Shown here in pieces: positions 1 to 64,000 of a stretch of 64,000 bases of DNA. The notes beneath the pieces were generated by a model that ran no database searches, had not been told where the DNA came from, and saw only the letters and a list, made by a program, of their open reading frames with translations. The translations under genes and the position numbers were made by a program. The stretch comes from Teretinema zuelzerae (GTDB lineage Bacteria; Spirochaetota; Spirochaetia; Treponematales; Treponemataceae), in the NCBI RefSeq assembly GCF_021021555.1, contig NZ_JAINWA010000001.1, positions 1,426,001 to 1,490,000 on the forward strand. Reading direction: 5' to 3'. Position 1 is the stretch's first letter, and each line of letters starts with the position of its first letter.

Positions 1-3000
1 ATGGGCAGGCGCCAGATATCAGCGTCCTGCTCGACCGCATGGGTATCATTTGCGTACGTGGCGGTCGTGGTAATCACGTTGGCGGCGGCGTTTGTGAATG
101 CGATGCTCCAGGAGAAGGTTCCGGTTACAGATTTCCATGACGCGTCCGTACCGACCCTGTATTGAACGGTCGCTATTCCCGATCCTGTGCCGTCGTTGGT
201 GGTTCCGCGGAACGTAACGTCGCCGGTCACCTGCTCATTCATAGAGTGCGAGGTCACCTCTACGGTCGGTTTTGTGTTGTCGATTACGATCTGGCGGGTG
301 GACGAGGAAGTCTGGCCCGAGTTGTCCGTAACCAGAACGGATACTGTCTTCGCCCCGCTTGTCCAGGCGGATACGTCTATCGGAACTGTTGCGGAAGAAG
401 TGAACACTTCCCAATCGCCTGCGACGCCCGAGACCTTGCTCATCGTATACGAAGTTCCGTCTATGGTCAAAGCGACGGATTGAATGCCTACCGTGTCGCG
501 GGCAGCGACGCGCAGCGCGAACTGGGCCCTCGTGCCGCCGAATATCGTATTGTTCAGCAACCGGTATTCATCGGCAAGAGGCGTCGCTCCGTCGAAGGAC
601 CATGGATCTGTGGAATCGAAGTAAATATCGGACTGGATATCCGGAGGATTGGTGTCTATCTTGTATGCGACGCGGCTTCCCACCGCGCTTCCGCTGTCGG
701 TGCTGAACTGCAGCTTGGGATAAGTCAGAATGTCGCCCGCAACGTACGTGATCGGAGTCGCGAACGTATTTCCCGCAACGTCTGTAACACGGAAGTACAG
801 GTATTTCTGTCCGTCGCCGGTCGACGGAGAATACTGGAAGGATCGGGTATCCGCGTCGTAGAAAAGCGGGTTTCCTGGATTGGAAAGCACGGCGTTCGCA
901 GTCGCGGCAACCCAGGTTGATCCGTCTTCCGATACAGCGAAATTCGCCAGCGCGACGGTTCCGTCGTCGTCAAGGAGAGTTCCCGACACAGTGGTCGTAT
1001 TAATGAGGGTTGTTGTGCCGTCAGTCTTTACGTTCGAAAGCCTTACTACCGGCCGGTCGGCGTCCTGATCGACGAGGAAGGTGCGTTCTACGAGAGTCTC
1101 GTTGTTAGCCGCGTCGAGTACTCGCGCCCGGACGCTGAGCTGAAGCCCTGTTGTCCCGGCGTCGCTGTCGTAGAGTGCGGAACTTGCGGATATAACGCTT
1201 GTATCGAAATTCTCGAGCTCCCAGGAGGTTGTGCCGATCAAAGCGCCGCTTTCGGCCGGAATCCAGGCCCACGCCGGAACTCCCACTGTTCCGGTATTCT
1301 TGTAAACCTCTACAGCAACGCTATCGATTCCGTTCGAGTCGCTTGCCGTTCCCGAGAATGTAACAAGCTTATTGATTGTCGCACCGGTAGAATGCGAAGC
1401 GAATGTCACGGTTGGAGGCGTTTTATCGATGATGATGGATTGGCCCATCACGATCGAGTAACGGCCCGACGCGTCTTGAACCCGGAGGTAAATTTTCCGG
1501 TTTCCGGCGGCGAGCGACGAGAGATCCGCGATGTTGACGGTGGCGCCCCATGTAACCCCGGCGCCCGCGTCGATGTCGGTTACGGCAGCCGAATACACGG
1601 TTCCTGTTCCCCAATTATAGTCGCCGACCTTCGCGAAGAGGGTTACCGGCCCGCTCGTGTCGTCGGTTGCCTCTATCGATATATCGAGAGTTCCATTGCC
1701 GTTGTCCACAGGAGTCGTTACTGGATCGGTTATGTCGAAGGAAGGATCCATCGTGTCGATCCAGACGGTTCTCTCAGTAAGAACGCTCGTATTCCCGGCC
1801 CGGTCCACAGCGCGAACCTGCAGGAGATTTGCGTTTCCGTCGGAGAAACTGATCGTTCCCGTGAAGGTCGAAGTGCCGGTCAAGCTCACCCAATCGCCGA
1901 AGGCGCCCTCTGTTCCGTCAGGCGAAATCCTGTATTCGATTTTCTGGAGCCCGCTGTTTCCGGTATCGGAAGCGGTTCCGGAAATCGCCCGGCTTGCGGT
2001 CGTATACCATGTCGAAGAAACGATCCCGGTAAAGGTATCGATTGTCGGAACGTTTTTATCGACGACTACGGTTCTGGATACCGTTGTGCTCTGGTTGGCC
2101 GCGTCCTTCGCGATGAATGACAGCGCGTACGTATTGTTTGCCCGCGCGGCGGAATCGAAGGTGTATGTCCAGTAATTATCGTCGGCGGTTGCCGATGTGT
2201 TGTCCGGACCGTCTGCGTCGATTGATATAATCGTTTCCTCGCCGCCGTTGATCCGCGCCACAAAACTGGCAAGCGCGTTCGTATCGGAAACGCTTCCCGC
2301 GAATGTAACCGTGGCGTTGGTATATTGGGTATCCGTGGATCCGACGCCGCCGAACGGAGCGTCGGAAGATTCGGTTAATACTGGAGGAGCTTCGTCGAAA
2401 TAGAAATCGACAAATGCAGTCGTAATATTGCCGATTCGATCGGTAGACCTGAAATATAGTTTCTTTGCGCCCTGAGAGCCGAGAGATACAGCGCTAGCCG
2501 ACCAGAGGCTCGAAGAATCAAGTTCCGACAATTCGGTCCAGGTTCCGTCCGCTCCGTTCGTAGACGTGGTGCTGTATTCGATATCCTTGTATTCAGTTCC
2601 TGTGCCGTACGTGAAGCCGACGCCGCCGATGTCGCGCGACGAACCGTCAATATCAACGGTATTTTGCGTAATAACAGCGGAATCCCCGGGGTTGTTTATC
2701 GTGATCGCCGGGCCAGTCGTATCGATGCGGACTGTCTGCGTCGCGGTCGACACCTTTCCCGCCAGGTCTGTGACCGTGAGGGTGTACACATAGAGGCCGT
2801 CGTTTGCGTGAGTCGCCTCGTTTACTGTCTGATCGTACGTCCAGACTCCGGTCGAAGAGCCTCCGCTCGTCAGCGTAAGAGTACCGAGGCTAGCGCCGTC
2901 CTTCGTCGCGGTAAGAACCACAGAGGACGGGCGTCTGCCGGCGGTGATGCTGTCGTCGTCGCTGTCTCCGCTCAACGTAAAGTCCGTTTCGCGGCTTTCC

Positions 3001-6000
3001 AATCCGGCGTCGCTCAAGCCGCGAGCTGTCGCGCCGACCGTCATCGTCGCTGTCGGCATCGCGCGGTCTACGTTTGCGCTCGTCGTCTGAGCGGTTCCGC
3101 CGTTGCTGATGTTTCCGGCCTTGTCGACCGCCCGGTAGTATACGGTATGCGCGCCCTCGCTCGCCGAGGAGAAGTCGACAGATCCGCTCCAGCTCGTTCC
3201 GCTCACGGAAGCGAGCGTCCAGGCTCCAGCCGTAGAATCCAGCTGATACTCGACGCGCTCGAGGTTCGTTTCCGTTATCGTTCCGGATATCGATACCGTT
3301 CCGCTCTGCCAGCCGGTAATTGCCGCCATGGATACCACGGGACTGGTGTTGTCCACTATAACAGATCGGTTTTGCGTGCTTGTCTTTCCCGCGGCGTCCG
3401 TCGCGGTGAACACCAGGTTATATGTTCCGTCTGCGGGAGCGTCGACATCGAATGAGTAGCTCCACGATCCGTCTCCGGCAACCGGTATGGTCGCGGAAGC
3501 TCCGCCTGACACCGTCAAACTGGTCAGGGAGTTCGAATCAGACGCGTTGCCCGAGAACGCCACGTCGCTCGTGGCGTATTGTGCAGAGGTCGTGCCCACG
3601 GCTGTCTCGCTCAACACAGGGTTCGCAAGATCGACTTTTACGGTCGCCGTCGTATTCTCGACGTTTCCGGCACGGTCGCTCGCACGCACATACAGGGTGA
3701 TGTTTCCTTCGGCGGAGTCCGCCAGTGAAAGCGATCCGCTCCAGGTTCCGCTTCCGATAGAGGCGGGCATCCAGGTTCCCGCAGTCGATCCGAGCTGATA
3801 CTCAACTATGCTGAGATTGCTTCCGCCTAAGTCAGAAGCCGCTCCGCCGATCGGGATCGTTCCGCTCTTCCATCCGGTCAAGTCCGTCGTTACGCTCACT
3901 GTCGGATTCGTTTTGTCGACAAGAATCGAACGTGTGACGATCTTCGTTCTTCCCGCGACATCGGTCGCTATGAACTGCAAGGTGTATTCGCCGGCAGCAG
4001 ACGGCGAAGTCCAATTCCAAGAAGCGGCAGTGCCGGAGGTCGCAACAGGGGCGGCGCCGTTAACACTGACGGTCACGTTTGAAAGCGCATTTGAGTCTGA
4101 TGCCGTTCCGGCAAAATAAACAGAGCTGTTCGTGTTGAATGTGGTCGAGCCCAGTCCGGATGCGGTTTCGAAAATAGACGGGTCTTCGGTGTCGTACTGG
4201 AAGGAAACGGTTTCTGCCGTCGCAGGATTCAATCCATCGGAAGCGCGTACCCAGAAGGACTTTGAGCCCTGTCCGCCTGAGGAGAAATTGACTCCTGCGG
4301 CAGACCATGAGGCGGCCTTGGTGATGGCCGTCCATACTCCGTCCGCTCCGTCCGTGCTATCCAAACTATATTCAATCGCGCTAATGCCTTTTCCGCTTCC
4401 ATCGTCGACTGTTCCGCGGATTGTATATGAACTGGTAGAAACGCCCTCTCCTACTGCGGGCGCAGTGATTGCCAATACAGGCGAAGTGGTGTCGATTACT
4501 ACAGTCCGGGTGAATTCGGTTTTTTTGTTTGCGTTATCCGTCGCAACGAAGCTCAATTCATACGCCCCGTCGCCGAGCGCGATGCCGAGAGTCGCAGCCC
4601 ATGTTGCGGCTCCGCTGGTCTGATTTAACAGAGTCACAGCAGCTCCGCTGTTTTTCGAATACGTGACAACCACGGACTTGATGCCGTTGCCGTCCGTTGA
4701 TGCTCCGCTGAAGACGACATCCGCGTTCCGATACACCAGAGTTGTTCCGCCGATGCCGGAAGTAGTTTCGGTAAACGTCGGATTTGCGAGGTCGACATCG
4801 AACTCATAGCTTGTGACAGGGGAAACATTGCCGGCGTTATCCGTAGCCCGAACGGCGAAGGTTTGGTTCAATCCGTCGGTCAGTCCGGTTAACGGAACGA
4901 GCCAATTGCTCGTACCAGTAGCGGTAATCCAGCCGGCTCCGTTCAGGTTGTACTCAACCTTGTTCAACCCGCTCAGTCCGACATCGGCTGATTCGCCGGT
5001 GACATTGAAAGTATCGGTTTGAACCAGAGTAGAACCATCGGAGGCAATATTGGCAATAGAAATCGTCGGCGGCATGTTATCGATGATCACCGTCCGGGTA
5101 ATCTCAGCAGATCTGCCGACCGCGTCGACAGCCGTTATTCTATATACATAGGTTCCTAAACCATTCGATACCGGAACGGAAATACTCCAGGTCCGGGTAA
5201 AACCATCGGGGCTTGTAGTAACAACGGTCGCCGAGCTTGCGGTGCCGCCGTCCTTTGCTACAGTCGCAGTGACCGTTCCCATAGCGCGGGTATCGGTAGC
5301 CGTGCCGCTTAACGATCCGTCCACGCGGATCGACTGGCTGACGGGAGATGCGGTCGCGAAAACGGGATTCGCGCGATCAACCGCGAAGACTTGCGCCGCT
5401 TCCGAGGATATATTTCCGGCGCGATCCACAGTCCACACGTACACCGTATGGGAGCCTTCGCCGAGGGCTTCGATATTCAGGGTTGCGAACCAGTTATCCG
5501 TTCCGGTCAGCGTTCCGGTCGCGGCGTCGCCTGCCGTTCCATTGACGCGATAGTATGCCGTCTCCACCCCGCTGCCGGTATCAGACGCGGTTCCCGCGAT
5601 CGCGAGGCTGCTCGTCACATACGATCCCGGCGTAGTGCTAAACACAGGAAGGTTCGGAGCTGTGGTATCAATAAGCACATTACGGGACACTGTCTTTGTT
5701 TTCTGTGCCGCGTCTGTGGCAACGAACGAGAGGGCGTAGGTGCCGTCTGTAGTGTTCGGAAGCGTCCAGCTCCAGGCGCCCAATCCCGTCACAGCCGCGG
5801 GAGCGCCGCCGTTGATGCTCACGGTAACGCTGGAGAGTAAGTTCGTATCGCTCGCCGTTCCGCCGAAGGAAACCGCGGTCTTTCTGTTCACCAAAGAACT
5901 GGTCAAACCGGATGTAGTTTCCTCAAGCACCGGCGGATTAACGTCGTATTGGAAGGCTACGGATTCCGCAGTCGCGGGATTCAAGCCGTCGGAAGCGCGC

Positions 6001-9000
6001 ACCCAGAGCGTCTTTGAACCTTCGCCGCCTGAGGAGAAGTCAACTCCGGTCGCGACCCAGGAAGCAGCCTTTGTGATGGACGTCCAATCTCCGTCGGTTC
6101 CGTCCGTGCTGTTTGCGCTGTATTGAATGGTTTCGACGCCCTTGCCGCTGCCGTCGTCAACGGAGCCGCGGATCGTATAAGAAGTCGTTGAGACGCCCTC
6201 CCCGGTCGACGGAGAGGATATCGATAGAATCGGAGAAACAGTATCGATTACGACAGCCCGGGAAAACTCAGCTATCTTGTTGGCGTTATCCGTCGCAACA
6301 AAGTACAGTTCATAGGTGCCGTCGCCGAGCGCGGTGCCGAGAGTCGCAGTCCATGTAGCCGCTCCGCTGGTCTGATTTAACAGAGTCACCGCAGCTCCGC
6401 TGTTTTTCGAATACGTGACTACAACGGACTTTATTCCGTTGGCGTCCGTTGATGCTCCGCTGAAAACGACATCCGCGTTCCGATAAACAGGAGTTGTTCC
6501 GCCAATGCCGGAAGTCGTTTCGGTAAACGTCGGATTTGCGAGGTCGACATCGAACTCATAGCTTGTGACAGGGGAAACATTGCCTGCGTTATCCGTAGCT
6601 CGAACAGCGAAGGTTTGGTTCAATCCGTCGGTCAGTCCGGTTAACGGAACGAGCCAATTGCTCGTACCCGTAGCGGTAACCCAGCCGGCTCCGTTCAGGT
6701 TGTACTCGACCTTGTTCAAACCGCTTAATCCGACATCGGCTGATTCGCCGGTGACATTGTAAGTATCAGCCTGAACCAGGGTTGAACCATCGGAATTAAT
6801 AGTAGAAATGTTGATTGTCGGGGGCATATTATCGATGATCACTGTCCGGGTGATCTCCGCCGATCTGCCGACCGCGTCGACAGCCGTTATTCGATATACA
6901 TAGGTTCCTAAACCATTCGATACCGGAACGGAAATACTCCAGGTCCGGGTCTTTCCGTCGGGGCTTGTAGTAACAACGGTCGCCGAGCTTGCGGCCCCGC
7001 CGTCTTTAGCTACAGTCGCAGTGACCGTTCCCATAGCGCGGGTATCGGTAGCCGTACCGCTTAACGATCCGTCCACGCGGATCGACTGGCTGACGGGAGA
7101 TGCGGTCGCGAAAACGGGGTCGGCTTCATCGATCGTAAAATTCTGAACTGCTTCCGCGGATATATTTCCAGCCCGGTCGACAGTCCATACATAAACCGCG
7201 TGAACGCCCTCATCAAGGGAGCCTACGTCCAGGGTAGCGAACCAGTTATCCGTTCCGGTCAGAGTTCCGATCGCGGCGTCGCCTGCCGTTCCATTGACGC
7301 GATAGTATGCGGTCTGCACGCCGCTGCCGGTATCCGACGCGGTTCCCGCGATCGCAAGGCTGCTCGTCACATACGATCCCGGCGTAGTGCTAAACACAGG
7401 AAGATTCGGGGCTGTGGTATCAATAAGCACATTACGGGACACTGTCGTCGTTTTCTGAGCCGCGTCAGTGGCGACGAAAGATAATGCGTAGGTGCCGTCG
7501 GTAGTGTTCGGGAGCGTCCAGTTCCACGAGCTGGAACCCGTAACTGCTGCGGGAGCGCCGCCGTTGATGCTCACGGTAACGCTGGAAAGAGCGTTCGTGT
7601 CGCTCGCCGTTCCGCCGAAGGAAACCGCGGTCTTCCTGTTCACCAGGGAACTCGTCAAGCCGGATGTCGTTTCGGTTAGAACCGGAGGATTCAGATCGAA
7701 CTGGAACCCAACGGATTCCGCTACGATCGCATTGAGCCCGTCGGAAACGCGCACCCAGAGAGTCTTTGCTCCCTCTCCGCCCGGCGAGAAATCAAGTCCT
7801 GTTGCCGACCACGATGCGGCCCGGGTGATTGATGTCCAAGAGCCGTTTACTCCGTCAGTACTATCCTGACTATACTCAAGAGCAGAGACTCCCTTGCCGC
7901 TTCCGTCGTCGACAGAGCCGCGAATCGTATAAGAAGTCGTGGATACGCCTTCGTCGTTCGACGGAGACGAAATCGACAATATTGGAGAGGCGGTATCAAT
8001 CATCACATTCCGTGTAAAGCTCGTCGTCTTGTCAGCCTTATCCGTCGCTGTGAAAATGATTTCGTATGTTCCGTCGCCGAGGGCCGCGCCGAGATTTGTA
8101 GCCCAGGAGGAAGCTCCCGTAGTCTGGTTCAACAGGGAAACGGGGCTTCCGCCGTTTTTAGAATAAGTCACAGTTACTGACTTGATTCCATTGCTGTCCG
8201 TAGACAAGCCTCCGAATGAAACACTCGCGTTTCTATATACGATCGCGCTTCCGCCGATTCCCGATACTGTTTCGGTAAATACCGGAGGATTCTTGTCGAC
8301 GGTGACATTGCACAATGAAATAATATCGCCGTACACATTGGTGTCGTCGGCAAGACGGAGCCACAAGCGATAATCGCCTTCAGAGTCGTTGCCCAAAGCA
8401 TCTTTAAGAACAAGAGAACCGCTGAAAAGCTTCTTATACGTACCTGTTCCATCGGTATAACCGGCGCCGGTATCCGTGGAGACCTGGGCGGTCGTCCAAC
8501 GATCATCCGATGTGGAAGGCGCGCCAGTTTCGCTTGCGCGCGTATAGGCGATCAGGGCGGATGCAAGGTCGTCGTCGGAATAGCCTTTAACCATCAAACC
8601 GCTGCCGTCGACAACCACAGAGGTCGAGCCGCCGAGGCTCGGGCTTGCCAGATTGCGAAGAACCGGCACGGTTGTGTCCGTTTCATATGTCTTTGTTATC
8701 GATGTTGAATAATATTTTCCGTCGTACAGGAGATACTGATAGGTAATCGTCTCGCCTTCTGCAGCGGCGGGAAGAGACACTGACCAGTCGAAGGTGTACC
8801 CGGTTGAAGAGGCGGTGCTCGCGGTCCCGGTCTTTGACTCGGAAACTACCGAGACAGAAGATCCGTCCGGTTCGATCCGATTGACGGAAAGAATGACCTC
8901 GCTGGAGTCGGAGTCGAACGCATCGATCTCCAGGATAAAATTGCCGTCTGAAGCAGGCCGAACCTTCTTCGCGTCCGGAGAGAATGTATCGATATACGGA

Positions 9001-10415
9001 GCGCTTCCGTTGATCTTGAAAGCGTATTCTCCGTATTTCTGTCCGGCATACAGGGTGCTCTTCGCGTCGCTGCGGGTAGTCGTATATTCAGCGGCATCTG
9101 TTGCCTGAACGATCAAAACCCATGATCCCGAAGTCTTCGGAATCTCATAGTTGAAGCTCTTATTGCTTCCGCTTGAAGTAATATCGGATACGCTGATTGC
9201 TTCCGACTCTAGAGGAACGCGAGTGTCGTCGTTAACTGCGCGGACATACGCATAAATAGGTGGATCTGACACTCTCAGAGCAGCGTTGCTTTTCCCCATT
9301 TTAACTGTCACATTAACGATCGATTTTCCTGCGATCTGATTTGTAAAGAATCCTTCAGCAAATGTGGATAACGGAAACCAGGTGAGACCGGAAATCTCTA
9401 CTGTGGGGTTTTTGTTATACGGATCGATCGAGAAGTTTCCGCTTCCATCGGTCGTACATTCAGAAGAACTCATCGCGAGCTCTTGCAATGCAGATCTGGT
9501 AAGCGAAAGTCCTGCCACAGAGGAGACTTTTCCGGAATCGAGTTCGGACAACTGCTTAAGAGTGAAGGTATCGTCTACCGACAATGCAGCCGACAAGTCG
9601 CTGCTTTCGTAAATGCGCGCGGTTCCGTTTCCTGTGGTCGCGGTCGGATTACCGGTTGCGGGACTCTGATACACATATGAATCATCGTAAGCGGTCAAAG
9701 TATAGTAGAATTCTCGCGGTTTGGAGGTTTCATTCATGCCGGCGCTTAAAAGCTCGAATACGGTCGAAGGAAGGGTAAATTCCCAGTTCGCCAGCACATT
9801 CTGCTGCGTATGAGAAGCAACTAATTCAACTCCGCCGGCTTCGTCGGCTTCATAGAAATTAACTGTAATTGCCGAACAGTTCTTATAGTCCCAGAGGCTT
9901 CCAGAAAAAATCGCAGAGTCGCCGAAGGGGTCGGCAGATTCGTCGCCATTGGTTGAAGGTCGTGTCATTACGACAAGAGGAGCGGTGTTGTCAATAAAAT
10001 AACGCTGGGATTTGTCCGCGGTTCGATTTGCCGAGTCAGTTGCGACTGCAACAAGCTGGTATGATCCATCAGGGATGAGCGGAAAGCCTGTTTCAGAGAG
10101 CGGTGAGTTTTCGACGCGATACGACCATGAATTGTCTTCCGGATCGATGTCAGCCGTCCACGTTCCAACGACCGCGTTAGTATCTACATTCGTCAATGTG
10201 AGCGTTACGCTCTTAATGGAAGTTTCATCCTTAACCATACCGGCAAAAATAAAATCGTCCCGCATCACGCTGTTCGCGGCAGGATACTCTATGCTCACCG
10301 TCGGGGGCTTCGTGTCGACCGAGTCGCCGAGGCCGACTTTGCAGGTCATGAACGACGACGAGAATGCGAGGGTTAAGAGGAGAAAGCTTATTACGCTGGC
10401 TTTGACTGCTTTCAT
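1..10415 (-). CDS. Giant Ig-like repeat surface lipoprotein (3' end outside window)
   Basis: One frame stays open on the minus strand from an ATG at 10415 to the left edge, giving 3471 codons with no stop found in the stretches I translated. The start follows a GGAAGG ribosome site and lies 12 nt after the stop of the upstream Ig-like gene, so the two are probably co-transcribed. The N-terminus is a signal peptide ending in a relaxed spirochaete-type lipobox (FMTC, Cys25). The rest is a string of Ig-like beta-sandwich repeats of about 95-105 residues, recognisable by recurring 'IDNTAPxV', 'GTASDxNG' and 'ATDxAGN' signatures. Such proteins usually form long surface stalks or adhesins; the ligand cannot be told. 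A 584-residue block of about six domains is tandemly duplicated. The C-terminus is unknown. The many short plus-strand ORFs here are shadows. Confidence 0.9.
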   Translation of the reverse strand, partial: MKAVKASVISFLLLTLAFSSSFMTCKVGLGDSVDTKPPTVSIEYPAANSVMRDDFIFAGMVKDETSIKSVTLTLTNVDTNAVVGTWTADIDPEDNSWSYRVENSPLSETGFPLIPDGSYQLVAVATDSANRTADKSQRYFIDNTAPLVVMTRPSTNGDESADPFGDSAIFSGSLWDYKNCSAITVNFYEADEAGGVELVASHTQQNVLANWEFTLPSTVFELLSAGMNETSKPREFYYTLTAYDDSYVYQSPATGNPTATTGNGTARIYESSDLSAALSVDDTFTLKQLSELDSGKVSSVAGLSLTRSALQELAMSSSECTTDGSGNFSIDPYNKNPTVEISGLTWFPLSTFAEGFFTNQIAGKSIVNVTVKMGKSNAALRVSDPPIYAYVRAVNDDTRVPLESEAISVSDITSSGSNKSFNYEIPKTSGSWVLIVQATDAAEYTTTRSDAKSTLYAGQKYGEYAFKINGSAPYIDTFSPDAKKVRPASDGNFILEIDAFDSDSSEVILSVNRIEPDGSSVSVVSESKTGTASTASSTGYTFDWSVSLPAAAEGETITYQYLLYDGKYYSTSITKTYETDTTVPVLRNLASPSLGGSTSVVVDGSGLMVKGYSDDDLASALIAYTRASETGAPSTSDDRWTTAQVSTDTGAGYTDGTGTYKKLFSGSLVLKDALGNDSEGDYRLWLRLADDTNVYGDIISLCNVTVDKNPPVFTETVSGIGGSAIVYRNASVSFGGLSTDSNGIKSVTVTYSKNGGSPVSLLNQTTGASSWATNLGAALGDGTYEIIFTATDKADKTTSFTRNVMIDTASPILSISSPSNDEGVSTTSYTIRGSVDDGSGKGVSALEYSQDSTDGVNGSWTSITRAASWSATGLDFSPGGEGAKTLWVRVSDGLNAIVAESVGFQFDLNPPVLTETTSGLTSSLVNRKTAVSFGGTASDTNALSSVTVSINGGAPAAVTGSSSWNWTLPNTTDGTYALSFVATDAAQKTTTVSRNVLIDTTAPNLPVFSTTPGSYVTSSLAIAGTASDTGSGVQTAYYRVNGTAGDAAIGTLTGTDNWFATLDVGSLDEGVHAVYVWTVDRAGNISAEAVQNFTIDEADPVFATASPVSQSIRVDGSLSGTATDTRAMGTVTATVAKDGGAASSATVVTTSPDGKTRTWSISVPVSNGLGTYVYRITAVDAVGRSAEITRTVIIDNMPPTINISTINSDGSTLVQADTYNVTGESADVGLSGLNKVEYNLNGAGWVTATGTSNWLVPLTGLTDGLNQTFAVRATDNAGNVSPVTSYEFDVDLANPTFTETTSGIGGTTPVYRNADVVFSGASTDANGIKSVVVTYSKNSGAAVTLLNQTSGAATWTATLGTALGDGTYELYFVATDNANKIAEFSRAVVIDTVSPILSISSPSTGEGVSTTSYTIRGSVDDGSGKGVETIQYSANSTDGTDGDWTSITKAASWVATGVDFSSGGEGSKTLWVRASDGLNPATAESVAFQYDVNPPVLEETTSGLTSSLVNRKTAVSFGGTASDTNLLSSVTVSINGGAPAAVTGLGAWSWTLPNTTDGTYALSFVATDAAQKTKTVSRNVLIDTTAPNLPVFSTTPGSYVTSSLAIAGTASDTGSGVETAYYRVNGTAGDAATGTLTGTDNWFATLNIEALGEGSHTVYVWTVDRAGNISSEAAQVFAVDRANPVFATASPVSQSIRVDGSLSGTATDTRAMGTVTATVAKDGGTASSATVVTTSPDGFTRTWSISVPVSNGLGTYVYRITAVDAVGRSAEITRTVIIDNMPPTISIANIASDGSTLVQTDTFNVTGESADVGLSGLNKVEYNLNGAGWITATGTSNWLVPLTGLTDGLNQTFAVRATDNAGNVSPVTSYEFDVDLANPTFTETTSGIGGTTLVYRNADVVFSGASTDGNGIKSVVVTYSKNSGAAVTLLNQTSGAATWAATLGIALGDGAYELSFVATDNANKKTEFTRTVVIDTTSPVLAITAPAVGEGVSTSSYTIRGTVDDGSGKGISAIEYSLDSTDGADGVWTAITKAASWSAAGVNFSSGGQGSKSFWVRASDGLNPATAETVSFQYDTEDPSIFETASGLGSTTFNTNSSVYFAGTASDSNALSNVTVSVNGAAPVATSGTAASWNWTSPSAAGEYTLQFIATDVAGRTKIVTRSILVDKTNPTVSVTTDLTGWKSGTIPIGGAASDLGGSNLSIVEYQLGSTAGTWMPASIGSGTWSGSLSLADSAEGNITLYVRASDRAGNVENTTATVKVDLANPVLSETAVGTTSAQYATSDVAFSGNASDSNSLTSLTVSGGASATIPVAGDGSWSYSFDVDAPADGTYNLVFTATDAAGKTSTQNRSVIVDNTSPVVSMAAITGWQSGTVSISGTITETNLERVEYQLDSTAGAWTLASVSGTSWSGSVDFSSASEGAHTVYYRAVDKAGNISNGGTAQTTSANVDRAMPTATMTVGATARGLSDAGLESRETDFTLSGDSDDDSITAGRRPSSVVLTATKDGASLGTLTLTSGGSSTGVWTYDQTVNEATHANDGLYVYTLTVTDLAGKVSTATQTVRIDTTGPAITINNPGDSAVITQNTVDIDGSSRDIGGVGFTYGTGTEYKDIEYSTTSTNGADGTWTELSELDSSSLWSASAVSLGSQGAKKLYFRSTDRIGNITTAFVDFYFDEAPPVLTESSDAPFGGVGSTDTQYTNATVTFAGSVSDTNALASFVARINGGEETIISIDADGPDNTSATADDNYWTYTFDSAARANNTYALSFIAKDAANQSTTVSRTVVVDKNVPTIDTFTGIVSSTWYTTASRAISGTASDTGNSGLQKIEYRISPDGTEGAFGDWVSLTGTSTFTGTISFSDGNANLLQVRAVDRAGNTSVLTERTVWIDTMDPSFDITDPVTTPVDNGNGTLDISIEATDDTSGPVTLFAKVGDYNWGTGTVYSAAVTDIDAGAGVTWGATVNIADLSSLAAGNRKIYLRVQDASGRYSIVMGQSIIIDKTPPTVTFASHSTGATINKLVTFSGTASDSNGIDSVAVEVYKNTGTVGVPAWAWIPAESGALIGTTSWELENFDTSVISASSALYDSDAGTTGLQLSVRARVLDAANNETLVERTFLVDQDADRPVVRLSNVKTDGTTTLINTTTVSGTLLDDDGTVALANFAVSEDGSTWVAATANAVLSNPGNPLFYDADTRSFQYSPSTGDGQKYLYFRVTDVAGNTFATPITYVAGDILTYPKLQFSTDSGSAVGSRVAYKIDTNPPDIQSDIYFDSTDPWSFDGATPLADEYRLLNNTIFGGTRAQFALRVAARDTVGIQSVALTIDGTSYTMSKVSGVAGDWEVFTSSATVPIDVSAWTSGAKTVSVLVTDNSGQTSSSTRQIVIDNTKPTVEVTSHSMNEQVTGDVTFRGTTNDGTGSGIATVQYRVGTDASWKSVTGTFSWSIAFTNAAANVITTTATYANDTHAVEQDADIWRLP
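4140..8290. repeat. 1752-bp tandem duplication inside the giant Ig-like gene
   Basis: Sequence recurs at a constant offset of 1752 bp (584 codons, in frame). For example, the block starting at 4741 recurs at 6493, and the one at 5639 recurs at 7391. Two whole units and about 650 bp of a third are present. Identity between the units is very high at about 4500-5900 versus 6250-7650 and falls towards the outer ends. Each unit encodes about six Ig-like domains. Confidence 0.9.
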
Positions 10416-10427
10416 GGACTACCTTCC

Positions 10428-13400
10428 TTAGAATACGTTGACGCGAACCCCGCCGGTTACGTGGGGAACGATGGAATCGACGCTCACTTCCGACGTATCA
10501 ACATCCGTCGGAATGAACCAGAACTGCGCTTCCGTATAGAATGAGAAAGTTCTGAACGTTGTGCGCTTGGGTATGGTGACGCGGGGGAACTCGAACTGGC
10601 CGAGCACCGCCGAGAGAATTTGCGGTTTGCCGCTCTGCGTATCGGAGAACTGCGAGAAGTTCGCGCCGATTGACGCCGTGGCGGACAGCCACGAGAAATC
10701 GGGGCCGAAGAAATAGTCGAGAGGAACGTAGGCGAGGTTCGCAAGGAGCTTGATGCCCATCACGTTTCCGCCGTAGCGGGGCGGCGTTCCGGTGAACAGG
10801 GCCCGCTGCTCCTCGGTGAACTGGCCGAACTGCGCCTGCAGCTTGACGTTGTCGTCGAAGAAGGTAAGGCCGAGGCCGACGTCGTAGAAGGTCGCGCCCC
10901 AGAAGTGCCAGTCGAAATACAGGCCCTGAATAAAGGTCGGCACCGCGTAGGCGGACTTGTCGCCGGGGCGCAGGCTGAGCATGACGGAGTCGAGCTGTAC
11001 GTCGTCGGAGCTGAGTCCGGAGAACACGAGCTCGTTATTGTAGCGGCCGCCCTCTCCCGGAGAGATAAGCCTGATGGACGGCATCGTCTTGTCGATCTGA
11101 ATGATGGAACGGGTTACGACGACCTCGCCTGAACGCATGGTCGAGCGTACTACCAGGAAGTGGTACCCTTCTACCATATCGCCGGTTTCGATGCGGTATC
11201 TCCAGCGCTTGCCAGACTCCGTAGGCACGAAGGTTTTTCCGTTGTCGAAGCTGATCTCTACCTTCTCGAGCGTCTTCGCCTGGAGGCGCTTGCGCTCTTC
11301 CTTCGTCGTGTCCTTGGCGCGCAGCGCTATCACGTCTTCCTCGGTCAAGGAGTAGCCCGTGGTTCCCATGAGCCAGGGGCGTTCGATCGCGAAGTCTCCC
11401 ATGGCCAGGTTGTCTATCGTTACCCAGGGGCCGGCGGCGTGATACTGTATCGTCTGCACGGAAGATTTGATGATCGCGTCGTTCGCGGCCAGGGCCTGCA
11501 CCTGCAGTTCGTGCATGCCGTCTTCCAGAATCTCGGGGGAAAGGGTGAACTTGAAATACCCGGAAGGATTGAGATCAGTCACCGCGACGTCCGTTCCGTC
11601 TACGTACAGAAGAAGGCTGTTCACCGCGTCCTCCGAAACCACGCGGCCGTAGATATTGAAGATTCCCTGCACCGGCTCCCCGTTCATAGGGTAGAGGAAT
11701 TCGATGCGGTTGCGGTCGGTTCCTCGATACACTTCGAAGTTGCGCGATACGCGGGTGATGTTGTCCGCGCGGTCGAAGCCGCGCACTTCAAGGTTGTAGA
11801 AACCCGGAGGCAGTGCGGAAATGTCGATTCCGCGGGAGATGATGAGCTCGCTTTCGAAGAAGATCTCGGAAAGCGCGGAGGGGATGGTCGGCTGCTTGGG
11901 ATCGATGTTGTTGATCCGGACCGAAAGACGGTTCAGGTGGATGTTGTCCATCGTCTGGCCGGCGATGAACAGCACGTCGCTCGAGCGGCTGCCGTCGAGC
12001 GGGAGCTCGAGGCGGATCGAGGGCGCGGTATTGTCTATATTGATGAGGCTCGAATAGAGCCCGGTTGTTTCGTATTTATCGTACACCTTGACGAACACGA
12101 CATGGGTTCCGTCCTGTATCACGCGGGTATCGAAGCTGTACTCCCACGATTCGGCTCCGTTCGCGAGATTGAAGGTGTTTCCGTTATCGAGGGATACTTC
12201 GACCTTCTCGATTCCGTTCTTGTCGCTCGCGGTGCCGGTGATCTTGATGACTCCCTTGTTCGTGGTTTCGAACGAAGGGGCGAGCACCGCGGCCTTGGGT
12301 TCCTCGAGGGACACCCTGAAATTGCGGACGATTTCTTCGCCGCGCACGCCGTGAATATCTTCCGCGTACAAGGTGATGGTGTGTTCGTTGTCGAGGAGGC
12401 TCTTCAGGGCGACGGGGATCGAATAGCTGTTTACTATCGGCACTTCCGTGAACTCGCCGTTGTCGATGCGGTACCACACCTTGGCGGGCTGGTCGTCGTC
12501 GTAGACGACTCCGGAAATGATGAAGTCTTTTCTGATGATCTCGTTCTCGGCCGGAACGTGAACTTCAACCACGGGGAGGTCGGCCTGGGCGTCGATCTCG
12601 AACAGATACGAGCCTGCGGGCCCGATGTTTCCGGCTTCGTCGGTAAAGCGGAATTCCATGCCGGGTTCGATGGGGCGCTCAAGGGTTCCGATCATGACGT
12701 TCGGCATGGATGTCAGATCGAAGGGGGTCCATTCGGTGCGGTCGTTCTTGCCGCGGTCGCCGGGAGCGCGGTATTCGGCCAGGGCGACCACGCCGTCGTC
12801 CGCAAGGCGGAAGGCGATGCGGGTTTCGCCGTTCACTACGTCTCCCGGTTCGGGAAACACAACTTCCGAGGCCGGCGGTACGGTATCCTTGCGGAAAATC
12901 CGCCACTCGCGGGAAACCCGGCCGACCGCGTCGATCGCGCGAACCATCAATTCGATCTTGCCCTCGCCGAGAGCGCTAATGTCGAGCTCGCCGGAGAACG
13001 GCATTTTCGCAAACGCGGTCCAGGTTTCGCCCCTGTCGAACGAATACTCTACCGCCGATATTCCCCGGCCGTCGGAAGCGGAAACCGTCAACGGCAGGCT
13101 GTTTTGAAGCCACACCGGGCGGGCTGTCGCGTCGACAGAAAGCTCAGGGAGCCCGGAATCCACGATGAATGTGACCGGAGCGGTCTTGAACGTTTCTCCC
13201 GCGGTGTCGGTAATCTCCAGAACCACGCCCTGGTATTCGCCGTCCGCGATTCCGCTCACTGAAACGCGGTTCCCCGAAAGGCTGAGTACAAGGCCCTTTT
13301 CCGCGGTCTTAGACTCTGAAGCGAAGGCGACGGAAGCCGCTGCCCGATCGGGTTTTCCGTTATAGAGGCCGGTTACGGACGCTCCGTCGAAGAGCAGGAT

Positions 13401-15578
13401 GTTGTCGGAAGAGTTGCGGGCGGCAGTTCCCCAAACGAATTGCTCGTCGTCGAAAACTCCCTGGGCGGGAGTCGGACGCACGACGCAAAAAACGCCCGAA
13501 AGGCGTTGTTCTGTCAAATCCTTGAAGGCCACCGTTATATCAAGCATTTTCCACTCTGCGGAAATCAGGGCTTTCAGCGGAATGAGGGCGAATTGGGCGC
13601 CTTCCGGAGTTTTCGATACGGAGGCCTTCGCGGGGACGCTTCCGTTGATCGTCCATGAAACCGAGGTTGCCGGAACAGGCGAATCGATCGCGACGCGGAG
13701 GAAGGAATCCTGCTGCCGTTCCTTGGGCCAGCCCGGGCCGGCGAGCTCGATGAGCATTCCCTGTTCAAAGGGAATATCCGCGGGCAGCACGCGCTCAAGG
13801 GCTATCGAGGCTTCCGCAGTGGATGACGGCTCCTTTCCTTTGGCGGGGATGGTGACCGTTCCTGAAGATGCGAGGGTATCGTCTGTAAATTCAGGACGGG
13901 CGTCCCGCGGGATGCCCAGATTTGTGACGTAAAAAGGAAGAATAGCGGAGGTTTCCCTGCCGTGAACGTCCTGGGCCCGAACCTCCAGACTCAGCGCGCC
14001 GTACGGGAAGTCAGGGGTTATCGGAACGCGCAGGGCGGCTCCGGAAGCGCCCGGCTTAAGAGGAACCGTTACCCAGTCCCGCCCGGTAATCCGCCAGGAA
14101 GCGCCCGACAGGCCGGGCTCCGAGGAAATCGAGCCGGTCAGCGCGTATCCGCTTTCCGGGTGAATCTCCGCGTTCGGATCGTCGATAGCGGCAAGTTCAA
14201 TAACCGGCGCGGGGCCGGCGACCGCGAAAGGAATCGTCGCGACAGGGCTTTTCACCCCGTTCGCATCCTCGGACCAGGCCTCGAGGCTGTGCTTGCCGGT
14301 CGAAAGGCCGTCTATCTCGACGCCGAAGGCGCCGACTGAATCAAGCCGTACGGGTTCCCGTTTGTCCACAGAAACGTAGACGGCTGATATGCCGTCGTCG
14401 TCCTTCGCAGTTCCTCTGAACACCAGCGGACCGTCCAGCAATTCTCCCGGCGCGGGGCTCTCGACGGAAATGGAAGGAATGTCTGCCGCCGAGTCTACAG
14501 GAATCTTCCGTGAAATCGAGGATTTGTTGCCGGCTACGTCCACCGCGTCGATGGTAACGGTCACCGCCTTTTCTTTCGATCCCCTGATGTCGAATTCCTT
14601 GATCCAGTACGGGTTTCCCTTCACCAGCTCGAAGGCTCCGGTTTCCTTGCCCATCGACCAGGAAAGAGACTCGATGCCGTTTATATCCCGGGCGAATCCC
14701 GCTACGGAGAACACCCCGTTGACCGCAAAGCCTTCTTCAGGCGCGATGAACGAAACCTCGGGGCGCGTGTTGTCTACGAAAAAGAGGAAGGTATAAATTC
14801 CGGTCGATCCCTGCAAATCCCGAGCCTTGAACCAACAAACGGCAGGACCGTCGGGTATGTCCCGGGAATCGATGGAGAGCGAGAACGTCCAGGCAAATTC
14901 TTTTTTATTGTATTTCAGGGGAATCTCGGTGAAGGAGTCTCCCTGATCGAGCGAATACGAGAGTTCCTTGATCCCGTTGCCGTCGGCTACGACGCCGGAA
15001 AGGGTGAATTTCCCCGCTACGAGCGATCCCATCGCCAGGTTCTGCACATCGGTTTCAGGCTGGTTTCTGTCCAGATGCCAGCGCACGGTTTGAGACCTGC
15101 CCTGCACCCCGTTCACGTCGACGCCGTACACGGTAATAGTATGCTCGCCCTCGTACATCTGATTCGTATCCAGATAATACGACCAGAACTCCTTGCCCTC
15201 CGCGCGTACCGGCTCGGGATTGTCGTCGAACAGAAGCTCTACATGGCTCACCGCGTCGTCGTCGATGCAGGTGCCCACCACGTTGAGGTTTCCGGGAACT
15301 CGCATGCCGTTCAAGGGGTTGGTGATCCGGGTGACGGGAAGGTCGGACTCAGGATCGACGTACATGTTATAGGGGCCGGCAAGGCCCTGATTTCCCGCAA
15401 GGTCTTCCGCGGTGACGAGTATATTGTACTTTCCGGGTTTGCTTTCGCTGATATCAACGCTTTCAAGCCAGCTGTCCAGAGACTGTACAGGGGTATCGAC
15501 CGTCTCCCTCTTTCCGAGAGCGGTCAGGTTTGCTGACGCAAACAGAATAACCACCAAATACAGAGCCAGCTTCTTCAT
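10428..15578 (-). CDS. Ig-like repeat protein with C-terminal outer-membrane-barrel-like domain
   Basis: The product is 1716 residues. I start it at the ATG at 15578 (MKKLALYL...), preceded by GGGGAAGG, rather than 23 codons upstream, because this places a signal peptide at the N-terminus. There is no lipobox Cys. About fifteen Ig-like beta-sandwich repeats follow, with the same 'DNTRPEVSF' and 'DxNGIxSLSW' signatures as the giant gene but far more diverged from one another. The last 180 or so residues differ: they alternate aromatic and polar residues in short amphipathic strands and end in Phe, as outer-membrane beta-barrels do. A barrel-anchored surface protein is therefore likely, possibly serving as platform or partner for the giant lipoprotein encoded immediately downstream. 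Function is inferred from architecture only. Confidence 0.8.
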   Translation of the reverse strand: MKKLALYLVVILFASANLTALGKRETVDTPVQSLDSWLESVDISESKPGKYNILVTAEDLAGNQGLAGPYNMYVDPESDLPVTRITNPLNGMRVPGNLNVVGTCIDDDAVSHVELLFDDNPEPVRAEGKEFWSYYLDTNQMYEGEHTITVYGVDVNGVQGRSQTVRWHLDRNQPETDVQNLAMGSLVAGKFTLSGVVADGNGIKELSYSLDQGDSFTEIPLKYNKKEFAWTFSLSIDSRDIPDGPAVCWFKARDLQGSTGIYTFLFFVDNTRPEVSFIAPEEGFAVNGVFSVAGFARDINGIESLSWSMGKETGAFELVKGNPYWIKEFDIRGSKEKAVTVTIDAVDVAGNKSSISRKIPVDSAADIPSISVESPAPGELLDGPLVFRGTAKDDDGISAVYVSVDKREPVRLDSVGAFGVEIDGLSTGKHSLEAWSEDANGVKSPVATIPFAVAGPAPVIELAAIDDPNAEIHPESGYALTGSISSEPGLSGASWRITGRDWVTVPLKPGASGAALRVPITPDFPYGALSLEVRAQDVHGRETSAILPFYVTNLGIPRDARPEFTDDTLASSGTVTIPAKGKEPSSTAEASIALERVLPADIPFEQGMLIELAGPGWPKERQQDSFLRVAIDSPVPATSVSWTINGSVPAKASVSKTPEGAQFALIPLKALISAEWKMLDITVAFKDLTEQRLSGVFCVVRPTPAQGVFDDEQFVWGTAARNSSDNILLFDGASVTGLYNGKPDRAAASVAFASESKTAEKGLVLSLSGNRVSVSGIADGEYQGVVLEITDTAGETFKTAPVTFIVDSGLPELSVDATARPVWLQNSLPLTVSASDGRGISAVEYSFDRGETWTAFAKMPFSGELDISALGEGKIELMVRAIDAVGRVSREWRIFRKDTVPPASEVVFPEPGDVVNGETRIAFRLADDGVVALAEYRAPGDRGKNDRTEWTPFDLTSMPNVMIGTLERPIEPGMEFRFTDEAGNIGPAGSYLFEIDAQADLPVVEVHVPAENEIIRKDFIISGVVYDDDQPAKVWYRIDNGEFTEVPIVNSYSIPVALKSLLDNEHTITLYAEDIHGVRGEEIVRNFRVSLEEPKAAVLAPSFETTNKGVIKITGTASDKNGIEKVEVSLDNGNTFNLANGAESWEYSFDTRVIQDGTHVVFVKVYDKYETTGLYSSLINIDNTAPSIRLELPLDGSRSSDVLFIAGQTMDNIHLNRLSVRINNIDPKQPTIPSALSEIFFESELIISRGIDISALPPGFYNLEVRGFDRADNITRVSRNFEVYRGTDRNRIEFLYPMNGEPVQGIFNIYGRVVSEDAVNSLLLYVDGTDVAVTDLNPSGYFKFTLSPEILEDGMHELQVQALAANDAIIKSSVQTIQYHAAGPWVTIDNLAMGDFAIERPWLMGTTGYSLTEEDVIALRAKDTTKEERKRLQAKTLEKVEISFDNGKTFVPTESGKRWRYRIETGDMVEGYHFLVVRSTMRSGEVVVTRSIIQIDKTMPSIRLISPGEGGRYNNELVFSGLSSDDVQLDSVMLSLRPGDKSAYAVPTFIQGLYFDWHFWGATFYDVGLGLTFFDDNVKLQAQFGQFTEEQRALFTGTPPRYGGNVMGIKLLANLAYVPLDYFFGPDFSWLSATASIGANFSQFSDTQSGKPQILSAVLGQFEFPRVTIPKRTTFRTFSFYTEAQFWFIPTDVDTSEVSVDSIVPHVTGGVRVNVF

Positions 15579-15618
15579 ATCAATACCTTCCCCGTGCGAG
15601 ACTATTTCCATTTTCTCC

Positions 15619-15647
15619 ATTATCGGGAAACTTATTGATATTGACAA
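15619..15647 (-). promoter_or_regulatory. Sigma70-type promoter for the Ig-like gene pair
   Basis: The -35 box TTGTCA and -10 box GATAAT are separated by 17 nt on the minus strand, 41 nt before the ATG at 15578. It lies in the 106-nt gap after the cyclase pair, so the surface genes can be transcribed independently of it. Confidence 0.6.
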
Positions 15648-15684
15648 GGATATTTAACTGGAAAAAACTACCTTACCTAGTAAA

Positions 15685-17784
15685 TTATCGCTTATTCAGG
15701 TAGTGAACGGCAACAATATCAGACGGATTCAATTGTAAAACTTTTTCAAAATGCGAATTCGCTTCATCCCTGCGCCCCAGGTGCCAGGCGAGTATCCCCT
15801 GTTCAAGGTCTCCCTGGGTCTTCCATTTAAGCTCGCGCAGATCTTCCGGGTCGTTATTGTACGCCTCGAAAACGAATGATTCCCGGCAACGGCCGCGAAT
15901 CCTGTCGACGGGACGGATAAACCAGGCCTGGGGAGAGGGAAGGTCCGCCACAACGCTTTCGCTGATCAAAATACGCGCATGGAAGCGCTTGGTTTCGGAT
16001 TCAAAGAGCACCGCAGAGCGGACTGCCGCGGACAATACAGCGGCTTCCATCCGGCTCTCGTCGCCGAGGATGCCGAGCACCACCGGCCCCGAATCGATGC
16101 CGATGCCGACGGCGACCGGCGGACGGGACACGTTGCGCCGGTTCCAGCCGGCTACCGCGGATTGAATCTGCACGGCGCATGTCAGGGCCGCTTCGCTTCC
16201 CCGCGGGAAAAGAGCGGTGAAGCCGTCCCCGGAATATTTGGCGATAAAGCCGCCGTTAGTCCGGATAATCGGGGCGGCGAGCTCGAAATATTCGTTCAGG
16301 AAGGCGAAGGCCTCCGCGCCGTTCAAGCGCTCGGCTATCGCGGTGAAGGACCGGATATCTGCGGAAAGAACCGCCATCTCCATTTCAACCGCGTCGCCGC
16401 TTTCCGCCTCGAAAAAAGAGGTTCTGCCTAAAAACGACAGAAATTCCTCGGGAACGAAGCGCCGCAGAGCTTTGTTTACGGCCTGCCGCTCGGCGGTGAG
16501 CTGTTTCGCGGCAGTATAGGAAGCGATGTACCGCTCGATGACCATCAAGGCGATGCAATAAAGGCAGAAATTCATCCCGAGATGGCTCAAACTTATCCCC
16601 GAAAGCAGCCACATCGCGACCAGAATGTCGAATATGAAGCACACCAGCGCGGCGGAAAATCCTGCAAGAAGCCAGAACGCGCCCTGCAGGCGATCGATGC
16701 AGGCGCGGATAATCACGCCCATGCCCAAAAGCGCGAAAACAAGGGAGTACACCTGGACCACGATCAAGGCTGCGGAAACCATTCGTGTCGGGAAGAGAAT
16801 AATTACCGCGATATATGCGGCAAAGGGCGCCGAAAACGCGAGAGCCGTTCGTTTCTTCAGCAACTCCGGAAATACGCTTCTGAGAAAACCGGAAAAGGAG
16901 ATCATCGCGAACGGAAAGGTCAGGTAGCCCAAGCGGAATAGCATCGTCCAGGGCAGTCCGGGGACCAGATCGAGCAGCGTAAACGAATCATAGCAGAGGG
17001 CGCGGAATCCCACCGTCCCGCACAGAAGCGCGAACCACAGGAAGGAACGGTCCGTCGGGCGAAAGATGAAAAGCGCGGCAAAGAATAAGCCCATCACTCC
17101 GAGCACGCCGAAAACCAAACCTTCTGTCAATTTCTGCCGGTCTTGCGAACGCCGCAGCAGTTCAGCGTCCCCGACCGCAAGGCCTGCGTTGGTGCCGCCC
17201 ATCCGGTCGTTCCAGTTCGACACGCGGATGACGATTTCAGCCTGCCCGGTCATGCCGGACTGTCCGGACATGCCGGACTGCCCCTCCGCGCCGGCCGCGG
17301 TAAACCGGACAAGGCGGGAATCCCAGAACGGCGTCTCCAGCTCTTCCGAAACTCCCGGCCGCCCGATGGACAGCGCCCGCTTTCCGTTTATGTACACTTC
17401 GCAGGCGGAAAGAACCTGCCCCACGGCCAGCGCGTAGATTCTGCCGCTCTCAAGGCCTGTAATAGTGGCGCCCCATGAAGCCCAGCCGTACGGAGTCGCG
17501 TCCGCAAGGCCCTTCCACGAACCGGGAAACGGCGCGAACGAGGCTTCGGGAAAGTCGGCGACGGAGGAATGAAACTCATGCCACTGAAAATGGAACTCGC
17601 CGCGCAGCCGATGAATGCCGGCCGGATTTTCGGAAATATCGGCGATCCCTGCCGATACGGGCGTTTTGTGCACGATTCGGCCGTCATAGAGCGGGTTCCC
17701 CAGCAAGAGGGCCGCCAGCACCGAAAGAAGGCCGCCGAATACGATAAGGGAGGCCGCGGCCACCGGTTTTTTCACCGTATTCAT
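15685..17784 (-). CDS. 7TMR-DISM receptor with class III cyclase domain, metal-binding (C1-like) half
   Basis: The product is 699 residues: a signal/anchor segment, an extracellular beta-rich 7TMR-DISM-type sensor (about 30-200), seven membrane helices (about 210-420), a linker, a class III nucleotide cyclase domain (about 465-645) and a TPR-like tail. Both metal-binding Asp residues are present: D476 in LSADIRSF and D520 in KYSGDGF. The transition-state Asn and Arg of the VNxAxR motif are replaced by Arg589 and Leu593 (AVRSAVL), and the base-selecting position is Ala582. A homodimer should be inactive or very weak. The start codon overlaps the stop of the upstream paralogue (ATGA), which favours equal synthesis. 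The paralogue has exactly the residues missing here, so I infer a heterodimer. Adenylate rather than guanylate cyclase is the better guess. Confidence 0.85.
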   Translation of the reverse strand: MNTVKKPVAAASLIVFGGLLSVLAALLLGNPLYDGRIVHKTPVSAGIADISENPAGIHRLRGEFHFQWHEFHSSVADFPEASFAPFPGSWKGLADATPYGWASWGATITGLESGRIYALAVGQVLSACEVYINGKRALSIGRPGVSEELETPFWDSRLVRFTAAGAEGQSGMSGQSGMTGQAEIVIRVSNWNDRMGGTNAGLAVGDAELLRRSQDRQKLTEGLVFGVLGVMGLFFAALFIFRPTDRSFLWFALLCGTVGFRALCYDSFTLLDLVPGLPWTMLFRLGYLTFPFAMISFSGFLRSVFPELLKKRTALAFSAPFAAYIAVIILFPTRMVSAALIVVQVYSLVFALLGMGVIIRACIDRLQGAFWLLAGFSAALVCFIFDILVAMWLLSGISLSHLGMNFCLYCIALMVIERYIASYTAAKQLTAERQAVNKALRRFVPEEFLSFLGRTSFFEAESGDAVEMEMAVLSADIRSFTAIAERLNGAEAFAFLNEYFELAAPIIRTNGGFIAKYSGDGFTALFPRGSEAALTCAVQIQSAVAGWNRRNVSRPPVAVGIGIDSGPVVLGILGDESRMEAAVLSAAVRSAVLFESETKRFHARILISESVVADLPSPQAWFIRPVDRIRGRCRESFVFEAYNNDPEDLRELKWKTQGDLEQGILAWHLGRRDEANSHFEKVLQLNPSDIVAVHYLNKR

Positions 17785-19670
17785 AACGCGCCCGCCTCAT
17801 ACACGGAAACCGGCCGAGCGCGCCCGCGCAGTTGTACGGCGCCGCGGAATACAGCCGGAACCGAATCTCCGGCTTCGGAGTACACCTCGGCGGACACGGC
17901 GACGGCGGCGTCGCGCTCTACCGCCCATTCGGAGAGGCGGCTGGCGATATTCACCGCGTCGGAGACTACCGTGCCTTCCATCCGCTCGCGTTCGCCGATA
18001 GTGCCGAGCATCAGCTCTCCCCGGTGGAGGCCGGCATGAAAGGAAAGAGAGCGGATGAACGGCATCGCGCTCTCGCAGTTGACGCGGTCGAAAATGCGGG
18101 CCATCGCGACGGCGCAGCGGAGGGCGCGCTCCCCGCGATCGGGAAACAGAACCATCAAGCCGCCGCTCAGATATTTGTCGACGAAACCGCCCGCGTCCCG
18201 AACAAGGGGATTAATCTTGAGCAGCAGCGCGTTAAAATGATCGAGCAGGGCAAGCCGGTCCGCCTCGGCGGCGGAAAGGCAGTCGAAGCCGAAATGCACG
18301 AACAGGATGCACATTTCTTTTTTAACCGTGTCTCCGAGCGAAACTTCCATCACGCTTTTCTTGTTCAGCAAGCTCAAGAATTCGGTCGGAATAAAGCGTT
18401 TAAGGGACTCGTTCATCAGCGCGAGTTCTCCCGAGAGCTGCTCCTCCCGCGAGAAGGCTCCCGTCATCCGGCTCACCACCATCAAGCCCATCGCGAAAAT
18501 AATGCCGAAAACGCCGTAATGGGCAAGAAACACCCCTTCGAACACGCGGTTAGCCAGCAGAATGTCCCGCAACACGATGCCGAAGAAAAAGAGAAACCCG
18601 GACATGAAGATGAGCGATCCCTCAAGCCTCAAGCGAATTGCCCGGATCATTGTCCGGATTATCCACAACGCGCTTATAATAGAAAAAACTTGAAAAAACG
18701 AAAGGACGCCGGTCGCCGCGGACACCGGCAAAACGGCTGAAACCGCGCCGTACAGGAGGGAAACGGAGACCACCAGGGCAAAGACTTTCCGGCCGACCAA
18801 AAAGGGATAGAGGGAGCGGACAAAGGCCGCGAAGCCCGCGAGTCCCAGGGCGAACGTCATATATCCCAAACGGAAGAGAACCTCGTGCGGCAGCGAGGGA
18901 ACAAAATCAAGCAGAAAAAACTCGTCGTAGCAGGATATTCTGAGCGCGAATAAAAACGACAAAAGCCCCAGCCATAGCGAAGCCTTCTCCTTCGGGCTAT
19001 ACAGAAAAAGGGCGATAAAGTATACGCCCATGGCCAGCAGCGCGCCGAAGGGGATTATCAGGAACAGGCGGTGCAGGGACCGCTGCCGGGAAACCTCCGT
19101 CAGTCCGCCGAACCGTATCGGAAGGGTTCCGCCGGGGTAGATATCGTAAAAATTGGAAAGATGCATGACCAGCACGACCCCGGTCCGCCCCGCGCCGCCT
19201 GAATCCCCGCTTCCCGGAAGCGGCACCAGGGCGGTCGCCCAGCGCACCCGCTCGGAAGCCCCGTTGTTCGCAGGATATCCTTGCGAGTAGAGTTCCGCCC
19301 CGTCGATATAATACCGCACGGCGCTGCTGTAGGCCGGAAAGCGGAACGCGTATTCGGCGTGCGGATCCAATCCCTCGATGGCCACCGCGTACGAAGCATA
19401 CCCGTACCTCGGGCGACCGTCCTGATACTGGGACCAGGAACCCGGAAACCGCTCGTAGCGATCGAAGTTTCCGCTTTTCACCGAAGGATACACGAACTGG
19501 CCGGGCCAATACGCCCAGGAACCGGATAATTCGCAGACTCCTGTACTTCCCTTCAGATCGATAGCCCCGCGATATACTTCGACCTTCCCGGAACCGTCTT
19601 TTTGAAGAGAACAGGCGCTGAGGAGAGAAAGGGCCGCGGTGAACCAAAGAAAAAAGGAAGGGGGACGCAC
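17781..19670 (-). CDS. 7TMR-DISM receptor lipoprotein with class III cyclase domain, C2-like half
   Basis: The product is 629 residues and starts with GTG; this start gives a proper lipoprotein signal (LSAC, Cys20). A 7TMR-DISM extracellular sensor, seven membrane helices (about 205-410) and a cyclase homology domain (about 450-629) follow. Both metal Asp residues are lost: the first position is His459 (LFVHFGF) and the second is Gly503 (KYLSGGL). The transition-state pair is intact in VNIASRL (N574, R578), and the base-binding positions are K499 and T567, a Lys/Thr pairing seen in class IIIb adenylate cyclases. Alone it cannot bind catalytic metals. It is the first gene of the operon, coupled by ATGA to its C1-like partner. 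The promoter's -10 box lies 7 nt before the GTG, so the mRNA is probably leaderless. Confidence 0.85.
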   Translation of the reverse strand: MRPPSFFLWFTAALSLLSACSLQKDGSGKVEVYRGAIDLKGSTGVCELSGSWAYWPGQFVYPSVKSGNFDRYERFPGSWSQYQDGRPRYGYASYAVAIEGLDPHAEYAFRFPAYSSAVRYYIDGAELYSQGYPANNGASERVRWATALVPLPGSGDSGGAGRTGVVLVMHLSNFYDIYPGGTLPIRFGGLTEVSRQRSLHRLFLIIPFGALLAMGVYFIALFLYSPKEKASLWLGLLSFLFALRISCYDEFFLLDFVPSLPHEVLFRLGYMTFALGLAGFAAFVRSLYPFLVGRKVFALVVSVSLLYGAVSAVLPVSAATGVLSFFQVFSIISALWIIRTMIRAIRLRLEGSLIFMSGFLFFFGIVLRDILLANRVFEGVFLAHYGVFGIIFAMGLMVVSRMTGAFSREEQLSGELALMNESLKRFIPTEFLSLLNKKSVMEVSLGDTVKKEMCILFVHFGFDCLSAAEADRLALLDHFNALLLKINPLVRDAGGFVDKYLSGGLMVLFPDRGERALRCAVAMARIFDRVNCESAMPFIRSLSFHAGLHRGELMLGTIGERERMEGTVVSDAVNIASRLSEWAVERDAAVAVSAEVYSEAGDSVPAVFRGAVQLRGRARPVSVYEAGAL

Positions 19671-19677
19671 AGAAGTG

Positions 19678-19707
19678 AGTATAACTTCACCTTGAAAGCT
19701 TTGTCAA
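19678..19707 (-). promoter_or_regulatory. Strong promoter of the cyclase pair
   Basis: TTGACA, an 18-nt spacer and TATACT lie on the minus strand; the -10 box ends 7 nt before the GTG at 19670. No Shine-Dalgarno sequence fits in between, which points to a leaderless transcript. Confidence 0.7.
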
Positions 19708-19735
19708 AATGATAGGCAGACATTCGCGGGCGCGA

Positions 19736-19741
19736 TACAAT
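19736..19741 (+). promoter_or_regulatory. Possible -10 box of the SDR gene
   Basis: TACAAT lies 7 nt before the ATG at 19749, with only a weak -35 (TAGGCA) 17 nt upstream. There is no ribosome site. The position suggests a leaderless start divergent from the cyclase promoter. Confidence 0.35.
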
Positions 19742-19748
19742 GACAGCC

Positions 19749-20609
19749 ATGAAACGCATACTCATCGTCACCGGCGCGAGCTCGGGGCTCGGCCGCCAAT
19801 TCGCAAAACAGCTTTCAGCGTCGAGAGACGCCGATGAAATATGGCTCATCGCGCGCAGAAACGACCTCCTGCAGGAGGTCGCGCAGGAACTGAACGCCGA
19901 TCACGCAGACGAAATCCTCCCCCGGAACGCGCGCAAAACCGCGGTCGCCGGAAAACGGCCCGCGCCGCGAACCTTCCCGCTCGATCTTGCGGGAACCCGG
20001 GGAGTCAAAGACTTTGCCCGCCTGCTCGCGTCTGAGTCGGAAGCCGCGGGACCGGAAGGACTCCGCATCGAAGCCCTCGTGAACAACGCGGGATACGGCA
20101 CCTACGGCGCCTTCATGGACACCGACATAGACCGCCAGCTCGAAATGGTCGAGCTCAACTCGGTGAGCCTTACCGGAATCTGCCACTACGCGATCCCGCA
20201 TATGGGAGAAGGCTCCCTCCTTATCAACGTCGCCAGCCTCGCTTCCTTCATCCCGCTCGGAAACTTCGCCGTGTACGGCGCCACGAAGGCCTACGTGCTC
20301 AGCTTCAGCATCGCGCTCGCCGCGGAAATAGCGGACCGGGGAATCTTCGTCTCCACCCTCTGCCCCGGCCCGGTGGACACCGAATTTGCCCGCGTCGCCT
20401 CCAACGGCGCGCGCAAAACCGTAGTCGACGGAAAAGACCCCCGCAAGGTAGTCGCCCACTGCCTCAGCCGAAGCGCCAAAGGCAAACGAATCTCGATCAT
20501 GGCGCCCAAATGGAAGTTCAAAGCCTTCATGAGCCGCTTCGTCGGAAGATACTTTTTTGCCCGCTGGTCTTTCATCCACGAAAAGCGCCCCTCCAACCCC
20601 AAGGCGTAA
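19749..20609 (+). CDS. Short-chain dehydrogenase/reductase (SDR)
   Basis: The product is 286 residues with all classical SDR motifs: the nucleotide-binding TGASSGLG at the N-terminus, NNAGYG, a catalytic Ser in the INVASLAS segment, YGATK with the catalytic Tyr and Lys, and PGPVDTEF after the active site. It should be a cytosolic NAD(P)(H)-dependent oxidoreductase; the substrate cannot be predicted. An insertion rich in Arg and Ala follows the second strand (about 55-85). I chose the second ATG because a -10 box overlaps the first ATG at 19740 and the TGASSGLG motif then sits at the usual distance. The next gene begins 12 nt downstream. Confidence 0.85.
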   Translation: MKRILIVTGASSGLGRQFAKQLSASRDADEIWLIARRNDLLQEVAQELNADHADEILPRNARKTAVAGKRPAPRTFPLDLAGTRGVKDFARLLASESEAAGPEGLRIEALVNNAGYGTYGAFMDTDIDRQLEMVELNSVSLTGICHYAIPHMGEGSLLINVASLASFIPLGNFAVYGATKAYVLSFSIALAAEIADRGIFVSTLCPGPVDTEFARVASNGARKTVVDGKDPRKVVAHCLSRSAKGKRISIMAPKWKFKAFMSRFVGRYFFARWSFIHEKRPSNPKA

Positions 20610-20621
20610 AGGAAGAAACCG

Positions 20622-21341
20622 ATGCTCTCCAAACTACCGGCCTGGGTAGGAATCGGCGCGTTTCTGCTCGCCTTCGCGGGCGGCGCGATTAACGTCGTCA
20701 TGATTCTCGGCCCGCTCGCCGTTCCGGTTTCCCACCTCACCGGGAATTCCTCCAACCGCGCGATCGACCTCGCGCGCGCGAATATCAGCGAAGCGGCGCA
20801 CCTCTTTCTGTTAATCGCGGCCTTCATCGGGGGCTCCGTCCTGAGCGGTTTCATCATCCGGGACTCCAGCCTCAAACTCGGCAGACGATACGGCTTCAGC
20901 CTCCTCGTCGAAACCCTGCTCATCGTTTGCGCCTGGAGCCTCTACGAAGCGGCCCCCGCGCCGGCCCAGCTCATCCTCTCCGCGGCCTGCGGCCTGCAAA
21001 ACGCGATGGCCACCACCTACTCCGGCGCCGTAGTCCGGACGACCCATCTTACCGGCATCTACACCGACCTCGGCATCCTCATCGGCAACCGCATGGCCGG
21101 CATCAAGCCTCCCAAAAAAAAGGTAAAACTCTTCGCGGCCCTCATTTCGGGCTTCCTTGCAGGCGGCTTGTGCGCAGCCCTCGCCCACCCCTTCTGGGGC
21201 CGGAATGCGCTCTTCCTCTCGGCCTCGGTCACCTTCTCCATGGCACTCGCCTACTTCGTCTATCGCGCCGTTTCCAAACACGCGCACCGCGCCGAACTCC
21301 TCGCCGAACTCGCGGCGGAAACAGAATCGGAACCGCGATAA
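20622..21341 (+). CDS. YoaK/DUF1275 family membrane protein
   Basis: The product is 239 residues with about six hydrophobic helices. It matches the YoaK (DUF1275) family in its start ([11 protein letters not shown]), in CGLQNAM in the middle and in the [15 protein letters not shown] signature. The family consists of inner-membrane proteins of unknown biochemical role. The start follows AAAGGAAG with good spacing. It lies 12 nt after the SDR gene and probably shares its transcript. Two strong hairpins follow it. Confidence 0.8.
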
Positions 21342-21347
21342 TACCAA

Positions 21348-21437
21348 GCCGGGGGGAAGAGACTGCCTCGCGGCAGCCTCAGCCTTCCCCCCCGGCCGCG
21401 CCTCCTCGGTCCCGGCAAGGACCGTCCCTGCCGGGAC
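21348..21437 (+). other. Two strong intergenic RNA hairpins
   Basis: A long stem pairs a GCCGGGGGGAAG arm (21348-21359) with a C-rich arm ending at 21396, enclosing a second stem CTGCC/GGCAG. A separate 9-bp perfect stem pairs 21409-21417 with 21429-21437. There is no U-tract, so this is not a classical terminator; it may stop or protect the yoaK-type transcript, or be a structured RNA. Confidence 0.5.
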
Positions 21438-21506
21438 TATCCCTTCCGGGCCCTTGCGGGGTCGCGGCCTCCCCCTTCTTCCGCTTTCCGCGTGAAGCTT
21501 CACCGT

Positions 21507-21536
21507 TTGACAGCCTTAAGCCTGGTCGATTAGACT
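21507..21536 (+). promoter_or_regulatory. MCP promoter with TAGACT -10 box
   Basis: TTGACA, an 18-nt spacer and TAGACT precede the MCP at 21575. Both boxes and the spacing are identical to those of the che-operon promoter at 42329-42358. Confidence 0.6.
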
Positions 21537-21574
21537 TAACGTCACAAGCGAAAGCTGCACAGGCGGGTTCAAAA

Positions 21575-23197
21575 ATGAGTATGGAAAGTTTCTTCACCTC
21601 TTCGTTTTCCGGCAAAAGTTTCATCGAAAAAAGCAAGGCGCGCGTTTTCTTCTATTACAGCCTTTTCATGTACGCCGCGCTCGCTATGCTGATTCTCCTG
21701 TACAGCACGATGCCCATCCCGCCGCACATCGCCCGAAAGGGCTTCATCGGAGCGGTGCTTATCATCCTGCTCGTAACCCTCAGCCTTTTCGCCCTCCGGA
21801 AAGGCCGTTTGACCCTCGCCGTCTGGGTGTACGCCCTGCCCACCATTCTGGCGGTCTCGGCTCTCAGGCTCCTGAACTCGCCCGGAGCTCCGGAAACGGC
21901 GTTCAGCACCTACATCTTTTACATGCCCTATCTCATCGTATTCGTCGCGGTATTCGGAAACCGCTGGCAAACGGTGTGCACTACCGCCTTTTTCTTTCTG
22001 ACCAACTGGGCTACCTGGTTCCTCGTGCGCGGCGTTCCGGGAGAAATCGGCACCGGCATTCACACGGGCATCGTAAACAGTTCGCTTGGACTCCTGACCA
22101 CCGGCATTGTTTCGGTCTCGCTGATCAACATCGTGGATAAATATATCAGCCAGATGCGCAGCGAAGCGGACGAATCCCAGCGCAAGCTGGAGCGAATCCG
22201 CGCCGCCATGGAAATCGCCCACGACGGCGTGCACGTAGGCCATACCCTGGTATCCGAATCGGGCGCCATGCAAACGGCCGCCGAGTTGATCGAACGCGAA
22301 ATAGCCGGCATCCGTGACGAAATGCTCTCCCTCCGCTCGGACGCCGAGCGCACCGCGGACGCGAACGCCGGAGTCGTCGCCTCCACGGAAACCCTGTCGC
22401 GCTCCACCCAGGGATACCACGCCATAACGGAACAGGCCTCCTCGGCCGTCGTTGAAATGACCGCATCAATAGAAAACATCTCGGCGGTATCCTCAAAAAG
22501 CGGAACGGGAATCGAGCTTCTCTCCAAATCGGTCGCCGCCGGAATCGAAACGGCGGAAACCTCCGCTCATACGATAGCCTCGCTCACGGAAAGCAGCGAA
22601 GCCCTTCAGGAAGTAGTCGCCGTCATCGGCGCCATCTCGAGCCAGACGAACCTGCTCGCGATGAACGCCGCCATAGAAGCCGCCCACGCGGGAGAAAGCG
22701 GCAAGGGTTTCGCCGTCGTCGCCGAAGAAATCAGGCGCCTCGCGGAAGAAACCGCGACGAACAGCAAAACCATCGAAGACGGACTGAGAACCTTCTTCGG
22801 CAAGATCAATCTCGCGGAAGAATCGAACCGCCATATCGGAGAAGCCTTCAGGGAAATCGGGAATGCGATATCGGCGACCCGCTCGGCCTTCGACGAAATC
22901 AGCTCGGGAATGAAGGAACTCGCCTACGGAACCGGGGAAATCAACAGTTCCGTCTCGGACGTAGTCGCCTCCTCGCGCGACATGTCGGATTCCATCAAGA
23001 AGATGAACTCCATGATCGCGGACAACGCGGGAGCGGTCGGATCCCTGCGCGAAAAAAGCGCGAGCGCCCTGTCCCGCCTCGATTCCATCACCGCGTCCTT
23101 CCGCGACATCCTCTCCCGCGCGGAAAACGTCCGCTCCCTCGGCAAAAAAAGCGACGAAGTCATCCACGACCTCGACGAATCGATCAAGGCTATCTAA
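21575..23197 (+). CDS. Methyl-accepting chemotaxis protein with multi-pass membrane sensor, no HAMP
   Basis: The product is 540 residues. The open frame continues upstream through the yoaK-type gene in another frame; I start at the ATG at 21575 because the N-terminal membrane domain begins there. About six membrane helices (20-190) with very short loops replace the usual periplasmic sensor, and no HAMP domain follows. The cytoplasmic signalling domain carries the hairpin tip [18 protein letters not shown] and the [15 protein letters not shown] segment, which binds CheA and CheW. It probably senses something in the membrane or cytosol. The C-terminus has no CheR-binding pentapeptide. Confidence 0.85.
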
Positions 23198-23227
23198 AGA
23201 CAGCCGAAAGGCGGCTCTCTGCTGAGG

Positions 23228-24310
23228 TTATTCCTGCAAGTGCTGGAAGAGCGAGTCGTTCAAGTAGAAGTTCTCCTTCCCAATCTTGTGCTTTGAAACA
23301 AGTCCAATCTCTACAAGATCATCGAGGTACTTTGAGGCTGTTTTTCGGGTAACGCCTAAATCGCGAACAAGGTAGTCGATCTTCGTGTAGGGATGCCGAA
23401 ACAGGTTGTTTAACAGCTCGTGGCTGTACATCTTTGGATGTTCAGTCTTGAGCTTTTGCTTGTAGTCCTGCATGAGTTTTTTTATTCCGTGAATCAAGAG
23501 AGTTGTCTGCCGCGATGTTTGTTCAACGCCGCCTATCATGTAAAGAAGCCAGGGCTCCCAGTTTCGCGTATCACGGACATCCTGTAAAAGGCGATAGTAT
23601 TCGACCTTCGACTGATTGATGTAGCGTGAAAGATAGAGGATAGGGCTTCCCAGGAGACCCTCTTTGACAAGATAGAGGATGTTGAGGACCCGCCCGGTGC
23701 GTCCGTTGCCGTCGTAAAAGGGATGGATGCTTTCGATCTGGTGATGGATGAGCGCCATCTTGGTCAGGGCGTCAAAGTCCGCGAGTTCGTTCCGATTAAG
23801 GAACTCTTCGAGGTTGCTCATGAGGAGGAGGATGTCGTCGGGGTGTTGAGGAGGCGTGTACACTGTAGCACCAGTCGCCTCGTTTTTGAGTTCGGTTCCC
23901 GGTAGCTTACGAAACCCGGCTCGATTCTCCTCGATGATAGATTGGACTTCGAGAATATCTCTCAAGGTGATGAGCCCTGTCGCTGTAACCCGATCGCAGG
24001 TCCTTTGCAAGGCGTGTGCGTAGGCGTGGACTTCCTTTGCGGCTATGGTTTGATACTTGTGTTCAAAGTTGTCGGACTGATAGAGATCGTCTTGCGTCGT
24101 AATGATGTTTTCTATTGCCGAACTATCCTTCGCTTCTTGCAGAGATAACGTGTTGATAAGAATATCTTGATTGGGCATCGATTCTGCGGTTGCCTTCAGT
24201 TCGGCAAGGGCTTGGTGAGCCGTCGCCAGTTTCTTGAGAACCGCCTTGGTTTCGATATCGCCGACTTGTTCGAGCCTTTCCGGAAAAAATGACGCGTTCA
24301 GTCTTCCCAT
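23228..24310 (-). CDS. Fic family protein (AMP-transferase type) with C-terminal winged helix
   Basis: The product is 360 residues. The Fic motif HPFYDGNGRTGR (about residues 196-207) is complete, including the catalytic His and the nucleotide-binding Asn and Arg residues. An inhibitory motif of the S/TxxxE(G/N) type (SSAIEN, about residue 63) precedes it, which makes this a self-inhibited class II Fic protein. The last 80 or so residues look like a winged helix (DYLVRDLGVTRKTASKYLDDL). Such proteins attach AMP to target proteins; the target is unknown. The gene appears less GC-rich than its neighbours, consistent with acquisition. Three related motifs flank its promoter, suggesting autoregulation through the winged helix. 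It converges with the upstream MCP gene. Confidence 0.88.
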   Translation of the reverse strand: MGRLNASFFPERLEQVGDIETKAVLKKLATAHQALAELKATAESMPNQDILINTLSLQEAKDSSAIENIITTQDDLYQSDNFEHKYQTIAAKEVHAYAHALQRTCDRVTATGLITLRDILEVQSIIEENRAGFRKLPGTELKNEATGATVYTPPQHPDDILLLMSNLEEFLNRNELADFDALTKMALIHHQIESIHPFYDGNGRTGRVLNILYLVKEGLLGSPILYLSRYINQSKVEYYRLLQDVRDTRNWEPWLLYMIGGVEQTSRQTTLLIHGIKKLMQDYKQKLKTEHPKMYSHELLNNLFRHPYTKIDYLVRDLGVTRKTASKYLDDLVEIGLVSKHKIGKENFYLNDSLFQHLQE

Positions 24311-24321
24311 ATTAGTTTCCT

Positions 24322-24393
24322 CGTGGGTAAAAAACCAGAAAATATACCCGCATCATAGCACACGTGGGTCAAAATGTCGATTTTTTACCCATG
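24322..24393 (-). promoter_or_regulatory. fic promoter flanked by three GTGGGTAAAA-type operators
   Basis: On the minus strand TCGACA (24375-24380), a 17-nt spacer and TATGAT (24352-24357) form a good promoter. Variants of CGTGGGTMAAAA occur on the plus strand at 24322-24336 and 24363-24375 and inverted at 24381-24393. The latter two form an inverted repeat over the -35 box; the first lies between the -10 box and the start codon. The layout fits repression by a dimer, probably the Fic protein itself. Confidence 0.6.
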
Positions 24394-24475
24394 ACTTATT
24401 TCATTAAACCTTCTTGACCACAAAGGCAGCCACCAGAAAATGAAAGCGTTCTTGTACGACTGCGGCTGTTCTTCG

Positions 24476-24553
24476 GGGGAATGCGGCTTCCGGGTCGCCG
24501 CTGCATCAGCTCGCGGCAAGGAGTCGTTCAGCCCTTCGAATCCCCTATTCTCC
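24476..24553 (+). other. Possible tRNA-like remnant
   Basis: GGGGAAT at 24476 and ATTCTCC at 24547-24553 could form the same 7-bp acceptor stem, with its G-U pair, as the tRNA-Ala encoded nearby on the other strand; a TTCGAATCC T-loop-like segment precedes the 3' arm. The D, anticodon and T stems do not fold properly, so at most it is decayed. Confidence 0.3.
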
Positions 24554-24558
24554 TTATC

Positions 24559-24605
24559 GTTAAAATAAAAAAAGCCGTCCTTGTGGACGGCTTTTTTATT
24601 TTAAC
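24559..24605 (-). terminator. Bidirectional intrinsic terminator after tRNA-Ala
   Basis: An AAGCCGTCC/GGACGGCTT stem with a TTGT loop is flanked by A and T runs on both sides, making the whole element a near-perfect palindrome of about 46 nt. It lies directly at the 3' end of the tRNA. Confidence 0.85.
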
Positions 24606-24678
24606 TGGAGAATACCGGATTCGAACCGGTGACCTATTGATTGCGAACCAATCGCTCTACCAACTGAGCTAATTCCCC
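24606..24678 (-). tRNA. tRNA-Ala (anticodon CGC)
   Basis: The 73-nt gene folds as a full cloverleaf. The acceptor stem is GGGGAAT/ATTCTCC with the G3-U70 pair that identifies alanine tRNAs; the D arm is GCTC/GAGC; the anticodon stem is ATTGG/TCAAT with loop TTCGCAA (anticodon CGC); there is a five-base variable loop and a T arm ACCGG/CCGGT with TTCGAAT. The discriminator base is A, and CCA is not encoded. It reads the codon GCG. Confidence 0.92.
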
Positions 24679-24690
24679 GCTGTTGTTCAA

Positions 24691-24719
24691 ATACTATCTG
24701 AAAGAATTGAGAAAATCAA
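24691..24719 (-). promoter_or_regulatory. tRNA-Ala promoter
   Basis: TTGATT, a 17-nt spacer and TAGTAT lie on the minus strand, 12 nt before the mature tRNA 5' end. Confidence 0.6.
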
Positions 24720-24729
24720 GTGGGATATT

Positions 24730-24758
24730 TTGCATAGGGCATAAAACGCTGTTATTAT
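24730..24758 (+). promoter_or_regulatory. Promoter of the META lipoprotein gene
   Basis: TTGCAT, 17 nt and TATTAT, with a TG extension before the -10 box. The box ends 7 nt before the ATG at 24766 and no ribosome site is present, so the mRNA is probably leaderless. Confidence 0.6.
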
Positions 24759-24765
24759 ATGAAGC

Positions 24766-25299
24766 ATGAACATCCGCCTTCGTCCCGCCCTCTGCATTAT
24801 TCCGCTGTCGCTCGCGCTCTTCTTCTCGTGCGCGCAGCTTCCTTCGAATAAATCGCCGGAAAAACCCGCGGCCGCGCGCGCCGATAAACCGGCAAAAAGC
24901 TCGAAGGAAAGCATCACAGCGCTATCGGGAAAAACATGGCTTCTCGGCGGCATCCTGCTCGACGCCGGATTCATACCGCTTGAGCCGGGCCACGGCTCGG
25001 ACGCGCGTATGCTGCTGCACCCGGACGGCACGATGGAAGGCTCTACCGGAACAAACCTGTTTTCCGGAACCTGGCATTCGTCTTCAAAATCGGCGGAAAG
25101 CGGCCTGATTACCTTCAAAATCGCCAAAACAACCCGGATGGCGGCGCCGAACGAAATAGCGGCCGCCTTCGAAACCCGATTTCTCCGGCATCTGCAGGAA
25201 ATACGCGCCTTTAAAACAGGAAAGGACTCCGTCCAATTCCGGGGGGAATCGGACACAGTCCTTCTCAAATGGATACATCGGGGCGACTCGGCCTTTTAA
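24766..25299 (+). CDS. META-domain lipoprotein
   Basis: The product is 177 residues. A signal peptide ends in a lipobox (LFFSC), followed by a Lys/Ala/Pro-rich linker (25-50) and a META (HslJ-like) domain starting at ALSGKTWLLGGI. The domain holds the usual lipid-side features: LHPDGTMEGSTGTNLFSGTW, a middle strand ITFKIAKTTRMA and a C-terminal strand DTVLLKW. META proteins sit in the cell envelope and are linked to motility or stress in other bacteria, but no enzymatic function is known. It converges on the phosphofructokinase gene with only 23 nt between them. Confidence 0.8.
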   Translation: MNIRLRPALCIIPLSLALFFSCAQLPSNKSPEKPAAARADKPAKSSKESITALSGKTWLLGGILLDAGFIPLEPGHGSDARMLLHPDGTMEGSTGTNLFSGTWHSSSKSAESGLITFKIAKTTRMAAPNEIAAAFETRFLRHLQEIRAFKTGKDSVQFRGESDTVLLKWIHRGDSAF

Positions 25300-25322
25300 G
25301 GCTGAACCATCCCGCTTCACCG

Positions 25323-26699
25323 TTATTTCTTGGCCTTGCTCCGGTTCAGACTGTTCCGCAAAAACGCTTCCTTGTCGTTCACCATCAGGATCGGCTGGCT
25401 GGTCGCGTCCAGGCAATCCCTCCACAGCGAACCTTCCGGATCGACGTAGTTTCGCTTGTGCGTGACAACCTTGATCGGGAGATGCACGAACTTGTTATGC
25501 ACAAGGCCGATTATCAGCTTGGTTTTTCCGCACATCGCGGCATGGACCGCGTTGTTTCCCAAACGCTCGCAGTAGATCGAGTCGATGGGAGCCGCAGGCG
25601 CAGAGCGGATCTGATAGCTCGGATCGATGTATTTTAGATTGATGTGCATTCCGATCGATTTGAAGTAGGCCGCCATTTTGTCTCGTAAAAAGACTCCGAT
25701 ATCAGCCAGCTTCTTGTTTCCAGAGTCGTCCGTGCCGCCTTCTCCCTCGAGGAGATCCTGGCCGGCGCCTTCGGCGACGACTATGACTGCGTGATGCCGC
25801 TTTCTGAGCCGATCTTCCAGATAATGCAGGAATCCCTTGGGTCCGTCGAGTTCGAACGGCACTTCGGGGATGAGAACGAAATTCGCCTCGTGGCTCGCGA
25901 TGGCGGTATGAGTAGCGATAAAGCCAGACTCCCGGCCCATCAGCTTCACCAATCCGATGCCGTTGATCTGGGAATGCGCCTCCATGTGAGCCGCCGCTAC
26001 TGATTCCGCGGCCTTTACGACGGCGGTGTCGAAACCGAAGGATTTTTGGATGAAGGAAAGGTCGTTATCGACGGTCTTCGGAATGCCCACGACGGATATC
26101 TTCAGCCCGCGCTTCTCGATTTCCTCGGCGATCTCGAGAGACCCGCGCTGGGTGCCGTCGCCTCCGATGATGAACACCATATTGAGATTGAGCTTTTCGA
26201 TAGCGTCGGCGATTTCGACGACCCGGTCGCCGCCGCCGCGCGAAGTGCCCAATATCGAACCGCCGGTTTTGTGGCAATCGTCCACAAGCTCGGGAGTAAG
26301 GGGAAGCGTCTCAAAACCGTATTCCGGCAAAAGGCCTTTGAAGCCGAAGCGGATTCCGGTGATCCGGCGCACGCCGTACCGATGCCAGAGGCATCTGACG
26401 AGGGCTCTGATCACGTCGTTAAGACCGGGACACAGGCCTCCGCAGGTTACGATGGCGGCATGGACATGGCTTGGATTAAAGAAGATATTTTCCCTCGGGC
26501 CGGCTTTTTCCAAGAGCTCGGACTGTTTGCAGGGGCCGACGACCTGATCGATGTAGGCATCGAGCCGATATCGCACGTAATCGTCGTCGCTTACGTAGTT
26601 CGCGATAAAGTCGCCTTCGACATTCGACAACTGGATCGGAGACTTTACCTTGCACGGGCCGAGAGTCTCAATCGTAAAATCGTATGGGGCATCCGACAT
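25323..26699 (-). CDS. 6-phosphofructokinase, TP0108/plant-type clade
   Basis: The product is 458 residues. It phosphorylates fructose 6-phosphate in glycolysis. Recognisable motifs are [12 protein letters not shown] near the N-terminus, GTSRGGGD, the donor site [10 protein letters not shown], the catalytic loop GIPKTVDND and the substrate loop MGRESGFIA. The family is often annotated as pyrophosphate-dependent in spirochaetes. Here the donor-site motif is GGDG (Gly, not the Asp of PPi enzymes) together with the Lys of PKT, the combination found in ATP-using plant and trypanosome enzymes, so ATP is the better prediction. The ATG at 26699 follows GAGGAG. Confidence 0.88.
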
Positions 26700-26764
26700 T
26701 TTACACTCCTCTGAAAGGTCAAGCGAAGCCTGTCCGGCGTTCCGGAGGTTTGCTCGCCTCTTCC

Positions 26765-26793
26765 AGTATATTCTTTTACAAAGGTTGAAACAA
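26765..26793 (-). promoter_or_regulatory. Phosphofructokinase promoter
   Basis: TTGTTT, a 17-nt spacer and TATACT lie on the minus strand, 65 nt before the start codon, in the divergent gap shared with the NfuA gene. Confidence 0.55.
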
Positions 26794-26802
26794 TAGAAGA
26801 AC

Positions 26803-26832
26803 TTGACCCTGCAGTCCTATCGCTGGTATCTT
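26803..26832 (+). promoter_or_regulatory. Promoter of the NfuA-ygiQ pair
   Basis: TTGACC, an 18-nt spacer and TATCTT lie 34 nt before the ATG at 26867. Confidence 0.5.
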
Positions 26833-26866
26833 TTGCCTGAATCAATACCTGTTGGAGGGTTTTTAT

Positions 26867-27091
26867 ATGATGGAAGAAGCGGTTAAAAAGGCCCTTGAAG
26901 ATATTCGTCCCCAGCTCCAGGCCGACGGCGGAGACATCGAGTTCATTTCCGTTTCGGACGACGGAAAAGTGCTGGTCACCCTGACCGGCGCGTGCGGTTC
27001 GTGCCCCATGGCCACCATGACCCTCAAGATGGGCGTGGAAGCGCACTTGAAGAAGACAGTTCCCGGAGTTACCGAGGTTCTCCAGGCGTAA
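26867..27091 (+). CDS. NifU-like (Nfu) iron-sulfur cluster carrier
   Basis: The product is 74 residues and consists of only the NifU C-terminal domain. The cluster-binding CxxC is in GACGSCPMATMTLKMGVE. A dimer would hold one [4Fe-4S] cluster and pass it to client enzymes in the cytosol. The ATG at 26867 sits 7 nt after GGAGGG, better than the in-frame TTG at 26852, which overlaps that site. The next gene, a radical SAM enzyme that itself needs a [4Fe-4S] cluster, begins 6 nt later, which makes it a plausible client. Confidence 0.88.
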   Translation: MMEEAVKKALEDIRPQLQADGGDIEFISVSDDGKVLVTLTGACGSCPMATMTLKMGVEAHLKKTVPGVTEVLQA

Positions 27092-27097
27092 GCCTCC

Positions 27098-28903
27098 GTG
27101 AATACAGCTTTTCTACCGGTAAACCGTGCGGATTTGCAGGCTCGCAACTGGCCGGAGTGCGACTTCATCATCGTTTCCGGCGACGCGTATGTAGACCACC
27201 CGGCCTTCGCGGCGGCTCTTCTCGGGCGGCTGCTGGAGGCTCAGGGCTGGAAGGTCGGAATCATCGCCCAACCCGACTGCAACGATTCCCGGAACCAGTA
27301 CGGGCTCGCCCGCCTCGGACAGCCCCGGCTGGCCTGGCTGGTGAGCGCGGGAGCCATGGATTCCATGGTAGCCCGCTACACCGCGAACAATAAACCCAGA
27401 TCGGGCGACTCCTATTCGCCCGGCGGCAAGATCGGCTTTCGTCCCGACCGGGCGATCATAACCTACGTATCCAAAATCCGCGAAATCTCGAAGGGCGTTC
27501 CGATTATCATCGGCGGGATAGAAGCGTCCCTGAGGCGCATGGCGCATTACGACTACTGGTCGAATACCGTACGCCGCTCCGTCCTTCTGGACAGCAAGGC
27601 CGACCTGCTCGTGTACGGCATGGGGGAAACGCCCATCCTCGAGATAGCGGATAAACTCTCCAGAGGCGAACCGCTTCGGGGAATACGGGGAACTTGCTGG
27701 CGCACCGGCAGGGAAGATGAAGTGCCCCGCGACGGCGTCAAACTTCCCTCGTTCGAAGAAATCAAAGCATCGAAAGAAGCCTTTTGCGAACACTACCTCA
27801 TCCAGGAGCGAAACACCGATCCGTTTTCCGGCTCGGTTCTCGTCGAGCAGAGCGAAGCCAGATTCGTTGTACAGGAGAAGCCCTGCTTCCCCCTGGAAAC
27901 CGCCGAGTTCGACCGGGTCATGGAGCTGCCCTACGCCAGAACCTGGCATCCGGACTACGACGCGGCCGGCGGCATTCCCGCCCTCGAGGAAGTACAGTTT
28001 TCGCTCACCAGCTGCAGGGGCTGCTTCGGCGCATGCGCCTTTTGCGCGATCACCTTTCATCAGGGACGGCTCATTCAAACGCGCAGCCATGAATCCCTGG
28101 AAAGGGAGGCCGTCTTGCTCAGCAAGCGCAGCGATTTCAAGGGCTACATCCACGACGTGGGCGGTCCAAGCGCCAATTTCCGCGTTCCGGCCTGCGAAAA
28201 GCAGAAAACTGCCGGAGCCTGCCCCGACAGGCAGTGCCTGGGAACCGAACCCTGCCCCGCGCTCAAGGCGGACCACTCGGATTACGTTCGGCTCTTGCGC
28301 CGATTGCGGGCGCTGCCGAACATAAAAAAGGTTTTTGTCCGCTCCGGAATCCGTTTCGATTACGTAATGAAAGATCCCGACAAAACATTCTTGCGGGAGC
28401 TGTGCGAGCATCACGTCTCAGGCCAGCTGAAGGTGGCGCCCGAACATACGTCCGATGCCGTTCTCTCCTGCATGAGAAAATCGAGCCACGGAGTGTGGAA
28501 GGAATTTGAAAAAGCCTTTCAGGAAATAAATGCAGACCTGGGGAAAAAGCAATATCTCATTCCCTACTACATCGCAAGCCATCCGGGAGCCGATTTGGCC
28601 GACGCTTTGCACACTGCCCTCGCCCTTAAAAAAACCGGCTTCGTTCCCGACCAGGTGCAGGATTTTTATCCGACGCCGGGAACGCTTGCGACCTGCATGT
28701 ACTGGACAGGATTGGACCCGGAAACAGGAAAAGAAGTTCCGGTAGCCCGCGGGGCCCATGAGAGGGCGCTGCAGCGGGCCCTCCTCCAGTTCAACAAGCC
28801 GGAAAACCGGAAACTGGTAATAGAAGCGCTCCAAAAGCTGAACAGGGAAGACCTGCTGCCCGTCCTGCTCGGAAAAGCTCCCGTACGAACCCGCAAAAAA
28901 TAA
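27098..28903 (+). CDS. ygiQ: YgiQ family radical SAM protein
   Basis: The product is 601 residues with a GTG start. The N-terminal half has a B12-binding-like fold region (VSGDAYVDHPAFAAALLGRLLEA) and the typical GGIEASLRR and YDYWSN segments of the YgiQ family. The radical SAM cluster site is CFGACAFC (CxxxCxxC) at about residue 312 in a CRGCFGACAFCAITFHQGR context. The C-terminal part holds the family's KVAPEHTS and QVQDFYPTPGT motifs. Length agrees with the family. The reaction is not known. It is translationally close-coupled to the Nfu gene. Confidence 0.9.
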   Translation: MNTAFLPVNRADLQARNWPECDFIIVSGDAYVDHPAFAAALLGRLLEAQGWKVGIIAQPDCNDSRNQYGLARLGQPRLAWLVSAGAMDSMVARYTANNKPRSGDSYSPGGKIGFRPDRAIITYVSKIREISKGVPIIIGGIEASLRRMAHYDYWSNTVRRSVLLDSKADLLVYGMGETPILEIADKLSRGEPLRGIRGTCWRTGREDEVPRDGVKLPSFEEIKASKEAFCEHYLIQERNTDPFSGSVLVEQSEARFVVQEKPCFPLETAEFDRVMELPYARTWHPDYDAAGGIPALEEVQFSLTSCRGCFGACAFCAITFHQGRLIQTRSHESLEREAVLLSKRSDFKGYIHDVGGPSANFRVPACEKQKTAGACPDRQCLGTEPCPALKADHSDYVRLLRRLRALPNIKKVFVRSGIRFDYVMKDPDKTFLRELCEHHVSGQLKVAPEHTSDAVLSCMRKSSHGVWKEFEKAFQEINADLGKKQYLIPYYIASHPGADLADALHTALALKKTGFVPDQVQDFYPTPGTLATCMYWTGLDPETGKEVPVARGAHERALQRALLQFNKPENRKLVIEALQKLNREDLLPVLLGKAPVRTRKK

Positions 28904-28908
28904 AAAAA

Positions 28909-28928
28909 GGCGCCCTCAGGCGCCCTTT
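28909..28928 (-). terminator. Terminator of the small membrane protein gene
   Basis: Read on the minus strand, a GGCGCC/GGCGCC stem with a four-base loop is followed by a run of seven T. On the plus strand the hairpin also follows ygiQ by a few bases, but its T-tract is poor. Confidence 0.6.
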
Positions 28929-28959
28929 GATTCGACACTACGGTGAAACCGGAGCGTTT

Positions 28960-29241
28960 TTACCACCAGCCGAACAGAACTCCGGCGCGGGTGCAGTACC
29001 ACACCAGAATGACCAGGGAAATAGTGCTCAGGGCTTTAAACCAATAGGCGACTGTGACGCCGTCTTTGCTCAATTGCACGCTCTCGAAAAGTGAAAGACC
29101 CACCAGAATGATGAACCCGACGAGCGCGTAAACGCCGTACATGGCGTTGTTGTTGGCGATGGCGTCGAGGGAAAGAGTGAACGAGAATATGAAAATGAGG
29201 ATCAATACAAAAAACAAAGACATAACAGATTTATTATCCAT
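28960..29241 (-). CDS. Small three-helix membrane protein, unknown function
   Basis: The product is 93 residues with three hydrophobic helices (about 7-27, 34-54 and 68-88) and short polar links. I recognise no family. I start at the ATG at 29241 (MDNKSVMSLFF), downstream of AAAGGAG, rather than at the in-frame TTG at 29283, which overlaps the promoter region. It is a single gene transcribed away from slyD, with its own promoter and terminator. Confidence 0.65.
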   Translation of the reverse strand: MDNKSVMSLFFVLILIFIFSFTLSLDAIANNNAMYGVYALVGFIILVGLSLFESVQLSKDGVTVAYWFKALSTISLVILVWYCTRAGVLFGWW

Positions 29242-29267
29242 AAATATCCACAGCTCCTTTGCAAGTG

Positions 29268-29296
29268 AGTATAGCGTGCGCAATACCGTTTGTCCA
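29268..29296 (-). promoter_or_regulatory. Promoter of the small membrane protein gene
   Basis: TGGACA, 17 nt and TATACT lie on the minus strand, about 26 nt before the ATG at 29241. Confidence 0.55.
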
Positions 29297-29328
29297 TCTT
29301 ATTTTTACCTTTCCCGGCCGGCCTTCGC

Positions 29329-29357
29329 TTGCCGGCGGCACCGGATTGTGTTATTTT
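29329..29357 (+). promoter_or_regulatory. Putative slyD promoter
   Basis: A weak -35 TTGCCG, a 17-nt spacer and TATTTT lie 28 nt before the ATG at 29386. Confidence 0.35.
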
Positions 29358-29385
29358 CACAGTAACTCTCTTAGAAGGAAGCATT

Positions 29386-29937
29386 ATGACTATTTCCAAA
29401 GACAGCGTCGTCAGCATCGAATACACCCTGACAGACGCAGAAAACGAGGTTCTTGACTCATCAGAGGGCATGGGCCCTCTTGAATATCTTCATGGACACA
29501 ACAACCTCATTCCCGGACTCGAGCGCCAGCTCGAAGGGAAAAAGGCGGGAGACAGCCTCAAGGCCACAGTAGCCCCTGCGGACGCTTACGGCGAACGCGC
29601 GGACGATCTGGTCGTTCAGGTTGAACGCTCCCAGTTCCCGGACGATGTCGAGATCACGGAAGGCATGCAGTTCGAAGCGGGCGGCCCCGACGGCTCGCGC
29701 ATCGTTACGGTGACCGCGATCGACGGAGACAAAATCACCGTCGACGCTAACCATCCCCTCGCGGGAGAAACCCTGCACTTCGACGTTAAGGTTCTTTCCG
29801 TTCGCGAAGCAACCGACGACGAAAAGGCTAACGGCCTGGATCAGGGTTGCGGCTGCGGATGCGGCGATGATTGCGGAGACGACTGCGGCGAAGAGGGCTG
29901 CGGTTGCGGATCCGGCGGTTGCGGCTGCGGCCACTAA
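29386..29937 (+). CDS. slyD: SlyD-type FKBP peptidyl-prolyl isomerase with metal-binding tail
   Basis: The product is 183 residues. The FKBP domain (1-70 and 130-150) shows VSIEYTLTDAENEVLDSS and GPLEYLHGHNNLIPGLE, and the insert-in-flap chaperone domain lies between (EITEGMQFEAGG). It isomerises prolyl bonds and acts as a folding chaperone in the cytosol. The last 30 residues are Gly/Cys rich with nine Cys, one His and several Asp, as in SlyD proteins that bind nickel. The ATG at 29386 follows AGAAGGA; an in-frame upstream start at 29290 would add a non-homologous leader. A strong terminator follows. Confidence 0.9.
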   Translation: MTISKDSVVSIEYTLTDAENEVLDSSEGMGPLEYLHGHNNLIPGLERQLEGKKAGDSLKATVAPADAYGERADDLVVQVERSQFPDDVEITEGMQFEAGGPDGSRIVTVTAIDGDKITVDANHPLAGETLHFDVKVLSVREATDDEKANGLDQGCGCGCGDDCGDDCGEEGCGCGSGGCGCGH

Positions 29938-29948
29938 ACGTCGGCAAG

Positions 29949-30005
29949 GACCTGCCTCCGGAAGCTAGACGCGATGCGCCGTTCCGGGCGGCAGGTCTTT
30001 TTTTT
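29949..30005 (+). terminator. Intrinsic terminator after slyD
   Basis: A GACCTGCC/GGCAGGTC stem with an inner CCGGAA/TTCCGG pairing is followed by eight T. Confidence 0.85.
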
Positions 30006-30055
30006 AAAAGCGCTAACGGCCTCGATACAGAGGCTTTTCAAGGTTGCCTCTAATA

Positions 30056-31120
30056 ATGATTCGATCCTCCCGCACGGAGATCGCGACCGCATGGTTCGGC
30101 GCTCTCTGCTTTTTCCTCTCTGCAGTTGAATACCTCATCCCGAAGCCGCTTCCCTTCCTCAGGCTCGGCCTCGCGAATTTGCCCATCATGCTCGCAACGG
30201 AAATACTTCCCTTGCCGGCCTTCGCGGTGCTTGTGCTTGTAAAGATCCTTGCCCAGGGCCTGATCGGGGGGACTCTTTTCTCCTATATTTTTCTCTTTTC
30301 GGCCGCAGGAACACTGAGCTCCGCCCTTCTCATGTACCTGCTCGCTCTTCCGGGAAAACGCCGTATTTCCTACGCCGGCATCAGCGTCGCCGGAGCCTTC
30401 GCCTCGAACGCGGCTCAGCTCGGCATGGCGCGCTGGTATATCTTCGGTCCGAGCGCGTGGTATATCGCGCCGCCCTTTCTGGCCGTCGGCGCGGTCAGCG
30501 GACTCCTTCTGGGTCTTTTCGCGAACCGCTTCGCGAGCCGATCGCAGTGGCTCGAGGGTCTTCGCTCAGGGACTGGATCTCTGCCAAAAGACGCCTTCGA
30601 CCCGGACAGCGGCGCTCAAACTGGCCCAGCCGCGCGTAAGCAGGGGTTCTTCAACGCGCCTGCTTTTCGGGCAGCCGCAGGTTTTGCGTTTTTAGGCGTA
30701 CTGCTCTTTTCTGATAATCCCGCGATTCAGGGAGCTGTAGTCGCGGCGGCGGCCGTTCTTCTGATATGCGACGGAGGCAAGATCAGCTCGGTTCCCGCGC
30801 TCGTAATGACTGCCGGCATTATCGGCTTTAATCTGTTAACGCCGTTCGGCAAGGTTCTTTATCAGCCTTTCGGATTGCCGATTACGGAAGGAGCCCTTCT
30901 CTCCGGAATTCAAAAAGCCCTCACGGTGGAGGGCATGTTGTTCATTTCTCGATGGATGATGAAGAGCGGCTTTCGCCTGCCGGGAAAACCGGGAGAATTG
31001 ATCGCCCGGGTGTTGTCCATTCTCGGCTATCTGACAGCCCGAAAGAGCCGGTTCGATCCGAAAGAGCCGATCGCGAGCATAGACAGAATTATGCTCGGAG
31101 ACGAGACAGAGCCTCGCTAG
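30056..31120 (+). CDS. Gx transporter family protein (heptaprenyl diphosphate synthase component I-like)
   Basis: The product is 354 residues. The first 170 match the Hpre_diP_synt_I / Gx transporter family, an S-component-like membrane protein: LPFLRLGLANLPIMLATEI, VKILAQGLIGGTLFSYIFLFS and GAFASNAAQLGMARWYIFG. A charged linker (about 175-205) separates a second hydrophobic half of about five helices that resembles no domain I can name with confidence. Despite the historic name, a transport role (substrate uptake with an energy-coupling partner) is more likely than prenyl synthesis. I prefer the ATG at 30056 to the TTG four codons upstream. The 3' end overlaps the convergent TPR gene by 32 nt. 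Confidence 0.7.
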   Translation: MIRSSRTEIATAWFGALCFFLSAVEYLIPKPLPFLRLGLANLPIMLATEILPLPAFAVLVLVKILAQGLIGGTLFSYIFLFSAAGTLSSALLMYLLALPGKRRISYAGISVAGAFASNAAQLGMARWYIFGPSAWYIAPPFLAVGAVSGLLLGLFANRFASRSQWLEGLRSGTGSLPKDAFDPDSGAQTGPAARKQGFFNAPAFRAAAGFAFLGVLLFSDNPAIQGAVVAAAAVLLICDGGKISSVPALVMTAGIIGFNLLTPFGKVLYQPFGLPITEGALLSGIQKALTVEGMLFISRWMMKSGFRLPGKPGELIARVLSILGYLTARKSRFDPKEPIASIDRIMLGDETEPR

Positions 31121-31736
31121 CGGGTTTGTAGTCGGGCCTCAGCTTGAGCGCGCGCTGATAGGCCTCGATTGCCCACTGCTTATCCCCTACGCTTTCCCGC
31201 ACGCCTCCCAGCCGGAACCACCACAGCGAAATCGAAGGCTCAAGGTACACAGCCGCCGAGTACGCGATCTCCGCCCTGTTCATCTGTTTGGTTATGCGGT
31301 AAATCTCGCCGACGAAAAAATACGCGGTGCTGATGCGTTCGCCTCTCGGAGCTGCATCGATGTATTTTTCCATGTTCTTCAGCGAATCTTTGTAGTTGCC
31401 CTGATAAAAGTAGGCTTCGCCGAGGGTTTCGACGATCCGGTAGTCCGAGCTGATTTTCAACGCCTCGAGGCAGACATCCACTGTTTCCTGATATTTTTCC
31501 AGCCGTATCAAAGCCCAGCCCCGAACGGTATATGCGTCCATGTTCTTGGGATTGGCGGATAAATCGAGCATGCACACATCGATAGACTGTTGATACATCG
31601 CTCGGGCGTCTTCGGTTCTTCCGATCGCGTCGAGATCGCGGCCGTTCCGGTAGAGTTTCAGGGCGTCGGGCTTATCCTGAGCCCCGGCAAGTCCGGAAAT
31701 CAAAACCATGCAGGCTATTATTACACGTATTTTCAT
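31089..31736 (-). CDS. Secreted TPR-repeat protein
   Basis: The product is 215 residues with a cleavable signal peptide (MKIRVIIACMVLISGLAGA). About five TPR units follow, seen in GRTEDARAMYQQSI, EKYQETVDVCLEALK, GNYKDSLKNMEKYI, KQMNRAEIAYSAAVYLEP and GDKQWAIEAYQRALKLRP. It is probably a periplasmic scaffold for protein contacts; partners are unknown. It is transcribed towards the PFL gene, 51 nt downstream on the far side of its own start, and converges with the Gx transporter gene. Confidence 0.8.
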   Translation of the reverse strand: MKIRVIIACMVLISGLAGAQDKPDALKLYRNGRDLDAIGRTEDARAMYQQSIDVCMLDLSANPKNMDAYTVRGWALIRLEKYQETVDVCLEALKISSDYRIVETLGEAYFYQGNYKDSLKNMEKYIDAAPRGERISTAYFFVGEIYRITKQMNRAEIAYSAAVYLEPSISLWWFRLGGVRESVGDKQWAIEAYQRALKLRPDYKPASEALSRLRA

Positions 31737-31787
31737 GCTTCTACTATCTTCCTTTTCGCGCGATTTTTCAACCGCGCAGGGCCGTTC

Positions 31788-33149
31788 TCAGTTGCGGAAA
31801 CTATGAATGGGGGCGGGAATCCGTCCGCCGCGGTTAATGAAATCCGCGCAGGAAAAGGTATTCACCGGCATGATGGGCGCTCCGCCGAGCAACCCGCCGA
31901 ACTCCGCCCACTCGCCCGCCGCCTTTCCCGGAACGGGGATTACGCGGACGGCCGTCGTTTTATTGTTCACCATGCCGATGGCCAGCTCATCCGCAATGAT
32001 GCCGGAAATCGTCTCGGCAGTCGTATCTCCGGGAATAGCGATCATGTCGAGCCCGACCGAGCAGACGCAGGTCATCGCTTCCAGTTTTTCCAGATTGATC
32101 GAACCGGCGCGAACCGCCGCGACCATCCCCTCGTCTTCGGAAACGGGAATGAAGGCTCCTGAAAGCCCGCCCACGTTGGTGGACGCCATTACGCCGCCTT
32201 TTTTCACCATATCGGTGAGCATCGCCAGGGCGGCCGTCGTTCCCGGGGCTCCCGCGGACTCCAGGCCCATTTCCTCCAGAATCCTGGCGACCGAATCGCC
32301 GACGGCCGGAGTCGGCGCCAAAGACAGGTCCAGAATGCCGAAGGGAACCTCGAGCCGGCGCGCGGCTTCCTGGCCGACGAGCAGGCCCATCCGCGTGATC
32401 TTGAACGCGGTTTTCTTGATGCCGTCGGCAAGCACGTCGAGCGGTTGGCCCCGATACTGCTCGCAGGCGGCTTTCACGACGCCGGGGCCGGAAACGCCGA
32501 CGGACAGCACCGTCTCGCCCTCGCCGACTCCGTGGAAGGCTCCCGCCATGAAGGGGTTGTCCTCGGGCGCGTTGCAGAACACGACGAGTTTGGCGCAGCC
32601 CAGTCCGTCGCGGTCGCTGGTGGCGGCGGCGGTTTCGCGGATAATCTGCCCCATGAGCTTGACGGCGTCCATGTTGATGCCGTTTTTGGTGGTTCCCAGA
32701 TTGATGGAGGCGCACACCCGGTTCGTTTCAGCCAGAGCGCGGGGGATCGAATTGATGAGCCGCCTGTCGCCGGAGGTCATGCCCTTCTGAACGAGGGCGG
32801 AAAAGCCGCCCACGAAATCCACGCCAAGCTCTACGGCGACCTCGTCCAGGGTTTTAGCCCACGGAGTAAAGTCGGTCTCGTCGGAGGATTCAGCGACAAG
32901 GGATATGGGAGTCACGGAAATGCGCTTGTTGATGATGGGAACGCCGAACTCGGCCTCGATTTCCCGACCAACGGACACCAGCCGTCCGGCGGTCCGCAGG
33001 AGCTTTTCCCGGATGCGGGAGCGGGAAGCTTCGCCCGAAGGTCCTGCGCAGTCGCGGAGGGAGATTCCCATCGTGATCGCGCGGACGTCGAGCTTGTGGC
33101 GCATAAACATGTCTACCGTTTCTTGAATTTCTACCGGAGAAAACATCAT
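31788..33149 (-). CDS. PFL family protein (UPF0210)
   Basis: The product is 453 residues and matches the UPF0210/PFL family over its whole length: [22 protein letters not shown] at the start, [43 protein letters not shown] and [12 protein letters not shown] at the very end. The family is cytosolic and related to pyruvate-formate-lyase-like folds, but it lacks an assigned reaction. The ATG at 33149 follows GAGGAG. It is 15 nt downstream of an ACT-domain gene; this ACT-PFL pairing is conserved in many bacteria and suggests regulation by a small ligand, perhaps an amino acid. Confidence 0.88.
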
Positions 33150-33164
33150 CGGGGGCTCCTCGTC

Positions 33165-33434
33165 TTAGATGCGGTGCATGGCGGTAAAAACCTGCTCATG
33201 CATCATGTTGATGCTCACCCCTAAATCGGCGCCTAAAAGCGTCAGGGATTCTTTCGTTTCCTGAATCGCGCAGGTAGCCTTGGAAAGATCCACCATCATC
33301 ATCATGACGAAATTCCCCGACAAAATCGTTTGGGAGATGTCGATTATATTGATGCCGTGTTCGGCAAGCCAGGAGGAGAGACGGGCGATGATGCCCACCT
33401 GATCGGTTCCTACAACTGTGATTATCGCATTCAT
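33165..33434 (-). CDS. ACT domain protein (UPF0237)
   Basis: The product is 89 residues, a single ACT domain (AIITVVGTDQVGIIARLSSWLAEHGINIIDISQTI, then GNFVMMMMVDLS). ACT domains bind small molecules, often amino acids, and dimerise to control an enzyme. The obvious client is the PFL protein encoded 15 nt downstream. A promoter lies just upstream, so the pair is separate from the che operon. Confidence 0.88.
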   Translation of the reverse strand: MNAIITVVGTDQVGIIARLSSWLAEHGINIIDISQTILSGNFVMMMMVDLSKATCAIQETKESLTLLGADLGVSINMMHEQVFTAMHRI

Positions 33435-33454
33435 GAAAAACCTCGCAAGCCGGT

Positions 33455-33483
33455 ATCATACCTGCTATGAAAAGCGCTGACAA
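33455..33483 (-). promoter_or_regulatory. Promoter of the ACT-PFL pair
   Basis: TTGTCA, a 17-nt spacer and TATGAT lie on the minus strand, 20 nt before the ACT gene and just after the cheD stop. Confidence 0.6.
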
Positions 33484-33499
33484 GCGGGGTTTCGGCGCG

Positions 33500-34084
33500 T
33501 CAGAAAAGAATCGGACCGCCCGAGCCGCCGGCGTCGGACTCCCTGAGCCGTTGGGAGTACACATCTTCCCGATGCGCGAGGCCGGAGGACTCCGTACGCG
33601 AAAAACGCATGAGAACCCTGGATTCCAGGGGAAAAAAGACGATTTTCCGGGGGAGGGATCCGCCGACGCTGTACGAATCCACGACGATATGCTCCGCCTC
33701 GAGAAATCCGAAAATAAACTCGATATTCATTTTCGGGATATTGTACGTCGCTTCCTTGCGGAAATCGATGACCGAGCTGCCGCCGAACACCTTCGCGTGA
33801 AGGTTTTTCTTTACTCCGCCCTTTTTCAGGATTTCGTTTATTAGCAACTCCATGGCGTTGATGCCGTAGCGCGAGCTCTGGGAGAACAGGCCTTCTTCGT
33901 CGCGCGTTTTCGGAAACGGAAGCATAAAATGGTTAAGTCCGCCTACCTTCGCGGTGCGGTCGAACAAGGCGACCGAAATGCAGGAGCCCAGCAGCGTAGA
34001 AATAATTACATCTTCCGCGGATGCGAAATAGTCGCCGGGGCCGATATACTTCTCAGGCTTCCCGAATTGGGCGTTATACCTCAA
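33500..34084 (-). CDS. cheD: CheD chemoreceptor glutamine deamidase
   Basis: The product is 194 residues. CheD deamidates Gln residues in chemoreceptors and, in some species, works with CheC. The catalytic Cys is in LLGSCISVAL and the His in GGLNHFMLP; the Thr/Ser-side segment KVFGGSSV is also present. The C-terminal 35 residues extend beyond the core and are Gly/Ser rich. The start is TTG and overlaps the cheY stop (TTGA), so translation is coupled. It is the last gene of the che operon. Confidence 0.9.
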   Translation of the reverse strand: MRYNAQFGKPEKYIGPGDYFASAEDVIISTLLGSCISVALFDRTAKVGGLNHFMLPFPKTRDEEGLFSQSSRYGINAMELLINEILKKGGVKKNLHAKVFGGSSVIDFRKEATYNIPKMNIEFIFGFLEAEHIVVDSYSVGGSLPRKIVFFPLESRVLMRFSRTESSGLAHREDVYSQRLRESDAGGSGGPILF

Positions 34085-34446
34085 GGCATTACTTTTTTGA
34101 TGGTCTCTAACAGTTTCTCGTTATTAAAGGGTTTCACAATCCAACCAGTGGCTCCGGCCTTTTTTCCTTCCTCCACGACCGAACCCTGCGATTCGGTGGT
34201 CAGAACGAGTATCGGCACGAATTTTATCCCGTCGGTTTCCCGGATTTTTTTCACCATGGTCAAGCCGTCCATATTGGGCATGTTCACGTCGGTTATAACG
34301 AGCTGAACCTTCTGCTCGGAAAGCCTTTTCAAGCCCTCTTCTCCGTCTGCGGCTTCAAAAACGGTGTATCCGCTCTGTTCAAGAATAAACCGCACGCTTT
34401 GGCGGATAGATACGGAATCATCGACAACAAGAATCGCAGCGCCCAT
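34081..34446 (-). CDS. cheY: CheY chemotaxis response regulator
   Basis: The product is 121 residues, a single receiver domain. The acidic pair is in VVDDS, the phosphorylated Asp is in VITDVNMPNMDG (about residue 53), the Thr is in VLTTES and the Lys is in WIVKPF. Phosphorylated by CheA, it acts on the flagellar motor switch. It starts after GGGAGG, 107 nt beyond cheB, the largest gap in the operon. Confidence 0.92.
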   Translation of the reverse strand: MGAAILVVDDSVSIRQSVRFILEQSGYTVFEAADGEEGLKRLSEQKVQLVITDVNMPNMDGLTMVKKIRETDGIKFVPILVLTTESQGSVVEEGKKAGATGWIVKPFNNEKLLETIKKVMP

Positions 34447-34553
34447 ATGTCAGCCTCCCGAAAAAACTCAGTAAAAGCTACAGGCTTCGGCCGGAGCCGA
34501 ACCCGTGCTTACTCTATTTTACAATTACCGCAGGCGGATTGCAAACCAAAACA

Positions 34554-35618
34554 TCAGCGAGCCTTGCTCTTTTTAATGACCAGGTCCGCCAGATCGTTCA
34601 AAGTCGCGATTTTATCGACGGCGCCGATTTTAATCGCTTCCTTGGGCATCCCGAACACCACGCAGGATTGCTCATCCTGGGCGAAGTTAAAGGCGCCGGC
34701 CTGTTTCATCTCAAGCATGCCCTTGGCTCCGTCGTCGCCCATCCCGGTCATTATGACGCCGATCGCGTTTTTTCCCGCGTACCGCGCGGTCGAGCGGAAC
34801 AGAACATCCACGGACGGCCTGTGCCGCGACACCAGCGGACCGTTTTTAATCTCTACGTAGTACCTGGCGCCCGAACGCTTCAGCAACAAATGCTTGTTGC
34901 CCGGCGCTATTAAAACCCGGCCGCGCAGAACGGTATCGTTGTCTTCCGCTTCCTTTATATTGACGGCGCAGATGCCGTCCAGGCGCGACGCGAACGCCGC
35001 GGTGAAATGCTCCGGCATATGCTGAACGATCACCACGCCGGGACAGTCTATCGGAAGCTGTTCCAGGAACACCCGCAACGCCTCCGTTCCGCCGGTAGAC
35101 GCGCCGACGACGATGACGCTTTCGGTCGTTTCGATCGACACGTTCGGCGACCCCATCGGAAGGATTACGTCGGCAGTGAGCTTCGGCGCGACCGCAGGCA
35201 CAGAAGAGCTTATTTTCTTTACACGCGTCAAATGCGCCGCCCTGACGGCGTCGGTTATCATTACGCGGGATTCTTCCAGAAATTCCTTCGTGCCGATCTT
35301 CGGTTTCTGAATAATATCGACGGCCCCGAACTGCATCGCCTGAAATACGTTCTGGGATCCCTCCTCGGCCTTGCTCGAACAAATAATCACCGGAATAGGA
35401 TGCTGGCTCATAATCTTCTTGAGGAAGGTCAGGCCGTCCATCTTCGGCATCTCGATATCGAGAATAATCACGTCGGGAATCTTGTGCTTCAGCTTCTCAA
35501 CGGCGTCGTAGGGATCCGAGGCCGTCGCGAGAACCGAAATATCGGATTCGTTGGAGAGCACTTCGGACAATGTCTGGCGTACGACGGCCGAATCGTCGAC
35601 AATCATCACATTGATCAT
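34554..35618 (-). CDS. cheB: CheB receptor methylesterase/glutamine deamidase
   Basis: The product is 354 residues. A receiver domain (DDS, phosphorylated Asp in [11 protein letters not shown], Lys in IQKPK) is followed by a linker and the esterase domain with its Ser-His-Asp triad: [17 protein letters not shown] and MTGMGDDGA. It removes methyl groups from chemoreceptors when phosphorylated by CheA. It follows cheR by 6 nt and is preceded by GAGGAG. Together with CheR and CheD it gives the strain a full adaptation system. Confidence 0.93.
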
Positions 35619-35624
35619 GTTCGG

Positions 35625-36446
35625 TTACTCCTCTTTACGGTATGCCGCCGTGGATATGCTTCGCAGAGCCAAATCAACAGACCCGATGTTTTCCGAATGC
35701 CCCATGAACAGATATCCTCCCGGGGCGATATGCGAGTAGATTCGCTGAAGAACCTGTTTCTGCGTCGGGCGGTCGAAATAAATGAATACGTTCCGGCAAA
35801 ATACTATATGATACTGCTTGCGGATCGGATATGAATCGTCCATCAAATTCAATTGACGGAACAGCACCTTTTGCCGGATCTCGGGAGTCATCCGAAGAGT
35901 CTTCTGCTCCGGGTTTTTGCTTTTCATGCAATACCGCCGCTTCAGCGAGTCCGGAATCTTCGAAGCCTGATGCAGCGTATATATCCCGGTTGTAGCGATC
36001 TTCAGCACCTTTTCCGAAATGTCGGTCCCCAGAATTTTGTACTCCAGGGGAATCGCTTTTGCCCGGGCGAATTCTTCTATCACCATGGCGAGCGTATAGG
36101 ATTCCTGGCCGGTCGACGCGGCTACCGACCAGACATTGAGATTCTTGATGCCGTTTTCCTGTACAAGGGACGGCAGTACCCTGGAAGTCATCAAATCGAA
36201 ATGATGGCTCTCGCGGAAAAAATCGGTCTCGTTCGTGGTGACCACGTCGATGAGCTGCTGAATCTCCTGCGCGAAGCCTTCGTCGCTGAACACGTAGTCG
36301 CAATACTGCTCATAGTCGTCGAGACGCAGCGCGCGCAGACGCTTTCCAAGGCGGGTTTCGAGCATGATCATCTTCGAGGGAGGCATTTTTATGCCGAGGT
36401 TTCCCTCGATGAAGGTACGAAAACGGTTAAACGATGCCTCAGTCAT
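35625..36446 (-). CDS. cheR: CheR chemoreceptor methyltransferase
   Basis: The product is 273 residues. An N-terminal all-alpha domain precedes the SAM-binding domain with NVWSVAASTGQESYTLAMV and the LGTDISEKVL segment; the catalytic region YHIVFCRNVFIYFD and the end GGYLFMGHSE are typical. It methylates receptor Glu residues. I place the start at 36446 (MTEASFNRF), preceded by AAAGGCGG and overlapping the cheA stop by 8 nt, rather than at 36485. Confidence 0.92.
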   Translation of the reverse strand: MTEASFNRFRTFIEGNLGIKMPPSKMIMLETRLGKRLRALRLDDYEQYCDYVFSDEGFAQEIQQLIDVVTTNETDFFRESHHFDLMTSRVLPSLVQENGIKNLNVWSVAASTGQESYTLAMVIEEFARAKAIPLEYKILGTDISEKVLKIATTGIYTLHQASKIPDSLKRRYCMKSKNPEQKTLRMTPEIRQKVLFRQLNLMDDSYPIRKQYHIVFCRNVFIYFDRPTQKQVLQRIYSHIAPGGYLFMGHSENIGSVDLALRSISTAAYRKEE

Positions 36447-38568
36447 TTTCCGCCTTTTCGCTGGCGTCGACGATTTGTTCGACATCCAGAATCAGAGCCA
36501 CAGAGCCGTCCCCGAGAATGCTGCCGCTGGAGACTCCGACGGCCCGCTTATAGAGCTTGCCCAAGGGTTTGATGACGGTCTGGTTTCCGCCGATAACCTG
36601 ATCAACCAATATTCCGACGTGGGTGTTTTTAATGTTCACCACGACGATCTGTTCGATATCGTTTCTTGTTCCGGGAATCGCGAAGAAATCGCGCATATTC
36701 ACGAAGGGAAGCTGCTTGTCGTGGAAGATGACCACGTTGTTGTCGTTCTTCTGGTTCTTCTGTATGAACTCGAGGCAGCCGACTACGACGGCGAGCGGGA
36801 TGATGAAGAACTCTTCGCCGATGCGCACGAGGAGGCCGTCGATGATCGCGAGAGTGAGCGGTATTTTCAGAATGATGCGGGTGCCCTTAGCCTCACGGCT
36901 TTCTATCGCGATGCTTCCGTTGATGAGCTCCATCTGGCGATTCACCACGTCCATTCCGACTCCGCGGCCGGAAACGGCGGTAACCTGCTCCTTTGTGGAG
37001 AACCCGGGAGCGAAGATAAGGCGGTATATTTCTTCGTCGCTTATCTGCGAATCGGGAGCGATCAGGCCTTTGCCGACTGCCTTTTTGAGAATGGCAGCCT
37101 TGTTCAAGCCGTTTCCGTCGTCCTCGATGGTGACGTGAACGGAGGCTCCGGTTTGAGTCGCGGAAAGACGTATGGTTCCGGCGGCGGGCTTTCCGCGCTC
37201 GGCGCGCACTTCCGGGCTTTCGATTCCGTGGTCCAAAGAGTTGCGGATGATGTGGATAAGCGGATCGTTGAGCTTTTCGATGACCGTTTTATCAAGCTCG
37301 GTTTCGCCGCCTTCGGTTTCAAGCTCGACGGATTTCCCCAGCTCGGTCGACAGGTCCCGGACAAGCCGCTTGAAGCTCGAAAAAGTCGTGCCGATCGGAA
37401 CCATGCGGATGCTCATCGTGTTGTTACGGAGCTCGTCGGTAAGCCGCCCGAATTGTTCGACTATTGAAACGAGCTCGTCGTTCTCCGCGAAGGTTCGGCT
37501 CGTCTGCTGGATTCTGGCATGGACGGTGACGAGTTCTCCGACCAAGGACATGAGCTGATCGAGCTTCTCCGATTTCACGCGGATGGTGCTCATATCCGCG
37601 GCGAGCGCCTTGGTCTTCTGAACCTTTTGAATCTGCTTCTGCGCTTCAAGAGCCGCCTTCAAATCTGTTTGGGATACAAGATGTTCCTCCACAAGAATTT
37701 CGCCGATGCGCTTTTGCCGCCCGAGAATTCTCGACAACACCTGCGCGTCCAGCTTCCCGCTGTCCACGAGAATCTCGCCCAGCTTTTTGTCCGCCGGAAT
37801 ATTCTCTTCTATCAGATTTTCAAGGCATTCGATTTTCACTTCGGAAAAATCCTCGACAAAGATGAAAATATCCCGTATCTGGTTTTCCGAGGCGCCGGTT
37901 GATACATAGATATCCCATCCGGTCGCGCAGTCTTCAGGATCGAAGTCGGCGGCAGCGGGAACGCGGTCGAAGAAGGGTATGCAGACTGTTTCGCCCAGCC
38001 CGCGGATTTCAGAAAGAATGGAGAGGGGGCTTGCGCCGCGCCGAAAGAAATCCGCGCCGGGGCGGAATAGAATATGCCAGGTTTTCAGTTCCTCGTCCTT
38101 TGCTTTTCTACCTGATCCGGCATGGGAATCGGCCGCGGAGGAAACAGAGGATACTTCGTCCGCGGCGTCTTTCCGCACGGACGCGGCAAAGCCTGTCGCT
38201 ACCCGGAAAGCCTCTAAAAAGGCCGAAAGGTTTTCGCTCAGGGGATCGGAAGCATCGGAAAAATCTTCGAGCATCTCCAAGATATGATCCCGGGCGGTAA
38301 GCGTATTGCCGATGAGGTCGGTAGTCACCGAGATGCGGCCCTCGCGCAGCGCGGTCAATATCGACTCCACCTCGTGCGCGAACGACGAAATTTTATCAAG
38401 GCCGAACATGGCGGCGGAACCCTTGATGGTGTGCATGACCCGGAAAACGGCCGATATAAGCTCCTTGTCCTCGGGATTCTCTTCCAGCTCGAGCAGCGTG
38501 GTTTCAAGAGTTCCGAGAAGCTCCAGAGCCTCCTCTTTAAAGGTTTCGATGAACTTGTCGTTTTTCAT
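36439..38568 (-). CDS. cheA: CheA chemotaxis histidine kinase with MshEN-like insertion
   Basis: The product is 709 residues. Domains in order: Hpt with the phosphorylated His in VMHTIKGSA (about residue 46), a P2-like region (about 165-255), an unusual insert (about 260-320), the dimerisation helices, the ATPase domain (LIHIIRNSLDHGIES, VEDDGNGL, PGFSTKEQVTAVSGRGVGMDVV) and a CheW-like P5 domain. The insert holds two consecutive 24-residue motifs of the form K/R-L/I-G-x-x-L-V...L...Q, as in MshEN domains that bind c-di-GMP. The second lacks the motif Gly, and the motifs are closer together than usual. I use the ATG at 38568; a TTG two codons upstream overlaps the STAS stop. Confidence 0.92.
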   Translation of the reverse strand: MKNDKFIETFKEEALELLGTLETTLLELEENPEDKELISAVFRVMHTIKGSAAMFGLDKISSFAHEVESILTALREGRISVTTDLIGNTLTARDHILEMLEDFSDASDPLSENLSAFLEAFRVATGFAASVRKDAADEVSSVSSAADSHAGSGRKAKDEELKTWHILFRPGADFFRRGASPLSILSEIRGLGETVCIPFFDRVPAAADFDPEDCATGWDIYVSTGASENQIRDIFIFVEDFSEVKIECLENLIEENIPADKKLGEILVDSGKLDAQVLSRILGRQKRIGEILVEEHLVSQTDLKAALEAQKQIQKVQKTKALAADMSTIRVKSEKLDQLMSLVGELVTVHARIQQTSRTFAENDELVSIVEQFGRLTDELRNNTMSIRMVPIGTTFSSFKRLVRDLSTELGKSVELETEGGETELDKTVIEKLNDPLIHIIRNSLDHGIESPEVRAERGKPAAGTIRLSATQTGASVHVTIEDDGNGLNKAAILKKAVGKGLIAPDSQISDEEIYRLIFAPGFSTKEQVTAVSGRGVGMDVVNRQMELINGSIAIESREAKGTRIILKIPLTLAIIDGLLVRIGEEFFIIPLAVVVGCLEFIQKNQKNDNNVVIFHDKQLPFVNMRDFFAIPGTRNDIEQIVVVNIKNTHVGILVDQVIGGNQTVIKPLGKLYKRAVGVSSGSILGDGSVALILDVEQIVDASEKAEND

Positions 38569-38570
38569 AG

Positions 38571-38870
38571 TCAAAGAACCGCCTTTATTTTTTCTTCAAC
38601 TTCTTCCGCTGTTCTGCACGGCGATTCGATTACGCCGGCCGTGAGCAAAACTGCGTTGAAAGCTTCCGTCGGAGCGCCGCGAAATGATACCTTTCCCGAT
38701 CCGGACAACGAGCTGCGAAGCAGAGATACAAGAAGCTGAAGCCCTGAAAGATCGATTTCTTCGCATGCGGTAATATCCAGCTCCAGGCTGCGCTTCGCCG
38801 ACAACACTTCAAGAAACGCGGTTTTCGCGCTCTGCACGCGGTCGATGGTCAGATTGCCCGTATCGGTCAT
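38571..38870 (-). CDS. STAS domain protein in the che operon
   Basis: The product is 99 residues, a lone STAS domain: a strand SLELDITACEEIDLSGLQLLVSL with the conserved DxSG turn, and a C-terminal helix. In anti-sigma antagonists the Ser next to this Gly is phosphorylated; here the motif reads DLSGLQ, so the Ser is retained. It overlaps cheW by ATGA and cheA by a few bases, so it is made with the kinase. It might bind a receptor-kinase component or link chemotaxis to another pathway. Confidence 0.82.
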   Translation of the reverse strand: MTDTGNLTIDRVQSAKTAFLEVLSAKRSLELDITACEEIDLSGLQLLVSLLRSSLSGSGKVSFRGAPTEAFNAVLLTAGVIESPCRTAEEVEEKIKAVL

Positions 38871-39376
38871 GAAAGAGCCTCCTCTTCCTGTATGGAATCG
38901 AGAAGCTCATGGCCGGAGAGCAGTTTGTTGATGTTCAGGATTATCACGAAGGATTCGCCGATCTTCCCCATGCCGACTATGAACTCGGTGTCTATCGCGA
39001 TTCCGATTTTCGGGGGAGGCTCGATCGCCGAAGGCTCGATTGTTTCAACCTTTTCCACATTGTCGCTGAAGATGCCGATCGTAAAACAGTTTTCCTCGTC
39101 GTCGTCGAAAAAGTTGTCTATCTCGGTCACGATTATCGAGGTGTCCTCGGTAATTTCCGTCGAACCGAGGCCGAATTTCAACCGGAGGTCCAAAACGGGA
39201 ACGACATTCCCCCGAAGATTGATCACGCCGCTCATAAACTCCGGCATCCTGGGAACCCGGGTTATTCTGGGAACCCCGAGAACTTCCCGGATATTGCCGA
39301 CGTTTATCGCGTACAACTCTCCGGCGAGAGAAAAAGTCAAATATTCGTTAATCCCATTTAAATCGGTTACATCCAC
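38867..39376 (-). CDS. cheW: CheW coupling protein (second copy in operon)
   Basis: The product is 169 residues with a GTG start after AAGGAG. CheW links receptors to CheA. The family pattern is clear: FSLAGELYAINVGNIREVLGVPRITRVPRMPEFMSGVINLRGNVVPVLDLR, followed by the ILNINKLL end. An acidic loop (NFFDDDEEN) is inserted. It is about half identical to the neighbouring CheW by eye, so the pair may arise from duplication. Confidence 0.92.
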   Translation of the reverse strand: MDVTDLNGINEYLTFSLAGELYAINVGNIREVLGVPRITRVPRMPEFMSGVINLRGNVVPVLDLRLKFGLGSTEITEDTSIIVTEIDNFFDDDEENCFTIGIFSDNVEKVETIEPSAIEPPPKIGIAIDTEFIVGMGKIGESFVIILNINKLLSGHELLDSIQEEEALS

Positions 39377-39403
39377 AACAAACTCCTTCAGGACCGCCCG
39401 AGC

Positions 39404-39910
39404 TTACGCCTCTACCGCGGTGGATTGAATCTCTTCCATTTCGCTGCCGGTTAAAATCTTGTTAATGTTCAAAATCATGATGAAATTATTTTCCACATGG
39501 CCCATGCCCTGAATAAACTCAGTATCGATGGAAACGCCGATCTTCGGCGGAGGCTCGATGCTTTCCGGTTCTATCGTTATCACCTTCTGCACTTCGTCGC
39601 TGAAGATGCCGATCACCAATTCCTCCTCGGTGCCGTCGTCCTTGTTGCGGAATATTTCCGTCACGATTATTCCTGTTTTTTCGGTGACGGTTATCTCGCC
39701 AAGATCGAACTTTTTGCACAGATCCAGAACGGGGACGACGCTTCCGCGGAGATTTATGATGCCCTTCATATGGGGCGGCATTTTCGGAACCTTTGTGATT
39801 TTCGGTATGCCGAGAACTTCCTTGATATTCGCAACATTTACGGCGTACATTTCATCGGCAAGCTTGAAGGTAAGGTACTGGTGAATTTCTTGGCGGTTCT
39901 TGTCTGTCAT
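39404..39910 (-). CDS. cheW: CheW coupling protein (first copy in operon)
   Basis: The product is 168 residues. It shows the same CheW signature (KLADEMYAVNVANIKEVLGIPKITKVP, INLRGSVVPVLDLCKKF) and ends in MILNINKIL. The ATG directly follows the stop of the MCP gene, and its AGGAG ribosome site lies inside the codons for the MCP's last residues, so translation of the two is tightly linked. Confidence 0.92.
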   Translation of the reverse strand: MTDKNRQEIHQYLTFKLADEMYAVNVANIKEVLGIPKITKVPKMPPHMKGIINLRGSVVPVLDLCKKFDLGEITVTEKTGIIVTEIFRNKDDGTEEELVIGIFSDEVQKVITIEPESIEPPPKIGVSIDTEFIQGMGHVENNFIMILNINKILTGSEMEEIQSTAVEA

Positions 39911-42295
39911 TTAAAACTCCTGAAAATCATTATCGAGGGCATCGCGGCCCGAAGGCCGAACGTCGTCATCCAGAATAATGTGAACGCCCCCGAGGGGTAT
40001 TCTTTTTCCGCCCTTTTCGCGAGGCGCGTCGGTTTTCGGCAGAGGCTCCGATTTCTTCGGCCCTTCCTGTTTATTAGCCTGCGCGTCAGCGGTTTTAACG
40101 GCTGGAGGCGTCTTGCCTGCAGGCGTCGGCGCTTTATAATCAGGCCGAGTCGCTTTATCCGCTGTCGGCGCTTTTAAGACCGGCGCTGGCCTCGTTGAAT
40201 CAGGCTTCTTCGGCTGACCCGCCGGCGCGCCTGCAGAATTGGATGCCCGGGGCGGCGCAGGCGGTTTTTTCAGGCCGGAAAGCGCGGAAGGCCGGGACAG
40301 AGCGGGCGGGGTCAGAGTCTTCGCCTTCGATTGTTCGCCGGCATCAGATTTACGCGCGTCCTTCGCTCCCGATATTTGCGCCCTGCCGGCAAGAGGTTTC
40401 CCGGCAGGTTTCGGCGGAGCAAGCCGCTGAAGATCCTTTCTGTTCTGCGGAGGCGGTGAAAGCTCGGCCTTCGAACCCTCCGGGCCAGATTTGGAAGCGG
40501 CGGCTTGAGCGCGTTCAAGCTTGAAGAAGCTGATGGTCTCCCGGAGCCGGTCCGACTGGCTCGCCAGCTCTTCCGACATGGAGGCGGATTCTTCCGACGC
40601 GGACGCGTTCTGCTGAACGACCTTGTCCAGCTGAAGAATCGCGGCGTTGATCTGTTCCGCTCCCGAATTCTGTTCATTGCTGGACGCGCTGATTTCCTGG
40701 ATGAGATCGGCCGTGCGCTTGATATCGGGGATCATCTCGGCAATCGTGGCTCCGGCCTCTTCGGCGATGGACACGCTGTCGGTGGAAAGGGTGCTGATTG
40801 CTCCCGCTTCTTTTTGGCTGCGCTCGGCGAGCTTCCCGACTTCCGCGGCAACAACCGCAAAGCCCTTGCCGTATTCACCCGCCCTGGCAGCTTCGATCGA
40901 CGCGTTAAGCGCCAGCATATTGGTGGACCGCGCGATTTCCTCGATGATGCCGATCTTGGAAGCGATTTCCTTCATCGCTTCGACTGTCGCGACGACAGCC
41001 TTTCCGCCGGCTTCCGCGGACTGCGCCGATTTCTGCGCGATTTTTTCGGTTTGAAGCGCGTTTTCAGCGTTCTGTTTTATGTTCGAAGTCATTTCTTCCA
41101 TGGAGGCGGAAATTTCTTCAACCGACGCGGCCTGTTCCGTCGCGCCCTGGGACATCTGCTGAGACGTGCTGCTCAGCTCCTGGCTTCCGGCGGCGACCTG
41201 CAAGGCGGCGCCGTTGACTTCCTCGACGATTGAACGCAGGCGCTCCAGCATTCCCTGAAGAGCGTCGGCCAACTGGCCGATTTCGTCCTTCTGACGAATA
41301 TCCAGGGAAACCGACAAATTACCGGCCGCGATTTCTGAGGCGAAGCGAACGCCTTTGGCCATTGCCCCGGTAATGCTGCGCGTAATGAAGACAGCGAACA
41401 GTATCCCGATTATGAGAGCGGAAATAACGCTCGCCAGAACCAGAATAATCGTTCGGGTTATCATATCGAACATCGCCGCCGAATATTCTTCGCTCACTGT
41501 ATTTGCGTATGCCACGGTGAGCGTTCCGGCTTCTCCGGAGGACGACTGAGCTTTAGCTTGCGCGGTTGCGATCGTCGTAAACTCGCCGGCGAATTGTCCC
41601 AGCTTTCCGAACATCGCGAAAGCCGAATCGAATTCGCTCCGAACAGTTCCGGAAGACAGCGTGCTTCTCAAATCCTGAAAGAGAGCCCCCATTCGTTTGA
41701 AGTCGGCCTCCATCGTAGATACATAGCGCGCGTCGTTCGTCTGTATGTACATTTGCAGATCGTACCGGAAGTTGGCGGCTAGTTCGTAGAGTTCTTCCAG
41801 CCCGGCGGCCGCGCGGGTAGACGCAGGGGTCGAAAGCCGAAGCTGGTCGCGAATCATGCCGGATAGCATTTTTTCAAGATCTTTGCCGGTCTTCTCAAAA
41901 TCGGCAGATTTTTTCTGTTGTTCCGATTCGAGGGCGACATACTCGAGAAAACCTTTTTCGTAAGCCTGGGCGCCCTTCGCGATATTCGAGAAAAGCTCCT
42001 TTTTTTCTGCGGAACGTTCTTTCCCGGACAATTCGGCTGCCAAGACGCCGACTCCCTTCATCTTATTTATAACAAGGGTTTTCGACGCTTCGTCTTTCTT
42101 GATAACAAAGTCCTTGCCTGCGGCTGTTCCCGCCTGCATGCTTTCGACAATCGCGGAAACCTGTTCGTTTTTAGCCGATACAGACCGGACAACCTGCAGA
42201 TTGACCATGGATATGACAGAGATCACGACAGTCAGCAATAAAACGAGGGCGAATCCGCCGCCGATCTTCATATTCAGTTTCAGATTGTTAAACAC
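39911..42295 (-). CDS. Methyl-accepting chemotaxis protein with long tether and CheR pentapeptide
   Basis: The product is 794 residues. Layout: membrane helix (about 12-32), a helical periplasmic sensor (35-275), a second membrane helix, HAMP, a methylation helix and the signalling tip ([29 protein letters not shown]), then about 150 residues rich in Pro, Ala and Lys, ending in DFQEF. That end fits the CheR-binding pentapeptide pattern x-aromatic-x-x-aromatic at the tip of a flexible tether. I start at the GTG at 42295, 8 nt after GAGGAG; a GTG three codons upstream overlaps that site. It is the first gene of the che operon. Confidence 0.88.
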
Positions 42296-42328
42296 AATTG
42301 ACACTCCTCGCTTCAGACATCAACTCTA

Positions 42329-42358
42329 AGTCTAGTTTCCGCATGAGCTCTTTGTCAA
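42329..42358 (-). promoter_or_regulatory. che operon promoter
   Basis: TTGACA, an 18-nt spacer and TAGACT lie on the minus strand, with TA following the -10 box (CTAGACTTA). It matches the MCP promoter at 21507-21536 in both boxes and spacing. Confidence 0.6.
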
Positions 42359-42370
42359 ATTTTCCGGCAC

Positions 42371-42400
42371 TTTACCAGCGCGCTGCGAACGGAATACAAT
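42371..42400 (+). promoter_or_regulatory. Putative rlmJ promoter
   Basis: TTTACC, 18 nt and TACAAT; the -10 box ends 6 nt before the ATG at 42407, so a leaderless mRNA is suggested. Confidence 0.4.
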
Positions 42401-42406
42401 CGGCGA

Positions 42407-43261
42407 ATGCTCAGTTACAGACACGCTTATCATGCGGGAAACCACGCGGACATTCTCAAGCATTCGATTCTGGCCCTTACGGCTCTTTCATACGGTCAAA
42501 AAGACAAACCGTTCACCTATATCGATACCCATGCGGGAGGCGGTTTATACGATCTCGACTCCGCCGAAGCCTTGAAAACAGGCGAAGCCGACAAGGGGAT
42601 CAGGTCTATGCTGCGCGGCAGCCCGGTTCTGAACGGCATAGAATCCTACATGGATATCTGCAAATCAATGGAAGAAGGCCGGAATCAATATCCCGGGTCC
42701 CCGGAACTGGTTCGCAGGCTTTCCCGGGATGACGACCAGCTGATTCTAATGGAGCTGCACAACACGGAAATCGAGAACCTCAAACGGCGCATGGGAGGAG
42801 ACTCCCGCGTGCATATCCACCATCGCGACGGATTCGCCGGGATTCGCGCGTTGACGCCTCCTACTCCGAGAAGAGGCTTCGCGCTTATAGACCCGAGCTA
42901 CGAAACCGACGACGACTGGTCCCGGGCCGCAAGAACGCTGATCGATGTGAAAAAACGCTGGCCTGCCGGATCGCTCCTCCTGTGGTATCCCCTGCTTTCC
43001 CGGAGAATCGGCGAAATCTCTCTTCTCAAAGACAGCCTCACGGTTTCCGATATTCCCGGCATTCTATGCGCCGAGCTCCATTTGCGGCCGTTGAATGAAA
43101 GCGAAGAAGACGGCTGGGGTCTGACCGGATCCGGGATGATGCTCGTCGATCCGCCCTGGAAGATGTACGAATCCATTGCAGGAATATTGCCGGGACTTGC
43201 CGGTATGCTCGGCGGAGAAGAAGCGTCCTGGAGCCTTGAATGGCTGAACGCTCCAGTTTGA
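42407..43261 (+). CDS. rlmJ: 23S rRNA (adenine-N6)-methyltransferase RlmJ
   Basis: The product is 284 residues. The N-terminus MLSYRHAYHAGNHADILKH is the hallmark of RlmJ, which methylates A2030 of 23S rRNA in E. coli. The SAM-binding motif is YIDTHAGGGLYDL and the catalytic motif IV is LIDPSYE. The end GSGMMLVDPPWKM is also typical. The family's length is about 280. It stands alone, divergent from the che operon, and is followed by the riboflavin promoter within 10 nt of its stop. Confidence 0.92.
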   Translation: MLSYRHAYHAGNHADILKHSILALTALSYGQKDKPFTYIDTHAGGGLYDLDSAEALKTGEADKGIRSMLRGSPVLNGIESYMDICKSMEEGRNQYPGSPELVRRLSRDDDQLILMELHNTEIENLKRRMGGDSRVHIHHRDGFAGIRALTPPTPRRGFALIDPSYETDDDWSRAARTLIDVKKRWPAGSLLLWYPLLSRRIGEISLLKDSLTVSDIPGILCAELHLRPLNESEEDGWGLTGSGMMLVDPPWKMYESIAGILPGLAGMLGGEEASWSLEWLNAPV

Positions 43262-43270
43262 AACGCGGAC

Positions 43271-43299
43271 TTGACAAAAAAAAAGCCGGCCGATAGGAT
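43271..43299 (+). promoter_or_regulatory. rib operon promoter
   Basis: TTGACA, a 17-nt spacer and TAGGAT lie just upstream of the FMN riboswitch. Confidence 0.7.
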
Positions 43300-43309
43300 C
43301 GGGACAACT

Positions 43310-43440
43310 GGTTCTTCAGGGCGGGGTGAAATTCCCCACCGGCGGTACAGCCCGCGAGCAGAAGAAATCCCGCACAGGGAGCCTTCAGCAGATTCGGTGA
43401 AACTCCGAAGCCGACAGTAAAGTCTGGATGAAAGAAGATT
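43310..43440 (+). promoter_or_regulatory. FMN riboswitch (RFN element)
   Basis: The conserved RFN core is present: TTCAGGGCGGGGTGAAA, then CCACCGGCGGTA, AGCCCGCGAGC, the GATTCGGTGAAACTCCG arm, GCCGACAGTAAAGTC and GGATGAAAGAAGA closing on the initial TTCTTC. It binds flavin mononucleotide and shuts down the downstream riboflavin genes. Confidence 0.95.
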
Positions 43441-43553
43441 CCGTTATTCGCACGCGATTTCGCGCGTTCGGGAGCCGCGGGCTTACGTTCAAAGAACGAT
43501 GCCTCTGCCGGATACCGGAGGGAAGCGCCGTATGCGTTTTGTTGCAAACAACG

Positions 43554-43589
43554 CCCTGAAGACAGAAATTCTGTTTTCGGGGTTTTTTT
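43554..43589 (+). terminator. Riboswitch expression platform: terminator that also hides the ribD ribosome site
   Basis: A 12-bp stem (43554-43565 with 43571-43582) has an AAATT loop and is followed by seven T ending right at the ribD ATG. The four G of the 3' arm form the only Shine-Dalgarno sequence of ribD. FMN binding should favour this hairpin, ending transcription and masking translation. Confidence 0.8.
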
Positions 43590-44744
43590 ATGCATTCGCT
43601 TCAGGATGAAAAATACATGGCCCGGACGCTGGAACTGGCGGCCCGCGGAGCAAAAACCGTCCGCCCGAACCCTCTGGTAGGAGCGGTTCTTGTTCGCGAC
43701 GGAATGATCCTCGGAGAAGGCTGGCACGAGTACGCCGGCGGGCCGCATGCAGAAGTCAACGCGGTTGCGGACGCGAAACGCAGGGGGTTCGGGGATCTCT
43801 CGCGCTCGCGCCTCTATGTCACGCTCGAACCCTGCTGCCATCGCGGAAGAACTCCTCCCTGCACGGATCTCGTCTTGCAGGAAAAAATATCGGCGGTAGT
43901 CGCCGGAGTCCTGGATCCCGATCCGAGAGTATCGGGCCGGGGGCTCGAGATTCTCGCACGCGCCGGCGTCGATGCGACGGCGGGTGTTCTTGAAAGTGAA
44001 TGCTCCGCGATCAATTCAATCTTTTTCTCCTGGAAAAAAAACAACCGCCCCTGGACGCTGTTGAAAACGGCAGTCTCACTCGACGGCAAAACCGCGACCG
44101 CCGGGCGCGAATCGAAATGGATAACCGCAGACGAAACGCGCGCGGACGCCCGCCGGCGCAGAGGAGAATTCGCGGCCATCCTCTGCGGGGTCGGCACTGT
44201 TCTGGCGGACGATCCGCTGCTGACTCCGGAGATTTCGCTTTCTCCCGGCGACTCGCGCCCCGAACTGCCGTACAGCAGAATCATCGTCGACTCCGGCTAT
44301 CGCACGCCGCCGTCTTCCCGCGTTTTTCAGGAGGCGGAGCGCTATCCCGTGCTGATCGCCGGCATCGGCGACGCGCCCCGCGGCCTGAAGCATGCCGGCG
44401 CTTCTTTCATCCCTTGCGAGGAAAAAAACGGCAAGGTCTCCCTCCCGGATTTATTCCGCAAACTATCAGCCATGAACATAGACCGTCTTCTCGTCGAAGG
44501 AGGGCCGACCCTCGCCGCGGCCGCATGCGGCGAACGATTGGTCGACCGGGTCAGAATATACGCCGCGCCGATCCTGCTCGGAGGACAAAGCGCGAACGGG
44601 ATGTTTCCCGTTCCGCTCGCCGGATCGATCAAAGACGCGCTCAGACTGCGCAACATGAGCGTCGAAAGACTCGGCCCGGATCTCCTGATAGAAGGCGACC
44701 TGTCCTATCCGGAGACAAAGGAGGCGCCGTGTTCACGGGATTAA
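43590..44744 (+). CDS. ribD: RibD bifunctional riboflavin deaminase/reductase
   Basis: The product is 384 residues. The N-terminal deaminase (1-150) has the zinc motif HAEVNA and PCCHRGRTPPC; the C-terminal reductase begins at RPWTLLKTAVSLDGKTA and holds LLVEGGPTLAAA. It performs the second and third steps from GTP towards riboflavin. It is the first gene of a ribD-ribE-ribBA-ribH operon, and its end overlaps ribE by 16 nt. Confidence 0.94.
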   Translation: MHSLQDEKYMARTLELAARGAKTVRPNPLVGAVLVRDGMILGEGWHEYAGGPHAEVNAVADAKRRGFGDLSRSRLYVTLEPCCHRGRTPPCTDLVLQEKISAVVAGVLDPDPRVSGRGLEILARAGVDATAGVLESECSAINSIFFSWKKNNRPWTLLKTAVSLDGKTATAGRESKWITADETRADARRRRGEFAAILCGVGTVLADDPLLTPEISLSPGDSRPELPYSRIIVDSGYRTPPSSRVFQEAERYPVLIAGIGDAPRGLKHAGASFIPCEEKNGKVSLPDLFRKLSAMNIDRLLVEGGPTLAAAACGERLVDRVRIYAAPILLGGQSANGMFPVPLAGSIKDALRLRNMSVERLGPDLLIEGDLSYPETKEAPCSRD

Positions 44745-45385
44745 TTCAGGAGCAGGGGCGGATTCTGTCGATCCGGACGAGCGGAGCAAGGGGTTCTGCG
44801 TCGGGGAGAATCTCGATCCAGGCGAGACTGACGCTTGAAGGAGCGCGCCTCGGAGACAGCATCGCGGTAGACGGCGTCTGCCTGACCATCGCGCGGTTCG
44901 GTCCGAAGGGCTTTGAGGCCGACATCATGAGCGAGACGCTGAGCCGGACGAAGTTCCGCTTCTCTGCGGCCGGCTGCCCGGTCAATCTCGAACGGGCGAT
45001 CCTCGCCGGAGAGCCGTTCGGGGGCCACATCGTGTCTGGCCACGTCGACGGTTGCGGAAGAATTTCGGAGTCGCGGCCGGCAGGAAACGCCGTTGCCGTC
45101 AGCATCGATTGCGGATCCGACCTTCTGCGCTGGATTATTCCGCAAGGTTCTGTCGCTCTCGACGGCGCGAGCCTCACCGTTACGGAAAAAAGGCGCGACG
45201 GGTTTTCCGTTTCGCTGATCCCCCGCACGGCTGCGCACATAACCCTGCCTGGAAAAAAACGCGGCGAGCTCGTGCACATCGAATGCGACGGCCTGATGAA
45301 GCTGGCGCTCGGCGCTGAACCGGCAAACCGGACGAAAGAGGACGCGCTTTCCATGGAAACGCTCAGGCGTTTCGGTTTCGCCTGA
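44729..45385 (+). CDS. ribE: Riboflavin synthase alpha chain
   Basis: The product is 218 residues with a GTG start after AAGGAGG. The longer open frame upstream is a shadow of ribD. It begins with (M)FTGLIQEQG and has the two lumazine-binding repeats of the family: SIAVDGVCLTIA with GGHIVSGHVDGCG in the first half, and GSVALDGASLTV in the second. It converts two molecules of dimethyl-ribityl-lumazine to riboflavin. Confidence 0.94.
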   Translation: MFTGLIQEQGRILSIRTSGARGSASGRISIQARLTLEGARLGDSIAVDGVCLTIARFGPKGFEADIMSETLSRTKFRFSAAGCPVNLERAILAGEPFGGHIVSGHVDGCGRISESRPAGNAVAVSIDCGSDLLRWIIPQGSVALDGASLTVTEKRRDGFSVSLIPRTAAHITLPGKKRGELVHIECDGLMKLALGAEPANRTKEDALSMETLRRFGFA

Positions 45386-45420
45386 ACGCTGGAAAAAAAA
45401 TAAACCCAAGGAGATAGACC

Positions 45421-46716
45421 ATGTCGAAAGTGCGGGAAGCGTTGAAGGCCCTGAAAAACGGAAAAATGATAATCGTAAGCGACGACGAAAGCCGCGAAAA
45501 CGAAGGCGATCTGGTGATGCTTGCGTCCAAAGCGACGCAGGAGGGCATGACGTTCATGATCAGGGAAGCCGGCGGCCTCATCTGCGTGCCGGCCGATGAA
45601 CAGAGGCTCCGCGATCTCGGTATACCGGCGATGTGCGGCGACAACAGAGATCCGCACGGAACGGCGTTCACGCTGTCCGTCGACCACCGCGACTCCGGCA
45701 CCGGCATATCCGCGCTCGCGCGAGCACTGACCGCGCGCGCGCTGGCGGATCCGGAAACCAAGCCCGCAGACCTCAGAAGCCCGGGCCATATGTTTCCCCT
45801 TTCCGCCCGCGAAGGCGGCCTTTCCGCGCGCAGAGGACACACCGAGGCGGCGGTCGAGCTCGCGCGCCTCGCCGGCGAACGGATTCCGGCGGCCGTAATC
45901 TGCGAAATACTCAATCCCGACGGCACGATGGCCCGCGCGGCCGATCTGGCGGCTTTCGCCGAAAAGCACGATCTCCCGCTCGTCAGCGTCGGCGAAATAG
46001 CGGAATTTTCCGCGAACGAAGCGAAGACGCGGATCCCGGATGGAAGCGCGCCCCCGGCAGGCACGACGGCTGCCGGCAAACAGACAGCCGTCGCATCAGA
46101 CGATCCGAAGAACGCCGGCCGGCGGACTCTGAGGCGCGAGGCGGAAGCGGAACTCCCGACCCGCTACGGAAAATTCACAGTGCGCGGCTACCGCGACGGC
46201 GAAACCGGAGCCGAGCATCTCGCCCTCTTCTTCGGCGGGATCGACGGCTCGAGAAGCGAACTGTGCCGGGTGCATTCCGAATGTTTAACAGGGGATGCGC
46301 TCGGCTCAAGCCGCTGCGACTGCGGAGCCCAGTACGACGCTGCCATGCGCCGAATAGCGGAAGAAGGAAGAGGTCTGCTCATCTACCTCAGGCAGGAGGG
46401 GCGTGGCATCGGCCTCGTCAACAAGATGAAGGCGTACGCCCTTCAGGACGCAGGGCTTGATACGGTCGACGCCAACCTCGCCCTCGGCTTCCCCGCCGAC
46501 ATGCGGAACTACCGGGCGGCAGCGGAAATACTCGCGGATTTCGGAATCTCAAGCGTGCGGCTTCTCACCAACAATCCGGACAAGGTCGCGGCCCTAACCG
46601 CGCAGAATATAGTCGTCTCTGAACGCATCTCGATAGAAGCCGGAGCAAACCCGGACAACCGCCGCTACCTCGAAACAAAACGGCGGCGAATGAACCATTA
46701 TCTGCAAGGAGCTTAA
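45421..46716 (+). CDS. ribBA: RibBA: DHBP synthase / GTP cyclohydrolase II
   Basis: The product is 431 residues. The N-terminal half is the 3,4-dihydroxybutanone-phosphate synthase (DDESRENEGDLVMLA, HTEAAVELARLAG, EILNPDGTMAR). The C-terminal half is GTP cyclohydrolase II with the zinc Cys residues in SSRCDCG plus C of RVHSECLTGD and LRQEGRGIGL. A linker of about 35 Ala/Pro-rich residues joins them. It provides both precursors for the pathway. Confidence 0.94.
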   Translation: MSKVREALKALKNGKMIIVSDDESRENEGDLVMLASKATQEGMTFMIREAGGLICVPADEQRLRDLGIPAMCGDNRDPHGTAFTLSVDHRDSGTGISALARALTARALADPETKPADLRSPGHMFPLSAREGGLSARRGHTEAAVELARLAGERIPAAVICEILNPDGTMARAADLAAFAEKHDLPLVSVGEIAEFSANEAKTRIPDGSAPPAGTTAAGKQTAVASDDPKNAGRRTLRREAEAELPTRYGKFTVRGYRDGETGAEHLALFFGGIDGSRSELCRVHSECLTGDALGSSRCDCGAQYDAAMRRIAEEGRGLLIYLRQEGRGIGLVNKMKAYALQDAGLDTVDANLALGFPADMRNYRAAAEILADFGISSVRLLTNNPDKVAALTAQNIVVSERISIEAGANPDNRRYLETKRRRMNHYLQGA

Positions 46717-46719
46717 GAA

Positions 46720-47181
46720 ATGAAGACAATCGAAGGACAGATCTCGGCGGAGGGACTCGACATCGCGATAGTAGCTTCGCGATTCAACTCGTTCATCGTG
46801 GACCGGCTCGTCGAAGGCGCGCTGGACTGCCTCCGCAGGCACGGGGTGCAGGAAGACCGGCTTACGCTTGTCCGCGTTCCGGGGGCTTTCGAAATTCCCC
46901 TCGCGGCAAAACTGCTCGCGGACAAAAAAGAAATCGACGCCGTCGTTTGTCTGGGGGCGGTGATCCGCGGCTCCACCACTCATTACGACTACGTCTGCTC
47001 GGAAGTGTCCAAAGGCATCGCCCATGTCTCGCTTGAAAGCCGGAAACCCGTAATCTTCGGCGTGCTCACCACCGAAAACATCGAACAGGCGGTCGAGCGC
47101 GCCGGAACCAAGGCGGGAAACAAGGGTTGGGACGCCGCGATGAGCGCGATGGAAAGCGCGAATCTTCTGAAGAATTTGTAG
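46720..47181 (+). CDS. ribH: Lumazine synthase RibH
   Basis: The product is 153 residues. It condenses the two RibBA/RibD products to lumazine and usually forms a 60-unit shell. Typical motifs: [52 protein letters not shown] with the catalytic His, and [19 protein letters not shown]. It starts 3 nt after ribBA and closes the operon. Confidence 0.95.
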
Positions 47182-47199
47182 ATCGCAACCGGGGGAGAA

Positions 47200-47208
47200 T
47201 GCTATAGT
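47200..47208 (+). promoter_or_regulatory. Extended -10 element of the methyltransferase gene
   Basis: TGCTATAGT ends 6 nt before the ATG at 47215, with no clear -35 and no ribosome site at a usable distance. A leaderless transcript is suggested. Confidence 0.4.
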
Positions 47209-47214
47209 GGTGCG

Positions 47215-48150
47215 ATGCCGGAAACGAAATCGCCCCGCAATAAAACGCTCAGCCTCTCGGACGAAGAAAAACAAAGGCTCAAATCCTTCATCATCGGCCC
47301 GGAGGAGCTTTCGGGAAAGACGGCGGCTCTTCCGGCAATCGAAAATAAAATCATCAACGGCGATCTGTTCGGCCTCCTGCCCCGCTTGCCCGCGGAATTC
47401 GCGGATCTGATCATCATCGATCCGCCGTATAATATGGATAAGGACTTCTACGGAAACCGCTTCCGCGGGTTGTCCTCGGACGGGTATCGGGAGTGGGTAC
47501 GGACCTGGCTTCCCGCCGTCGTCGAACTTGGAAAGAAAGACGCGACCGTCTACGTGTGCGGAGACTGGAAGTCTTCGTCGGCCCTCTTCATGGAGCTGGA
47601 AAAAATCTGCACGGTGCGCAACAGAATCACCTGGCAGCGCGAAAAAGGGAGGGGAGCGTCCGCCAACTGGAAAAACTGCTCCGAGGACATCTGGTTCGCC
47701 ACGCGCGGCGCCGACTATGTTTTCAATGTTCAGGACGTAATGCAGCGTAAAAAGGTGATCGCGCCGTATCGGCACAACGGCGAGCCGAAGGACTGGCATG
47801 ACACTGACGAAGGAAAATACCGTCTCACGCACCCGTCAAACTTCTGGGACGACATCACCGTACCGTTCTGGTCTATGGAAGAAAACACCGAACACCCGAC
47901 GCAGAAACCCGAAAAACTCGTCGCCAAGCTGATTTTAGCGAGTTCCAGGCCCGGGGATATCGTTTTCGACCCCTTCGCGGGTTCGGGAACCACGGCGGTA
48001 ACCGCGAAAAAGCTGGGAAGACGCTGGGTCGGCATAGAGCAAAACCCCGAATACTGCCTGTGGGCGCAAAAAAGACTGGAAAAAGCCGACGAAGACTCCC
48101 GAATTCAAGGATATAAGGACGGATGCTTCCTCGGCAGAAACGAAGGATAA
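47215..48150 (+). CDS. Site-specific DNA methyltransferase (orphan)
   Basis: The product is 311 residues. The catalytic motif DPPY is at about residue 66 and the SAM motif FDPFAGSGTT at about 253, the order of beta-class N6-adenine or N4-cytosine methyltransferases, with the target-recognition region between them. The HPTQKPEKL motif confirms the family. No restriction endonuclease is encoded next to it, so a regulatory or protective orphan enzyme is likely. The recognition sequence cannot be predicted. Confidence 0.85.
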   Translation: MPETKSPRNKTLSLSDEEKQRLKSFIIGPEELSGKTAALPAIENKIINGDLFGLLPRLPAEFADLIIIDPPYNMDKDFYGNRFRGLSSDGYREWVRTWLPAVVELGKKDATVYVCGDWKSSSALFMELEKICTVRNRITWQREKGRGASANWKNCSEDIWFATRGADYVFNVQDVMQRKKVIAPYRHNGEPKDWHDTDEGKYRLTHPSNFWDDITVPFWSMEENTEHPTQKPEKLVAKLILASSRPGDIVFDPFAGSGTTAVTAKKLGRRWVGIEQNPEYCLWAQKRLEKADEDSRIQGYKDGCFLGRNEG

Positions 48151-48202
48151 TCCGCCGTTCCATGATTTTACAACAAAATGACGAGATTTTTACTTTTATT
48201 TG

Positions 48203-48232
48203 TTGTCTGAATCAACATATAGGATATACAAT
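48203..48232 (+). promoter_or_regulatory. Promoter of the GH16-ROK pair
   Basis: TTGTCT, 18 nt and TACAAT; a GGAGG ribosome site and the ATG at 48251 follow. Confidence 0.45.
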
Positions 48233-48250
48233 ACGGTCATGGAGGATTCT

Positions 48251-49762
48251 ATGAAAAGATTACATGTCCTGGCCGCGTCGTTGATGCTTCTCGCGGCCGC
48301 GGCTTCTCTCGGAGCGCAGGATAAGGGAACTCTCGCTCCCGATCAAATTCCCGGCGTAGCCGCATATATCGCTTATCCGGTATCGATCAAGGCTGACGGA
48401 AAACTGGACGACTGGAAGGGTATTCCGGTGCAGAAAGTCAGCCGGGCGATTTACGCCGGCCCCGATATTACGCAAAGCCCCTGGTTCGAATTCGCCGTAG
48501 CAGGCGACGCGAAAAACCTCTACGTTCTGATGAGGACGAAAGACAGCAAGATCATCGCCGGCAAGCACGGAGCGGACTACTGGAATGAAGACTCGATGGA
48601 ATTCTACGTGAACTTCACCGGAAATCTTCTGGCGAAGTCCTACACGGCCGGCATAATGCAGATCACGATCAACGCGACGAATATCGGCAAAAAGGCGGGA
48701 ACCCCCCTTTCGATAACCGGCATGAACAACGCGAAAGCGGGCGTTACCGGAACCGCGTTCAAGACGGCGGACGGATGGGCCTTCGAAGCGGTGCTTCCCT
48801 ATCCCGCAGGATTCACTCCAAGCCACGGCAAAATAATCGGGTTTCAAGCCCACACCAACGGAGCGTCGGAATTGGACAGAGACACCAAACTCATCTGGAG
48901 CGCGGCGGACGAAGCTGATAATTCGTACCAGAACCCCTCGCTTTTCGGGCAGGGAATTTTCTTCAACGTAGGAAAAAACGACATCCCGCAGCCGTCTTCA
49001 CAGGTCTTCGACCTGGGTGCGGAATTCAAGAAAAACGGAGCTTCGGGAAAGACTAATCGAAAAATAGTCTGGGCCGACGAGTTCAAGAGCGGCAAGGCTC
49101 CCGACCCCGCTAAATGGGCGTACGACGCCCCCGACTCCGGAAAATGGAACCAGGAGCTCCAGGAGTATACCGACTCCCGCGAAAACTCCTACGTCGAGAA
49201 CGATCTTCTCACCATCTCCGCCAGAAAAGGCGCCGACGGAAAGTGGAAGAGCGCCCGCCTGTACACCAAGGGAAAGGCCGATTGGACCTACGGATATTTC
49301 GAAGTACGCGCCAAGCTTCCAGCCGGAAAGGGAACCTGGCCCGCCATCTGGATGATGCCGGCCAAGGACAGCTACGGCGACTGGCCCGCGAGCGGCGAAA
49401 TCGACATCATGGAATTCGTCGGCTTCGAACCGGACCGCATCCATACCTCTGTGCATACGACCAGCTACAACCACAGGCTCGGCACCCAGAAAACAAGAGC
49501 GGCTCCGGTCAAGGGAGTTACCGACGGCTTCCACGACTATGCAGTCGAATGGACCCCGAAGGGCATCTTCTGGTACATCGACAACAAGCCCTTCTACTCC
49601 TTCATGAAGGAAGACGGCGGCAGCACCGTATGGCCCTTCGATAAACCGTTCTTCCTTATCCTGAACGTGGCGATGGGCGGATCATGGGGCGGAATGAAGG
49701 GAATGGACCCTGCGCTCGACAAGGCGGACATGGTTATTGATTATGTCCGCGTTTATCAGTAA
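48251..49762 (+). CDS. Secreted GH16 beta-glucanase with N-terminal CBM9-like domain
   Basis: The product is 503 residues. The start is the ATG at 48251 after GGAGG, giving a clean signal peptide ending in LGAQ. Residues about 30-260 resemble a family 9-type carbohydrate-binding domain (GKLDDWKGIP, DYWNEDSMEFYVNF). The rest is a glycoside hydrolase family 16 domain with the catalytic GEIDIMEFVG (nucleophile and acid/base Glu), YGYFEVRAKLPAGKGTWPAIWMMP upstream, and a typical end. It probably cuts beta-1,3 or mixed beta-glucans (laminarin type) outside the cytoplasm. A ROK regulator gene begins 10 nt downstream. Confidence 0.88.
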   Translation: MKRLHVLAASLMLLAAAASLGAQDKGTLAPDQIPGVAAYIAYPVSIKADGKLDDWKGIPVQKVSRAIYAGPDITQSPWFEFAVAGDAKNLYVLMRTKDSKIIAGKHGADYWNEDSMEFYVNFTGNLLAKSYTAGIMQITINATNIGKKAGTPLSITGMNNAKAGVTGTAFKTADGWAFEAVLPYPAGFTPSHGKIIGFQAHTNGASELDRDTKLIWSAADEADNSYQNPSLFGQGIFFNVGKNDIPQPSSQVFDLGAEFKKNGASGKTNRKIVWADEFKSGKAPDPAKWAYDAPDSGKWNQELQEYTDSRENSYVENDLLTISARKGADGKWKSARLYTKGKADWTYGYFEVRAKLPAGKGTWPAIWMMPAKDSYGDWPASGEIDIMEFVGFEPDRIHTSVHTTSYNHRLGTQKTRAAPVKGVTDGFHDYAVEWTPKGIFWYIDNKPFYSFMKEDGGSTVWPFDKPFFLILNVAMGGSWGGMKGMDPALDKADMVIDYVRVYQ

Positions 49763-49772
49763 GACTTAATAC

Positions 49773-50960
49773 ATGATCTCACGGAACAGGCTCTACCAAA
49801 TCAACTCTTCGCGCATTCTGCAATTTATCAGACAAAATCCCGGATTAAGCCGGATAGCTACGGCGGAAGAGTTGGGCCTGGACCGTTCGACCCTGACCAA
49901 GGCGGTCAGGGAGTTCATGGAAGACGGCCTGGTCCGGGAAACCGGCAAATACCGAGGAAAACCCGGAGCAGGCAGAATGGCGACAGGACTCGAAATTGTC
50001 CCGGACTACGGCCTCGTTCTCGGCATCGAAATACAGACGGAACGATTCAGATGGGTGCTCGCCGATCTCGAAGGAAAAATCCTTTATTCAGGCTCGGGAG
50101 AGACAGAAGAAAACCCGGAAAAGATTCCTGAAACCGTCATTGAACTCTACCGGGCATTGGCCGCGCGATCGGGGGCCGGCCCGGAACGGATCATCGGCAT
50201 AGGAATCGGCCTTTCCGGCATCATCGATCCGTATTCAGGAACGATCAGGCAGTCCTATCCCCTCGGCGTCATGCGCCCCCTTCCGATAAGCGAGAAAATC
50301 GCGGAAGGAACCGGCGTTCCGGTATTCCTGGAAAACGACGCGAACTGCTGCTGCTGGGGGCAGCAGGCGTTCTCCCAGGGCCAGAGGGTACGGAACTTTC
50401 TGGCCCTTCTCGGGGAATTCAGAAACATCGACCTGCAGGAAAACCGGCGAACAGGGTTCGCGTTCGGCGTCGGCATCGTCATACGGGACACGGTTCTGCA
50501 CGGAGACAACTTCACTGCCGGAGAATTCCGCAGCCTCCTGTACGATCAGAATAAACCGAGCCATTCCCAGTTTTCCCTCACCGACGACGAAGCGGCGCGC
50601 CTTCCCGCCGACGCCGATGTTCTCCATCGGCTTTTCGACGAGGCCGCGTACAATATCGCCTTGCTTGTAAACGTCCTGGACATCACTAAAATCGTCATCG
50701 CCGGCGATTTCGCCCGGTATCCCGACGAGCTCAGGACTAGTCTCGCGAACGCGATCTCCAAAAATTCCCTGTACCACGACAGCAAACTCTGCGACATCGA
50801 ATTTTCCCTGCAGAACGAACTCGCCGTCTCCCACGGAGCGGCCGGTTTGTTTGTCGAAAAGCTCTTCAGCGTGCCGGGAATGACCGACCACACGGACGAA
50901 GAGGTCGGCAGCATTCTTCTCGACAGAATCGCGCATCGCGAAGAAAACCGCGACCAATAG
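49773..50960 (+). CDS. ROK family transcriptional regulator
   Basis: The product is 395 residues. An N-terminal winged helix (QINSSRILQFIRQNPGLSRIATAEELGLDRSTLTKAVREFMEDGLV) is joined to a ROK sugar-kinase-like domain (GIGIGLSGIIDPYSG, VFLENDANCCCWGQ). Such proteins repress sugar genes and release DNA on binding a sugar. The ROK zinc-finger region is poorly conserved: the usual GHxxxxxxGxxCxCGxxGC segment appears replaced by GEFRSLLYDQNK, so it acts as a regulator without kinase activity. Co-transcribed with the glucanase, it most likely controls glucan use. Confidence 0.85.
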   Translation: MISRNRLYQINSSRILQFIRQNPGLSRIATAEELGLDRSTLTKAVREFMEDGLVRETGKYRGKPGAGRMATGLEIVPDYGLVLGIEIQTERFRWVLADLEGKILYSGSGETEENPEKIPETVIELYRALAARSGAGPERIIGIGIGLSGIIDPYSGTIRQSYPLGVMRPLPISEKIAEGTGVPVFLENDANCCCWGQQAFSQGQRVRNFLALLGEFRNIDLQENRRTGFAFGVGIVIRDTVLHGDNFTAGEFRSLLYDQNKPSHSQFSLTDDEAARLPADADVLHRLFDEAAYNIALLVNVLDITKIVIAGDFARYPDELRTSLANAISKNSLYHDSKLCDIEFSLQNELAVSHGAAGLFVEKLFSVPGMTDHTDEEVGSILLDRIAHREENRDQ

Positions 50961-50993
50961 CAACTTTGCCGGAAATGAGGTATCCTCGTTTTC

Positions 50994-52760
50994 ATGGCAA
51001 AGACAACCGACGACAAAAAAATCATTTACACGATGGACCGCGTCTCGCGGAGCCACGGCACGAAACAGGTGCTCAAAGATATCAGCCTCTCCTACTTCTA
51101 CGGAGCCAAGATCGGCGTGCTCGGTCTTAACGGTTCGGGAAAGTCGAGCCTGCTGAGGATTCTTGCAGGCACGGACACCGAATTCACCGGCGAAACAAGC
51201 TGCGCTCCCGGATACAGCATAGGATTCCTCGAACAGGAGCCCCATCTGGAAAGCGGAAAAACGGTGAAGGAAGTCGTATCCGAAGGCGTCAAGGAGACGA
51301 TGGACCTCCTCGCCGAATTCGACGCCATCAACGAAGCGTTCGGGGATCCCGACTGCGACATGGACAAGCTGATGGACCGCCAGGCGAAGGTGCAGGAAAA
51401 ACTCGACGCGTGCAACGCGTGGGAACTCGACAGCCAACTGGAACTCGCGATGGACGCGCTCCGCTGCCCGCCGGCCGACCAGATCGTGGACGTCCTCTCC
51501 GGAGGCGAACGAAGGCGCGTCGCGCTTTGCCGACTGCTCCTCCAGAAACCGGACATCCTGCTTTTGGACGAACCGACCAACCACCTCGACGCAGAAACCG
51601 TCGCCTGGCTCGAGCGCCACCTGCAGGCCTACGAAGGCACGATCATCGCGGTAACCCACGACCGCTACTTCCTCGACAACGTAGCCGGCTGGATACTCGA
51701 ACTCGACCGCGGAGAAGGCATTCCCTGGAAGGGAAACTATTCCAGCTGGCTCGACCAGAAATCCAAGCGCCTCGCGCAGGAAGAAAAGGGCGAATCCGAC
51801 CGCAGGAAACAGCTCGAGCGCGAACTTGAATGGATCAGCATGAGCCCGAAGGGCCGACACGCAAAGAGCAAGGCCCGCATAAACCAATACGAAAAACTCC
51901 TGTCCGAAGAGGGCAAGGAAAAGATCAAGGATACGAAGATATCGATCCCCGCCGGACCCCGCCTGGGCAACCTCGTCATCGAGGTGAACGACCTCTCCAA
52001 GAGCTACGGCGACAGGCTGCTCTTCGACAAGCTGAGCTTCCTCGTTCCGCCGGGAGCCATCGTCGGCATCATCGGGCCGAACGGAGCCGGAAAGACGACG
52101 CTGTTCAAGCTCATCGCCGGCGCCGCCGGACAGGAAGTCCCGACCGGCGGTCCGAACGGAGAGACGGGAATAGTCAAGCCGGATTCCGGAACGATCCGCC
52201 TCGGCGACACGGTGAAACTCACCTACGTCGACCAGATGCGCGGCAAGCTGGACCCGAATAAAACCGTATACGAACAGCTTTCCGGCGGTTACGATGTAAT
52301 CAAGCTCGGTGCGATGGACGCGAACGGACGGCCGGTGAACGGCCCCATCCGCGAAGTAAACGCGCGCGCGTACTGCACCTGGTTCAACTTCTCCGGCGCG
52401 GACCAAAGCCGCAAGGTCGGCGTTCTTTCAGGCGGAGAGCGCAACCGCCTCAACCTTGCCATGATGGTCAAGGAAGCCGCAAACGTGCTGCTCCTCGACG
52501 AGCCGACGAACGACCTCGACGTGAACACCATGCGAGCCCTCGAGGAAGCGCTCGACTCCTTCGCCGGTTGCGCCATGGTGGTCAGCCACGACCGCTGGTT
52601 CCTGGACCGCGTATGCACCCATATTCTGGCCTTCGAAGCGGACGGAGAAGTAATGTGGTACGATGGAAACTGGAGCGAATACGCCGAATGGCGGCGAGCC
52701 AAATACGGAAAGGATGCTGATACTCCCCATCGCGGCGTCTACCGCAAACTGGAGCGCTGA
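50994..52760 (+). CDS. ettA: EttA-type ABC-F ribosome-associated ATPase
   Basis: The product is 588 residues with two ABC ATPase domains: Walker A GLNGSGKSS and GPNGAGKTT, signatures LSGGERRRVAL and LSGGERNRLNL, Walker B LLLDEPTNHLD and LLLDEPTNDLD. The linker carries SMSPKGRHAKSKARINQYEKL, typical of EttA, which gates the first translation steps on the ribosome according to energy status. The second nucleotide domain has a short insert (GGPNGETGIVKP). The -10-like TATCCT lies 7 nt before the ATG and no ribosome site is evident. Confidence 0.92.
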   Translation: MAKTTDDKKIIYTMDRVSRSHGTKQVLKDISLSYFYGAKIGVLGLNGSGKSSLLRILAGTDTEFTGETSCAPGYSIGFLEQEPHLESGKTVKEVVSEGVKETMDLLAEFDAINEAFGDPDCDMDKLMDRQAKVQEKLDACNAWELDSQLELAMDALRCPPADQIVDVLSGGERRRVALCRLLLQKPDILLLDEPTNHLDAETVAWLERHLQAYEGTIIAVTHDRYFLDNVAGWILELDRGEGIPWKGNYSSWLDQKSKRLAQEEKGESDRRKQLERELEWISMSPKGRHAKSKARINQYEKLLSEEGKEKIKDTKISIPAGPRLGNLVIEVNDLSKSYGDRLLFDKLSFLVPPGAIVGIIGPNGAGKTTLFKLIAGAAGQEVPTGGPNGETGIVKPDSGTIRLGDTVKLTYVDQMRGKLDPNKTVYEQLSGGYDVIKLGAMDANGRPVNGPIREVNARAYCTWFNFSGADQSRKVGVLSGGERNRLNLAMMVKEAANVLLLDEPTNDLDVNTMRALEEALDSFAGCAMVVSHDRWFLDRVCTHILAFEADGEVMWYDGNWSEYAEWRRAKYGKDADTPHRGVYRKLER

Positions 52761-52785
52761 TCCGCCGATCGTTCGATTACACGAG

Positions 52786-52817
52786 AAGACCGCCTTGCGA
52801 CAGGCGGTCTTTTTTTT
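52786..52817 (+). terminator. Intrinsic terminator after ettA
   Basis: An AAGACCGCCT/AGGCGGTCTT stem with a six-base loop and eight T. Confidence 0.9.
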
Positions 52818-52868
52818 GTCTCCGAAGCGCGCACAGACGATTCGCGGCGGGAGTGCACTGGAATAGCG

Positions 52869-54851
52869 TTATTCCCTATTTTTCTTTTTTTCCGCTTTTT
52901 GCCGATACATTCCTGCGTCGGCCCGAGATATTAAATCATCCAGATTTATTCCTTCCGGCTGAACGGAAACATAGCCGTAGCTGAAATCCAGCACAAAGGG
53001 AACATCGGCGGCAGTATTCCAGTCTTCCAGCGCAGCCCGGATTCGCTGATCGATTTTCGACGAAAGCTGCCCGCCGGGATCCAGAGCGGCGACGGCGAAT
53101 TCATCGCCGCCGATGCGGGCAAGCACATCCGCGGTTCTGAAAACCCGGCGCAGAACATCCCCAACGCCCTGAATAGCGCGATCGCCGGAGTCATGGCCGA
53201 ACGAATCGTTTATTTTTTTTAAACCGTCGAGATCGAGGGCGAACAGCATAAAATTCTGCGAGCGGGAGCGCGAGGATGAGAACAGCTCTCCGGCCGCGTC
53301 CATGAAGCCTCTCCGGTTGAGCAAGCCGGTCAAATCGTCCTGCCTTGAAAGGGTATCGAGCCTGCGGTTGATCGATTCCAAATCCCTCAGCGTATCGCGG
53401 AGCCGCTCTTCCGCGTTCTTTTTGCTGGCGAACAGCCAGGTAGAATATATCACCGCCGAAAGCTGAACGCTCAATGCTTCATAGATCGCGGGCGTCCTGT
53501 CTCCCGGCTCGTACACGAGGTACCCCAGTTGATTGTCCCGATGATACAGGGAGGTCGCAACCAGCATCCGGGGGCGCGGGGAAAACCAGCCGCCCGGCAG
53601 CATTCCTTCCGCAGGATTGATCAGCCGCTCTCCGGAATACCCGTTGCCCTGCACCGTTTCATCATAATGCAGGATCAGGTTTGCGCTCGCCGGAAGGATG
53701 AAACGGTCTTCTTTTTTATTGACGACGGGATCGGAAAACAGCACCAGCGCGGCGCTCTTTATATTGAAAGATTCTAGATCCGCGCGCAGGGATTGCGCAA
53801 CGGCTTCGATGGAATCGGCAGTTTGCAAAAAAGCCAGATACTGCCGCAAATGCACCAGATCGTCCTCGAGCGTAAAGCGCTCAAGGCCCATATCACGCAA
53901 TAATGAATCGGGCCAGAGCAGCATCGAGCCGTCTGCAAGCTTCGCGTCATGCTGATAATCGTCGCGCGCGATGCATCCGCAAGATTGCCGGAATTTCGCC
54001 TCGGTCGGCAGCATGCTCACCAGGGGAACCTGTTCGCCCCTGATCATCGAGAGAGCCAATCTTCCGGCGAGAGATCCGAGTTCCGTCAGATTTTGCCGCA
54101 CTGTAGTCAGAGAAGGTTCGGAATAATGAGCGCGCACGACATCGTCGAAACCGGTGACGACAATGTCTTCAGGAACCCGTATTCCAGCCTCGGCGAAGCG
54201 CCGCATCAAGCCCAGGGCCATCAGATCGTTGAAAGCGACGACCGCGTCGAAGGGAAGAGTTCCTGAAAAATCCGGCGGGCACAAGCGAGCGCCGACCGCA
54301 TAGCCCGATTCATACGAAAAATCCCCGCGGAAAAGATCTTCCATCCGTATGGAGAGGCCCCGTTCGCGAAGAATCTGATGAAGAGTCAACAATCTGCTGA
54401 CGGAATCGGGATTATCCTGAGGTCCGCACAGCACCGCGACGCGTTTGCATCCGTGAACCTCGAGTATATGCTCTATAACCGCGCGAAACCCGGTTTCATT
54501 GTCGATAACGATGCTCGGCGTATCGGTCAGGACGACCGACATGCTCACGCGGGGCAGATCAGAGCGGTGCGAAAAGGTTTGAAAGAACTCTTCGCGGGTG
54601 ATGAAATTGCACTGGGTCCCGGAGGCTACGACCAGGGCGTCGCAGGAAGCCGGAGAAATATGGGAAAATATCGCCGTATTCTGATACTCGAATCCGAACG
54701 GCCATCCATAGGCGCGGCCGGAAAAAACGATCAAAGAGATTTTCTCGGACGCACAGAGATCCCGAAGGCTCTCGACAAGAGCCTTCGAGTATCCTGAATC
54801 GATTTCGTTTATCTGCAGGCCGAGCCGGACAGGGGCATGAGAGGTGTTCAT
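52869..54851 (-). CDS. LacI-type ligand-binding domain fused to diguanylate cyclase
   Basis: The product is 660 residues. Residues 8-290 form a periplasmic-binding-fold domain of the LacI/GalR effector type (VRLGLQINEIDSGYSKALVESL, SIVIDNETGFRAVIEHIL, VVAFNDLMALGLMRRFAEAGIRVPEDIVVTGFDD). There is no DNA-binding helix-turn-helix before it and no signal peptide, so it is a cytosolic sensor. A middle region (330-480, GAF-like) and a coiled coil lead to a GGDEF domain with an intact GGDEF and an RTAD inhibitory site five residues before it. It should make c-di-GMP in response to a sugar-like ligand and be product-inhibited. Confidence 0.85.
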   Translation of the reverse strand: MNTSHAPVRLGLQINEIDSGYSKALVESLRDLCASEKISLIVFSGRAYGWPFGFEYQNTAIFSHISPASCDALVVASGTQCNFITREEFFQTFSHRSDLPRVSMSVVLTDTPSIVIDNETGFRAVIEHILEVHGCKRVAVLCGPQDNPDSVSRLLTLHQILRERGLSIRMEDLFRGDFSYESGYAVGARLCPPDFSGTLPFDAVVAFNDLMALGLMRRFAEAGIRVPEDIVVTGFDDVVRAHYSEPSLTTVRQNLTELGSLAGRLALSMIRGEQVPLVSMLPTEAKFRQSCGCIARDDYQHDAKLADGSMLLWPDSLLRDMGLERFTLEDDLVHLRQYLAFLQTADSIEAVAQSLRADLESFNIKSAALVLFSDPVVNKKEDRFILPASANLILHYDETVQGNGYSGERLINPAEGMLPGGWFSPRPRMLVATSLYHRDNQLGYLVYEPGDRTPAIYEALSVQLSAVIYSTWLFASKKNAEERLRDTLRDLESINRRLDTLSRQDDLTGLLNRRGFMDAAGELFSSSRSRSQNFMLFALDLDGLKKINDSFGHDSGDRAIQGVGDVLRRVFRTADVLARIGGDEFAVAALDPGGQLSSKIDQRIRAALEDWNTAADVPFVLDFSYGYVSVQPEGINLDDLISRADAGMYRQKAEKKKNRE

Positions 54852-54860
54852 TGCATTCTC

Positions 54861-54889
54861 ATTATCACCGGAATTCGCTTTTTTATCAA
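54861..54889 (-). promoter_or_regulatory. Promoter of the LacI-GGDEF gene
   Basis: TTGATA, a 17-nt spacer and GATAAT lie on the minus strand. The -10 box ends 9 nt before the ATG, so the 5' leader would be only a few bases. Confidence 0.6.
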
Positions 54890-54926
54890 ATTCGCGCCCG
54901 AACGCCGCCGGCTCTCTCGGCTGTAA

Positions 54927-56192
54927 TTACGCTTGTTCCAGAGCCTGCGCTATATCAGCGAGAATATCGTCGATATGTTCCAATCCCACTGATAATCGTA
55001 TAAGCCCCGGGGTTATTCCGGCGGCTTCGAGCTGAGCGTCCGTCATCTGACGATGCGTTGCGCTGGCAGGGTGCAGCACGCAGGTTCTGATATCCGCCAC
55101 ATGGACTACGTTCGACGCCAGCGTCAAAGCGTCCATGAAGCGCACCGCCCGCTCCCGTCCGCCCCGGATGGAAAATGCGATAACGCCGCTTGCGCCGAGA
55201 GGGAGATACTTCATGGCCCTCTCGTAATATGCGTTTCCAGGAAGCTTGGGATACTTTACAAATTCAACCTTTTGGTGGGTCGAAAGATAGGCCGCGATTC
55301 TTTCCGCGTTGGCGCAATGCCTCTCCATGCGAAGAGGGAGCGTTTCAAGGCCAAGGTTCAACAAAAACGCGCCCATGGCGGTGGGGCTCGCTCCGAGATC
55401 GCGCATCAACTGAACGCGAGCCTTCGTGATATAAGCCGCCCGGCCGAAGTCGCGGGTGTACGCTACGCCGTGATACGAAGAATCCGGCTCCGTAAGTCCG
55501 GGAAACCGTTCCGCCGTCCAGCAGAAATTTCCGCTGTCGACAATCACGCCGCCGATCTGTACCGCGTGTCCGTCCATGTATTTCGTGGTGGAGTGGATCA
55601 CAATATCGGCGCCGAACTCGAACGGGCGGCAGAGAACCGGCGTCGCGAAGGTGTTGTCGACGACGAGGGGAACCCCGTTCCGGTGGGCTAACTTCGCAAA
55701 GCGCTCAATATCGAATACGGTTATAGCAGGATTCGCGATCGTCTCGCCGAATACGAGTTTGGTGTTCGCACGGAAGAGGGCTTCGATCGCCGCGTCTCCG
55801 TTTTCCGGATCTATGAAGGAGCACTCGATCCCGTAGCGCCTGAGCGTTACGTCCAGCAGATTAAAGGTACCTCCATAAATGGAAGAAGACGCGATAATAT
55901 GGTCTCCGGCGCTGCAGATATTTAAAACGGCGATCAGGGTCGCCGCCTGGCCGGATGAGGTCAGCAAGGCTCCGACTCCGCCTTCGAGAGCGGCGATTTT
56001 TCGTTCCACGCAGTCCACCGTCGGATTTGAGATGCGGGAATACATATGGCCTTCGGCGGCCAGATCAAAGAGCTTTCCTATATGTTCCGTAGAATCATAG
56101 GTAAAGGTCGTGCTCTGATATATCGGAAGAGCTCGAGGCTCTCCGTTGCCCGGTTCATAACCCTCATGCAAACATTGTGTTTCGATTTTCAT
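54927..56192 (-). CDS. metY: O-acetylhomoserine sulfhydrylase (Cys/Met metabolism PLP enzyme)
   Basis: The product is 421 residues. It matches the Cys/Met PLP family at TQCLHEGYEPGNGEPRALPIYQSTTF and YSRISNPTVDCVERKIAALEGG; the PLP Lys is in IHSTTKYMDGH. The long length and the GxxEPRALPIYQSTTF start favour O-acetylhomoserine sulfhydrylase (homocysteine from acetylhomoserine and sulfide) over cystathionine gamma-synthase or lyase, but substrate choice is not certain. No methionine-related riboswitch is visible upstream. Confidence 0.88.
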   Translation of the reverse strand: MKIETQCLHEGYEPGNGEPRALPIYQSTTFTYDSTEHIGKLFDLAAEGHMYSRISNPTVDCVERKIAALEGGVGALLTSSGQAATLIAVLNICSAGDHIIASSSIYGGTFNLLDVTLRRYGIECSFIDPENGDAAIEALFRANTKLVFGETIANPAITVFDIERFAKLAHRNGVPLVVDNTFATPVLCRPFEFGADIVIHSTTKYMDGHAVQIGGVIVDSGNFCWTAERFPGLTEPDSSYHGVAYTRDFGRAAYITKARVQLMRDLGASPTAMGAFLLNLGLETLPLRMERHCANAERIAAYLSTHQKVEFVKYPKLPGNAYYERAMKYLPLGASGVIAFSIRGGRERAVRFMDALTLASNVVHVADIRTCVLHPASATHRQMTDAQLEAAGITPGLIRLSVGLEHIDDILADIAQALEQA

Positions 56193-56259
56193 GGAATCAT
56201 CCTATCGCAAAGAACCAGTCCTGAAAAGCGGGAAACACCCCTCCGTAATCTACCAAAAT

Positions 56260-56288
56260 TTGAGTTTCTTGCCGATGCAAATTAGACT
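56260..56288 (+). promoter_or_regulatory. Promoter of the three-gene signalling unit, TAGACT type
   Basis: TTGAGT, 17 nt and TAGACT, in the context ATTAGACTTA. The -10 region matches those of the MCP at 21575 and the che operon. Confidence 0.5.
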
Positions 56289-56307
56289 TATGACTGGCGA
56301 GGTATGC

Positions 56308-58575
56308 ATGAGCGAAGAGCGCATCGTTTTTCTCAAAGAGGAAGAAACCGATCCCATAGAGAGCGATTATCCGCAGGGCTTTTCCGCGGACGACCATTGC
56401 TGCTGGGATATCCTGATCGTCGACGACGATCCGGACGTCCACGACGCAACCGTGTTCGCGCTGAAGGGCCTGCTCGTATTCGATCGAGAACTCCGCTTCC
56501 ATCATGCTTATTCGGCAAAGGAAGCTCTCTCGGTAATCGCACAAAACCCGGGCATCGCCCTGATCCTGCTCGACGCGGTGATGGAAACAGAAGACGCGGG
56601 ACTCGCCATCGTAAAGGCGATCCGGGATGATCTGGGACGGGACGACGTGAGGATCATCCTTCGCACGGGTCAGCCGGGACAGGTCCCCGAGCTTGAAACC
56701 ATCACGCGATACGACATCAACGATTATAAAACTAAAAGCGAACTGACAAGAACGAAGCTGATGACATCGGTCATCGCGGCGTTGCGGTCCTGGACTCAAA
56801 TACGGCGCATCGGAAAAAGCAGGAGAGGGCTGGAAAAAATCGTGGAAGCCAGCAACGAACTCCTGCAGGAACAGGGGCTTCAGCGATTCGCGGACGGAGT
56901 AATCACTCAGATGGCGGGATTGTTCGACCTGGAGCCGGAAGGCATTGTCTGCGTGATGGATCCGGGAACAGGATGGGCGTTGTCCGATGCGCTGCCCGGA
57001 TCAGAGTGCTGCATAATCGCCGCCGCGGGCCAATACCGCAGATACATCAACAAAAATCTCGGCGAACTGCAGAACAGGGAAATATCGGAGTCGATCTTCG
57101 CATCGCTGAGAAACAGGCGAAACATCATAGGGGAAAAAAGTTTGACTGTTTTTTTCGGCGAAGCCTCCGGAACCGCGTTCGCAACCTGGATAGCTTCTCC
57201 GGTGCCCCTGAAAGACCTCGACACACACCTTCTGGAAGTGTTTTGCTCGAACATATCGATCTGCGCAAACAATATTACCCTGGTGAACCGGCTCAAGGAG
57301 CAGGCATGGATCGACCCCGGCCTTCAAATGCCGAATCTTCCGGCCCTTGTCGAAAAAATGAAAACCATACTAGCTCAGGAAGGCGAACGCCCGCTGACCC
57401 TGTGCATACTGGATATCGACGGCTTCAATCAAATAAACGAAATACTCGGATATGAATACGGGGATGAAATATTGCGCGCGCTCGTCGCGCGTCTCCGCGA
57501 GTTCCTGCCTCCGGAAACGTTCGCCGCGCGCGTCGCCTCCGACGTATTCGCGCTCATCGGCGCTCCGGAAACCTTCTCGCAGTCCTTGCTCAAAAAGATC
57601 TCCCTCATGCCCATCCAGACGCCCGACGGAGAGAGAACGCTTTCCATATCGGCAAGCCTCACCTCGATCGACTCAACGGACGGAAACGCGTCAACCCATC
57701 TGCGGAACGGCTTTATCGCCCTCAAGCGCGCAAAATCGGAAGGAATCGGCCAGATAGTCCGATACTCGGGAAGCATCGGAACTGAGACGAGAGAGAGAAT
57801 ACGCCTTTTGCACGAGCTCAAGGGGGCGTTCGCCGCTCACAAGCTTTTTCTCGTGTTCCAGCCCCAGTACATGATGCCTGAACGGAAGATTTTCTGCTGC
57901 GAGGCCCTGCTTCGATGGAAAAACGACGAAGGCGAGTTCATTCCGCCGGATACATTCATTCCCCTTGCCGAACAGGCAGGGCTCATCGTTCCCATGGGCA
58001 TCTGGATTCTGCGCAGCGCGCTCGCGGCGCTTAAAACCATCCATCAAGCGGGATTTCCGGATATAAAAATAGCGGTGAATGTTTCCGCTGTTCAGATGAG
58101 GCATCAGGATTTCCTCTCTGAACTGGACCTCGCATTGGAAGAAACCGGAATCGATCCGCGGCATCTCGAGCTGGAAATCACGGAATTCATCTCGATAATC
58201 GGAATAGACAACGTGCTGCATCTGCTGAACGAAATCCGGAGCCGCGGAATATCCCTGGCGATCGACGATTTCGGAACGGGCTATTCGTCTCTCGCCTCGA
58301 TAGACAAATGGCCGATACACCGCATTAAAATCGACAAGTCCTTCATCAAACACCTGGACGACGCAGAGGAAAAAGCGCGCCTGGTCGATCTTCTTATTTC
58401 CCTTGCGGACAGGCTTTCACTCAACATCCTTGCGGAAGGCGTCGAAACTCAAAGCCAGTTCGACCGACTCCTTGAACTCGGCTGTCAGGAAATTCAAGGG
58501 TTCCTGCTGTCCACGCCGCTCGGTCTCGAAGATCTCATACGTCTGTTGCAAAAGGGAGTCGCGGATGCATGTTGA
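56308..58575 (+). CDS. Receiver/DUF3369/degenerate GGDEF/EAL response regulator (c-di-GMP phosphodiesterase)
   Basis: The product is 755 residues, starting at the ATG at 56308 after GCGAGG; the upstream in-frame ATG codons precede or overlap the promoter. A receiver domain (VDDDP, phosphorylated Asp in ILLDAVME) is followed by a DUF3369 sensor region (about 180-330). The GGDEF-like domain has ASDVF in place of GGDEF and should not make c-di-GMP. The EAL domain is complete: EALLRW, NVSAVQ, LEITEF, IDDFGTGYSSL, KIDKSFI, AEGVET and QGF. Activity is therefore c-di-GMP hydrolysis, probably controlled by phosphorylation from the histidine kinase two genes downstream. Confidence 0.9.
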   Translation: MSEERIVFLKEEETDPIESDYPQGFSADDHCCWDILIVDDDPDVHDATVFALKGLLVFDRELRFHHAYSAKEALSVIAQNPGIALILLDAVMETEDAGLAIVKAIRDDLGRDDVRIILRTGQPGQVPELETITRYDINDYKTKSELTRTKLMTSVIAALRSWTQIRRIGKSRRGLEKIVEASNELLQEQGLQRFADGVITQMAGLFDLEPEGIVCVMDPGTGWALSDALPGSECCIIAAAGQYRRYINKNLGELQNREISESIFASLRNRRNIIGEKSLTVFFGEASGTAFATWIASPVPLKDLDTHLLEVFCSNISICANNITLVNRLKEQAWIDPGLQMPNLPALVEKMKTILAQEGERPLTLCILDIDGFNQINEILGYEYGDEILRALVARLREFLPPETFAARVASDVFALIGAPETFSQSLLKKISLMPIQTPDGERTLSISASLTSIDSTDGNASTHLRNGFIALKRAKSEGIGQIVRYSGSIGTETRERIRLLHELKGAFAAHKLFLVFQPQYMMPERKIFCCEALLRWKNDEGEFIPPDTFIPLAEQAGLIVPMGIWILRSALAALKTIHQAGFPDIKIAVNVSAVQMRHQDFLSELDLALEETGIDPRHLELEITEFISIIGIDNVLHLLNEIRSRGISLAIDDFGTGYSSLASIDKWPIHRIKIDKSFIKHLDDAEEKARLVDLLISLADRLSLNILAEGVETQSQFDRLLELGCQEIQGFLLSTPLGLEDLIRLLQKGVADAC

Positions 58576-59701
58576 TCCATTTCTGGGGTTCAAACCTCAT
58601 CGGGCCGGGTGCGCTTTTTTCTTTTTTTTCCAGATCCTCTTTCTTGCCGGGTGCGTTCAAAAACCGATAAAGATCGGCATGATATGCGGACTATCCGGCT
58701 CGAACGCCGACCTCGGAGAAGCGGGAAGAAACGGCGCGATGCTCGCCGCGGAAATGATCAATTCGAATCCCGACCCCAAAGCCCCGAAAATCGATTTATT
58801 TATTCGCGACGATAAAAACGACCCCGATCAGGCAATCGGCGCGGCGAACGAACTTATCGACGAAAAAGTCGAAGTAATCGTCGGTCCGCTCAGCACGTCC
58901 ATGGTGGAAGCGGTGCTTACCGTGACCGAACCCCGGAACCTCCTGGTGCTCACTCCGACCGCATCGGCCCTCCAATTCGTGGGGAAAGACGATTATCTCT
59001 TCAAGATGAATTCCAGCACCCGGGATAACACGGAAGATTACGCGGATTTCATGCTTTCAAAAAGAAACCACCGCAAAGCAGCGCTCCTCATCGACCAGCA
59101 AAATAAATCCTTCGCCGAAAGCTGGGCTTCGGAATTCGCCCGCGCTTTCGTCTCTTCGGGAGGAGCAATCGCCGGTGAAGTCCGCTTCGACGGACGCGAG
59201 ACTCAAGCGCATTCAAAAGCTGCGGAAGAATTGTTGAAATTCAAGCCCGATGTTCTCATCCTTATCGCCCACTCCGTCGATGTCGCGCGGTTTTCGCAGC
59301 AAGTCCGAAAGATCGATCCCGGCATTCCGCTGATCGCGGCCGAATGGGCGGGAACCCAGCAGCTCATCGAATTGGGAGGGAAGGCCGTGCAGGGGCTGGA
59401 AGTGCTGCAAACGTACGACAAATTCGATGCGTCGCCCGCCTACGCCGCTTTTCTGGAAGCCTACGTGAGCCGATTCGGATCGGAGCCGAGCTATTCTAGC
59501 ATCATGAGCTTCGAGGCGATGACGATCGCATATCAGGCGCTTGCAAACAAAGCCGGGAACGAGGATTTGCGCGGATCAATCGCGAGGAACAGCCCGTATC
59601 AGGGGCTCCAGCAGGAAATTCGCTTCGACCGGTACGGAGACAGCAGGAGAAAGGCGTTCTTCGTAACTGTCGACGGCAACGACTACATTCCAGCTCTATG
59701 A
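58565..59701 (+). CDS. Ligand-binding lipoprotein, branched-chain-amino-acid-receptor type
   Basis: The product is 378 residues. The start at 58565, after AAAAGGGAG, overlaps the EAL gene by 11 nt. A hydrophobic signal with a run of Phe ends in the lipobox LAGC. The rest is a Peripla_BP_6 fold: IKIGMICGLSGSNADLGEAGRNGAMLAAE, IVGPLSTSMVEAVLTV and SSIMSFEAMTIAYQAL. No ABC permease or ATPase is nearby. Placed between a response regulator and a histidine kinase, it is more likely a sensory ligand receptor than a transport protein. Confidence 0.87.
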   Translation: MHVDPFLGFKPHRAGCAFFFFFQILFLAGCVQKPIKIGMICGLSGSNADLGEAGRNGAMLAAEMINSNPDPKAPKIDLFIRDDKNDPDQAIGAANELIDEKVEVIVGPLSTSMVEAVLTVTEPRNLLVLTPTASALQFVGKDDYLFKMNSSTRDNTEDYADFMLSKRNHRKAALLIDQQNKSFAESWASEFARAFVSSGGAIAGEVRFDGRETQAHSKAAEELLKFKPDVLILIAHSVDVARFSQQVRKIDPGIPLIAAEWAGTQQLIELGGKAVQGLEVLQTYDKFDASPAYAAFLEAYVSRFGSEPSYSSIMSFEAMTIAYQALANKAGNEDLRGSIARNSPYQGLQQEIRFDRYGDSRRKAFFVTVDGNDYIPAL

Positions 59702-61638
59702 AAAAAAAGCCCCTCTTCCGCTTCAGGGAATTTCTCATTCTGATGGTCAGCGCCACGACGATCCTCACGCTTGTTGTTTCCGGCGTATTCATCTATCAAA
59801 CCAGAAAGGCCTCGATTACAGCCGATACGATACGGAAGGCGCAGCGATCCTCGATTGACCTCTCGCGGAGGGTGGAGACCCTCCTTTCCGGCATTGAACA
59901 AAGCCTCATACCGCTGATCGCCAGCAGCCTATATATAGATGACAGTCAAACGGCAGAAATCGTCAATTCGATCATGAACAGCCAGCCGCTGGTCCGCGCG
60001 GTCTACTGCATCGACGGGACGGGACGCACCTTCGCGACCGGAACCCGCACGGACACGAACCCCTTGCGCCCGGACTTTCTCGGCATCGACTTTTCCTATA
60101 ATCCTGTCTATCTCAAATTGCTACTGGACTATGAAGCCGTCTGGAGCGATAAATTCGTATCGGTTTTTTCAGGAGACACCTGCATAGCCGTCGGAGTCCG
60201 CGTCGGCCCCCATTCGGCGATAGCGGAAGTCGCCCTTGAATCGCTGAGAAAACTGGTTATGGAGGCTTCAGACGAGGCTGAGCAGGTGTGGGTAATCGAC
60301 CGTCGGGGCGAACTGGTCGTAGACACGGTTCATAAAGGACGGTCCGGCATCGTCAATGTGGGAAGCATCCCCGAATTCTCGTACATAGCTCAAGGCCTTT
60401 CTTTGCCGCGGCTGGTTGCCATCGAAGACAAATTCTATCATCCGGCAGTTGCGCGTTCGATAAAACTTGGCTGGATATTCATCTCTGCGATACCGGCGGG
60501 ATTCAATAATCCCGAAATCCGGACAATGCTGGTAAACATGCTTTTTTTCGCCTTGGCGTTCATCTTCGCGGCCTTATGCACCTTGCCGCTATGGACCCAT
60601 CGGCTCTCGGTGCAAGTTAAAAAGCTTCATTCATTGGCCTCGGGGATCGCAGAGGGCAAAGCGCCTGCCGCCGAAGAAATCGGCAGCATTTTCGAATTCA
60701 GAGAACTTGCGGATATACTCATCGCCATGTATCGACAGGTTTCCTTGCGCCAGGATGAACTCACCGCATTGAATCAGAGGCTGGAAGAACGCGTTCAGGA
60801 ACGAACGCTTGCCCTGGAAGAGAGAAACAACGAACTGATGGCCGCGATGGAAAACCGTAAGCGGATGCAGAATTTGTTGGTGGAAACCGAAAAACAGGCG
60901 GCCCTGGGACGTCTGGTGGCGGGCGTAGCGCATGAACTGAATACGCCGATCGGAAATGCGCTCATGGCGGTATCCAGCCTCGAGGAAGACCATGAAAAAT
61001 TCGCCGCCCGCATCGCAGCCGGAATTAAGAAAACAGAGCTGGAAAAGATTCTTTCCGACACGCGGGAGGGTTTGGTAATCGCTCAGCGAAATCTGCAAAA
61101 GGCCGGAGAGCTGATAAACAGCTTCAAGCATGTCGCAAGCGACCAGACAAGCTCGATCAGGAGAAGATTCACCCTCGACGAAACTCTGCGCGAGGTGCTT
61201 CTCACCATTCAACCGATGCTCAAACGAACGCGCCATGCCCTGCAGACGGACATCAACCCGTCCATCGAACTGGACAGCTTTCCGGGAGTTCTTGATCAAA
61301 TCATCACAAATCTCATTACAAACGCCCTTGCGCACGCATGGGACGAAGGAGAAAAAGGGACCATCTCAATATCGGCGCATCCCTACAAGGCAGGGGTGCG
61401 CATCAATGTTTCAGACAACGGCAAGGGAATGGACGAAGAAGTTGCACGGTACATAATGGAACCGTTTTATACAACCAAGATGGGATCTGGAGGAACCGGA
61501 CTCGGACTTCACATCGCTCATAACGCTGCGGTTCATATTCTCGGCGGAGAACTGACGTTCACAACGGCCGTGCAAATCGGAACAACCTTCTTCCTCGATA
61601 TTCCGCTGGCCGCCCCGATACTGGATCCCGCCCAGTGA
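59698..61638 (+). CDS. Sensor histidine kinase with dCache-like periplasmic domain
   Basis: The product is 646 residues. Layout: membrane helix (about 12-34), a periplasmic Cache-type sensor (35-275), a second membrane helix (about 280-305), HAMP, a coiled coil, a HisKA domain with the phosphorylated His in GVAHELNTPIG (about residue 413), and an ATPase domain (ITNLITNALAHAW, DNGKGMDE, EPFYTTKMGSGGTGLGLHIAH). The start overlaps the lipoprotein stop (ATGA). It should phosphorylate the REC-EAL protein of the same unit. Confidence 0.9.
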   Translation: MKKKPLFRFREFLILMVSATTILTLVVSGVFIYQTRKASITADTIRKAQRSSIDLSRRVETLLSGIEQSLIPLIASSLYIDDSQTAEIVNSIMNSQPLVRAVYCIDGTGRTFATGTRTDTNPLRPDFLGIDFSYNPVYLKLLLDYEAVWSDKFVSVFSGDTCIAVGVRVGPHSAIAEVALESLRKLVMEASDEAEQVWVIDRRGELVVDTVHKGRSGIVNVGSIPEFSYIAQGLSLPRLVAIEDKFYHPAVARSIKLGWIFISAIPAGFNNPEIRTMLVNMLFFALAFIFAALCTLPLWTHRLSVQVKKLHSLASGIAEGKAPAAEEIGSIFEFRELADILIAMYRQVSLRQDELTALNQRLEERVQERTLALEERNNELMAAMENRKRMQNLLVETEKQAALGRLVAGVAHELNTPIGNALMAVSSLEEDHEKFAARIAAGIKKTELEKILSDTREGLVIAQRNLQKAGELINSFKHVASDQTSSIRRRFTLDETLREVLLTIQPMLKRTRHALQTDINPSIELDSFPGVLDQIITNLITNALAHAWDEGEKGTISISAHPYKAGVRINVSDNGKGMDEEVARYIMEPFYTTKMGSGGTGLGLHIAHNAAVHILGGELTFTTAVQIGTTFFLDIPLAAPILDPAQ

Positions 61639-61696
61639 ACCGATCAGGCATCGGCTACCCGATGCCCGCCTTCGGCCCGCCGCTCAGCTCCGTAGG

Positions 61697-63271
61697 CTAT
61701 TTCCGCGCCGCAACAATCAGTTCGGTATTCGCTCCGCTGTCAGCGGGAATCGTAAAATACTGCAGCACTTCGTCGAGGCTTTCCGCCTGGGCTGAAAGTT
61801 CTTCGGCGGTGGACGCGAGTTCTTCCGAGGCGCTCGCGTTCTGCTGAATGACCGAATCCAGCTGCCTGATGGCGCTCGAGGTTTGATCGACGGCGGATTT
61901 CTGCTCGCGGCTGGAAGCGCTTATCTCCTGCACAAGATCCGCGGTTTTCTTGATATCGGGAACAAGCTGCTCAAGTAGCGATCCGACCCGTTCCGCGGCC
62001 ACAACCGTCCTGGACGACAGGGCGCCGATCTCTCCCGCGGACGCCTGGCTCCGTTCGGCGAGCTTGCGCACTTCGGATGCGACTACGGCAAAGCCCTTGC
62101 CTGATTCTCCCGCCCGCGCGGCTTCGATCGCGGCATTCAATGCCAGAAGATTGGTTTGGCGGGCAATTTCTTCGATTATCGAAATTTTCGCCGCGATCTC
62201 CTTCATCATGCTCACCGCTTCGCGCACCGCGATGCCGCTTTCCTCGGCGTCCTGAGCCGCTTTCACCGCGATTCGATCCGTCTCGGTAGCGTTGTCGCTG
62301 CTCTGTTGAACCGCGCCCGACATCTGCTCCATCGAGGCGGAAACCTCTTCGGCAAGCGACGCCTGCTCGGTCGCGCCCTGAGACAGCTGCTGGGCAGTAC
62401 CGCTTAGCTCGATGCTGCCTGCCTTCACATTCCGCGAAATTTCCCCGGAATGGGCTATGACGTCCATGAGCGTTTCTTTCATCTGATCGATGATTCTCGC
62501 CAGATTTCCGAATTCGTCTTTTCTTGTTCGGTGCGCTTCGTCCATGAGAACAGTCAGATCTCCGCCCCCGATTTTCTGCGCGAATAATCCGGTATCGACC
62601 AACGGCCTTGTCAACAGATTCGTGAGAATCAAGCCGGACACCACAGAAATAAAAACAATAACGCTCATAATAACGACAAGAATGATCAAAGCGGCGGCGA
62701 ACCCGCTTTGAGCCATCGTATAATTCTTCTGAGTTTCAGCAGTCATTATACCGGTCAGTTCGTCCATCGCCGTGCGCGTCCTGGAGAACGCAGCGGAATA
62801 CGGTCCAAAATACACGCCGCTCGCTTCGTCGAGGCGTTTTGCCCCCAGTGCGTCTACAATTTTAGAAGTCAGGCTTTGCATTTCGGCATAGCCGTCTTTA
62901 TATTGCCGGAAGAAATCCTTTCCATCCAAGCCGGCTGCGACAGAAACCTTTTCGAATACCTCAAACCGCTGATTAACCTGTTCAATATTCGCTTTCGCTT
63001 CGGTTATATACGACGAGACATCTACGTCTGCGCCCATGCCCAAATTATTGAGCGCATGGGAAATCGCGATGCTTGATTGATACGCGTCGCGGTCGGCTTC
63101 CAACAAATGCTGTATGCCTACAAGCCCCTCGTTATAAATGCCGTCAGTCGCGGAATTCATGCCGGTCAACGTATAAAAAACATAGCCGAACCCGCCGATT
63201 ATCACCGTGATGATCAGGGCGAACACAACGAAAAGCTTGGACCGAACCCTTAAATCTCTTAATTTGAACAT
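61697..63271 (-). CDS. Methyl-accepting chemotaxis protein
   Basis: The product is 524 residues, started at the ATG at 63271 ([13 protein letters not shown]), preceded by GAGGT; the upstream extension has no membrane logic. A membrane helix (12-32), a four-helix-bundle-like periplasmic sensor (35-185), a second membrane helix, HAMP and the signalling domain follow, with tip [35 protein letters not shown]. The short C-terminus has no CheR pentapeptide. It shares a TGAAGCGAGG leader with the che-operon MCP but not its -10 box. Confidence 0.9.
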
Positions 63272-63367
63272 CTCATTGCACCTCGCTTCATACAATTCTC
63301 GTATATGAAGAATGAAAGCGCAAATAAAAAGACAATACAGGTTCTGCAAAAAAGACGCGCGGAGCCG

Positions 63368-64000
63368 TTATCTCAAGACCTGATTATAGAGGCCTTGCAG
63401 AAAGGGCAGCGCCATCCATACGGAAAAAAGAAACAAAAGCAGATATCCTAAGAACTCGATGCCGGCGGAGATTCTTCCAAGAAAAACTGTATTGCTTTTT
63501 AGGCCGAGGAAGAGACCGGTCCGGCCGAACCAGGCAAGATAGCCCGCGAGAATGATCGGAACGCTCATTCCAAGAGACATCGACAATACGGACAGTATAC
63601 CCAGGAAAAATCTATCGAGCGTCAGGGCGAGAACCAAAACCAAAATAGCGCCGGGACAGGGATATACTCCGCTGGCGAAGAGCGCCCCCAAACTCATCCG
63701 TCCCGCCTTGCTTCTTTTCTCTTCGGTTGGGATCGAAAAGAATTCGCGCAGGGACATGACAAGCAGCAGCAGGGAAGCTGCAACCAACAGACTGTAGGAT
63801 CCGCCCTCGAGATACCGGGCAAGAGCGTCGGTTTTGCCCGATATTGCTCCGCCAACTCCCTTGAAAGCGCTCATGACCGCTATGGAGGCGCCGCCGTGCA
63901 ACACCGCGAGAAACACGCCGGTCAGCAGGGGTTCGATCGGAGGAGCTTTGCGCGCCAGATACAGGGAAAACACGACCGTTTTGCGATGCCCGGGACCTGA
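63368..64000 (-). CDS. NicO-type nickel/cobalt transporter, N-terminus outside window
   Basis: The frame is open to the right edge: 211 codons including the stop, so the apparent GTG start at 63973 is not the real one. The first residues (GPGHRKTVVFSLYL) match the conserved GPGHGKT segment of the NicO/RcnA family. Further helices include LHGGASIAV and GVYPCPGAILVLVLAL, the family's cysteine-proline turn, and about five membrane spans in the visible part. It probably moves Ni2+ or Co2+. The Arg in place of the usual Gly after GPGH is noteworthy. Confidence 0.7.
   Translation of the reverse strand, partial: SGPGHRKTVVFSLYLARKAPPIEPLLTGVFLAVLHGGASIAVMSAFKGVGGAISGKTDALARYLEGGSYSLLVAASLLLLVMSLREFFSIPTEEKRSKAGRMSLGALFASGVYPCPGAILVLVLALTLDRFFLGILSVLSMSLGMSVPIILAGYLAWFGRTGLFLGLKSNTVFLGRISAGIEFLGYLLLFLFSVWMALPFLQGLYNQVLR

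Follow-up and report, generated by a model that had tools for sequence, protein, structure and literature searches.

Two adjacent seven-helix receptor cyclases of Teretinema zuelzerae with complementary halves of one predicted class III active site

Can two adjacent receptor genes, each encoding a class III cyclase domain with part of its catalytic residues missing, together specify one enzyme? The question is raised by a gene pair on the minus strand of the window (the whole 64,000-nucleotide stretch of Teretinema zuelzerae DNA that was analysed). The overlap of the two genes by ATGA, reported in the first-pass annotation, was found at 17784-17781, and suggests that their translation is coupled.

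17781..19670, minus strand: first gene, GTG start, 629 aa; C2-like half with an N-terminal beta domain, seven transmembrane helices (7TM) and a class III cyclase domain without the metal Asp
15685..17784, minus strand: second gene, ATG start, 699 aa; C1-like half with an N-terminal beta domain, 7TM, a class III cyclase domain without Asn/Arg and a helical TPR-like tail
17781..17784, minus strand: ATGA overlap, comprising the start of the second gene and the stop of the first

To describe the active sites, we scored six columns in each homologue: the first metal Asp, the base Lys, the second metal Asp, the base Asp/Thr, Asn and Arg. The resulting codes of the window pair are HKGTNR for the first gene and DKDARL for the second, and alignments placed the residues on class III catalytic columns. 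The first-pass annotation had described a first product without the metal Asp (H459, G503) that keeps K499, T567, N574 and R578, and a second product with D476 and D520 but with A582, R589 and L593; every one of these residues is correct. The Lys/Thr combination is a known ATP-type base-recognition pair. The full set of Asp, Asp, Asn and Arg is present in neither polypeptide and is complete only over both together. We consider it very likely that the two products work only as a pair, forming a heterodimeric receptor adenylyl cyclase in which one site is active and the other dead. The residues, assigned by alignment, are as follows.

18294..18296, minus strand: first protein H459, where the first metal Asp is expected
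18174..18176, minus strand: first protein K499, base-recognition Lys, retained
18162..18164, minus strand: first protein G503, where the second metal Asp is expected
17970..17972, minus strand: first protein T567, base-recognition Thr, retained
17949..17951, minus strand: first protein N574, transition-state Asn, retained
17937..17939, minus strand: first protein R578, transition-state Arg, retained
16357..16359, minus strand: second protein D476, first metal Asp, retained
16225..16227, minus strand: second protein D520, second metal Asp, retained
16039..16041, minus strand: second protein A582, where the base-recognition Thr is expected
16018..16020, minus strand: second protein R589, where the transition-state Asn is expected
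16006..16008, minus strand: second protein L593, where the transition-state Arg is expected

Both proteins matched PF07695 (7TMR-DISM_7TM; E 4e-18 for the first, 7e-21 for the second), and both exceeded the curated cut-off of Guanylate_cyc (PF00211, 21.9 bits), the first weakly with 23.6 bits and the second with 35.3. AlphaFold2 models, computed as single chains from input alignments of window and genome contig rows only, reached a mean pLDDT of 87.7 (first protein) and 90.0 (second). Each model has a helix at the N-terminus followed by a beta-rich domain; seven long helices then lead through a signalling helix to a cyclase fold. Foldseek matched both cyclase domains to bacterial class III cyclases (E 5e-12 and 8e-14, respectively). 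Pfam and AlphaFold2 thus support the seven-helix part of the architecture given in the first-pass annotation. For its DISM sensor domain, neither protein matched the DISMED extracellular domain of Pfam; the models place a beta-rich domain at that position in both, and a profile search gave a weak beta-glucuronidase match to that of the first protein. From the models, these N-terminal domains are presumed to be periplasmic sensors.

19104..19583, minus strand: first protein, N-terminal beta domain, approximately residues 30-189 (AlphaFold2 model; weak beta-glucuronidase match)
18399..19103, minus strand: first protein, seven membrane helices and signalling helix, PF07695, approximately residues 190-424 (Pfam, AlphaFold2)
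17793..18332, minus strand: first protein, class III cyclase domain, C2-like, approximately residues 447-626 (Pfam, alignment, AlphaFold2, Foldseek, profile)
17167..17682, minus strand: second protein, N-terminal beta domain, approximately residues 35-206 (AlphaFold2 model)
16465..17166, minus strand: second protein, seven membrane helices and signalling helix, PF07695, approximately residues 207-440 (Pfam, AlphaFold2)
15862..16395, minus strand: second protein, class III cyclase domain, C1-like, approximately residues 464-641 (Pfam, alignment, AlphaFold2, Foldseek, profile)

Full-length profiles of the two proteins were compared with all PDB chains, a comparison that is independent of the choice of catalytic columns. 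The first-gene profile matched the C2 part of AC9 (1145-1237), the beta subunit of soluble guanylate cyclase (sGC) and IIC2, together with one weak match to AC8 C1. The second-gene profile matched the C1 parts of AC5, AC8 and AC9 (390-524), and ranked sGC alpha above sGC beta. The partner profiles thus retrieve opposite halves of the mammalian cyclases, in agreement with the C1/C2-like division of labour proposed earlier.

A survey of tandem pairs yielded 49, every one from Treponemataceae; no adjacent pair was detected outside this family among the matches listed from order-wide (E ≤ 1e-60) and phylum-wide (1e-50) samples, thresholds that more divergent pairs could escape. An orthologous pair with one catalytically complete member was sought specifically, and the whole catalytic set was found in a member of 0/49 pairs. 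Consistently, neither partner is predicted to be capable of working as a homodimer, as had been claimed for the window pair. Exactly one complete composite site is present in 39 of the 49 pairs, including that of the window. The expectation that losses are always reciprocal therefore stands for these 39 and fails for the other ten, which have no complete site at all. The C2-like gene comes first in 37 of the 39 complete pairs; in these the code of the first gene is [HSKQNT]-[KQ]-[EGDRS]-T-N-R, and that of the second is D-[KR]-D-[IVAT]-x-x. The order is swapped in the remaining two, both from genus g3 (DKDVRK then QNSTNR; DKDVRE then QNRANR). Homologues that occur unpaired, in spirochaetes, Bacteroidota, Thiotrichaceae and cyanobacteria, nearly always carry an intact DKDTNR; departures from it are DKDTSR (L196), DKDSNR (L087) and a handful of unusual proteins, among them L112, L280 and L279.

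The ten pairs without a complete site comprise one from the window's genus (G009) and nine from g3. In G009 the second gene is a fragment that does not cover the metal positions, and Asn and Arg are gone from the first gene. The g3 set consists of one pair in swapped order (G216) and eight that are clearly dead, for example QKSMNA/GTQTEK. A pair can thus persist without catalysis. In the tree, the sampled dead g3 pairs cluster with the swapped-order pairs, indicating that they are decayed descendants rather than an alternative scheme.

These ten pairs, together with the poor Pfam cyclase score of the first protein, are what would be expected if both proteins were pseudocyclases whose residues drift and which signal by another route, as a scaffold or as a decoy for other cyclases. 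We regard this as improbable, because the 39 other pairs hold exactly one composite site invariant while residues of the mirror site vary freely; neutral drift would not guard four positions over two genes, nor do so twice. In the complete pairs, both Asp are present in the C1-like partner (39/39), and Asn and Arg in the C2-like partner (39/39). Base recognition in the composite site is nearly as constant, with Thr in 38/39 and Lys in 36/39. At the mirror site, the entropy of the metal positions is near the domain median and that of the Asn and Arg positions is above it, and each of these pseudo-site positions accommodates 5-12 different residues. The D-I-R-x-F-T phosphate loop is nearly unchanged in the C1-like partner and decayed in the C2-like one. 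The position equivalent to mammalian K1065, where the alignment is loose, is basic in nearly all C2-like members and scattered in C1-like ones, which fits the same assignment. Judged by these alignments, the reciprocal split is more than chance, since the four composite-site residues are invariant in 39 pairs and the pseudo-site positions vary about as much as the domain median or more. The pattern is that expected of one site built from two chains under protection, with the second site freed from constraint.

The same variability bears on whether each protein could instead be active alone, or as a homodimer, by a non-canonical mechanism in which another residue stands in for Asp or for Asn/Arg. 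Non-canonical active class III cyclases do exist, for example some mycobacterial enzymes, and losses in the pairs are sometimes incomplete, as one Asp is retained in 5 C2-like members and Arg in 2 C1-like members; the retained Asp would fit such activity. However, a replacement catalyst should be conserved, and the substitutes are not: 6 different residues occur at the first metal position of C2-like members, and 7 and 12 at the Asn and Arg positions of C1-like members, respectively. This explanation is thus highly improbable compared with a site shared between the two chains.

The layout of the locus also argues for a shared site. The genes stay adjacent across the family, even where their order is swapped. 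Among 31 orthologous pairs measured, 19 have the 4-base ATGA overlap, and the rest have a gap or overlap within a few tens of bases, their start codons being uncertain. In the window's genus, a divergent short-chain dehydrogenase gene lies on one side of the pair, and downstream comes a gene whose product is a long protein of Ig-like repeats; both genes are kept in relatives, which supports the two G009 contigs being neighbours. The T. zuelzerae genome encodes 14 class III domains in total, including the pair, and 13 cyclic-nucleotide-binding domains that are possible receivers. With a dozen other cyclase domains in the cell, some of them in intact DISM-7TM cyclases, the partners might pair with and modulate those enzymes rather than each other. 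This is most unlikely given the family-wide adjacency, the frequent ATGA overlap, the joint retention of both genes and their occurrence as one ORF in two genomes, and it would leave the reciprocal complementarity as an unexplained coincidence.

The two single ORFs that contain both halves are found in G066 (1314 aa) and G044 (1272 aa). We dropped the former as clean proof of association: its junction is one base (in an A7/G4 run) away from an ordinary ATGA overlap, and that of G044 likewise has an extra G (ATGGA). Because removal of one base restores ATGA in both, true fusion and single-base sequence error look alike here, and we treat both ORFs as candidate fusions only. Separately, frameshifts were observed in G053 and G061, in poly-T stretches within the membrane region of the second gene, indicating that such errors, or real slippage, do happen at this locus.

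To trace the origin of the split, we built trees of the bacterial homologues with the active-site columns removed. The pairs fall into lineage A, composed of the window's genus, that of T. vincentii (g32) and g33, and lineage B, composed of T. bryantii (g3), T. lecithinolyticum (g9), G043, G044 and G276. Closest to lineage A are cyclases from a different spirochaete family that are unpaired and intact (G036, G039, G030). The two halves are sisters in lineage B, and in lineage A they group together with intact singles. In AU tests on a 30-row set, a single clade of all C2-like members was rejected (82 log units, p=1.0e-4), as was a single clade of all C1-like members (75 log units, p=1.4e-4); one common group of all pairs was not (p=0.096). 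Because the one-clade constraint is rejected for each half, the split most likely arose at least twice within Treponemataceae, with the same main gene order both times. Gene conversion between partners, erasing one older split, is a possible alternative to two origins. Taking separate origins as the preferred reading, we tentatively propose that a mammalian-style C1/C2 split may have evolved independently in bacteria, at least twice in one family, by duplication of a 7TM receptor cyclase and loss of opposite halves, and that some lineages later fused the genes, thereby repeating the route by which eukaryotic membrane adenylyl cyclases are proposed to have arisen.

A working model of the heterodimer can be drawn from these data. 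Each subunit would combine a presumed periplasmic beta-domain sensor with seven membrane helices and a signalling helix, and head-to-tail pairing of the two cyclase domains would generate one complete active site. The C1-like second product would contribute the two metal aspartates and the phosphate loop, binding metals and phosphates, and the C2-like first product would contribute adenine recognition through Lys/Thr together with the transition-state Asn/Arg. The symmetry-related second site would be dead and may serve as a regulatory pocket. Signals received by one periplasmic domain, or by both, would change the orientation of the two subunits and with it the cAMP output. The model predicts that the subunits heterodimerise, that their mixture is active, that cAMP is the product and that ligands control it.

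Such a pair would be a small bacterial model of the mammalian arrangement, and a way to ask whether an enzyme with two sensors combines the signals of both. The family offers natural bacterial stages, namely an intact single gene, a reciprocal pair, a swapped order, a candidate fusion and a dead pair, and its two apparently separate origins make it possible to ask, by comparison, why cells abandon one active site of the two.

Reciprocal-loss heterodimers are known from the mammalian membrane cyclases and sGC (PMC3591389). A specialist review describes the class III cyclases of bacteria as homodimers and states that no fused ones are known (PMC9552081). In agreement with the first-pass annotation, which knew of no bacterial example, we found no description of a bacterial reciprocal heterodimer cyclase in the open-access literature, subscription papers being outside that scope. 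The pairs would thus represent the C1/C2 logic carried out in bacteria by two 7TM receptor genes, a design that is common across one family and has probably evolved twice.

Among bacterial enzymes, the unpaired spirochaete 7TMR-DISM class III cyclases share the architecture and include the closest relatives of lineage A; unlike the pair, they are single genes with DKDTNR and hence homodimer-capable. Mycobacterium tuberculosis Rv1625c/Cya is likewise a bacterial membrane class III cyclase with its site between two subunits, but it is a homodimer with two identical sites, one gene and six helices (PMC9433096). The rhodopsin guanylyl cyclase RGC/NeoR combines two membrane receptors, each with a class III domain, into an obligate heterodimer, as proposed here, but it is fungal and light-driven; moreover, RGC1 and RGC2 retain every catalytic residue (PMC8815786), so the heterodimer obligation there has another source. 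sGC is an obligate heterodimer of two separate homologous subunits, alpha and beta, with a reciprocal residue split: aspartates come from alpha, the C2-type Arg and Lys come from beta, and the pseudo-site lacks key residues (PMC3591389). It differs from the bacterial pair in being a soluble animal enzyme with a haem sensor and GTP as substrate. The mammalian transmembrane adenylyl cyclases take metal aspartates from one domain and base recognition with Asn/Arg from the other, have one active and one degenerate site, as predicted for the bacterial pair, and contain two multi-helix membrane units per enzyme. Compared with them, the bacterial halves lie in different genes, or in two genomes in a single ORF, mostly with the C2-like half first; their units have seven helices instead of six and large presumed periplasmic sensors, and their split probably has at least two separate origins.

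Tandem pairs of DISM-7TM cyclases (seven-helix 7TMR-DISM receptors with a class III cyclase domain) that lack a complete active site were found both in genus g3 (T. bryantii) and in the window's own genus. L numbers denote genome stretches, with local coordinates; codes list metal Asp 1, base Lys, metal Asp 2, base Asp/Thr, Asn and Arg (intact, DKDTNR), first gene/second gene.

L265-L271, L278: pairs with both composite sites lost, g3 genomes such as G160, G126, G100, G153, G247, G211, G261 and G222
L078 3042-4973 + L079 2-514: pair of G009, window's genus

The g3 codes are [EQ]K[SG]MNA / GTQTEK and similar, and both genes of each pair remain open and adjacent despite site loss. They are retained receptor pairs that appear to be catalytically dead. 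The G009 pair (RRDATQ / (..)ARR) likewise lacks a complete site, its frames nonetheless being open.

Unusual cyclases also occurred outside pairs.

L280 2701-4713: degenerate DISM cyclase, G023, KKHTDQ
L279 518-2491: degenerate DISM cyclase, G239, KKNYDK
L112 2307-5789: 1161-aa protein, DISM-like N-terminus and cyclase domain, Teretinema zuelzerae itself

No adjoining partner gene was seen for the two degenerate cyclases, the G239 contig spanning only 3.7 kb. The L112 domain carries an unusual set, DRDGSR.

Window 10428-15647: Big_7 protein of 1739 aa with Ig-like repeats, encoded immediately after the pair
Window 23228-24310: Fic-family protein, C-terminal domain SoFic-like

The position of the Big_7 gene directly 3' of the pair is conserved within the genus, and its product is a possible operon partner.

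Reading frames varied in four genomes.

L135 3380-3632 + L136 4234-4450: second-gene frameshifts, G053 and G061 (different species)
L150 around 4900 (G066), L261 around 3915 (G044): pair in a single open frame

The frameshifts sit in poly-T stretches close to the first membrane helices and may reflect sequence error, decay or slippage-based switching. Each single-frame arrangement is just one base away from the usual ATGA overlap.
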